A stretch of DNA of 38,716 bases from the IMG/VR virus record IMGVR_UViG_3300035698_018106, positions 1 to 38,716 of that record. One strand, 5' to 3'. The notes beneath the pieces were generated by a model. It saw only the letters and a program-made list of their open reading frames with translations, was not told the origin of the DNA and searched no databases. The translations under genes were made by a program, and so were the position numbers. Positions 1-38,716 of the stretch are shown here, in pieces; the first letter of the stretch is position 1, and every line of letters starts with the position of its first letter. This DNA is from a virus.

Positions 1-127
1 ATATTTTATCTGATTGGAATATTGAACAAGATTCTTCAATTATTAATTTAAGACTTAGAATTGATAATCATGATGCTTCAATAAATATTTTATCTGATTG
101 GAATATTGAACAAGATTCTTCAATTAT
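1..127 (+). repeat. 84-bp coding repeat, two visible copies
   Basis: Positions 1-43 and 85-127 are identical over 43 bases, giving a period of 84 bases or 28 codons, in frame with the fibre gene. The repeat encodes ILSDWNIEQDSSII. The first copy begins at the window edge, so more copies may lie upstream. Confidence 0.85.
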
Positions 128-911
128 AAGAATTGATGCATCTTTAGGAGACTATGTTCGAAAAGATGGTGATACAATGTCTGGTAAATTAATTACACCT
201 GATATTGATGTTATAAATGATATCTCTATTGGTGGTAATATTAATTTATCCAAACATATACATTTTGAAAAAGAGATAGAAGCACATATAGATGGAGATT
301 TATGGAGAGATCCATCTTTTGGGCATATATTTTATAAACATAATTTCGAAATTGGTGATGCATCGACATATGATTTAATTGATAAATTAACCAGAAGTGC
401 AAATGATTGGTTTAATTTTGGAGATTCATCAACATTAGATCCAGGAGATAGAATACTAATTGAGGACGCTCAAGATGGATTTAAAAAGAAATATATTGGA
501 GCAGAAGCATTTAAAGAAGCTGTTACTGGAGGTTTTGGTGATTATGCAGCATACGCACAAGATTTAACAATTAGTTCCACAACCTCATCTGCATATCAAA
601 ATAAATTAACATTAGTGACAGATGCCTCTGCTGTTTCATCTACTTATAGAGTTGGATGGACTTTCCAACTTTCTAATAGTAATAATTCTAAAGAATCAGG
701 ATATAGAGTAACATTAGATGGTGCGATTTTGGCTGAGGATATAGTTGCATTCCCTTCCGGGGGTTCATATCTTTCATTCTCAGTGTTTCAACATATTGAT
801 TTAACACCAGGAGCACATAGTTTAGCTATTGATTACTTAGCCGATAAAAATACAGCACGTATAAAGGATGTAAGATTAGAATATTTTAGAGCAGCAACTG
901 AAGCAGTATAA
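1..911 (+). CDS. Tail fibre / appendage protein, 3' part (5' end outside window)
   Basis: The frame is open from position 3 without a stop, so the ATG at 177 is internal and the real start lies upstream of the window. The first 43 visible codons form a coiled-coil region with a 28-residue repeat containing the motif DWNIEQDSSI twice. It is followed by DGDTMSGKL, a form of the GxTMxGxL junction common in phage tail fibres. The last ~130 residues (YRVGWTFQLS, LDGAIL, DLTPGAHSLAIDY, IKDVRLEYF) look like a small beta-sandwich domain seen at the C-termini of phage virion proteins. The architecture is therefore a rod with a terminal knob. An appendage role is inferred from this and from the neighbouring fibre genes; receptor and exact position on the virion are unknown. 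The next gene starts 12 bases downstream. Confidence 0.75.
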   Translation, partial: ILSDWNIEQDSSIINLRLRIDNHDASINILSDWNIEQDSSIIRIDASLGDYVRKDGDTMSGKLITPDIDVINDISIGGNINLSKHIHFEKEIEAHIDGDLWRDPSFGHIFYKHNFEIGDASTYDLIDKLTRSANDWFNFGDSSTLDPGDRILIEDAQDGFKKKYIGAEAFKEAVTGGFGDYAAYAQDLTISSTTSSAYQNKLTLVTDASAVSSTYRVGWTFQLSNSNNSKESGYRVTLDGAILAEDIVAFPSGGSYLSFSVFQHIDLTPGAHSLAIDYLADKNTARIKDVRLEYFRAATEAV

Positions 912-923
912 AAATAATAAATT

Positions 924-1088
924 ATGGCAAAAAAAATAAAAGATGAAGTAGCATTGGATGCTATTGTTATAAAAAAACAATGTTTGACTTATGCAATAGT
1001 GAGTGGTATATTAACTTGTTCTGATCCATCATGTAATGGTGATTATCATAAAGCAAGAAAAATTAAAAACGTTAAAAAAACATATTAA
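924..1088 (+). CDS. Small hypothetical protein, 54 aa
   Basis: ATG at 924 and TAA at 1086-1088 give a 54-residue basic protein starting MAKKIKDEV and ending KNVKKTY. It has three cysteines (C20, C32, C37) and a histidine at 42; C32-x4-C37-x4-H42 could bind a metal, but no complete zinc-finger pattern is present. The start context (A/T-only leader then ATGGCA) matches the start of most large genes here, and the gene fits between two neighbours with 12- and 2-base gaps, as expected for a translated ORF in a polycistronic late unit. No family is recognised. It could be a small virion or assembly accessory protein, or a chance ORF. Confidence 0.5.
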   Translation: MAKKIKDEVALDAIVIKKQCLTYAIVSGILTCSDPSCNGDYHKARKIKNVKKTY

Positions 1089-1090
1089 AA

Positions 1091-1957
1091 ATGACTTTTA
1101 CATATACATATTTATTAAGTGACTTCCTAAACTCATTAGTTGATTTAGATACATTAACTATACAAGTACAGGATAGTGTAATTACAGTTTCATTAGATTA
1201 TATAAACGATGGAGCAGGTTCAGGGACAGATGTTGATTTTTATTTTAAAGCAACATTACCATCAGATGATATTATAACATTAAATACAATTGTTGCTAAT
1301 CATACTGGAGAACCTATTACAGAAGAAACACAAATAGTTCAAGCATCTATATTAACAGAACATATAAAATATATTGAGTCAGGAGAAACCACTCAAGACT
1401 TATATGCGGCAGAATCACTAATTATTGATGTTTCCAGTAATGATACGAAAAAAACAGTAGATTTTACATGGTCATACTTAATATCTTTAATGTCCGGAAC
1501 ACTAGGAATTTCTGAGGATATGATAGGAGATAGTTTATGTATAGAAATTGCACCAAATACTTTGATAGGAGCATTTACACAAAATGTAAATCTTGGAGAT
1601 ACTTCATTAAATGTATCTCCAACAGTATTAGATTATGTAAAAAGAGGTTTTTATATAGGCAAATATGGAGATATGGATTCAGGATCAGAAATGAGTCAAG
1701 TTTTATCTATTGATACAGAAAATGGAAGGATAAATTTAACATCACCTTCTATATCTACTGCCACCGCCGGCAATTATTGTGCAATGAGTGCTAAATTAAT
1801 TCCTAATTTGTATATACACTCTCTAGATAAAATAGAAATAGGAAAACAAATACCAACAGGCCAACGAATAACTGCAGGAACTCCTGTTAGAGTTTGTTAT
1901 TCTAATAATAATAATGTGGCTAAAAAAATATCTTTTTTTGTAGAATATCTTTATTAA
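1091..1957 (+). CDS. Putative virion structural protein, 288 aa
   Basis: The protein is acidic and beta-rich, with no signal peptide or transmembrane segment. Residues 1-100 alternate hydrophobic strands (TLTIQVQDSVITVSLDY) as in a beta-sandwich. The C-terminal half contains LGDTSLNVSP and SEMSQVLSIDTENGRINL, followed by IGKQIPTGQRITAGTPVRV. The final FFVEYLY resembles ends of phage tail and decoration proteins. No enzymatic motif is seen. The gene is the last of its transcription unit: a strong terminator begins 25 bases after the stop. Its place between fibre genes suggests an appendage or baseplate-attached protein. The family is not recognised with certainty. Confidence 0.6.
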   Translation: MTFTYTYLLSDFLNSLVDLDTLTIQVQDSVITVSLDYINDGAGSGTDVDFYFKATLPSDDIITLNTIVANHTGEPITEETQIVQASILTEHIKYIESGETTQDLYAAESLIIDVSSNDTKKTVDFTWSYLISLMSGTLGISEDMIGDSLCIEIAPNTLIGAFTQNVNLGDTSLNVSPTVLDYVKRGFYIGKYGDMDSGSEMSQVLSIDTENGRINLTSPSISTATAGNYCAMSAKLIPNLYIHSLDKIEIGKQIPTGQRITAGTPVRVCYSNNNNVAKKISFFVEYLY

Positions 1958-1981
1958 GATTGCTATTATTTATAAATATTG

Positions 1982-2008
1982 AAAGGGACTTAGGTCCCTT
2001 TTCTTTTT
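1982..2008 (+). terminator. Intrinsic terminator after the 1091-1957 gene
   Basis: An 8-bp stem (AAAGGGAC / GTCCCTTT) closes a TTAG loop and is followed by TCTTTTT. It separates two fibre units, and a promoter-like TGAATAAATA starts at its last T. Confidence 0.9.
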
Positions 2009-2017
2009 GAATAAATA
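2008..2017 (+). promoter_or_regulatory. Putative late-type promoter, TGAATAAATA
   Basis: TGAATAAATA directly follows a terminator and lies 19 bases before the ATG at 2037. The same ten bases occur in the same setting at 12372 and 29815. It resembles the T4 late promoter TATAAATA; promoter function is inferred from position and recurrence. Confidence 0.5.
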
Positions 2018-2036
2018 ATAAAAATAAGAAGTCTTA

Positions 2037-3509
2037 ATGGCAAAACGTCAACAATTCATATTTAATGATAAAACAGTAGGCATAACTACTATTCTTTTTA
2101 GAAATCAATCACCTATTTTAAATATAGATAAAATTGTATTTTTTAAAGAAACTGGATTAAATGGTAACTGGATTAAAAAAGAATTTAAATATTCTTTTGA
2201 TAATATAGTGTGGTCATCAATGAGAACTTTGACCCAATATAATGTTTCTTCTATTGATTTTACCAACCATCCTAATTTTTACATGGAAATTTTATATACT
2301 AGAGCAAATTATAATACTGCTCATATAAACGATTTTTATTTATTTTATGATTCTAATAATGGTACCCCTGTAGATCCTAGTGTAGGACCTATTAATGCAG
2401 ATACCTTACAAGGGGAACCTGGTTCTTTTTATTTAGATAGAGCTAATCACACAGGTCCTTTAAGCGATTTAGGCGTATATAATGTTACTGATGGATCAGG
2501 TGCCGGGGTGTATTCTCACAGAGAAGATTCTTCTAATGGTACTAATATCTATTTTAAACGAATAGAAGGTAAAGGTGGTGTTCAAGTATCTGATAATTCG
2601 TTAGGTACTATAATAATTGATGCATCCGGAATATCAGCAGGAAATACTTATATCAATGAATTATCAACTGCTATAGGTGTTGGCGGAATTATACAAGATT
2701 CTTCATTCTTTTATACTCCAGGTAAAACATTTGAAGAAACAATGGAAGCAATGTTTTACCCTACATTATATCCTACATTAACTAATCCAAATAATTCTTT
2801 TGTTATTCAAAGTGGAGCTAATTCTTTAGAAGAAATAAATGATGCATTAACTGTCGTTTTTTATTCTTCTTTAAATAGAGGATCAATTAGTCCCGCATAT
2901 GGCACAAACGGTTTTAGATCTGGAGATTCTAGTGTATTTCATTATACCGGAGTTGATTTACCATTATCGGATAGGGATGATTCAGGAGGTAACACACAAC
3001 AAATTGGACCATATACTGTATTAATTGGTATGCAAGCCGGATGGACATCTGCAATTTCATATAATGAAGGGGATCAACCACTTGATAGTATAGGAAATCC
3101 ATATGATACATCTTTAGCAGCAGGAACTACATCTTATAAATCGGTTAATTTCGAAGGAGTTTATCCAATATATGCTACTACTGTAAATATTGACGTATAT
3201 ACAAAACAAATATTGTATTCTATGTTGAATGCAAATAATATAGTAATTCCAATGAGACCGGAATCAGGAGGATATAAACAATCCTTTGATATAGCAAATG
3301 CTTGGATTGGATTACCTACTGATAGAAGAGTTAGAGGAATAGAAACTTTTAATACATTTGCCCAGATATGGGAATATCAAGGTGGAACAGAAAATACTTC
3401 TATGACATATTGGACAGAAACTATTACAAACTATAGTGGAGTTCCTTATACCAGATATACATATAATGGTATTGATAGAAGTAGTATACAAATAAGATTA
3501 AAATTTTAA
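2037..3509 (+). CDS. Tail appendage structural protein with conserved C-terminal domain, 490 aa
   Basis: First gene after the terminator at 1982. Residues 1-115 form a beta-rich head. Residues ~150-195 (NGTNIYFKRIEGKGGVQVSD) match a short repeat also present in the next gene and at the end of the 1888-residue fibre. From about residue 229 a large domain begins with PGKTFEETMEAMFYPTLYP and continues with NRGSISPAYGTNGFRSG, GTTSYKSVNFEGVYPIYATT and the terminal QIRLKF. I recognise this as a recurring C-terminal domain of tail and fibre proteins in phages and prophages of Bacteroidetes, based on pattern memory rather than a search. The likely role is an appendage or baseplate-proximal fibre. The gap to the next gene is 6 bases. 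Confidence 0.65.
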   Translation: MAKRQQFIFNDKTVGITTILFRNQSPILNIDKIVFFKETGLNGNWIKKEFKYSFDNIVWSSMRTLTQYNVSSIDFTNHPNFYMEILYTRANYNTAHINDFYLFYDSNNGTPVDPSVGPINADTLQGEPGSFYLDRANHTGPLSDLGVYNVTDGSGAGVYSHREDSSNGTNIYFKRIEGKGGVQVSDNSLGTIIIDASGISAGNTYINELSTAIGVGGIIQDSSFFYTPGKTFEETMEAMFYPTLYPTLTNPNNSFVIQSGANSLEEINDALTVVFYSSLNRGSISPAYGTNGFRSGDSSVFHYTGVDLPLSDRDDSGGNTQQIGPYTVLIGMQAGWTSAISYNEGDQPLDSIGNPYDTSLAAGTTSYKSVNFEGVYPIYATTVNIDVYTKQILYSMLNANNIVIPMRPESGGYKQSFDIANAWIGLPTDRRVRGIETFNTFAQIWEYQGGTENTSMTYWTETITNYSGVPYTRYTYNGIDRSSIQIRLKF

Positions 3510-3515
3510 TAAGAT

Positions 3516-5855
3516 ATGGGAAGAAATAAAGGAACATTTAATTTCGCTGCAAATTTTGAAGTTTTAACAAAAGCTCCATTAGATGCAAGAACTCTAGTTA
3601 GCTCTTACTCTGACTTAGTTGATCCTTTGACATGGAATGATGCAGATAGTCTTAGTTGGCTTTTTAACGGTGCATTAGTTGTTGTTATAGATGATCCATC
3701 TTCAGGTGTTTATATGTTAAAAGATGCTGCTAATTATAATTTATATAATAATTGGGAACAAGTTGGAGGAGTAACACCTAAAGATATAGAGGATTTATAT
3801 GATTATATTGACGGTTCTATTGCTTCATTAGATTCAAGTATAAATGATTTATATACTACATTAACTATAATAGATTCTTCAGTAAGTTACTTAATTGATT
3901 GGAATACTACACAAGATATAAGTATTGGAGATATTCAGGAATCAATCATCAAAATAGATTCAAGTATTAATGAATTATATTCCAAGCAATCAGGAGTTAT
4001 TAATATAGGTGATGGTTCTGCAAATATATTCGCTGGATATGATCCATCTAATAATATTCAATTAAGAACATTATCAGGTTCGGGAGCTGCTATAGTAACT
4101 CAAGTTGGTGATAATATAATTATTGGTTTGGATGCTTCTTTTGCAGGCGAAGTTAATTACGGTGTTAATGTTGGATCTGGAGATGCAAGTATATACTATA
4201 GAAAATTAGGTGATGAATTACAATTTAGAGAATTATCAGCAGGAACAAATATAACATTAGATGTTTCAGATAATTTAATTATAATTAATTCAATTGGAGC
4301 GGCTGGAATTGATGGAGGTGTTTGGATTACAGATATAACTCCTCAAGGTTCAGGGAATGTAGGTGATAAAACATTCTCATCAGATGGAAATGTTTTAGAT
4401 TCATGTTTATCAGATACCAATCAGTTATCTGTGCATATTCTAGCACTACCTGGTCACACTAATTATAAACCTATAGTATCTATTAACTCTAATCCTGTAA
4501 GTATCTCTGCTGATGCAGATAGACCTCTGTGGGAAGGTATATACAACCTTATATATAATCCTTTAGATGCTAGTATTACAGTTAAACATGAAGATGGTGC
4601 AACTTGGACAACAATTGTTGATCAAGATACTCCAGCGGTTATAACAAGTGCTATATTTGTTGGTGGATATCCAGGATCACAAACTGAATTAAAAGCAGGT
4701 GATTCTTATTCAATACAAATACAAACTGATGTACCCGTAACGTCTATTTCATTAGATAATTATGGAGCATTCTTAGCCGGAACATATTCTGTAAGTGGAA
4801 CAAATGTAAATATCACCGGAACAATAGCAGATAGAGGAAATTCTGTTCAAGATTTAGGATTTAGATTAAGTGCTATAAAATCAACAGGATCAGAAAGTTT
4901 AAAATATACTAGTATTGATTATGGTACTACTGATGGAATATACAGAGTTAAATTAAATAACATTTATCCAACTATTACGTTTGGAACAGTAACATATCCA
5001 GGAGTTCAAAAAGCTATTAAACTCGGAGAAACTGCATCGGTAGTTAATACAATAACTAATTACGATACAATGACATATAGTACTCCTAATTCAGAATTAG
5101 GAATAACTGCACCAACAACATTTGCGAATCCTAAAGTTGTTTCTTATTCAACTGGAACTTATAACATAACAAATTCTAATTTACGAATTGTAGCAAATAG
5201 AGCCGCTAATAATGCAACATCTACACAAAATAGTATAGTATGGATTGCTAATACGCCTGCTACATTATCTATTGCAAATCCTGCATCTAGATTACGATCT
5301 GGAGGAAATGATAATACATCTGCTCAAAATCACACCATTACAATTTCAGGTAATGGACAAAGATTATTACAAGCGCCTAGTTTAGTAAAAGATTCAGGCG
5401 GAACATGGATTGGGGGAGGATTTTCTTGGATAAATAGTGCCACATCTTTTACTAGATCACTTGAAGTCCATGATAATGATACAAAAGGATCATATACATG
5501 GGGAGCAATATCAGGTATTAATTTAGCAGGTATCACAACTACTGTTAATTCAGGAGAAACAACATATATATTAGGCGGGTTTGTTAATAGAACTATTACA
5601 GTTGCCCCCTTTGGTACAACTGGGATTATTAATACAGAAATATCAGATTATAGCAAAATACCTTCTACCTTAGCATGGACAGGAAAAGCATTAACAATAA
5701 AAGCAGGTATTGGTATAACTGCACCACCAGCCGTTGTAGGTGGTTGGTCAGCAAGTTCTACATTTACTAATCCAACAACTATAAATATACTTGATCTTGC
5801 TACTGCATCATCTGTTTCGGCTCCTAGTACATTTACAATACAAGAAAATATTTAA
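3516..5855 (+). CDS. Tail fibre / baseplate-attached structural protein, 779 aa
   Basis: Residues 1-82 (GTFNFAANFEVLTKAPLDAR, then a Trp-rich strand region and NYNLYNNWEQVG) form an N-terminal domain that often attaches such proteins to the tail. Residues ~87-157 are coiled coil (IDGSIASLDSSINDL, LIDWNTTQDISI), sharing the N..QD.SI motif with other fibres in the window. Residues ~160-260 hold two copies of a ~50-residue repeat, one with LQLRTLSGSGAAIV and one with LQFRELSAGTNITL. The remaining ~500 residues are Thr/Ser/Asn-rich beta structure with Ig-like character (GGYPGSQTELKAGDSYSIQI). No catalytic motif is visible. A fibre or adhesin role is inferred. It is co-directional with and close to both neighbours. 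Confidence 0.65.
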   Translation: MGRNKGTFNFAANFEVLTKAPLDARTLVSSYSDLVDPLTWNDADSLSWLFNGALVVVIDDPSSGVYMLKDAANYNLYNNWEQVGGVTPKDIEDLYDYIDGSIASLDSSINDLYTTLTIIDSSVSYLIDWNTTQDISIGDIQESIIKIDSSINELYSKQSGVINIGDGSANIFAGYDPSNNIQLRTLSGSGAAIVTQVGDNIIIGLDASFAGEVNYGVNVGSGDASIYYRKLGDELQFRELSAGTNITLDVSDNLIIINSIGAAGIDGGVWITDITPQGSGNVGDKTFSSDGNVLDSCLSDTNQLSVHILALPGHTNYKPIVSINSNPVSISADADRPLWEGIYNLIYNPLDASITVKHEDGATWTTIVDQDTPAVITSAIFVGGYPGSQTELKAGDSYSIQIQTDVPVTSISLDNYGAFLAGTYSVSGTNVNITGTIADRGNSVQDLGFRLSAIKSTGSESLKYTSIDYGTTDGIYRVKLNNIYPTITFGTVTYPGVQKAIKLGETASVVNTITNYDTMTYSTPNSELGITAPTTFANPKVVSYSTGTYNITNSNLRIVANRAANNATSTQNSIVWIANTPATLSIANPASRLRSGGNDNTSAQNHTITISGNGQRLLQAPSLVKDSGGTWIGGGFSWINSATSFTRSLEVHDNDTKGSYTWGAISGINLAGITTTVNSGETTYILGGFVNRTITVAPFGTTGIINTEISDYSKIPSTLAWTGKALTIKAGIGITAPPAVVGGWSASSTFTNPTTINILDLATASSVSAPSTFTIQENI

Positions 5856-5873
5856 AATAAAGAAACCATATAC

Positions 5874-6563
5874 ATGGCAACATTAGATAGTTTACAATTT
5901 GAAATGGAAAGAAGAGTAATTCTCTTCAAACCTACAACTACAATGCCGGATAATACTCAATTAGGGTATAATGCCGATCCTAATATAATAGTGACGCCAT
6001 CTACACCAGGAGAACAACTTTTATTTTATAGTCCAAATAATACAAGATATGTTAATTATGATCCTTCTGGAAATACTGTTCAAGAATGGTATAAACATTC
6101 TCAACCTAATGGATGGTTACCTTTTGGAGGAGCAACAGTAGGAAGTGGCACTGATTCTTCGACATGGCAGCTTAATCAAACTGCTGAAGGCGTAGTTCTT
6201 CAAGATGCATCCGGTAATTTAATAGTTAGAGCTTATGATGGTAGTTTAGCTACAATAACAGTAGGAAATTTAGTTATTAATAATTATACTGGAGTATTAG
6301 TAGCAAAAGACGGTGTTATAACAGCAGACCCTTCTGCCGGATTATTAAAATCAGTAGCTGCTTTATTATTAGGAGATGATATTACTAAAAACTTTGTAAT
6401 ACCTCACAATTTAGATACATTAAATCATTTAATTACTATATATGAATCAACTAATGCAATAATATATCCTGATATATCAATTGGAGGTTTCAATGATACA
6501 ATTTCATTTTTGAGTCCTCCACCAACAGGAACAGATCACAGAGCTGTTATAATGGGTTTTTAG
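5874..6563 (+). CDS. Short tail fibre-like protein with C-terminal knob, 229 aa
   Basis: An N-terminal region with many polar turns (TPSTPGEQLLFYSPNN, WYKHSQPNGWLPFGG) leads into a beta-repeat (EGVVLQDASGNLIVRAYDGS). The C-terminal ~60 residues (FVIPHNLDTLNHLITIYES, IYPDISIGGFNDTISFLSPP, AVIMGF) look like the compact beta knob that ends many phage fibre and gp-like appendage proteins. The pattern F.I.H.L.T..H.ITIY recurs loosely in the last 60 residues of the following 1888-residue fibre (THSLGTGPFNISVYEG). Likely a small fibre or fibre-tip protein. It ends a gene group; a 73-base A/T-rich gap with a TATAAATA motif follows. Confidence 0.6.
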   Translation: MATLDSLQFEMERRVILFKPTTTMPDNTQLGYNADPNIIVTPSTPGEQLLFYSPNNTRYVNYDPSGNTVQEWYKHSQPNGWLPFGGATVGSGTDSSTWQLNQTAEGVVLQDASGNLIVRAYDGSLATITVGNLVINNYTGVLVAKDGVITADPSAGLLKSVAALLLGDDITKNFVIPHNLDTLNHLITIYESTNAIIYPDISIGGFNDTISFLSPPPTGTDHRAVIMGF

Positions 6564-6592
6564 GCAGAGACATATAAAAAAGAATAAGTAAT

Positions 6593-6600
6593 TATAAATA
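6593..6600 (+). promoter_or_regulatory. TATAAATA, identical to the T4 late promoter core
   Basis: TATAAATA lies in the 73-base gap before the giant fibre gene, 36 bases upstream of its ATG, followed by a low-complexity A/T tract of (AAATA)-type repeats. No terminator is visible in this gap. Promoter function is inferred from identity to the T4 late core. Confidence 0.45.
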
Positions 6601-6636
6601 AATAAAATAAAAATAAAATAAAAATAACTTAAAATT

Positions 6637-9600
6637 ATGGCAAAGTACGTACAACCAATTTTTGATGTTTATGGAGTGGCTGATTTTTATAATCAGGTGA
6701 CATTTGATGCATCAATTTTTTTACAGGGCGCCACCCATATAAGTTCGCCAGTAGAATCTACTGATAATACACCTTATACCTTATTAGTTGAATCTATAGG
6801 GGATGATGTTGTTATCAAGCAGAGACAACTTGGTACAATGGCTTGGGAAAACGCTTCTGCGTGGGATGGATCACTTGGAGATATAAACACAGATATTGGA
6901 TATCTGGAAACTTCAATAGGGGATTTAGACACGTTAACACAAACCCATGATATATCAATTGGATCTAATACTAGTTTATTATCGATTCATGATACATCAA
7001 TAGGTAACTTATTTTCAACTAACTTAATTCAAGATGCTTCAATACAAGCTGTTTGGGATAGATGGAAAGAAACTAATAGAACAGGATTTGTAGATAATAC
7101 ACAAACAATTGTATCGTTTGCACCTGGAACACCAGTAGGATCTGGTACATTTACAATTACACCAACTGGTACAGATTGGGAGTATTATAGAACAGGAGAA
7201 AAATTCACTATTACAGGTGCAAAAACTGTAACTCTTGATGGTGGTGGTGCTGCTGCAAAAGGCGAATATTATATTTCGATAGATTCTAATGATGGAACTT
7301 TATTATCATCAACTAGTCCATGGACAGGTGAAAGTAATACTGTATTTGTTGCTAAAATAATCTGGGACCCTACTTCAACACCAACATATTGGATTGCTGA
7401 AGAAAGACACACGATGACTATTGATCGAAAAATGCATTCTTATTTACATCGAACAATAGGTACCCAATTTGTAACCGGAGATGGTTTAACTGGCCCTGAT
7501 GTTGCAGGTGTTGGATCTAATGGTATTGGATTAACTGATGCATCAAATGCTTTTGGTGTTGCTACAACAACTATTGCAGATGAAGATTTATTTCAAAATT
7601 TAGCAGAATTAGTAAGACCAACAAGTCCTTCTAATGATTATATCGTATGGTATAGAACTGGTGGAGAATGGGAATGGAGATATGAAAATACACCATTAGC
7701 TGAAAGTGGATCTTATATTCAGTATGATGATACATCTGATTTAGTTACGGCTGATCCAGGTAAATTCGTTAATACTTATTTATTATTTACTAATTTAAAC
7801 AATTCAGCAGTTGGAGATACTGCTAGATTCTCTATTGTTATTGGTCAAGGCCAATATGATACATTAGACGAAGCCGAGGCTGAAAATCTTAATGATATGA
7901 ATCAAGATGCTCTGCCTATTGGAGAATGGGTCGCTGCATATCAATTCTCATGGGAAACTTCTACAGGTTATACCACTTCTGGTAAGGTCGCATTAGCTGC
8001 CACTCCAAAACCAATTGAAATAAGTGCTGTTCAATCTTCTTCAGCAACAACAACTAGTCACAATAGTTTATTAGGCTTACAAGGTGGAACAACAAATGAA
8101 CGTTATCACTTAAATAATGCACAATTCCTTGACTATATTGGAAAAACTGATGTTGATGTTTCATTAGGTGATGTTTGGTCAAAATTAGGAAATATAGATA
8201 ATTCTATTGCTGGTTTAGATACAATTACACAAACAAATACAACAGATATAAATAATGTTGAAACTTCTATTGGAGCTTTAGATACATTAACAAAGATTCA
8301 TGATATCAGCATTGGAGTTAATACTTCAGATATTGGTAATTTAGAAACTTCTGTAGGAGCTTTAGATGCTAGCATCCAAACATTGTCTACTAGTATTTCT
8401 ACTAATATTACAAATATTTCTACAAATGCTACAGATATTACTAATTTAGAATCTTCTGTAGGTGCTTTAGATACATTAACACAAACTCATGAAGCTTCAA
8501 TTGGTTTCTTATGGACATATGATAAAGTTCAAGATGCTTCAATTGCTTTAGCTGTTGCAGGTACAACTACAGCATGGAATGGTTTAACTCTTTCTGCAGA
8601 TAATTCAATTGGATTAGGTGGAACTCTTAGTGAAGATACTACTATTGAAACTGGTGGATATGGATTTGGTATTACCGGTTCTATGAGTGTTTTTGGAGAT
8701 TTAACTGTTGATGGTTCAGTAACATATTTAAATACGAATAATTTAGATGTTTCTGATAATATTATAACTATTAATACAGGAATGACAGGTACCCCACCAG
8801 TTAATATGGTGTCAGGTATGAAAGTTGATAGAGGTGATGCTTCTGCATACTACTTCTTATTCTCTGAAGCTACTGATACATTTAGAGTAGGTATTAGTGG
8901 TCCGGAACCTGGATTACCAGGTGATACACAAGCTGTTGCAACCAGAGAAGATACACCTAATACTAATGGTGTTGCATTTTGGGATAATGTTAATAACAGA
9001 TTTAATACCGTTTCTGATTTTACATTTAATGAATCTACAGGTCTTTCTATAGCAGATTCAATTACTGCTACAGGTGGTATGGATTTATCTGGACTTTCTG
9101 GAGATACACAATCAACTGCCTTAATGGTTACTGGTGGTGCAGGTGGAACTATTTCTACTAGAGCATTAGGTACAATGGCATTTGAAACTGCTACTAATTA
9201 TACTACGCATACATATGTTAATATTAATTTTGCACAAAGAGATTCATCTATAACAGTTTTATATAATGAAAATGATGTTCAAGATTTACATCTTTCTGCA
9301 TTAGATGCTTCTGTTACCAATCTTTGGTCTTATGATGCTATTCAAGATGCTTCAATAACTGCTGCTCTTAATAGTGGTGCCGAAGCGTGGAATGGTTTAA
9401 CTAAAGTTGATAATTCAATTGGATTAGGTGGAATACTAAATTCTGATGTATCAATTGCAGGAAGTAAAACTGGAAGATCGTTCGATATAACATTAGCAGA
9501 TGCTTCTGATTTTGCAGATACTAATATTAATTTATCAGTTGGAAATGAATTCGATTATGATGGTGGATTAGAATCAAATAAAGCAAGTTTAACATTAAAT

Positions 9601-12303
9601 AATAATCCAGGATTTGGAGGTATAGGTGCTAGCACTAAATACTCTTTAAATGTATTAATTGATGCAAGTTACATGTCATTTAACGGCGATGGTGTTAAAG
9701 GAATGTATATACTTGATCAATTCTTCAAAAGAGGCTTGGTAAATGATCAAGATTATTCTGATAATTTTGTTGATGAATCTCTTGTTACTAAACGTTGGGT
9801 AGATGCTTCTTTAGCAACTATTGATACTGGTTTAGCTTCTAAGCTTAATTTATCTGGTGGTTTAATGACTGGATTACTTCAATTAGGATCTGCTGGATTC
9901 TCTTTAGATGGTCAAACAATTACAGATGTTGCTGTAAAAGGCGGTGCCTTAACAGATAATGATACTACAATTGCTACAAGTGGATTAATCAATGAAGCAA
10001 TTAGTGCTGCTATTGGTGCAGGTGTTGCAGCATGGAATGGTTTAACTGAATCAGTTGATGGTTCAATTGGATTAGGTGGAACTTTAACTCATGATACTTC
10101 TATATCACTTAATGGAAATGATTTAACTATAAATCAAACTATTTTTAGTGATAGTGTAGTTACATTATCAATTCCAACTTTAGGAACTGTTGCTCAAGAT
10201 GATATTACTAATTTTATAGACATAAATGCTAATGGAATATCTATTAATGCTACAGATGATACTGAGAATAATTATGCTGGATTAGATGCTTATAGTACCG
10301 GTGAACTTTTTATTGGATTTTCTAATGCAGCCACTATTGTAGATGCATCTACAAATCCTCAAGGTTTAACTTATGATGATAATTATGCATCTACTTTTGT
10401 AGAAAGATCTCTTGTTGATAAAGGATTTGTTACATCTTATGTTGACGGTTCAATAAGTTCAGTTAATGAAAGTATTACAATTTTAGATGCTTCTATTGAA
10501 AGAATTGATATCGAACTTAATCAAATAGATAGTTCAATACAAGATATTAACACTGAGTTTATCAGAGTTGATGGTTCAATCACTGCTTTATTTAATCAAA
10601 ATGATGTTCAAGATTTACATCTTTCTGCTGTTGATGCTTCAATAGTGAGATTAGATTCTTCAATGAATTCTACTATTATAGCTCTTGACTCTTTCTATTC
10701 TAAAACATATATTGATGGTTCATTAGGATTAAGAGATACTTCTATTAATAATTTATCTCAATACAATGTTATACAAGATGCTTCTATTCTTGCTGCAGGC
10801 TCATCTACTACTGGATGGAATGGTATTACAAGAACTGATAATTCTATTGGTTTAGGAGGTTCATTAGATATTCCTGTTACTACTATTACTACTAATGGTG
10901 CTACTAACTCATTAAGAATTGCTGGTTTAGCTACTTCTTCTGATAACAATCCTTACGCTGTTGTAATGGATACATCAGGTGATGATCTTAAGATTAGAGA
11001 ACTTGGTACGTTAGCATGGGAATCAAAAACTAGTTTAGATGCTTCTATCGCACAATTAGATGCTTCAGTTGTAGATCTTTGGTCTTATAATGTTGTTCAA
11101 GATGCTTCAATTACTGCATTAGAAAACATCCAAGGCAATTATGTTGCTAAAGCTGGTGATTTAATGACTGGACCACTTCAAGTTGGTACAAATGGATCTC
11201 AAGCCGATGTTTCTATTTATGGTGGATTATATGTTCATAATTCTTTAACTGTTTCAGGTGATCTTATAATTGATGGATCATTATTCGTAAGAGATGTAGA
11301 AACAATTGATGTATCTGCTGGATTTATTACTCTTAATACAGGACAAACAGGAACACCACCTGCCAATATGCAATCTGGTATTGTAGTTGATAGAGGTGAT
11401 GAACTTCCTTATGTATTCATATATGATGAATCTAATCAAACCTTTAGAATTGGTATTGCTCCGGCTCAAACAGGACCTTCATTCGATGATGCATCAACAC
11501 AATCTGTTGCAACTAGAGAAGATGCTCCGAATTTATGGGGAATTGGATTCTGGAATAATAATCAAGACAGAATTGATACATCTTCAGGATTTACATTCGA
11601 ACCTGGTGTTGGATTAGGATTACCTATTGCAACTGATATGTCATCTGAAGCTACAGCTTTAGTATGGAATGGAACAACTGTAGGTTCAAGAGAACTTGGA
11701 ACTAATGCGTTTAATTCAGAACAATTTGCTACTCAAACTTATGTTGATACAGAACTTGATATAGTTGATGCATCTATTGATGCGTTAAGACAAGATAATC
11801 TTTCACAAGATTCTTCTATTACAAATCTTGTTTCCGATATCGCTAGAATTGATGCTTATGATGCTGTTCAAGATACTTCAATATCAACATTAGAAACTTC
11901 TATAACTGATTTATCAACCGGTAAATTAGATGCTGTTCAAACTGCTGGTGGTGGATCATATCAGATCGTATCTACAGAAGCTGATAATGTTGCATATATT
12001 AAAGAAATTGTCGCCGGTACAGGTGCTACGATTTCCCAAGATGCTTCAACAATAACAATTGGTGTTACAGGTGCGGCTGGATATGTAAGTAAATATGGCG
12101 GAACATTTAGTTCTGATGGATCTACTTCAATGGCTATAACATCTGCTACTCACAGTTTAGGAACTGGACCATTTAATATCTCCGTTTACGAAGGTAATGA
12201 ACAGGTTTATGTTGGTGTTGTTAATGCTGCCAATGGAGATGTTACTCTTGATTGGACTAGTGGAGCACTTTCAGGTATATGTAAATATATTATTGCAGGT
12301 TAA
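6637..12303 (+). CDS. Giant modular tail fibre protein, 1888 aa
   Basis: The largest gene in the window, built almost wholly of fibre modules. (1) Coiled-coil stretches of DxSIxxL type hold seven QD[AST]SI motifs, for example YNVVQDASI and YDKVQDASI. (2) Four AWNGLT-type repeats start near residues 646, 917, 1132 and 1393, each leading into NSIGLGG or GSIGLGG. (3) Two copies of a ~118-residue module (about 686-803 and 1540-1660) carry DGS...LNTG.TGTPP...VDRGD, known from many myovirus fibres. (4) Four R.LGT.A[FW] elements lie near 70, 845, 1455 and 1685. A TGxLxLGSAG junction (GGLMTGLLQLG) and a C-terminal beta knob (about 1825-1888) complete it. It probably trimerises into a long rod. Its role resembles long tail fibre subunits, but homology to T4 gp34/gp37 is not claimed. 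A strong terminator follows. Confidence 0.8.
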   Translation: MAKYVQPIFDVYGVADFYNQVTFDASIFLQGATHISSPVESTDNTPYTLLVESIGDDVVIKQRQLGTMAWENASAWDGSLGDINTDIGYLETSIGDLDTLTQTHDISIGSNTSLLSIHDTSIGNLFSTNLIQDASIQAVWDRWKETNRTGFVDNTQTIVSFAPGTPVGSGTFTITPTGTDWEYYRTGEKFTITGAKTVTLDGGGAAAKGEYYISIDSNDGTLLSSTSPWTGESNTVFVAKIIWDPTSTPTYWIAEERHTMTIDRKMHSYLHRTIGTQFVTGDGLTGPDVAGVGSNGIGLTDASNAFGVATTTIADEDLFQNLAELVRPTSPSNDYIVWYRTGGEWEWRYENTPLAESGSYIQYDDTSDLVTADPGKFVNTYLLFTNLNNSAVGDTARFSIVIGQGQYDTLDEAEAENLNDMNQDALPIGEWVAAYQFSWETSTGYTTSGKVALAATPKPIEISAVQSSSATTTSHNSLLGLQGGTTNERYHLNNAQFLDYIGKTDVDVSLGDVWSKLGNIDNSIAGLDTITQTNTTDINNVETSIGALDTLTKIHDISIGVNTSDIGNLETSVGALDASIQTLSTSISTNITNISTNATDITNLESSVGALDTLTQTHEASIGFLWTYDKVQDASIALAVAGTTTAWNGLTLSADNSIGLGGTLSEDTTIETGGYGFGITGSMSVFGDLTVDGSVTYLNTNNLDVSDNIITINTGMTGTPPVNMVSGMKVDRGDASAYYFLFSEATDTFRVGISGPEPGLPGDTQAVATREDTPNTNGVAFWDNVNNRFNTVSDFTFNESTGLSIADSITATGGMDLSGLSGDTQSTALMVTGGAGGTISTRALGTMAFETATNYTTHTYVNINFAQRDSSITVLYNENDVQDLHLSALDASVTNLWSYDAIQDASITAALNSGAEAWNGLTKVDNSIGLGGILNSDVSIAGSKTGRSFDITLADASDFADTNINLSVGNEFDYDGGLESNKASLTLNNNPGFGGIGASTKYSLNVLIDASYMSFNGDGVKGMYILDQFFKRGLVNDQDYSDNFVDESLVTKRWVDASLATIDTGLASKLNLSGGLMTGLLQLGSAGFSLDGQTITDVAVKGGALTDNDTTIATSGLINEAISAAIGAGVAAWNGLTESVDGSIGLGGTLTHDTSISLNGNDLTINQTIFSDSVVTLSIPTLGTVAQDDITNFIDINANGISINATDDTENNYAGLDAYSTGELFIGFSNAATIVDASTNPQGLTYDDNYASTFVERSLVDKGFVTSYVDGSISSVNESITILDASIERIDIELNQIDSSIQDINTEFIRVDGSITALFNQNDVQDLHLSAVDASIVRLDSSMNSTIIALDSFYSKTYIDGSLGLRDTSINNLSQYNVIQDASILAAGSSTTGWNGITRTDNSIGLGGSLDIPVTTITTNGATNSLRIAGLATSSDNNPYAVVMDTSGDDLKIRELGTLAWESKTSLDASIAQLDASVVDLWSYNVVQDASITALENIQGNYVAKAGDLMTGPLQVGTNGSQADVSIYGGLYVHNSLTVSGDLIIDGSLFVRDVETIDVSAGFITLNTGQTGTPPANMQSGIVVDRGDELPYVFIYDESNQTFRIGIAPAQTGPSFDDASTQSVATREDAPNLWGIGFWNNNQDRIDTSSGFTFEPGVGLGLPIATDMSSEATALVWNGTTVGSRELGTNAFNSEQFATQTYVDTELDIVDASIDALRQDNLSQDSSITNLVSDIARIDAYDAVQDTSISTLETSITDLSTGKLDAVQTAGGGSYQIVSTEADNVAYIKEIVAGTGATISQDASTITIGVTGAAGYVSKYGGTFSSDGSTSMAITSATHSLGTGPFNISVYEGNEQVYVGVVNAANGDVTLDWTSGALSGICKYIIAG
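8692..9045 (+). repeat. DGS-LNTG-VDRG fibre module, copy A
   Basis: Codes for FGDLTVDGS...ITINTGMTGTPP...MKVDRGD...FRVGI...VATREDTP. It is homologous to copies at 11254 and 21105 and is the most diverged of the three. Confidence 0.8.
11254..11620 (+). repeat. DGS-LNTG-VDRG fibre module, copy B
   Basis: Codes for SGDLIIDGSLFVRDVETIDV, LNTGQTGTPP, MQSGIVVDRGD, YDESNQTFRIGI and FDDASTQSVATRED. It is very close to copy C in the 1331-residue fibre gene, including an identical stretch of DNA over the MQSGIVVDRGD codons. Confidence 0.85.
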
Positions 12304-12329
12304 GAAACATTTTACTCTTAATATCATAT

Positions 12330-12368
12330 AAAAGGTTAGACATACGTATGTCTAACCTTTTATTTTTT
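12330..12368 (+). terminator. Strong palindromic terminator after the giant fibre gene
   Basis: Positions 12330-12361 are a perfect 32-base palindrome: arm AAAAGGTTAGACATAC, centre at 12345/12346. The right arm runs into ATTTTTT, giving a 14-bp or longer stem with a small loop and a U-tract. Confidence 0.9.
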
Positions 12369-12371
12369 ACA

Positions 12372-12381
12372 TGAATAAATA
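12372..12381 (+). promoter_or_regulatory. Putative late-type promoter, TGAATAAATA
   Basis: Second exact copy of TGAATAAATA, starting four bases after the T-run of the terminator and 20 bases before the ATG at 12402. Confidence 0.5.
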
Positions 12382-12401
12382 TTAAAAATATTATCTAACT
12401 T

Positions 12402-12794
12402 ATGAAATATGCTCAAGATGTTTCTATTTATGGCAATTTAAATGTCACCCAACATATTGTTGTTGGACCTTCAGATAAATCTGGTGATTCACTAAATTTA
12501 TCAAATGATTCTTCAATAAGTATTTCATTAATAGATACTAGTATTGCTATATCTACTGATGTAGAATATCAAGCTCAACGAAGTGTTTACATGAAAAAAG
12601 GATCAATACTTTTCATTTATGATACTTCAACATCAACTTTACATATGGATGATGCTGAATATTCTCAAATTTTAGATATTGGATTAACATTTGATGGAGA
12701 TGTATCAAATGGAATAATCCAATTAATCCCTATTACTTCTAATAATAGTATGGGAGATATAGATTTTAAATACGAATTAAAAATTTTAAAATAA
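12402..12794 (+). CDS. Small fibre-associated structural protein, 130 aa
   Basis: The N-terminus MKYAQDVSIYGNLNVTQHIV repeats the QDVSIYG..N/YV.. pattern found before fibre modules in the 1888-residue protein (DVSIYGGLYVHNSLTV). The rest is beta-rich and Ser/Asp-rich (DSSISISLIDTSIAIS), ending in FKYELKILK, without an enzymatic motif. First gene of a unit after a strong terminator, with a 9-base gap to the next gene. Likely an appendage component; it may attach to, or derive from, the larger fibre. Function not established. Confidence 0.55.
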   Translation: MKYAQDVSIYGNLNVTQHIVVGPSDKSGDSLNLSNDSSISISLIDTSIAISTDVEYQAQRSVYMKKGSILFIYDTSTSTLHMDDAEYSQILDIGLTFDGDVSNGIIQLIPITSNNSMGDIDFKYELKILK

Positions 12795-12803
12795 GACATA
12801 AAC

Positions 12804-13604
12804 ATGGCTGACAGAATTGCTAGATATATCGGAAACGATCTTACAGTAGAACATGATCTAATTATAAATGGAGAAGTTGCAGGTGGCTCATCTAGTAGTT
12901 CAAGTGGTAACTACAGTAATGCAAAAGATGACTTTAATGTATCCATAATTGTCGGAACTAAAACAATTACACTTTCTCAACTGCCATTTACAATCGATAT
13001 AAAAAATATCATCGGCGGCTCTGCTAAAGTTACAGGATTATCCGGAAATACTTACACTACAGAAATATTATCAGTGGACGCGATTGATTTAATTGGAGAT
13101 AATATTACATTTAACGGTTTTGCTCGTGATTTCTCTACTAATGATGAAGTTACCTTAACTTTATCAGGACCTGATAAATCATATGATCAAGATTTAAATA
13201 CTACATTAACACAAGAACAAAGTCCGATTTATTCATATTATTCTGATTCAGTTGTAATTGTATCTGATACTAATTTAGCTGTAAATAATTATTTTTCTTC
13301 TATTCCATGGGGAAATTATAATCATGGATATATATCACTTATTGCAACAGATCCATCTAATTGTACAGTTAAACTTTATGCTGAAATGGTACCTGATTCC
13401 GTAGTACCTGCAACTGGGGGTACTCCAGGAACAACATGGTTAGATATTACAAATGATGTGATAAGCGTTGATACAATTGATACATCAACTATTAAATTTA
13501 TGAGTATTTTTGATAGAAGTTTTAGACCAGATAATTTATTATTAGAATATGAATTTTCTGGTGCAGTTAATGCAATTGATGCATATGTTAAAAAATGGTA
13601 CTAA
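12804..13604 (+). CDS. Putative fibre / virion structural protein, 266 aa
   Basis: The N-terminus IGNDLTVEHDLIINGEVAGG is the familiar short beta-repeat (DLTVxxDLIINGE) at the base of phage fibre modules. It is followed by a Ser-rich linker (GGSSSSSSGN, about residues 28-36) and then two beta-rich regions, ~45-125 and ~135-266. The C-terminal part (TTWLDITNDVISVDTIDTS, LLLEYEFSGA) looks like a compact beta domain. No catalytic or membrane features are seen. It sits in the small-gene cluster between the giant fibre and the lectin block. An appendage role is inferred. Confidence 0.55.
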   Translation: MADRIARYIGNDLTVEHDLIINGEVAGGSSSSSSGNYSNAKDDFNVSIIVGTKTITLSQLPFTIDIKNIIGGSAKVTGLSGNTYTTEILSVDAIDLIGDNITFNGFARDFSTNDEVTLTLSGPDKSYDQDLNTTLTQEQSPIYSYYSDSVVIVSDTNLAVNNYFSSIPWGNYNHGYISLIATDPSNCTVKLYAEMVPDSVVPATGGTPGTTWLDITNDVISVDTIDTSTIKFMSIFDRSFRPDNLLLEYEFSGAVNAIDAYVKKWY

Positions 13605-13618
13605 TATAATTATAAGAA

Positions 13619-14125
13619 ATGAGTTTATTCAACCTACTACAAATTAGTCAAATAGAAGAAGTTAATCAATTTAATGAAATATTATCTCTTAAAGTTATAG
13701 ATAAATATGCTCAAAGCAATAGTGCTCCAGATATTATATCATGGAAACATGAATTATTTATTGATGCAAATACTTTACGTTCTAGTATAACGGATTTAGA
13801 ACAAATAAAAAATTCTATAACATCTATAATGACAGGATTATCTATAGAAACTGAAGAAGAAAATCATTTTGATGACGAAGGTATTTTAATAATAGATCAA
13901 ATTAGTATTCCATATAGTGTTCCTACTAGCATTGATGGATTAAAAAATACATTATTTGAAATAATTAAAAGAGATTTTGATCTTAAAAAAAATATAGAAT
14001 ATACATTTACTGATGAATCTCTTAAATATGTGACTAATTATATTGTAGACAATTTTATTAAATATATTGATGGCTCAGGCGTGGCAGAATTTGGTAGATT
14101 TGTTTCCATTATTACTAATCAATAA
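13619..14125 (+). CDS. Hypothetical protein, 168 aa
   Basis: Unlike its neighbours, this protein looks mainly alpha-helical (SLFNLLQISQIEEVNQFNEI, DLEQIKNSITSIMTGL, LKNTLFEIIKRDFDL). It lacks the Thr/Ser/Asn-rich beta repeats of the fibre genes and has no signal peptide or membrane segment. No family is recognised. Position between fibre-type and lectin-type genes could mean an assembly chaperone or connector, but that is speculation from context. Start chosen at ATG 13619, 15 bases after the preceding stop; the next gene begins 14 bases after its stop. Confidence 0.5.
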   Translation: MSLFNLLQISQIEEVNQFNEILSLKVIDKYAQSNSAPDIISWKHELFIDANTLRSSITDLEQIKNSITSIMTGLSIETEEENHFDDEGILIIDQISIPYSVPTSIDGLKNTLFEIIKRDFDLKKNIEYTFTDESLKYVTNYIVDNFIKYIDGSGVAEFGRFVSIITNQ

Positions 14126-14138
14126 AATAATAAAATGA

Positions 14139-14813
14139 ATGGCAATAGAAAGTATATACCATATAGATAAAACAGTATCGTTTAGAGAAACTTTTAATAG
14201 TGAAGTTGCTGTTAGAAATAATGGTGGTGTACCTACTGATGGTGTTTTGTTTGAAAATGGTATTATCACTGTAGATTTAAAAAATAATAATATTGAATAT
14301 CCAGTAATTTTAAAAAATAGTACACCGGAATTTTCAATATTATTTAGATTTAGAATAAATAGTTTATCTCCTGATAGTAATATTTATTTTTATAATGATA
14401 GTGGTACTAATGGTATACTTATTTATATGGGTCGTGAAGATGGAAAAATACGTTCATATATAAAAGCAAATGTAACTACAACTACTAATAGATATGATGA
14501 TGGTTTATGGCATGATTATATAATGACATATAATGGTACATCTTTTTCAGTTTATATTGATGGTGTATTTACTTCATCAACATCATCATATATCAGTAAG
14601 TCTAATAATACGTTTGTATTATCTGGTATAGATAGTGTTAGCACAAATTATAGTTCTGGTTCAATGGATTCTTTTGATATTTATGATAGAGAATTAAATG
14701 CAACAGAAGTGCAATTACTTTATAGTAAATCATTATATGTTAAACCAAAGACTATATTAATAAAGGGTTACCTAGTTTTTATAGCGAAGATACAAAGGCT
14801 TATTTATCTTTAG
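14139..14813 (+). CDS. ConA/LamG-like lectin domain protein, N-terminal part of a probable frameshifted gene
   Basis: Residues ~25-200 form a laminin-G/concanavalin-A-like beta sandwich: SILFRFRINSLSP, DGLWHDYIMTYNGTSFSVYI, DGVFTSSTS and the typical closing motif DIYDRELNATEVQLLYSK. Such domains bind glycans and are common on phage adhesins. The last ~25 residues in this frame (ILIKGYLVFIAKIQRLIYL) are out of character. The -1 frame takes over with LPSFYSEDTKAYLSLDTF, which continues the lectin-type sequence. The switch point coincides with A AAG GGT at 14762. The gene is therefore probably the first third of a ~619-residue three-domain lectin, joined by a programmed -1 shift or broken by a one-base deletion. 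A second ATG four bases upstream is out of frame. Confidence 0.7.
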   Translation: MAIESIYHIDKTVSFRETFNSEVAVRNNGGVPTDGVLFENGIITVDLKNNNIEYPVILKNSTPEFSILFRFRINSLSPDSNIYFYNDSGTNGILIYMGREDGKIRSYIKANVTTTTNRYDDGLWHDYIMTYNGTSFSVYIDGVFTSSTSSYISKSNNTFVLSGIDSVSTNYSSGSMDSFDIYDRELNATEVQLLYSKSLYVKPKTILIKGYLVFIAKIQRLIYL

Positions 14814-15997
14814 ATACATTTACAGATTATAAGATAGATAACTTTGAATTAATATTATCTGTACATTTTAAAAACGAGATAAGCGATATTCTTACAATGT
14901 ATTCAAATACAACTACTGGTAACGGGCAAGGTAAAGGTATTAGTTGTTTTTATAATGTATCACAATCTGAAATGAAGTGGGGTATTTTTAATAAAACAAT
15001 TGATGATGATGATGTAATACCAAATAAACTAACAACATATACATTAAAAGTGTATAATAGTAATATTTATTTATATAGAAGTGGTTTTGGTTTGATTAAT
15101 AACACAGTAACAATAGTAGACTGGAGTTCTACTGCAGGATTTTATTTAGGAGCTATTATACCAGAAGCTTTAAGCTTTAAAAGAGGTGATAAAAATATAA
15201 CAGACTTTAAATTTTACGAGTTAGATAGTTCTGGTAATAGAATACAAGAATTAATTAATTTAGATTTTGATCAAGAGATTGGAACAAATGTACCAAATAT
15301 TGCATTAGATGCACCTGTAAGTTCTGATGGATCAGTTATAGAAAACGGACAAACAACTGATTCTTATTGGCAGCAATATGATGGTTATGAAGAAGTATTA
15401 AAATTGACTGCTGAAAGGGGCGTTATTGAAAATAGAAAGAAAGGTGATTTTATAAATAATGGAGTAGATGTAATTAAAGCGGATAGCGTATTACCTGTCA
15501 TGAAATTTGAAAATGGAAATTATATATCTTTATCAGATATATCAAATATAAATATCAATAAAGCATTAGTTATTAATGTATGGGTACAGGCATTGTCTAC
15601 TGAAAATGGTATGATAATTTGTAAGAACCCTGTTAATACACAATGGCAATTAGCCTTTCAATCAGCAGGTCTTTATTATAAAGGCGGTGGGTCAACATCA
15701 GGTGTGGGCATATCAACTTATTTTTCAAGATTTTTATATAAATGGACCAATATTATACTCATACAACAAAATTCAAACGTATACATGTATATTAATGGTG
15801 TATTAGAAGCAACTAATGGAGTATATCCTAATTTTACTAATGATATAGGAGATATTACAATAGGAGTGTTTGGAACAAGTGGATACCCTTTACATGCTAA
15901 TGTTAATGATTTACAGATATTAAGTGGTATATCATCTGACCAAGAAAAGTATGCAGCACAATACTATAATAGTACAAAAAATAAATACGGATTATAA
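14744..15997 (+). CDS. ConA/LamG-like lectin protein, C-terminal part (366 aa from ATG 14897; frame open from 14744)
   Basis: The first ATG in this frame is at 14897, but the lectin-like sequence already begins upstream (LPSFYSEDTKAYLSLDTF, NFELILSVHFKNEI), so the gene appears to lack its own start and to continue the preceding ORF. Two ConA-like regions are visible: one spanning the junction to about residue 110 of the ATG form (TTYTLKVYNSNIYLYRSG), and one at ~195-360 (ALVINVWVQALS, NSNVYMYINGVLEATNG, LQILSGISSDQEKYAAQYY). They are separated by a linker with SSDGSVIENGQTTDSYWQ. The stop TAA overlaps the next ATG by one base (TAATG), so the next gene is likely translationally coupled. A glycan-binding adhesin role is inferred from fold and context. 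Confidence 0.65.
   Translation, partial: TKDYINKGLPSFYSEDTKAYLSLDTFTDYKIDNFELILSVHFKNEISDILTMYSNTTTGNGQGKGISCFYNVSQSEMKWGIFNKTIDDDDVIPNKLTTYTLKVYNSNIYLYRSGFGLINNTVTIVDWSSTAGFYLGAIIPEALSFKRGDKNITDFKFYELDSSGNRIQELINLDFDQEIGTNVPNIALDAPVSSDGSVIENGQTTDSYWQQYDGYEEVLKLTAERGVIENRKKGDFINNGVDVIKADSVLPVMKFENGNYISLSDISNININKALVINVWVQALSTENGMIICKNPVNTQWQLAFQSAGLYYKGGGSTSGVGISTYFSRFLYKWTNIILIQQNSNVYMYINGVLEATNGVYPNFTNDIGDITIGVFGTSGYPLHANVNDLQILSGISSDQEKYAAQYYNSTKNKYGL
14762..14768 (+). other. Frameshift site candidate, A AAG GGT
   Basis: In the reading frame of the upstream ORF the heptamer is A AAG GGT, fitting X XXY YYZ. A -1 slip gives AAA and GGG and continues as LPSFYSEDTK. Loss of one G from an original GGGG run would give the same peptide, so this may instead be an indel or a base-calling error. 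The -1 frame is open from 14744 and the upstream frame stops at 14811-14813. No strong downstream stem-loop was seen. Confidence 0.5.
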
Positions 15998-17931
15998 TGA
16001 GTAAAGTAGTAGATTATAAATTTTATAATGGTACACTTATTGAAAAATATAGTGGTACACAATTAACACCATCTACAATAAGATTTAATAAGATAAATGG
16101 TATTAATGCATTTGATACTAATACTACTGTCCCAATAATACAGTCTGATGTATTACCTAACACATTTGCAGGTAAGTCATATGGTTCAATAATTATATGG
16201 CATAATGATGTATTAGGTCTTTTAAATTTTTCATTTAATGTAGATGGTTTTGGTATGTATTGTTTTGGTGGTGGAGGATTTTATTATAACATAAATGCAG
16301 GAACTTCTGGCGGTGGTGGAACTGGTCCATATGATAATACATCAGGAACTAAAAATTTAAATCAATTAGTACTAATATTTGACGGTACACAATTGGTACA
16401 TGATGATGCATTTTATGGATATATGAATCTAAAAGCATTATCTTGGAATCTTGATTGGAATGGTACATTGCCTCATGTATTACCAGGTGATAGTGGAGAT
16501 ATTCGATATTATGGAAAAGATAAAAATTTAATTAGAGTACAATATTTTGATCATTTATTGACACAGTCTGAAATTAATTCTGACTATGGAGATTTGAAAA
16601 GTGCTAAATTTTTATCATTCCCAATTAAATATGATTATTTTTCAAAAAAAGGGTTAAAACCACCAACACAATATGATGGAAGTTTGGTATCTGCAATCAA
16701 TCCCAATAGTTTACAAGGAAAAGATGTTATTGATTTGAGTAATACACAACCAACACTTTTAAACGGGAATAATGGTTTATCTACATTAAATAATTCTATA
16801 CTACATAACGCACCAAATGATACATATGGCACTATTAATAATATAGCTTATGCTGATATAAAAACAATTTCATTTAGATTTAAATATTTCGGAGGGACAA
16901 GACTAAAAATCATAGGTAGTGGTGCGTTTGGTGTAATGCCAGTGAATGTTAATTCAACAAGATCATATGTATTATTAACTAATAATACATATGTTATATG
17001 GAGTCAAGCAGCATTAATAATAGGTGAGGAATATACATATACTTATTATTGTATGGGGGATGATAAGGATAAAATGTCAGAATGGAGATGCTGGAAAAAT
17101 GGTATTGAGTTAACACAATTAGCAGCAGTTGAACAAAATGATACTACAGGGGCATTTATAGATGAAATAGGTGGATCAACATATAGTACAAACTCTGATC
17201 CTGTAGAAATAAAAGAAATATTAATTCACGATAGATTTCTATCAAATAAAGAAATAATTGATTATCATAATAAATGGTCTACAGTAACTTTAAAGGAAGA
17301 TTTTAGACAATATCCTATAGGTACACACCCACAGGAATGGAATAAATTAGTCACTAGTATAAATGGTGATATGACTGTTTATGAATCAGATGGTACAGAT
17401 GGACTTAATTTAGGTGAACGATATTTATCTCATGATGATGATTCTGCAATTTCAACTTCTAGTGACCAAGCTTATGGCACATGGATATTTGAAGGTGTAG
17501 GGAAAAGTGCTGCATCAACTGCATATTTTTTTATTAATAGTTTACAAAATAAAACAAGTGCAGGTGGAAGTCCACAAACTTATTCTTTTATAATAGCTAG
17601 TCAAGAAGCATTACAATTTAAAGCTCAATCCACAACACTTTTTTCTACTGGAAATGACTTTTTCGATAATTCAAAATTATATGATTTTAGAATTGAAAGA
17701 TTAAGTTCAACAGGTTATTTTAGTTTAATTAAAGACCAAACATATCCTGCTCATACTTTTGCAATATGGTATAAAGAACATGATACGAATGAATGGATTT
17801 TAATACCAGTAACTACTGGGACTAATCCAATTACTAATTCAACATATCAAACATCAAAATATTTAGTGATGGGTAGTTCAACAGATTGGTTTAGAATTTC
17901 AAAATTATTATTATCGAGTGGGATATATTAA
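15997..17931 (+). CDS. Multi-domain ConA/LamG-like adhesin, 644 aa
   Basis: Three beta-sandwich units are visible. Residues ~1-200 have a Gly-rich insert (CFGGGGFYYNINAGTSGGGG) and end in VQYFDHLLTQSEIN. Residues ~205-425 end in EILIHDRFLSNKEIIDYHNK. Residues ~430-644 start with LKEDFRQYPIGTHPQEWNK and end KYLVMGSSTDWFRISKLLL. The F/H-D-R-x-L-S/T-x-x-E-I closing motif is typical of LamG-like domains. No hydrolase motif is seen. Start ATG overlaps the previous stop by one base, and the following small gene begins inside its last codons, so the set is likely co-translated. Probably a receptor-binding protein for surface polysaccharide. The specific ligand cannot be read from sequence. Confidence 0.65.
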   Translation: MSKVVDYKFYNGTLIEKYSGTQLTPSTIRFNKINGINAFDTNTTVPIIQSDVLPNTFAGKSYGSIIIWHNDVLGLLNFSFNVDGFGMYCFGGGGFYYNINAGTSGGGGTGPYDNTSGTKNLNQLVLIFDGTQLVHDDAFYGYMNLKALSWNLDWNGTLPHVLPGDSGDIRYYGKDKNLIRVQYFDHLLTQSEINSDYGDLKSAKFLSFPIKYDYFSKKGLKPPTQYDGSLVSAINPNSLQGKDVIDLSNTQPTLLNGNNGLSTLNNSILHNAPNDTYGTINNIAYADIKTISFRFKYFGGTRLKIIGSGAFGVMPVNVNSTRSYVLLTNNTYVIWSQAALIIGEEYTYTYYCMGDDKDKMSEWRCWKNGIELTQLAAVEQNDTTGAFIDEIGGSTYSTNSDPVEIKEILIHDRFLSNKEIIDYHNKWSTVTLKEDFRQYPIGTHPQEWNKLVTSINGDMTVYESDGTDGLNLGERYLSHDDDSAISTSSDQAYGTWIFEGVGKSAASTAYFFINSLQNKTSAGGSPQTYSFIIASQEALQFKAQSTTLFSTGNDFFDNSKLYDFRIERLSSTGYFSLIKDQTYPAHTFAIWYKEHDTNEWILIPVTTGTNPITNSTYQTSKYLVMGSSTDWFRISKLLLSSGIY

Positions 17932-18220
17932 TAAAAAAATATTATTAATAATATTGATATCATTAATGTCATCTCTAAGTTATGTACAAGATAGAGATAC
18001 TATATTGAGGTATGATAGTATATGTTTAAAATACGATACAACTATTTTAAACCTAAATTATATAAAACGTTTTAAAAATGATACCACAACTAAATTTATC
18101 AATTGGAATTACGGTTTTTATAAAATAGAGAAAATTGTATTACCAAAAGATTCCATTTATATAGGTGTTTATAAAAGTAAATATGATTTAGATAGTGTAT
18201 CTGTATATACTAAATACTAA
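17918..18220 (+). CDS. Small exported protein with N-terminal signal peptide, 100 aa
   Basis: From a GTG at 17918 the protein begins MGYINKKILLIILISLMSSL, then SYVQD: a basic n-region, a ~14-residue hydrophobic core and a Gln just after the probable cleavage zone. This closely resembles Bacteroidetes signal peptides of the KKILL...SxAQ type, although Val stands where Ala is usual. There is no lipobox cysteine. The mature part (~76 aa) is polar with paired aromatic strands (YGFYKIEKIVLPKDS) and one Cys; no family is recognised. The gene overlaps the preceding lectin gene by 14 bases. An ATG at 17966 would cut off most of the signal sequence, so GTG, or a non-standard ATT at 17927 giving INKKILL, is preferred. 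Possible roles include superinfection exclusion or periplasmic action; neither is shown. Confidence 0.55.
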   Translation: MGYINKKILLIILISLMSSLSYVQDRDTILRYDSICLKYDTTILNLNYIKRFKNDTTTKFINWNYGFYKIEKIVLPKDSIYIGVYKSKYDLDSVSVYTKY

Positions 18221-18248
18221 TAAATAATAAGCTATTTTAATCCGTAAA

Positions 18249-18259
18249 TATATAAAATA
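18249..18259 (+). promoter_or_regulatory. TATATAAAATA upstream motif
   Basis: TATATAAAATA lies 10 bases before the ATG of the 1331-residue fibre. The same 11 bases recur in intergenic positions at 25141, 36717 and 38701. It may be a late promoter variant or an A/T-rich translation leader. Confidence 0.35.
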
Positions 18260-18269
18260 AAACATATTT

Positions 18270-21200
18270 ATGACTTGGGTTAGTAAAATAAATCCTTATA
18301 TACAATTAAAGGAACAAGAGAATGGTAGTTTTATAAATAAAACAAATAGTTTAGGATCTATATATGCTGATATTAGTAGTAATGTATGGTATCAACCAAC
18401 TACTAATAATGGGTCTGCTTATTTAATTGGATCCCCAGATGCTTCTGTAGTTGTTACTACAACTTGGGGAGATATAACAGGCACATTAACAGATCAAACT
18501 GATTTAAATAGTGCTCTTAATAATAAATTAAATTTATCTGGAGGTACTTTAACCGGTGGTCTAGGTATCACTGGCGGAGTTGCAAATGAATTAACAATTA
18601 ATTCATCTACACATATACGTGGTACAGCTTTGTCATCTCATATATACAATGATAATGGATTATCTGGATATGTATCATTTGGATTTGATTCAGATTTTAC
18701 ACATGCCATATTACAAGTTAATCAATTAAATGGTAGAGTAGAATTAAAGAATGGAGGATATATTAGATATTTATCTGAACCTTCTATAGGCAACACTTAT
18801 GATCTTCCACATATTGGATATGTTACAGACAATTATCTTGGATTTGGAGGTGGAATATTAACAGGAGATTTAACAGTACCTTCTATTAAATATGATACTA
18901 GTATTGTGGCTTCGTCATCTGAAGGAACTACATATTGGAATGGTAATGATAATACATTAGATATCGTAACAGGCTTAAATGACACAATAATTAGTGTTGG
19001 ACAAGATTTTGTGTATAAGGTATATAATGGCACTACAGAAACTCTTTTGGGTGGTAAAGTAGTACGATCAACAGGAACTATTGTTAACACATATCAAAGT
19101 GTTGTATATGCTCTAGCTGATAAATTTGAAAATTGTTCGGGACAATTAGCATTTTTAATAAGTGATATTGCTCCAGGAGAATATGGATTCGTAAAAACTG
19201 GTGGGAAAGTCAACGGATTAAATACTTCAGTTATTTCTATAGGAGATATTTATTTATCTGCTGATGTAAGTGGAAACACTACTAATACTGCTCCTGTATT
19301 TCCAAATTACAAATTTTATTTAGGATCATGTTCGAATGTGGATGTAACTAATGGAGAGATTATATCATCTCCATATGGATCTATAGAAGATACATTCGAA
19401 AATTTTTGGGATGGAACCATAAGAGAAACATTTTCATTAGATGTAAGTACTGATGGTACTACTGTATCCGGATATTTAAATCCTAAAAATGTTGGGCTAT
19501 CTTCGCTTACTATGATATATCATGATGGGTTTTCATCTTTAGTTACTGAAGCATCAATTAATTTAAGTGTAGGTACTAGTGTAAGTCCTCAAACTAACTT
19601 TATATACATTCCACAATCAACTAAAATTCTTACTACAACAACCGGTGATTGGCCATCTTCAATTGAGCATATTAAAGTTGCAGAAGTAATTTTAAAAGAT
19701 GCAACTTCTACATTAGAAAAAGGAGCATTAAAAAATCAAAATTGGAATGACGCAATAGAGAACGATATCCCTCAAGGTCATTTATCCCATATTACAGAAC
19801 GAATTAGAATAGAAAATTGTAGATATCATGCAGGTATTGTTGCCGATGGTAGTATTGGCGAGTCTTCAACTCCCGATGATGTTTGGATAAGTAATACAGC
19901 TGGTAAAGTTTATCAAATGCATAAACAAGATTTTAGTAGTTTTGATACATTATCAGGAGATTATGTTAATATAGTTAATCATGATGTATCCGCATATTTA
20001 CCTGTTACTAATTTAAATATTATAAATAATGATGCGTTAGGACAAACTTTAAATAATAAATCATTCTCTTTTGTATCATGGGGAGTAATTAATAGTAGAG
20101 GTAATGATCAATTAATGATTAATCTTCCTCATGGATCGTATGATTATGCAACTCCAGAAGATGCCGTTGCTGATTCAAATAATTATAGCGAATATAACAT
20201 CCCAACTATATTTGTTGGTGTTGGATTCTTAATAGCACGATATACATACACTTATCTTAATGATTCTTGGACACTTTATGATATAGAAGACTTAAGAGGT
20301 AAGTTTCCTAATACATCTGCCGGTGGTGGAACAGGGGGAAGCGGTGGGGCATCTACGTTCCTAGAATTGAATGACGTCCCCGTAACTTATTCAGGAAATG
20401 GTCTTAAAATGGTTCGGGTTAGTTCAGGTGAATCTGGATTAGAATTTAGTGATGATTTTTATTCTAAAACTTATTTAGATAGTTCAATTACATATTTAGA
20501 AAATAATAAATTAAAAAATACTACAGATACTCTAACAGGAGATCTAACTATTACAAATGATGTATCTATAAACAATGATTTATATATTGGAGATAATGGA
20601 AAAATACGAAGTGATAGATCAACTCTAACTATAAGTAATAGTGGGGAATCTGTTCTTTCGTCAACTGGTTTAAGAACAGAAATACGGAATATTACTAATT
20701 CGGGAATCCCAGGTCATATTTCACTTCTATCTAGTAAAACGTATGTTGTTAATGATCAAATTATATTTGGTTCGGAAGATGATGTAAATTCATATATAAC
20801 TATAAATGATGCTTCTGGAGTATTCGGGAACTCATTGAAAGTATTGGGAGATAATGCAGACAATTTATTATCTATAACTAAAAATGGAGGTATGCATATC
20901 CCTGAAATTACAGAAGGCTTACAAACTAAAGCATTATATTGGAATTCATCAAATGGTGAAATTACATACGGAGATCCATGCATTGGGGAAGCAGCCACGT
21001 GGGGAAACATCTCCGGTACATTATCAGATCAAACTGATCTACAAAATGCATTAAATGCTAAATTATCTACTTCTGGGGGTACAATATCTGGAGATTTAAC
21101 AGTTGGCGGAGATTTAAATGTTGATGGTTCATTATTAGTAAGAAGTGTTGAATCAATTGATGTATCTTCTGCTTTTATTGTATTAAATACAGGCCAAACA

Positions 21201-22265
21201 GGGACACCTGTTAATACTATGCAATCTGGTATTGTAGTTGATAGAGGTGATTTAGAACCATATGTATTTTTATATGATGAATCTAATGAAACTTTCAGAA
21301 TTGGTATTGCAGCCCCTTTAACAGGTCCACAATTTGATGATGCATCTACACAAGCTGTTGCAACAAGAGGAGATAATCCAGATCCAATGGCAATTCCTTA
21401 TTGGAATGATACATTAGATATACTCGATATGTCTACTGGATTAACATTTGATGAAACATCTCATACTCTAGATATTGGAGGTTTAGGACTTAGAAGAATT
21501 GGTATAACTTCTAATTATATTCATGATGGGTCTACCTTTATGCAATTGAATAATGATTCTATGTTTATAACCAATAGTACATATGCAGGTAGTATGCAAA
21601 TTAATAATGAAAAATTAGGTATAGATCATAATAACATTCAATTTGGTGGAGGAGCAGGGGATATTAATACATTTATGCTTATTAAAGATAATGCTACTGT
21701 TCCTAAGAATGAAACAGTTAAAATAACATCTCCAACTAATTTATTAGATGCTTATTTTACCATTTTTAAAACAGGCGAAATTTATTGTCCTAGTATAGGA
21801 GATTCATCTACTAATTATTTATTATTTTATAATAATGCTTCTGGAGAAATAACATATTCAGATGCTTCTATTTCTGGTGGAGGATCAGATTATTGGACTT
21901 TAGATGGATCAATATTAAAACCTACTGATGAGACAGTAGATGTTCAATTAAATGCCATTCAAATTGGTGCAGATCCAGGCGCTGTTAATATAGTAGATAT
22001 GGAAGTTACTTCAACACCTACAGCAGGTACAGAAGAGTCATATGGCTTTAATATTGATGGAGATACTATAATGAAAATATACTCTGAAGCTGATGGAGCA
22101 GGTAGTGTACAAGAAACTGCAGTTGTAATAGAAGCTGATTATCAATATATGGGTTTACCTAATACAGATGGATCGTGGAGATTCTATGTTAATGGTACAG
22201 GGGATTTAGTATTTGAAAAACGAGTTTCCGGAACATGGACTGAAGGCGGGAAATTCTCAGTTTAA
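18270..22265 (+). CDS. Large modular tail fibre protein, 1331 aa
   Basis: The fibre has two DITGTLTDQTDLNSALNNKL-type junctions. The first is near residue 70, followed by LSGGTLTGGLGI; the second is near 910 (NISGTLSDQTDLQNALNAKL). Residues ~245-370 hold a domain with GLNTSVISIGDIYLSADVSG, a pattern recurrent in phage virion proteins. A Gly/Ser linker (SAGGGTGGSGGAS) lies near residue 690. Residues ~946-1062 carry copy C of the DGS-LNTG-VDRG module, nearly matching copy B in the 1888-residue fibre. The C-terminus (DGSWRFYVNGTGDLVFEKRV) is a small beta end domain. No S74 chaperone is present. A likely trimeric adhesin of the same appendage system; recombination with the giant fibre gene is suggested by the shared module. 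Confidence 0.75.
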   Translation: MTWVSKINPYIQLKEQENGSFINKTNSLGSIYADISSNVWYQPTTNNGSAYLIGSPDASVVVTTTWGDITGTLTDQTDLNSALNNKLNLSGGTLTGGLGITGGVANELTINSSTHIRGTALSSHIYNDNGLSGYVSFGFDSDFTHAILQVNQLNGRVELKNGGYIRYLSEPSIGNTYDLPHIGYVTDNYLGFGGGILTGDLTVPSIKYDTSIVASSSEGTTYWNGNDNTLDIVTGLNDTIISVGQDFVYKVYNGTTETLLGGKVVRSTGTIVNTYQSVVYALADKFENCSGQLAFLISDIAPGEYGFVKTGGKVNGLNTSVISIGDIYLSADVSGNTTNTAPVFPNYKFYLGSCSNVDVTNGEIISSPYGSIEDTFENFWDGTIRETFSLDVSTDGTTVSGYLNPKNVGLSSLTMIYHDGFSSLVTEASINLSVGTSVSPQTNFIYIPQSTKILTTTTGDWPSSIEHIKVAEVILKDATSTLEKGALKNQNWNDAIENDIPQGHLSHITERIRIENCRYHAGIVADGSIGESSTPDDVWISNTAGKVYQMHKQDFSSFDTLSGDYVNIVNHDVSAYLPVTNLNIINNDALGQTLNNKSFSFVSWGVINSRGNDQLMINLPHGSYDYATPEDAVADSNNYSEYNIPTIFVGVGFLIARYTYTYLNDSWTLYDIEDLRGKFPNTSAGGGTGGSGGASTFLELNDVPVTYSGNGLKMVRVSSGESGLEFSDDFYSKTYLDSSITYLENNKLKNTTDTLTGDLTITNDVSINNDLYIGDNGKIRSDRSTLTISNSGESVLSSTGLRTEIRNITNSGIPGHISLLSSKTYVVNDQIIFGSEDDVNSYITINDASGVFGNSLKVLGDNADNLLSITKNGGMHIPEITEGLQTKALYWNSSNGEITYGDPCIGEAATWGNISGTLSDQTDLQNALNAKLSTSGGTISGDLTVGGDLNVDGSLLVRSVESIDVSSAFIVLNTGQTGTPVNTMQSGIVVDRGDLEPYVFLYDESNETFRIGIAAPLTGPQFDDASTQAVATRGDNPDPMAIPYWNDTLDILDMSTGLTFDETSHTLDIGGLGLRRIGITSNYIHDGSTFMQLNNDSMFITNSTYAGSMQINNEKLGIDHNNIQFGGGAGDINTFMLIKDNATVPKNETVKITSPTNLLDAYFTIFKTGEIYCPSIGDSSTNYLLFYNNASGEITYSDASISGGGSDYWTLDGSILKPTDETVDVQLNAIQIGADPGAVNIVDMEVTSTPTAGTEESYGFNIDGDTIMKIYSEADGAGSVQETAVVIEADYQYMGLPNTDGSWRFYVNGTGDLVFEKRVSGTWTEGGKFSV
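21105..21455 (+). repeat. DGS-LNTG-VDRG fibre module, copy C
   Basis: Codes for GGDLNVDGSLLVRSVESIDV, LNTGQTGTPVN, MQSGIVVDRGD, YDESNETFRIGI and FDDASTQAVATRGD. This is the nearest relative of the copy at 11254 in another gene. Confidence 0.85.
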
Positions 22266-22282
22266 AATTTAAAAAATAAAAT

Positions 22283-24331
22283 ATGTCAAAACTTAATATT
22301 CAAACTGGTGTTATTGCCGGAAATGTAATAAAAATGAATGCAGATTTTAGTAATGCTCCACGGTTATTATTAAAAGGTATTATACCACCTCCTATAGTGA
22401 CATTTACAGTAAATTTAGATCAAATTAATGCTAATTTTACAACATTAAGCTTTATTAATTCTATATCTCAAGATGGTAGCACATGGACATTTGAGGAAGG
22501 GACATATCCAGAAGCAATAATAAATGAAGATGCTTCTTTAACAGCAGACGTTTCAATTCAATTCAGTACTATTACCCCTAATGATGGAGATTTTTCTTTA
22601 ATTGAAGATTCAACAAAACTATTAATAACAACTGATAATTTAGATAAGAATTATAAAATAAGAATAACATCTAAAAATCATTATTTATTAGAGTTTACTG
22701 GAGTTGATAATTTCAGCACCGGAAAGAATGTTAATGAGTATTTAGGTAAAAGTATTATAAACGCTGATTATACTAGTACTGATAAAATAGGAAATTCAGA
22801 ATTTATGATACCTAATACAGTTGTTGATCTTGATGGTGATTTTGTTAGTGGATCAAATGATGATGGAAATGCTCCATTTAAAATAGATGATTTGCAAATT
22901 TATGATTTAACTTCATATTCAGGAATTACAGATATTAATAAGTGGGTTTATGGTGAGGACCATGAACATCCAACATCGTGGTATTTAAATGAATCAATGG
23001 TAGGCGATATTAAAATAGATATAGAAATTTCTAAATTATTATACAAAGGAATTGTTTATCATCCAAATTATGTTACATTTAGTACAAGTAATAATTTTGT
23101 TTATGGGCCAGATGGATCATCTAATGGAATAACATGGGGATATGGATTTGATTATAATGGAGCTTATACAGCAGGAGTAGATTATGATTATATGACTTTT
23201 GAAATAGATGGTGCATACGATATATCCAGTATAGATAATTCAGTTCATGGATATATTGAATTAACTAAATCTATATCTGGAGATTATTTATCATTTGAAC
23301 CTGCGAATTATGAATTCCCATACACTGGATCTATTGATGTATCTTGTTATGCTACAACAGCTTCAGCAACATTTGAAGTAAATTTAGATCAAACTAATGC
23401 TAACTTCACAACGTTAAGTTTCACTAATTCTATATCTCAAGATGGTAGTACATGGACATTCTTAGAAGGTACTCAACCAATCGCAATAATAAACGAGGAT
23501 GCTTCTTTAACAGCAGACGTTTCTATTCAATTTAGCAGTATACTTCCAAGTGATGGAGATTTTACATTAATTGAAGATTCAACTAAATTATTAATAACAA
23601 CTGATGATGAAAATAAAAATTATAAAGTTAAGATAACTGCTAAAGATCATTATTTATTAGAGTATACTGGAGTTGATAATTTTAACACAGGCGAGAATGT
23701 CAATGAATATTTAGCTAATAGTGAGGTGGAAGCATATATTAATTATGCATATACAATAATAACAGATAAAATTGGAAATTCTGAATTCCTGATACCAAAT
23801 ATTAGTACTAGTACTGATATTTATATACAAGGTGATTTTATACCTACAGGAGGAGATCCTTTTTCTATAAATGATTTACAAATTTATGATGTAAGTAGTT
23901 ATAATGGATTAACTATTAGCGATTGGGTTTATGGTTCAGATCATAATTTACCAACAGCCTGGTATTTAGATGTTGCAATGACAGAAGATATAAAAATGAA
24001 TTTAGAAGTTTCTAAACTTCTTTATAAAGGAATTATATACCATGATGATAACCGAGCATTTGGTATTTCTACACCACATGTATATGGCCCTGAGGGATCT
24101 ACTAATGGAGAAACATGGGCTTATGCTCAGGACGAAAGGGGATCATATTCATCATCACTTAATGGAGTGATTTTATTTACAGATAATGGCTTTGAGGTAA
24201 CTGGAATAGATAATTCAGTAAATGGTTGGATTAGAGTCACTGTTGGAGATAAATGGATTGAGTTTGATTCACAAGAATATGAATTACCTTATACTGGATC
24301 TATAGATGTATCTTGTTTTGTTACTACATAA
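22283..24331 (+). CDS. Appendage protein made of a tandem 323-residue duplication, 682 aa
   Basis: After a 39-residue leader (MSKLNIQTGVIAGNV...) the protein is two copies of one unit, residues 40-362 and 363-682. Shared landmarks include NANFTTLSF, NSISQDGSTWTF, DSTKLLITTD, HYLLE.TGVDNF, KIGNSEF.IPN, NDLQIYD and SKLLYKGI.YH. Both copies end in PYTGSIDVSC. The unit is acidic and aromatic-rich with no catalytic motif that I can see. It could be a paired receptor-binding or scaffold domain. It is the last + gene before the antisense glycosyltransferase, and the two genes overlap tail-to-tail by 8 bases. The unit's family is not recognised. Confidence 0.6.
   Translation: MSKLNIQTGVIAGNVIKMNADFSNAPRLLLKGIIPPPIVTFTVNLDQINANFTTLSFINSISQDGSTWTFEEGTYPEAIINEDASLTADVSIQFSTITPNDGDFSLIEDSTKLLITTDNLDKNYKIRITSKNHYLLEFTGVDNFSTGKNVNEYLGKSIINADYTSTDKIGNSEFMIPNTVVDLDGDFVSGSNDDGNAPFKIDDLQIYDLTSYSGITDINKWVYGEDHEHPTSWYLNESMVGDIKIDIEISKLLYKGIVYHPNYVTFSTSNNFVYGPDGSSNGITWGYGFDYNGAYTAGVDYDYMTFEIDGAYDISSIDNSVHGYIELTKSISGDYLSFEPANYEFPYTGSIDVSCYATTASATFEVNLDQTNANFTTLSFTNSISQDGSTWTFLEGTQPIAIINEDASLTADVSIQFSSILPSDGDFTLIEDSTKLLITTDDENKNYKVKITAKDHYLLEYTGVDNFNTGENVNEYLANSEVEAYINYAYTIITDKIGNSEFLIPNISTSTDIYIQGDFIPTGGDPFSINDLQIYDVSSYNGLTISDWVYGSDHNLPTAWYLDVAMTEDIKMNLEVSKLLYKGIIYHDDNRAFGISTPHVYGPEGSTNGETWAYAQDERGSYSSSLNGVILFTDNGFEVTGIDNSVNGWIRVTVGDKWIEFDSQEYELPYTGSIDVSCFVTT
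22400..24328 (+). repeat. Tandem intragenic duplication, unit ~969 bp
   Basis: Unit 1 spans 22400-23368 and unit 2 spans 23369-24328. Similarity holds at protein level throughout, with long identical DNA stretches (for example over the codons for EDASLTADVS), while other parts have diverged by substitutions and short indels. Confidence 0.85.
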
Positions 24332-25124
24332 CATATTTACACCAGTTTGAATTATAAAAATGGGTATAAAATGCTTCTTGGGCTTTTATACCCATTTCTT
24401 TTAAATCGTAATCAGAACTAATAATTTTTTCCACCTCTTTAATATCGTTTGTCCAAAAAGAGAATTCATCCCATTTTATCTTATCTTTAAAACATCTTAT
24501 GTCTTCTCTTGTATAAATAAGAGGAACCGATCCTAACTGCATAGCTTCGTATATACGAATAGTATTATCAAACACCCCACCTGGACAATATGACATATAT
24601 GAAGAAGCTAGTATATCTCCATATGATTTAGAATATGGGGGAAATACAGTCAATCCATGATTGTCACTTAAATGATCCAATGATCTTTGTCTTAATTGTG
24701 ATGTTAGATTACCCATGAATGATATATGAATATTTTTAGATTTAGTGGATGATAATTTCCCCCCATGTATTAAAGGTATATGATGAAAATTCTTATATTT
24801 ATAAGGTCGTACACTCCCCCCTGAAAATATTTGAAATTTTGTATTTCTAAGAATTTTAGACCACTCTAATTCCATAGTATTAATAGTGAAAATCTTTTCA
24901 TGAGGTATGTCTCCAATTATATCTTCTAACCTATCAATAATTAAATGATTCTTATGACATTTATTCCAAAATATAGGTAGATAATATAGCTCCGGACCTT
25001 CATTTTCTAAAGCCCAATCATAAAATTGATCTTCTAGTGAATGATCTCCAAGAGCTTCTATTATTTTATTTCTTCGTTTATATAATTTAGGCCTATATTT
25101 ACTATCTATATTAATTATTTTCAT
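24324..25124 (-). CDS. Exostosin-like (GT47-type) glycosyltransferase, 266 aa
   Basis: The only minus-strand gene in the window. Exostosin-family features are visible: ELYYLPIFWN (46-55), a mid-protein HISFMGNLTSQLRQRSL (133-149), and the C-terminal donor-binding region SYMSYCPGGVFDNTIRIYEA (175-194), continuing MQLGSVPLIYTREDI and ending W-DEFSFW near 218-224. Glu193 in RIYEAM matches the conserved Glu of GT-B retaining/inverting exostosin-type enzymes. There is no signal peptide or membrane anchor, so it is probably cytoplasmic. At 266 residues it is shorter than cellular exostosins but typical of phage-borne versions. It may glycosylate virion adhesins or alter host surface sugars; neither is shown. 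It converges with the duplicated appendage gene (8-base overlap) and diverges from the fibre gene at 25173 across 48 A/T-rich bases, so it has its own transcript. Confidence 0.75.
   Translation of the reverse strand: MKIINIDSKYRPKLYKRRNKIIEALGDHSLEDQFYDWALENEGPELYYLPIFWNKCHKNHLIIDRLEDIIGDIPHEKIFTINTMELEWSKILRNTKFQIFSGGSVRPYKYKNFHHIPLIHGGKLSSTKSKNIHISFMGNLTSQLRQRSLDHLSDNHGLTVFPPYSKSYGDILASSYMSYCPGGVFDNTIRIYEAMQLGSVPLIYTREDIRCFKDKIKWDEFSFWTNDIKEVEKIISSDYDLKEMGIKAQEAFYTHFYNSNWCKYVM
24358..24400. terminator. Probable bidirectional terminator inside the glycosyltransferase 3' coding end
   Basis: Arms AAATGGGTATAAAA (24358-24371) and TTTTATACCCATTT (24384-24397) are perfect 14-base complements around a 12-base loop. 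On the + strand the stem leads into CTTTT. On the minus strand it leads into TTTTTATAATT. It lies 26 bases beyond the stop of the + gene, but inside the last codons of the minus gene. Confidence 0.65.
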
Positions 25125-25140
25125 TTATGGATTTATTGAA

Positions 25141-25151
25141 TATATAAAATA
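25141..25151. promoter_or_regulatory. A/T-rich divergent promoter region, TATATAAAATA
   Basis: The 48 bases between the minus-strand glycosyltransferase start and the + gene at 25173 are nearly all A/T. They hold TATATAAAATA followed by an overlapping ATATATAAAA. This is the only place where divergent transcription must begin. Confidence 0.4.
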
Positions 25152-25172
25152 TATATAAAAATTAAATATGAT

Positions 25173-25856
25173 ATGAGTTTTCAAACAGATAAAATAGGCA
25201 TTAATAATAATATTTCCGGATTATATCATGTTGACGTAAGTGGTAATCTAAATATAGACGGATCGATTTTCCAAAGAGGACTACCTTTTGTTGGTGGGGG
25301 AGGAGACGTTGCATGGGCAAACGATGTTTTTGGATCTCAAAATGGTATGGTTTGGTCAAATGGAGATGGATCTATATCTACATCAACAACTATGTTTAAT
25401 GATGGTGGAGGATTATCATTTAAAGCAGGTAATGGCTTAAATCTAATGGCTCCTCTAGATTCTTCGGATTGTGGGGACATTGTATTTTATAGAAATAATG
25501 GATCTGATGAGTTTGCTAGAATATATACTGAATCTACTACTGGATATCTTATATATAGAAGTGAATCTGATGGATTAACAGGTAGATACATGTATCATAG
25601 TGGTAATTTGCCTGTTGGTGGATCTAATATTAATAATAGATTAGCAACATTTACAGGAGCCGCGGCTAATGGAATATTAAATGGAGAATCTGGATTAACA
25701 TATGATACTACTAATGGATTAGATTCTACTGGAAATATTACAACTGATTCTTCAATAGTATGCCAAGAAATAATTATAACAAATTCATCAGGAACAGCAA
25801 AATATAAGATATCATATAATGATACTACGGATTCATTAGATACTATTAAATTATAA
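25173..25856 (+). CDS. Tail fibre protein, 227 aa
   Basis: The N-terminus (ISGLYHVDVSGNLNIDGSIF) is the DVSGNLNIDGS beta-repeat found in phage fibres. A Gly-rich segment (PFVGGGGDVAW) follows, then a middle region with GDIVFYRNNGSDEFARIYTE and RYMYHSGNLP; YHSGNL is a frequent phage fibre motif. The end (GLDSTGNITTDSSIVCQEII) repeats fibre beta elements. Its stop overlaps the next ATG by one base (TAATG), so it is likely coupled to the following carbohydrate-binding-type protein. Probably the shaft or base partner of that protein. First + gene after the antisense glycosyltransferase. Confidence 0.65.
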   Translation: MSFQTDKIGINNNISGLYHVDVSGNLNIDGSIFQRGLPFVGGGGDVAWANDVFGSQNGMVWSNGDGSISTSTTMFNDGGGLSFKAGNGLNLMAPLDSSDCGDIVFYRNNGSDEFARIYTESTTGYLIYRSESDGLTGRYMYHSGNLPVGGSNINNRLATFTGAAANGILNGESGLTYDTTNGLDSTGNITTDSSIVCQEIIITNSSGTAKYKISYNDTTDSLDTIKL

Positions 25857-28342
25857 TGGCAAATACAACACTACATAGACAATCACTAACGGTTGAAGAT
25901 GGATATTTAGACGAACTTAAACCTATTATAACTGATGGTTTAGTTGCTCATTTTCCTCTACATGGTACATTTGATGGCATAAGCTATCAGAATGACACCG
26001 AATCTGAAGGTGTCTGGGAAATTGGTACATCTGGAAATCAAGGTTTTTTTATACAAAATGGAGGTACTGCCGAGAATAGTATTATAGAAAAAGAAAATCC
26101 ATGGGGAGCAAAAGCTGCTGTATGGCAAGCTGCTCCTGATGCAGTTTCGGGTCCGGATGGGGGATGGGACATGGCTAGCGTACCAATTGATCATACTAAA
26201 ACATATAGATATAGTGTATGGATCAGAAGAGAATCAGTAGGAAATGGCGGGACATATTTTGGATGTGAGGGTAACTCTGTATATAATCTTGCTGGAGTAC
26301 TTCAGACTAATCCATATTTTGTTACTAGTATTTCCGCTTCGACAATACCAATATGGGAGGATACATGGATATTATTTGTCTATTATGTACATCCTTCTGA
26401 TTATACAGGATCAAAAGCTGCAGATAGTGGTGGATATACAACAGATGGTACTAAAGTATATACTAGTGGGATAGATTTTAAATGGTCAGCAACATATGGT
26501 TTAGGTGGATTAAGATCTTATTTATATTATTCAACAGATACATCAGAAAGACAATTTTTCTATGATCCAAGAATGGAAATTTATGATGCAGCTTCATCAT
26601 CTACAATTATTGAAATGTTAAATGGTCTTCCAAAAAAATATCATCATAATACATCAACTAATGTTGGTATATCTAGTAATGAAGATATAGAAGTAGGAGA
26701 TGTAGGTACTAATGTAATTATTAATCCAACTGGTTCTTATGGAGCTTCGGCAGACGGTAGTTATGATCCAGGTTGGGATGAAACTTTACACCCCAAAGCA
26801 ATTACTGTTAACCAATGGTCTTTAGGTTATAATAGTGGAGTTTCAGAACCAAGTGTTGGATATTTCGGTCAATGGGTAAGGGAAGGATATGATGGAGGGC
26901 CTTGCATGAAATTCTTAGATTATAATTCTACCTACGGTCATATTCATAGATGGATGGGTATTAGTGAAGTCTTTACATTTGACATGTCCTCTATTGGATG
27001 GGCAACAGGAACAATAATTACTATTTCATGGAGACAAAAGGTTAATGATATAGGGAAATATTCTAGTGTTGGATTATATCATACAGAAACCGGTAGTACT
27101 TTTGGTACTGCTATATGGGATGTATTTAATAAATCCCATGGGATATGGGAAAATAAGTCTGTTACATATACAATCCCAGCTGAATGGGTGTCAACTACAT
27201 CTATAAGGGTATACGTTTATGGAATGTATGGAGTTGAAGGTACTCTTTGGGTAGATAATATTCAAATAACAGAAACTAATAAACATGTACCTTTTATAGA
27301 TGGAACAAGATCAGCTGCTAGCATTTATAGAGTAAAAATGAGAGAGGATCTAGATACTTACACTGTTGTTGGAAAATTTACTCCATTTACACCTTTTGAT
27401 GGTACATATGATACTACAAATTCTTCCAGTAGCTTATTTAAATTAACTGATGGAGAAGGTGCAGGTAACATGTATTTTAGATATTATATATCATCTGGTT
27501 CTAGACCTTTTTTAGATGCTGATGGTACATTTGGAGCTACTCATACACATCAATTATACACAGTAAATAAAGACGAAGAACTTTTATATGCTATAACTAA
27601 AACAGGAACTACTTTTACTTTTAAAATATATCAAAATGGCTGGAAACTTGCTCATGTTGATTCCATTGATAATGATAATTTATTAACATATTTTGGATTT
27701 GACTCTCTTCCATGGAATGGAGCTCATAAAGAAGTAAGCTTTTATGATAGAATACTTACTACTGATGAATTAGAAACTATTGCAAAAACTGTTTATTCAT
27801 TAGATACAACAAATATTAAAGCTGTTGTAGATGATAATGTATATCCTAATCTTTGGAGAAATGCAAATTTTGAATCAACATCTTATCCTGTTCAAGGAAA
27901 TGGTACAGTTACTTTAGAGTATGATGAGTATGGATATTATCAACAGATGATTATTTCCGGATTAACATGGACATACAGAGGATATTCTTTATTAGAAGAT
28001 AAAAGTGCTATAGGCATATCAGGTACTAAATATGTTATTTCCGGATGGTTTTGGATTTCTCCTGGTAATACATTTACCGTTCGACCCATTGTAATTGAAG
28101 GAGATTTGGTTGGTGATCAGTATGATTATAACGATTTTTCATCATGCCCAACAGGAGAATGGTTTTATGCAACAGCTGAAGGTATTTCAGATACAGATGG
28201 TATTAATGTATATGTGTATCCAACATCATCAACTACTGGAAGTGGTACTATAAAATGGAGAAATATGTCAGTTAGAAGAGCTTCTGAAGAAGAATTAAGA
28301 ATAAATGAAGATATCATAGATATCGGCGATTATATAGAATAA
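25856..28342 (+). CDS. Large carbohydrate-binding-type appendage protein, 828 aa
   Basis: Several beta-sandwich domains follow one another. Residues ~30-240 combine a LamG-like opening (GLVAHFPLHGTFDGISYQN) with a jelly-roll containing YRYSVWIRRES, IDFKWSATYGLGGLRSYLYY and FYDPRMEIYD. Residues ~310-480 are a second jelly-roll (CMKFLDYNSTYGHIHRWMGI, VTYTIPAEWVSTTSIRVYVY, LWVDNIQITE). Residues ~490-650 are LamG-like and close with VSFYDRILTTDELETI. Residues ~665-805 are a third jelly-roll (KYVISGWFWISPGN, GTIKWRNMSVRRA). Such CBM/LamG chains bind polysaccharides. No glycosidase motif was recognised. Start ATG overlaps the preceding stop by one base. A receptor-binding role is inferred. Confidence 0.65.
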   Translation: MANTTLHRQSLTVEDGYLDELKPIITDGLVAHFPLHGTFDGISYQNDTESEGVWEIGTSGNQGFFIQNGGTAENSIIEKENPWGAKAAVWQAAPDAVSGPDGGWDMASVPIDHTKTYRYSVWIRRESVGNGGTYFGCEGNSVYNLAGVLQTNPYFVTSISASTIPIWEDTWILFVYYVHPSDYTGSKAADSGGYTTDGTKVYTSGIDFKWSATYGLGGLRSYLYYSTDTSERQFFYDPRMEIYDAASSSTIIEMLNGLPKKYHHNTSTNVGISSNEDIEVGDVGTNVIINPTGSYGASADGSYDPGWDETLHPKAITVNQWSLGYNSGVSEPSVGYFGQWVREGYDGGPCMKFLDYNSTYGHIHRWMGISEVFTFDMSSIGWATGTIITISWRQKVNDIGKYSSVGLYHTETGSTFGTAIWDVFNKSHGIWENKSVTYTIPAEWVSTTSIRVYVYGMYGVEGTLWVDNIQITETNKHVPFIDGTRSAASIYRVKMREDLDTYTVVGKFTPFTPFDGTYDTTNSSSSLFKLTDGEGAGNMYFRYYISSGSRPFLDADGTFGATHTHQLYTVNKDEELLYAITKTGTTFTFKIYQNGWKLAHVDSIDNDNLLTYFGFDSLPWNGAHKEVSFYDRILTTDELETIAKTVYSLDTTNIKAVVDDNVYPNLWRNANFESTSYPVQGNGTVTLEYDEYGYYQQMIISGLTWTYRGYSLLEDKSAIGISGTKYVISGWFWISPGNTFTVRPIVIEGDLVGDQYDYNDFSSCPTGEWFYATAEGISDTDGINVYVYPTSSTTGSGTIKWRNMSVRRASEEELRINEDIIDIGDYIE

Positions 28343-28345
28343 ATA
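28337..28345 (+). promoter_or_regulatory. GAATAAATA upstream of the S74 fibre
   Basis: GAATAAATA overlaps the last codons of the preceding gene and lies 17 bases before the ATG at 28363. It shares the core of the post-terminator motif but lacks the leading T and no terminator precedes it, so support is weaker. Confidence 0.3.
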
Positions 28346-28362
28346 AAATAAAATATAACTTT

Positions 28363-29760
28363 ATGGCAAATTTAAAAGCCGGCACATCAATAGATGGATA
28401 TTTAGCTTTACATACAGATAATGTTCAAAATGTTAGTATTAATGGACCATTAACAATTGTTAATGATATAGATTCAGCAGGAGGTGGTACTAAAGGTATT
28501 ATAATTAAAAATACAGGATCTGGTGGTGAAGCCGCAGTCGCTTATAATAATTCTGTAACTGGTTCCAATTATTGGTTTACTGGTTTAAATGAATCTGGTA
28601 GTCTCCAATGGACTTATGGTTCTGCATTTAGTGGATATAATATGTTTCTTACATCTGCTGGAGTTTTAACAACTGCTGCAGGTATTACAGCTAATGGAAC
28701 TATTAATGCTGCCGGTGGATCTAGTTCCGTATCTAATATTATTTCAGCCGGAACATCTCCCTATAATGTATTATCCTATTCGGGTGGTGCTCAATCTATT
28801 ATAAAAAGATTAGATGTAGGAGGTGCAACACAAATAGGAGGTGATGAGGGATTATATTTATGTTCGGGTGAGGCTGGAACATCAGCTGTTGCAAATACAA
28901 CGGTAGCAAGTGAAGTAGTACATATTTGTTCAGATGATGTTATTTATATGTATTCTAATTTACAAAATGGATGGGCAAGTAGAAGTACTGCTTCGCTTTC
29001 AACAGCTGGAGTTTTTACAGCACCTTCTTTTAGTGGTGCTAATGTTACATCAGGATCAAATCCAGGTCATACACACTCTAATTATCTTACATCAAATCAG
29101 ACTATAACATTATCTGGTGATGTAACAGGATCAGGTACTACTGCTATTACAACAGTGGTTGGAGATGATAGTCACAATCATACAGGATCTACTATATCAT
29201 CATTAGCAACAGGTGATGTAACATCCGGAACATTTTCTGTAGCCAGAGGTGGAACTGGATTAGCTACTATTACAGCAAATAGAATTCTCACTGGTAATGG
29301 TACTAGTGCAATGACACAAGAAAGTGGTTTAACATATGGCAGTTCCGTTTTATATGTTTCTGGTGCAATTCATGCAACAGGTGATATAACCGCTTATTAT
29401 TCTGATATACGTTTAAAAACTGATATTGAACCTATTACAAATGCATTAGATAAACTTAACTCTTTAACTGGTTTTACATATAATGCAAATGATTTAGCAA
29501 AAGAATTAATACCAAATACCGATATAACCCGTAAAGTTGGTGTATCGGCTCAATCAGTTAAAGCTATATTACCAGAAGCTGTTAAACCTGCTCCATTTGA
29601 TTCAATTAATGAAGAAGGAGAAGTAGTAGAATCCATATCAGGAGAAGATTATTTAACAGTTCAGTATGAAAAATTGGTACCTTTATTAATTGAATCTGTT
29701 AAAGAATTATCAAATAAAGTAAATTTATTAGAGAAGGAACTTGCAGATATTAAAAAATAA
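28363..29760 (+). CDS. Tail fibre with C-terminal peptidase S74 intramolecular chaperone, 465 aa
   Basis: Residues 1-346 form a beta-rich fibre with Gly/Ser/Thr repeats, SGDVTGSGT and two HxH pairs (H236-T-H238 and H271-N-H273) of the kind that hold metal ions in T4 gp37-type tips. Residues 347-465 are a peptidase S74 / intramolecular chaperone domain starting SDIRLKTDIEP. Ser347 and Lys352 have the spacing of the Ser-Lys dyad known from the K1F endosialidase family, so self-cleavage before Ser347 is expected after trimerisation. Other domain features are TRKVGVSAQSVKAILPEAV and the closing helix LLIESVKELSNKVNLLEKEL. Mature fibre would be ~346 residues. It is the last gene of the adhesin locus, followed by a terminator. 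Confidence 0.9.
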   Translation: MANLKAGTSIDGYLALHTDNVQNVSINGPLTIVNDIDSAGGGTKGIIIKNTGSGGEAAVAYNNSVTGSNYWFTGLNESGSLQWTYGSAFSGYNMFLTSAGVLTTAAGITANGTINAAGGSSSVSNIISAGTSPYNVLSYSGGAQSIIKRLDVGGATQIGGDEGLYLCSGEAGTSAVANTTVASEVVHICSDDVIYMYSNLQNGWASRSTASLSTAGVFTAPSFSGANVTSGSNPGHTHSNYLTSNQTITLSGDVTGSGTTAITTVVGDDSHNHTGSTISSLATGDVTSGTFSVARGGTGLATITANRILTGNGTSAMTQESGLTYGSSVLYVSGAIHATGDITAYYSDIRLKTDIEPITNALDKLNSLTGFTYNANDLAKELIPNTDITRKVGVSAQSVKAILPEAVKPAPFDSINEEGEVVESISGEDYLTVQYEKLVPLLIESVKELSNKVNLLEKELADIKK

Positions 29761-29780
29761 AATTTTATAAAAAGTAATAA

Positions 29781-29810
29781 AAAAGGAGAGTTTAGTGACT
29801 CTCCTTTTTT
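29781..29810 (+). terminator. Intrinsic terminator between fibre locus and neck/terminase genes
   Basis: The stem AAAAGGAGAGT pairs with ACTCTCCTTTT (29781-29791 with 29798-29808) around a 6-base loop, ending in a T-run. It divides the adhesin locus from the morphogenesis genes. Confidence 0.9.
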
Positions 29811-29814
29811 ATTG

Positions 29815-29824
29815 TGAATAAATA
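29815..29824 (+). promoter_or_regulatory. Putative late-type promoter, TGAATAAATA
   Basis: Third exact copy of TGAATAAATA, five bases after the terminator T-run and 12 bases before the ATG at 29837. Confidence 0.5.
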
Positions 29825-29836
29825 GAATAAAAAGGT

Positions 29837-31495
29837 ATGGCAGATTGTAACGCTAATAACAAAGGGGGAACTGGTAATTTAAGTGCGGCATTTCCAGATC
29901 AAAATAATCCTGATGGTAAATCTGGACTACAAATAAATGCAGTAGATAATCCAGCATTTAATGTTAATGCATTATTAATAGCCGCACAAAATTATAATGC
30001 GATGAATTCTGTTGTTAATAGAATGATTGGTATGGATTTAAGATGGTTTAGATCAATACCACAGCAAAGATCTCAAGATGTAATATTTCAAGAATATACA
30101 TTAAGTAATGTAGAAGATACCCCAATATGTATTAAAGCTGTGTTACCATCTGGTAATTTTCCAGAAAGTAAATATAATTATGATATGATGGGTTTAGAGT
30201 ATGAAATACCATTAGAGATACATATAGATAAACTATATTGGGAAGAAATAGCTGGTGGAGGGACAGCACCTCAGAAAAAAGACGTGGTTTATTTTGCCGT
30301 TCCTAATAAATTATATGAAGTTGTTTCATCATATTTAGCTAGAGGTTTTATGGAACAAGAAACCACATGGAAAATTAACCTCAGAAAATACCAACCAGAA
30401 GCTTCCAGAAGAGAAGGGGATGTTCTTAAAGAAACCATTAGCAAATATACTGTAAGTCAAGAAGAAATATTTGGAGAGAAAAAGAAATCAGATATAGAAA
30501 AAATTGTTGATAAAAAACAAATGAGTCCATTGAACTCCACAGAAATAGATGTTTATAAAATATTAGATCCACAACTTACTATAGTTAATTCAGATTTAGA
30601 AATTTATGGAATGAAAGTTGCAGAATCTTTTTATGATTTATCATCATCAAAATATTTTAATGCAGTAAAATATAAAGGTAAAGATATAATTACACAAACT
30701 ACTGATAGATCTATAACAGCATGGACTATGATAGATCCTGGAGTTGTAGATGAATTATCTGTTAATAATATAACTCAAATTACAGGAGATGTAAATTCTA
30801 ATTATCAAATATCTATTAATTCAAAACATGATAGATTACAAATAGGATCATATGTAGAAGTTTATAGACCCGGAGCATTAAATTTTTATGCTAAAATAAT
30901 AGATGATGCTGGATCGGTTCCAAATTCATATAAAGTATGGATTGATCAACCTGTAATTGATCATTTAAATTCTATACGATTTGATTGGATGGGCCTAAGT
31001 AATTATAGATTAATCAGTCAGAATCCTGTATCAATTTTAGATGGAATTAATACAACTAAAGATACTGGATTTAAAATAGATATTTTTGCAAATCAATATG
31101 TTAAAATTAAATATGGACAACAAGAACATATAGCTGTTATAACAGACAAATTATTAAATAAAAAATGGTATGGTATAGTTGTTAATATAGCGAATACATT
31201 TAATCAATATTTTGTGTCAATATTTAAAGAACATCCAACAGATTCTACTTCAAAGTTAGAGAATATATTTTATGAAACTCTTGATTTATTACCTGAAGAA
31301 ACAGAAGTAGAATTCTATACAATAAATAAATCACCATCATTGTATACAAATTTAAGATTATATGCAACTGGAATTGAAGAAGAAAAACAAATTAATGATT
31401 TATTACGATATTTTGTAAAAGATGGTGATCAACTTATTATTGGAGATAATGCAGATATTCGTATGCATGCTCCATATACTGGTCAACAAAGATAA
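29837..31495 (+). CDS. Neck protein, possibly gp14-like, with long C-terminal extension, 552 aa
   Basis: The segment at ~125-185 (EIPLEIHIDKLYWEE, KKDVVYFAVPNKLYEVVSSY, FMEQETTWKINLRKYQP) resembles the T4 gp14 head-completion/neck core, where a GD-IYFP--N-LFEI strand pair is followed by a hydrophobic segment. The gene also sits directly before the small and large terminase genes, as T4 genes 13-15 do. T4 gp14 has about 256 residues, so this protein is twice as long. Residues ~230-552 add a beta-rich region (IDIFANQYVKIKYGQ, WYGIVVNIANTFNQYFVSIF) and a distinctive end (LYTNLRLYATGIEEEKQIND, then DGDQLIIGDNADI). Assignment rests on remembered pattern and order; an alternative is an unrelated connector or virion structural protein. 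Confidence 0.5.
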   Translation: MADCNANNKGGTGNLSAAFPDQNNPDGKSGLQINAVDNPAFNVNALLIAAQNYNAMNSVVNRMIGMDLRWFRSIPQQRSQDVIFQEYTLSNVEDTPICIKAVLPSGNFPESKYNYDMMGLEYEIPLEIHIDKLYWEEIAGGGTAPQKKDVVYFAVPNKLYEVVSSYLARGFMEQETTWKINLRKYQPEASRREGDVLKETISKYTVSQEEIFGEKKKSDIEKIVDKKQMSPLNSTEIDVYKILDPQLTIVNSDLEIYGMKVAESFYDLSSSKYFNAVKYKGKDIITQTTDRSITAWTMIDPGVVDELSVNNITQITGDVNSNYQISINSKHDRLQIGSYVEVYRPGALNFYAKIIDDAGSVPNSYKVWIDQPVIDHLNSIRFDWMGLSNYRLISQNPVSILDGINTTKDTGFKIDIFANQYVKIKYGQQEHIAVITDKLLNKKWYGIVVNIANTFNQYFVSIFKEHPTDSTSKLENIFYETLDLLPEETEVEFYTINKSPSLYTNLRLYATGIEEEKQINDLLRYFVKDGDQLIIGDNADIRMHAPYTGQQR

Positions 31496-31518
31496 TCAAG
31501 AAACTTAAAAATTTAAAA

Positions 31519-32166
31519 ATGAAATTAAAGGATGAACGGGATAAATTAGAGAATCTATTAGATGATTCTCCAGATAAGATGACAGATAATGTCCCTGTAC
31601 CTGGAGCCGTACCAACTGAGCTCCAACAAGAATCTGTTATGGGTTTAAATTTTACAGAAGTAAAAGATAAATGTAATGATGAAGCAAGAGTAATGTTAAA
31701 TAACTCTATTGGTTTTATTTTAAATAAAGATCAAATTGAAAATAATGCATATTTAGAAAATAAATTAGAGGTTGATGTTATGTCATTATCTGGTATGTTA
31801 TATCAATTACGAGTTAATGAAGCTATGCAAAAGGCAATGATGGAGGAAGTTGATAGAGGATTTATGCATCCAAGAATGTTTGAAGTTTTTGGAGGATTAT
31901 CTAAAACTATTGCAGATATAAATAAACAATTAATCGGTACAGTAGAAGCAATTAAACTTACATATAAAGATGTCAAAAATGACATAAGAGAAAAAGAAAC
32001 CGAAGCATTAGGTCCTAGTCAAGGAGCTAATGGAATGATCACTCAAGGTGATGGTGGGGTTGTAACTCTAGGTACTAAAGAACTTATCAATAATATGAAA
32101 GAAGCTAGGAAAAAGCCAAAACAATTTGATACACCTTTTGATGATGATGCTGAAGAAGTAAAATAA
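31519..32166 (+). CDS. Terminase small subunit, gp16-like, 215 aa
   Basis: A mostly helical protein placed immediately before the large terminase gene (42-base gap). Residues ~75-145 (LEVDVMSLSGMLYQLRVNEA, EEVDRGFMHPRMFEVFGGL, SKTIADINKQLIGTVEAIKL) fit the central helical oligomerisation core of T4-type small terminases, in which a MRxFEVxxxL.K..AD.NK.L pattern is typical. The N-terminus is acidic and Pro-rich; the C-terminus is charged (EARKKPKQFDTPFDDDAEEV) and may contact the large subunit. T4 gp16 is 164 residues; this one has longer tails. It recognises DNA and stimulates the gp17 ATPase during packaging in known systems. Confidence 0.75.
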   Translation: MKLKDERDKLENLLDDSPDKMTDNVPVPGAVPTELQQESVMGLNFTEVKDKCNDEARVMLNNSIGFILNKDQIENNAYLENKLEVDVMSLSGMLYQLRVNEAMQKAMMEEVDRGFMHPRMFEVFGGLSKTIADINKQLIGTVEAIKLTYKDVKNDIREKETEALGPSQGANGMITQGDGGVVTLGTKELINNMKEARKKPKQFDTPFDDDAEEVK

Positions 32167-32208
32167 TTATTGACATATTTAAATATATAATTAAAATTAT
32201 TTAAGCTT

Positions 32209-34161
32209 ATGGCACAAACGACTATATGGACTACGGCTCTAGTTGAACAAACTATTGATAAACTTAGGTTTGGAATGGATACTGATATGAGTTGTTTTCA
32301 TGATAAAGATACTGAATTAAAAGCTGGTAAAATATTATTTAAACTTACATCATTAGAAGTTGCTGAATTTCAAAAATGTTCAATTGATATTGTATATTTT
32401 GTTGAAAAATATTGTAGATTTGTAACAGATAGAGGTAGAGAAACTGTTAATTTAAGAGATTTCCAAAAAGAAATTCTGAATGAATTAGGAGAAGAAGAAT
32501 GGAAAGATAAATTAGACGATATGGGGCCAAAATTTAGAAATTATATTCTAATGGCTTCTAGACAAACAGGAAAAACTACTACAGTAGCAGCTTTTTTTGC
32601 ATGGTATTTATGTTTTCATACAGATAGAAATTTACTTATTCTAGCAAATAAAGAGAAAACCGCTGTTGAAATTGTTAATAAAGTAATGGATGTTTTCAGA
32701 GGATTACCATTCTTTCTCAAACCTGGTATTATTAATGCTGGAGCAACCGGTATGAGATTAGATAATGGATGTCAATTAATTTCTCAAGCTACTACAAAAA
32801 CAGCTTCTATTGGATTTACTATTCATATATTATATGCTGATGAGTTTGCTCATATTGCTCCTAATATTGTTAGTGATTTCTGGAGATCTGTTTATCCTAC
32901 ACTTTCATCTTCTGAAATATCTCAATGTATAATTACATCAACCCCCTCAGGACAAGCTAATTTATTCTATGAAATATGGGATAGTGCTGTAAAAGGTAAA
33001 AATTCATTTAAATATAAACGTGTTGATTATTGGGAGGTACCTGGACATGATGAAGAATGGGCTGAAGCTATGAAAAGAGACTTTAGTGAAGAATTTTTTG
33101 CTCAAGAATTTGGTCTTCAGTTTAATGTTGATTCTAAATTATTATTAGGTGCTAAAGAATCTGCTTTTATAAAACGTATAGAACAAGAATATGTTTTTAA
33201 AGATTTAGATAAAACTACATTAGATGAAGAATTATATAGAAATCTTAAATGGAGAGAAGATTTTGATCCTAATGAATATTATGATCCTAATAAAAACTTA
33301 TTTTTAGTTTCAGTAGATACAGGGGAAGGTAAAGAATATGATGAAACAAAAGATAATGATTATAACGTATTAACAATTTATAAATTAGAACTTAAAAGTT
33401 TAGTACAATTAAATAGATTAAGAAATGATGAATATACATTAAAAAATATGTTCAGATTTAAACAAGTTGGATTATATAGAGATAATTTTAAAGATGAAGA
33501 AATAGCAGCAAAAGTTGCTCAAGCTATCATATTTGATCAGTTAGGAGCAGAATCTTCTTTAGTTGTATTAGAAATGAATTTTAATGGAAAGTTCTTTCTT
33601 AATATATTCCAACAAGATGATGAATATTTTGATGATATTGTATTAAGAACTTATCATACAAAACCAGTACCTGGAGAAAAACCTCCTAGAAAGAAAGCCG
33701 GCTTTAAAGTTGGAAATGATAAAGAGCATTTTTGTAAAGCTGGGAGAAAATTAATTAGAGATAAAACATTAATCCCTAACGATTCAGTTACTGTTTTAGA
33801 ATTTGCATCATTTGGTAGAGATAAAAGAGGAAAATTTAAAGGCATCGGAACTCATGATGATACAGTAATGGCTACACTTAATATAGCTAGACTATATGAA
33901 GAATCTGTATTAGATGATAGACTTTATGATATTCTAGAATATTTAGAAGATTGCGCCCAAAAACGATTAATGAATCACTATTTAAATAATGCTCAGGTTA
34001 CCGAATCAGATATAACAGATGAACACTTCAGGGCATTATTTAGTAATGATGAGGAATATCCATCAATTGAAACAGATTATTTAGGGGAAATATTTAATAT
34101 AGGTAGTCAGAGTAAAAATAGATATGTATCTCCTGGAAGAGTAATGATAGGAAAAGGATAA
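32209..34161 (+). CDS. Terminase large subunit, gp17-type packaging ATPase/nuclease, 650 aa
   Basis: The packaging motor and headful nuclease. ATPase domain: Walker A SRQTGKTT at residues 117-124; Walker B ILYADE at 207-212, with Glu212 as catalytic residue; coupling motif TSTPSG near 247-252. Nuclease domain (RNase H fold): FLVSVDTGEG with Asp370, VLEMNFNG with Glu455, and GTHDDTVMATLNIA with Asp550/Asp551, supplying the metal-binding acidic triad. Length is close to T4 gp17 (610 aa). All key residues are present, so it should be active. It follows the small terminase and precedes the tail sheath gene, matching T4 gene order 16-17-18. Confidence 0.95.
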   Translation: MAQTTIWTTALVEQTIDKLRFGMDTDMSCFHDKDTELKAGKILFKLTSLEVAEFQKCSIDIVYFVEKYCRFVTDRGRETVNLRDFQKEILNELGEEEWKDKLDDMGPKFRNYILMASRQTGKTTTVAAFFAWYLCFHTDRNLLILANKEKTAVEIVNKVMDVFRGLPFFLKPGIINAGATGMRLDNGCQLISQATTKTASIGFTIHILYADEFAHIAPNIVSDFWRSVYPTLSSSEISQCIITSTPSGQANLFYEIWDSAVKGKNSFKYKRVDYWEVPGHDEEWAEAMKRDFSEEFFAQEFGLQFNVDSKLLLGAKESAFIKRIEQEYVFKDLDKTTLDEELYRNLKWREDFDPNEYYDPNKNLFLVSVDTGEGKEYDETKDNDYNVLTIYKLELKSLVQLNRLRNDEYTLKNMFRFKQVGLYRDNFKDEEIAAKVAQAIIFDQLGAESSLVVLEMNFNGKFFLNIFQQDDEYFDDIVLRTYHTKPVPGEKPPRKKAGFKVGNDKEHFCKAGRKLIRDKTLIPNDSVTVLEFASFGRDKRGKFKGIGTHDDTVMATLNIARLYEESVLDDRLYDILEYLEDCAQKRLMNHYLNNAQVTESDITDEHFRALFSNDEEYPSIETDYLGEIFNIGSQSKNRYVSPGRVMIGKG

Positions 34162-34207
34162 ACTAATCCTATAAAATATTGATATATAATAAAAGATTAC
34201 TTATTAT

Positions 34208-34227
34208 CACTCAAATTTATTTGAGTG
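34208..34227 (+). promoter_or_regulatory. Hairpin between terminase and sheath genes
   Basis: CACTCAAA and TTTGAGTG form an 8-bp stem with a TTTA loop, followed by CAAAAAATAAAA rather than a T-run, so it is not a classical terminator. It lies 21 bases upstream of the sheath ATG and overlaps an in-frame GTG at 34225. It may be an RNA processing, stability or attenuation element. Confidence 0.4.
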
Positions 34228-34248
34228 CAAAAAATAAAATATACTAAT

Positions 34249-36708
34249 ATGGCAAGAATAGCATTAGATCTCTCTCAATTTAAATCAGCAGGTGTATACA
34301 CCGTTGAGGTTGACCAATCTGAAAGAATAACAGTAACTACTCAATCATTGAGATTAGTTCCTGGATTTTCTGCTCAGGGACCTTATAATGCCCCAGTTTT
34401 TATCCAATCAACTAGAGATTTAACAAGATTTTTCGGACCAATAGATAAGAAATTAGAACGTAAAGGATCTTTCTTTCAAAGATCAATCCAAACATGTTTA
34501 TTAACAGCACCTATATTTGCTATTAATTTACTTAATGTAAATGAAGTTAATAATACTAGTAATCAAGATAGAGTTGAATTTATTCCTTTATCTACTGATT
34601 CAAGTACAATTAACAGTCCAATTGTTGATGATATATACATTAACTTTTTCAATAGAGAACGTTTTTGGAAAGCAGATCCTGATTATTTACAAGGTGTAGT
34701 TAATAATAGTGTGGCAGCATCTAATGATTTAAGTGCTCCATTATTTTCTGTATCAAATATAGGTACAAAAGATTTATCTTTTATCATAAGAAAAGCTACT
34801 GGATTAGCAGGATATGGCGTTACAGCAAAAGATTGGTACGGTAATGAATCAAACATTCCTTATGAGTGGATAAGACCATATGATTTAATGTCGGATTATT
34901 TTATACAAGTTATTGCATTCCAAGGAAAATGGGATAATTATGATCAATTATCTACAGACCCTTATTATTCAGAATTCTTTAATTCAAAAGGTCTTATACC
35001 TTCAAAAATTAATGATTTTATGAATGCTGATAATGTTAATCTTGTTGGATCATGGACAGGTACAATTATTCCTGATTTTAAAGATCAAACAGGATCAGAA
35101 CAATATATTGAACCAATTATTAATGGTTCGGTTGCTTTAACTGGAGTATTTTGTAATGTTAATCAAGATGCATTAGACCAATTAATATGGGATGAAAATC
35201 AAAATAGATGGGAAATTGGAGATGGATCTTCTGAAGAAGCTGCTCCTTATTTAGTTGACTTTATTGGACATAATTTAATTAATAATGGTGGAGCAACTGG
35301 TATCTTAGGCGATACGTCTACATCATTCTTAAGTTATTCTATTGATGTTAGTAATAATGTTCTTCATAATTTAGTAGATATTAATGTCATTGGAACTTCA
35401 GGAAAGATATTTAGTATTGATTCATCAATTAATGCTGATCTTATTGGCGTTGGTTCTTATGTTAAATCAAATGCAGAAATACAACCAGGTATTACTAGAG
35501 TAACTGATAAATATTATGATGCTTCAAGTTATATAATAGAAACTGCTGAGGAAGCTGATTATATATCAGATCAACTTACTGTTCAAAAACCAATAGAAGA
35601 TCCTTCTATTAATAAAGCATATAAGATGATCCAATTAGATGGATTAAATATAACTAATAGACATACTCCTGGATTTGATTTAGAAGGTGCTAGAAATGCT
35701 GAAGAAGGCCTTAATAAGATATATGTAATGTTACATGATCAAGGAATTCTTAGAGGATTAACAAATCCTGATATGATTAATTTCCGATATGTAGTAGATA
35801 CAATGGCAAATGGATTACAAACTAATATGGGTGGTAAATCTTGGTTATCTTCATTAGCAAAGAAAAGAGGTAAATGTACCGCGATTATAAATGCACCTTC
35901 CATTAAACAATTTGCTGCTTCTCAAAATCCATATTTTGTAGACACATTTGTTGCAGGAGTTGATCCAACCCCTATTTTTAGTACAGAATATATTCCACAA
36001 GGTGGAAACTCTGACATGCCTAGATCATTTAAATTCACTCTTCCTAATGAAGAGTTAGGATCTAAATATTGTGGTGTATTTGGACCATTCTTAAAATATA
36101 ATGAAAATGGAAAACTTATTGATGTTCCACCAGCAGCAGATGTAGCTAACGCTTATGCTAGAAAATTCTTAGGAGGAAATCCTTATGCAATTGTTGCAAA
36201 TAGAAATGGAATACTTTCTAATCCAGCATTATCAGGAGTAGAATATATGATAGATAAGACTGATAGAGATTATTTAGAACCATTTGGTTATAATTCAATT
36301 ATAGAACGCCCTGCTACAGGACAAACTATGATATATGCGAATGCTACTGCATTCCAAAATGTAAAAAGTGATATGAATAACTTACACGTTAGAGAATTAC
36401 TTAATACATTAGAAATTCAAATAGATGAAACATTACAAGGATATGTATATGATTTTAATAATCCAATTACTCGATTAAATATTGTTAATTCAGTTGCCCC
36501 AATTCTAGAATCTGTTAAAGATGCCGGAGCAATAATTAAATATGAATTAACTATGGATGATTCAAATAATTCTAAAACAGTTATTGATGATGGATTTGGA
36601 ATTATCGATATCGATTTATGGGTTACTGGAGCACTTACTAAAATTGTTGCTAGATACTCTGTTAATTCTGAAGGTTCAGTTAGTGCAGGTGGATTCGCGG
36701 CAAATTAA
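34249..36708 (+). CDS. Contractile tail sheath protein, gp18-type, 819 aa
   Basis: The sheath subunit polymerises around the tail tube and contracts on infection. The N-terminus (KSAGVYTVEVDQSERI, PGFSAQGPYNAPVFIQSTRD) carries the sheath opening typical of myoviruses. The C-terminal domain, about residues 530-819 (KSWLSSLAKKRGKCTAIINA, FLGGNPYAIVANRNGIL, MNNLHVRELLNTLEIQI, FNNPITRLNIVNSVAPILE), is the conserved part that interlocks subunits. Longer than T4 gp18 (659 aa); the excess lies in the variable middle (about 100-430), which is usually exposed on the sheath surface. ATG at 34249 is preferred over an in-frame GTG at 34225, because it begins MARIALDLSQF and clears the hairpin. It directly follows the large terminase and precedes the tube gene. 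Confidence 0.93.
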   Translation: MARIALDLSQFKSAGVYTVEVDQSERITVTTQSLRLVPGFSAQGPYNAPVFIQSTRDLTRFFGPIDKKLERKGSFFQRSIQTCLLTAPIFAINLLNVNEVNNTSNQDRVEFIPLSTDSSTINSPIVDDIYINFFNRERFWKADPDYLQGVVNNSVAASNDLSAPLFSVSNIGTKDLSFIIRKATGLAGYGVTAKDWYGNESNIPYEWIRPYDLMSDYFIQVIAFQGKWDNYDQLSTDPYYSEFFNSKGLIPSKINDFMNADNVNLVGSWTGTIIPDFKDQTGSEQYIEPIINGSVALTGVFCNVNQDALDQLIWDENQNRWEIGDGSSEEAAPYLVDFIGHNLINNGGATGILGDTSTSFLSYSIDVSNNVLHNLVDINVIGTSGKIFSIDSSINADLIGVGSYVKSNAEIQPGITRVTDKYYDASSYIIETAEEADYISDQLTVQKPIEDPSINKAYKMIQLDGLNITNRHTPGFDLEGARNAEEGLNKIYVMLHDQGILRGLTNPDMINFRYVVDTMANGLQTNMGGKSWLSSLAKKRGKCTAIINAPSIKQFAASQNPYFVDTFVAGVDPTPIFSTEYIPQGGNSDMPRSFKFTLPNEELGSKYCGVFGPFLKYNENGKLIDVPPAADVANAYARKFLGGNPYAIVANRNGILSNPALSGVEYMIDKTDRDYLEPFGYNSIIERPATGQTMIYANATAFQNVKSDMNNLHVRELLNTLEIQIDETLQGYVYDFNNPITRLNIVNSVAPILESVKDAGAIIKYELTMDDSNNSKTVIDDGFGIIDIDLWVTGALTKIVARYSVNSEGSVSAGGFAAN

Positions 36709-36716
36709 TAATAAAA

Positions 36717-36727
36717 TATATAAAATA
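36717..36727 (+). promoter_or_regulatory. TATATAAAATA upstream of tail tube gene
   Basis: Copy of the 11-base motif, 13 bases before the tube ATG in a 32-base A/T-rich gap. It may allow separate high-level expression of the tube, but could be only a leader. Confidence 0.35.
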
Positions 36728-36740
36728 AAATTACCAAATA

Positions 36741-37340
36741 ATGGCTGAAAATTTTAAATCTCAAGGGACATACGGCTTATCACATTTTAGAAGCTCACGA
36801 GCAGCTCAAGAGTTATATGAACCAATATATCAGAATCTCTTTACTGTACAAATAGCATTGCCTTCAGGGGTAGGTGCTGATGAAGAAACAACTAGTTTAA
36901 TGTTAGAAGGTATTACTAACATTAATGGATTACAATCACATTCATTTCCAACTAATTTAGCTGAACAGAAATTTAAATGGGCGTCTAGACGTTTCGCTGG
37001 TGCAAAACCAGAGAAAACTACTATGGACGTATCTTTTGATTTTGAAGTCAATGTTAATAGAACTCCTAGCGCATATACAGTTAAGACTTTAAGAAAGTGG
37101 TGTGATTTAGTATATGATCCTTTAACAGGTAGAACAGGACTTAAAGCAGATTATGTTTCACCTTGGACATTGATAACTTTATATGACCGTGGTGCAAGAC
37201 CATTCTGGCAATGGAAGATGTATTATACATTCCCTATGACCGGATTACCAGAGGTTCCATTAGATTATAATAATGAAGAACTTTATAAGATTACAGGTTT
37301 TACACTTGCATGTGATATGTGGGATGAAACAATAGTTTAA
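36741..37340 (+). CDS. Tail tube protein, gp19-type, 199 aa
   Basis: The major inner-tube subunit, which stacks as hexameric rings inside the sheath. Features of the T4 gp19 / Hcp-like tube fold are visible: an N-terminal FTVQIALPSG strand, KFKWASRRFAGAKPEKTTMD followed by VSFDFEVNVN, the helix TVKTLRKWCDLVYDP and the C-terminal strands WKMYYTFPMTGLPEVPLDYN and LYKITGFTLACDMWDE. Slightly longer than T4 gp19 (163 aa). Sheath-tube gene order agrees. A terminator follows 29 bases after the stop. Confidence 0.92.
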   Translation: MAENFKSQGTYGLSHFRSSRAAQELYEPIYQNLFTVQIALPSGVGADEETTSLMLEGITNINGLQSHSFPTNLAEQKFKWASRRFAGAKPEKTTMDVSFDFEVNVNRTPSAYTVKTLRKWCDLVYDPLTGRTGLKADYVSPWTLITLYDRGARPFWQWKMYYTFPMTGLPEVPLDYNNEELYKITGFTLACDMWDETIV

Positions 37341-37353
37341 ACGTTAGGCTTTA

Positions 37354-37361
37354 TATAAATA
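37354..37361 (+). promoter_or_regulatory. TATAAATA before a terminator
   Basis: Exact T4-late-type TATAAATA, but only 8 bases upstream of a strong terminator. A promoter here would fire into the terminator, so function is doubtful. The same arrangement occurs at 1971-1978. Confidence 0.2.
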
Positions 37362-37369
37362 ATATCTTT

Positions 37370-37398
37370 AGGAGAATCAAATTGATTCTCCTTTTTTT
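37370..37398 (+). terminator. Intrinsic terminator after the tail tube gene
   Basis: The stem AGGAGAATCA / TGATTCTCCT (10 bp) encloses a 3-base AAT loop, followed by a run of six further T bases. Confidence 0.92.
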
Positions 37399-37471
37399 AT
37401 GAAATAAACTATATCTTTTGCCACTTTTTCTCATATAATGAATATATAGATTATAATGTAAAAATATAAAA

Positions 37472-38413
37472 ATGGAAAATAACAATACTGAAAAACAATT
37501 ACAAGAATTTGTTGAAGCTCAAGAAGGTTCAAAAAATATACATGTGGGTAAACCTATAACTTCTGCACCAGCTCCTAAATTTCCTGGTCAAAGAAGTGAC
37601 AATCAGATTAGTATGGCCAATAAAATAGGGTGGCAAAAGCTTCCTATTAAGGATTTACCTACAATGGGATTATTTTACTCAGAGGGCACCGAGGTGTCAA
37701 TTAGAGCGGCATCTGCAAGTGAAATACGACATTGGTCTACATTAAATTCTGATAATGATTCAGAATTAGATGACATGCTTAATTATATCTTAGAACGATG
37801 CGTTTCTTTTAAAAATAGTGATACTTCATCATCATGGAGAGATATTAAAGAAATTGATAGATTCTATATATTGTTAGCTATCAGAGAATATACATTTGTT
37901 AAAGGAGAAAATCAATTAACAGTTAAAACATCAGAATCTTCTACTCTTAATGTTAATAAAGAAATGATTGATTATATAGAGTTTGATGATAAATTAATGA
38001 AATATCATGATCCAGTGAAAAGATGTTTTAATCTTAAGTTTAGATCTGGAAAAGAAATTGAAGTTACAATCCCTAGTGTAGGTGTAACAAATTATCTCAA
38101 AAATTATATTGGAAGAAAACAACAACAACAACAAGGATTCGATACAGATTTTATAACATTTGCACCTTTTGTTATAAAGGATTGGAGAGGATTAAATGAT
38201 GACTCATATGAAAAAATCGTTATTGATTCAAATAATTGGTCAATAGAAGAAATTTCAGTACTTACACATCTAAGAGATTTATTTATTGATACTATTGATC
38301 CTGTTGTAAAATATCATGATGAGGGAGGTATGGAACGTAGAGCTCCATTGAACTTTCAAGGGGGAATCAAATCTGTTTTCCTTATTTCAGATCCATTTGG
38401 ACAATTGGTCTAA
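37472..38413 (+). CDS. Tail assembly / baseplate hub protein, gp26 (T4_baseplate)-like, 313 aa
   Basis: Residues ~55-170 show the pattern of this family: WQKLPIKDLPTMGLFYSEGT, VSIRAASASEIRHWSTLN, LDDMLNYILERCVSF, WRDIKEIDRFYILLAIREYT. The N-terminal ~50 residues are polar and probably disordered. A CAA-repeat codes for KQQQQQGF near residue 217. Position directly after the tail tube gene, and the overlap with a short ORF in another frame, match the tail assembly chaperone pair (G/GT type) that precedes the tape measure gene in many tailed phages. The protein ends FLISDPFGQLV; a shift near this end would add the 86-residue downstream ORF. Confidence 0.7.
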   Translation: MENNNTEKQLQEFVEAQEGSKNIHVGKPITSAPAPKFPGQRSDNQISMANKIGWQKLPIKDLPTMGLFYSEGTEVSIRAASASEIRHWSTLNSDNDSELDDMLNYILERCVSFKNSDTSSSWRDIKEIDRFYILLAIREYTFVKGENQLTVKTSESSTLNVNKEMIDYIEFDDKLMKYHDPVKRCFNLKFRSGKEIEVTIPSVGVTNYLKNYIGRKQQQQQGFDTDFITFAPFVIKDWRGLNDDSYEKIVIDSNNWSIEEISVLTHLRDLFIDTIDPVVKYHDEGGMERRAPLNFQGGIKSVFLISDPFGQLV

Positions 38414-38657
38414 AATTGAATTCTTATTTACAAAAAATCTAGGCATTACTCCTTTAGAACTCGATAAAATGGAATTTTATCGAGTGGAGTATATGATTCA
38501 AAATTATGAGGAATTTATAGAAGAAGAAAAGAAGCAACATGAAAATGCTAATAAAGAACAACAACATAGCATTTCAAAATCTTCTGGATCAATGAAATCT
38601 CCACAAATGAATATGCCAAAAATGAATATGCCAAAAATGCCTACACCTAAATTCTAG
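38352..38657 (+). CDS. Frame-overlapping tail assembly chaperone extension (86 aa from TTG 38397; frame open from 38352)
   Basis: This frame has no ATG near its beginning. The only conventional start is TTG at 38397, inside the preceding gene. Sequence from there (LDNWSKIEFLFTKNLGITPL, then ELDKMEFYRVEYMIQNYEEF) looks like the helical T-type extension of tail assembly chaperones. It ends in a charged and Met/Pro-rich tail (MNMPKMNMPKMPTPKF). It overlaps the upstream gene by 62 bases when read back to 38352, in the -2/+1 frame. A run of five G at 38360-38364 in that overlap could allow a Mu-type -2 slip, giving ...NFQGG-ESNLFSFIHLDNW. Otherwise it is translated separately by coupling. Terminator overlaps its stop codon. 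Confidence 0.6.
   Translation, partial: TFKGESNLFSLFQIHLDNWSKIEFLFTKNLGITPLELDKMEFYRVEYMIQNYEEFIEEEKKQHENANKEQQHSISKSSGSMKSPQMNMPKMNMPKMPTPKF
38608..38637 (+). repeat. 15-bp tandem coding repeat, two copies
   Basis: ATGAATATGCCAAAA is perfectly repeated (38608-38622, 38623-38637) and followed by a third partial ATGCC, coding for MNMPK MNMPK MP. Confidence 0.9.
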
Positions 38658-38679
38658 AGAATCCTCTAGAATTTTTTTT
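38650..38679 (+). terminator. Intrinsic terminator after the tail assembly gene
   Basis: Arms AATTCTAGAG and CTCTAGAATT (10 bp, loop AATC) are followed by a T-run. The stop codon TAG of the preceding ORF lies within the left arm. Confidence 0.9.
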
Positions 38680-38700
38680 TCATTTTTTAAAAATAAGAGA

Positions 38701-38711
38701 TATATAAAATA
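38701..38711 (+). promoter_or_regulatory. TATATAAAATA at the window end
   Basis: Fourth copy of the 11-base motif, 21 bases after a terminator T-run. By analogy with 18249 and 36717, a start codon should follow just beyond the window, perhaps of the tape measure or hub gene. Confidence 0.35.
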
Positions 38712-38716
38712 AAGAA

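Follow-up and report, generated by a model that had tools for sequence, protein, structure and literature searches.

The window examined here, the whole 38,716-nucleotide stretch (38.7 kb) at the beginning of a virus record of 322,902 bases, contains a pair of lectin-type reading frames followed by a third gene on the same strand. They lie inside a tail/baseplate gene cluster, between a sheath gene at 3516 and an S74 fibre gene at 28363. The features of the locus are as follows:

14139-14813, forward strand: ORF1, the N-terminal part of the adhesin in frame 0, running from an ATG to a TAG at 14811-14813 (224 aa)
ORF1 residues 53-192, forward strand: LamG/concanavalin-like domain (PF13385, E 5.9e-18)
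14744-14810, forward strand: region open in both frame 0 and frame -1, the sole stretch where a switch can fall
14762-14768, forward strand: A_AAG_GGT, an in-frame X_XXY_YYZ heptamer and potential -1 slip site, a function not supported here
14768-15997, forward strand: ORF2, the frame -1 reading, with a middle module and a C-terminal LamG domain; the ORF as listed begins at ATG 14897
14768 to ~15450, forward strand: middle module of ORF2, with no Pfam match
15509-15943, forward strand: C-terminal LamG domain of ORF2 (Pfam)
15997-17931, forward strand: ORF3, the next gene, joined to ORF2 by a TAATG overlap

The phage is a Lak-related jumbo phage; the sheath gene at 34225 has its nearest counterparts among phage records in the Prevotella Lak megaphages (~40% identity), and the terminase is 41-75% identical to those in 38 IMG/VR contigs with the same gene block. 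Two distinct tail sheath genes are present in the window, one (3516-5855) resembling phiKZ-like sheaths (PhiPA3, 45%) and the other (34225-36708) resembling Lak/T4-like sheaths. The tail cluster also includes a single antisense gene (24324-25124, reverse strand) with matches to exostosin/RXYLT1-type glycosyltransferase domains. The large terminase of many relatives is broken at the same codon, at residue ~123, with inserts of up to ~2 kb (L012, L013, L027, L028, L030, L032 and L036), which suggests introns or homing elements; the copy in the window carries no interruption.

Both ORFs match the LamG_3 profile (PF13385) above its curated cut-off of 27.6 bits, with scores of 65.9 bits for ORF1 and 30.4 bits for ORF2. 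The original prediction of two lectin frames thus stands, with the qualification that the lectin domain of ORF1 is already over at residue 192, ahead of the junction, and the next Pfam lectin lies at 15509-15943, which places the junction in an inter-domain linker. AlphaFold2, run on the -1 product with no alignment supplied, gave an uninformative model (pLDDT 32).

Frame -1 contains stops until 14741 and is then open from 14744 to 15994. No ATG, GTG or TTG occurs in this frame between 14744 and 14897, and its earliest ATG, at 14897, stands 45 codons past the AAA at 14762, just as had been claimed. Reading AAA GGG and then TTA yields ...ILIKG followed by LPSFYSEDTKAYLSLDTF. The dicodon scores flip sign at the junction (-11.1 bits for frame 0 and +8.3 for frame -1 over 14768-14810, and +13.6 bits for frame -1 over 14811-14896), indicating that frame -1 is the coding frame past the junction and already codes far upstream of its earliest start codon; the earlier proposal that the two frames encode one protein holds. 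The same statistics show a coding switch near ILIKG, but they place it only within ~14748-14771, with no single base resolvable. The statement that frame -1 takes over 'exactly' there is accordingly too strong, as the switch could fall anywhere in 14744-14810.

The stop codon of ORF1 is a TAG, which ends 8 of the 212 real genes of the genome and accounts for 42% of the stop codons that appear when real genes are read in the +1 frame. As TAG is rare at real ends and common out of frame, the stop at 14811 looks accidental rather than like a selected gene end; this counts against two separate genes, but does not discriminate an indel from recoding. Lak phages use alternative coding, and the ~50 tRNA genes of the present phage include one with a CTA anticodon (L063:3430-3503, at ~260.3 kb of the record) that could be a TAG suppressor. 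Recoding of the TAG itself was considered as a cause of the break and rejected, because the continuation lies in a different frame and same-frame continuation is seen at 0 of 16 TAG stops; despite the CTA-anticodon tRNA, the phage genome shows no sign of TAG read-through. A second copy of the adhesin locus was found neither in viral_contigs, using a junction pattern with a variable gap, nor in the phage records.

Direct searches detected no close homologues of ORF1 or ORF2. Searching viral_contigs with peptide patterns of all three ORFs, and genome_contigs with an ORF2 pattern and the ORF1 profile, brought up no orthologue and only remote LamG matches, and tblastn and blastn against phage records gave nothing useful. 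A survey of LamG domains in Lak-like records led to a 73,030-base relative (G057, the source of L140), in which the adhesin orthologue, on the reverse strand of locus L171, is one uninterrupted ORF of 663 aa, and the order of the genes is the same. Orthology was required to rest on gene order and both protein ends, and a shared LamG domain alone was not counted. Residues 4-202 of ORF1 align with the N-terminus of the 663-aa ORF (residues 3-197; 31% identity, E 5e-22), and residues 229-409 of ORF2, its C-terminal 181 aa, align with residues 486-663 (26%, E 4e-8). The 663-aa ORF overlaps the next ORF, whose start (MSKV...) resembles that of ORF3, with 48% identity across the first 25 residues and weaker matches beyond; the whole-length comparison with ORF3 falls short of significance, and this gene is probably an ORF3 homologue. 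The alignment to relatives that the original prediction had called for, here to one relative, therefore finds both ORFs in a single frame, and supports the view that ORF1 and ORF2 are parts of one adhesin gene. As the middle modules of the two proteins differ, the junction is not alignable. The homology to this relative ends at residue ~202, just ahead of the junction, which puts the frame break at a module boundary.

The A_AAG_GGT heptamer is present and in frame, as predicted. The same motif (A_AA.G_GG.U) is in the set that gives >0.10% frameshifting in E. coli without stimulators (PMC4066793). In 156 long genes of the phage genome, in-frame X_XXY_YYZ motifs occur at 0.94% of codon positions and in 16% of random 22-codon windows, and A_AAG_GGT itself is in frame 8 times. 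As stimulators we considered a Shine-Dalgarno-like sequence 6-17 nt upstream or a stable structure beginning 4-10 nt downstream. No Shine-Dalgarno-like stimulator is present, since the 30 nt upstream of 14762 contain no GG, and the downstream sequence folds no better than its shuffled versions (z -0.91 and +0.46). The best rule-conforming downstream hairpin (-14.8 kcal/mol, 101 nt) formally satisfies the -7.6 kcal/mol rule and amounts to 0.15 kcal/mol per nt; the corresponding values are 0.317 +/- 0.114 across conserved clusters of enterobacteria and 0.452 +/- 0.124 at sites of the IS3 family (PMC4066793). Nor are the motif and the out-of-frame arrangement seen to be conserved: the sole orthologue found, in one relative, is an unbroken ORF whose middle module differs. 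Programmed -1 frameshifting at 14762 is not supported. Some known frameshift sites do lack stimulators.

A genome-wide scan for start-less frame joins exposed a -1 join at ~48,742 on the reverse strand (L052:10328-12045), which is shared by about 16 phages (relatives L112-L118, L125, L129-L131, L135, L137, L138 and L143). The upstream ORF has a hydrophobic N-terminus and ends in ...KKA or KKV, and the slip sequence AAAAAAA-G-C/T-N has a TAG right after it in nearly all relatives. The -1 frame is start-less and runs for 96-147 codons to a conserved C-terminus (...DGVEVVDVKAI...). Every member of this subgroup has a covarying 7-11 bp hairpin that starts at the stop. Of its 112 arm positions 111 pair, where 300 shuffles averaged 77 and never exceeded 84, and a single position shows as many as five pair types. 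In other relatives this C-terminus is read in frame, a second -1 join lying at an A8-A9 run close to the end, or is wholly fused. The join is in all likelihood a genuine programmed -1 frameshift, apparently previously undescribed; the word frameshift does not occur in the Lak papers that a full-text search brought up. The site shows how a -1 frameshift signal looks in Lak-like phages and served as the positive control for the adhesin junction.

Among the conserved genes of the record (79 ORFs, ~76 kb), 0 frame breaks were observed relative to the relatives, pointing to a low error rate. Stray breaks, which served as the negative control, are seen in the record and its kin in three settings. 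A gene at ~186,453 is split at an A7 run, and is a single ORF in L187 (55% identity through the break) and L188; an FkbM methyltransferase gene at ~201,650 is split at another A7 run, over which the Pfam profile is continuous; and the tail sheath genes of the related records L007, L011, L020 and L023 show frame breaks or in-frame stops. A similar join occurs at an A8 run at ~299,768 of the record (L065). The breaks at ~186,453 and ~201,650 (L059, L060) appear to be stray indels or mutations with no sign of a programme; tail sheath genes have no reason for recoding, and their breaks gauge record quality. The notion that every break in the record is recoding was rejected, as the ~186,453 gene is one ORF in two relatives, and so was the notion that every break is an error, as the ~48.7-kb break is a conserved frameshift signal.

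These observations make it probable that the locus is one adhesin gene and that a single-base indel, either an error or a real mutation, interrupts it at a linker between modules. The gene itself is real; it would extend over 14139-15997 and comprise an N-terminal lectin module, a middle module and a C-terminal lectin module, and the break in the assembled record would fall in the linker that joins the first of these to the second. The indel may be an assembly or base-calling error, or a real, non-programmed mutation in a fast-evolving host-recognition gene. An indel is favoured because the same record has comparable breaks in genes that relatives, or a Pfam profile, show to be unbroken elsewhere, and the adhesin gene is itself continuous in the L171 relative; we infer a cause shared by the adhesin break and the other stray indels. 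Speaking against it, the other stray breaks are at A7-A8 runs whereas this one lies in AAAGGG, with runs of three, the conserved genes of the record point to a low error rate, and a canonical heptamer prone to frameshifting in E. coli falls at the junction. The one-base change of the original prediction is favoured, with sequencing error and real mutation kept as one joint reading. The sequence as written would yield a 224-aa one-lectin protein, and the presence of the full protein in virions would depend on whether the phage really has the indel. Two separate genes, with ORF1 a complete one-lectin protein and ORF2 starting from ATG 14897 or from some non-AUG codon that escaped recognition, are a very improbable arrangement: the whole LamG domain of ORF1 does precede the junction, relatives have one-lectin open frames of 222-280 aa and an ATG is available, but frame -1 is coding well ahead of that ATG, the orthologue is fused and the stop of ORF1 is the rarely used TAG. 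Phase variation classically targets adhesins, and a phase-variable homopolymer, which would toggle the long adhesin in the population, had been suggested; a phase-variable tract would be a mononucleotide run of ~8 or more at the break, and the GGG or AAA found there is far below the lengths that mutate at high rate, with dozens of G4-G5 runs in the rest of the window, so that this explanation is hardly credible.

Programmed -1 frameshifting at A_AAG_GGT, which would yield two adhesins at a fixed ratio, one short with a single lectin and one long with several modules, and have arisen in this lineage by an out-of-frame module swap, we regard as unlikely. The canonical heptamer within the switch region, its activity in E. 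coli, the use of an apparently genuine -1 frameshift at ~48.7 kb by the same phage, and a break at the module boundary at which the match to the relative runs out, comparable to the situation of Ig-like extensions (PMC5009743), all fit with it. They are set against the single-ORF state of the only orthologue, a heptamer with a 16% probability of occurring by chance, the lack of a Shine-Dalgarno-like sequence and a weak hairpin, leaving the motif alone of the originally proposed signal. A lineage-specific form is retained because heptamer and module boundary fall together; for phage Ig-like extensions, capture of a module out of frame and its later rescue by recoding have been proposed in just this setting (PMC5009743). 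A lectin module might have been swapped in out of frame and rescued by -1 frameshifting, so that virions mix one-lectin and multi-module adhesins and recoding is newly born at a host-range boundary; this particular history is rather doubtful. Were the site programmed, recoding would control a receptor-binding protein of a huge uncultured phage. The single-base indel is our preferred reading, and it carries a caution that single-base breaks in metagenomic phage records can mimic recoding and that a slippery motif is weak evidence by itself.

The join at 14762 shares its genome and direction with the 48.7-kb site of the Lak-like phages, but has none of the A7 run, the immediate stop, the covarying hairpin and the conservation in ~16 phages that mark the latter, and its hairpin energy of 0.15 kcal/mol per nt compares with 0.36-0.38 there, in the same genome and in a relative. 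In phage structural proteins, -1 frameshifting is used to append C-terminal domains, as in the T3 coat protein, Lactobacillus phage A2 and the Ig-like extensions (PMC5009743). The adhesin locus likewise combines a short protein, a -1 extension with a further binding domain and a slippery heptamer at a module boundary; it differs from them in the absence of a stimulator and of conservation, and in having an orthologue fused in frame. It is also comparable to multi-LamG (PF13385, concanavalin A-like) phage tail adhesins in having LamG_3 domains at both ends, a place in a tail/baseplate cluster and a one-ORF orthologue in a relative, with the distinction that the linker here carries a broken reading frame.
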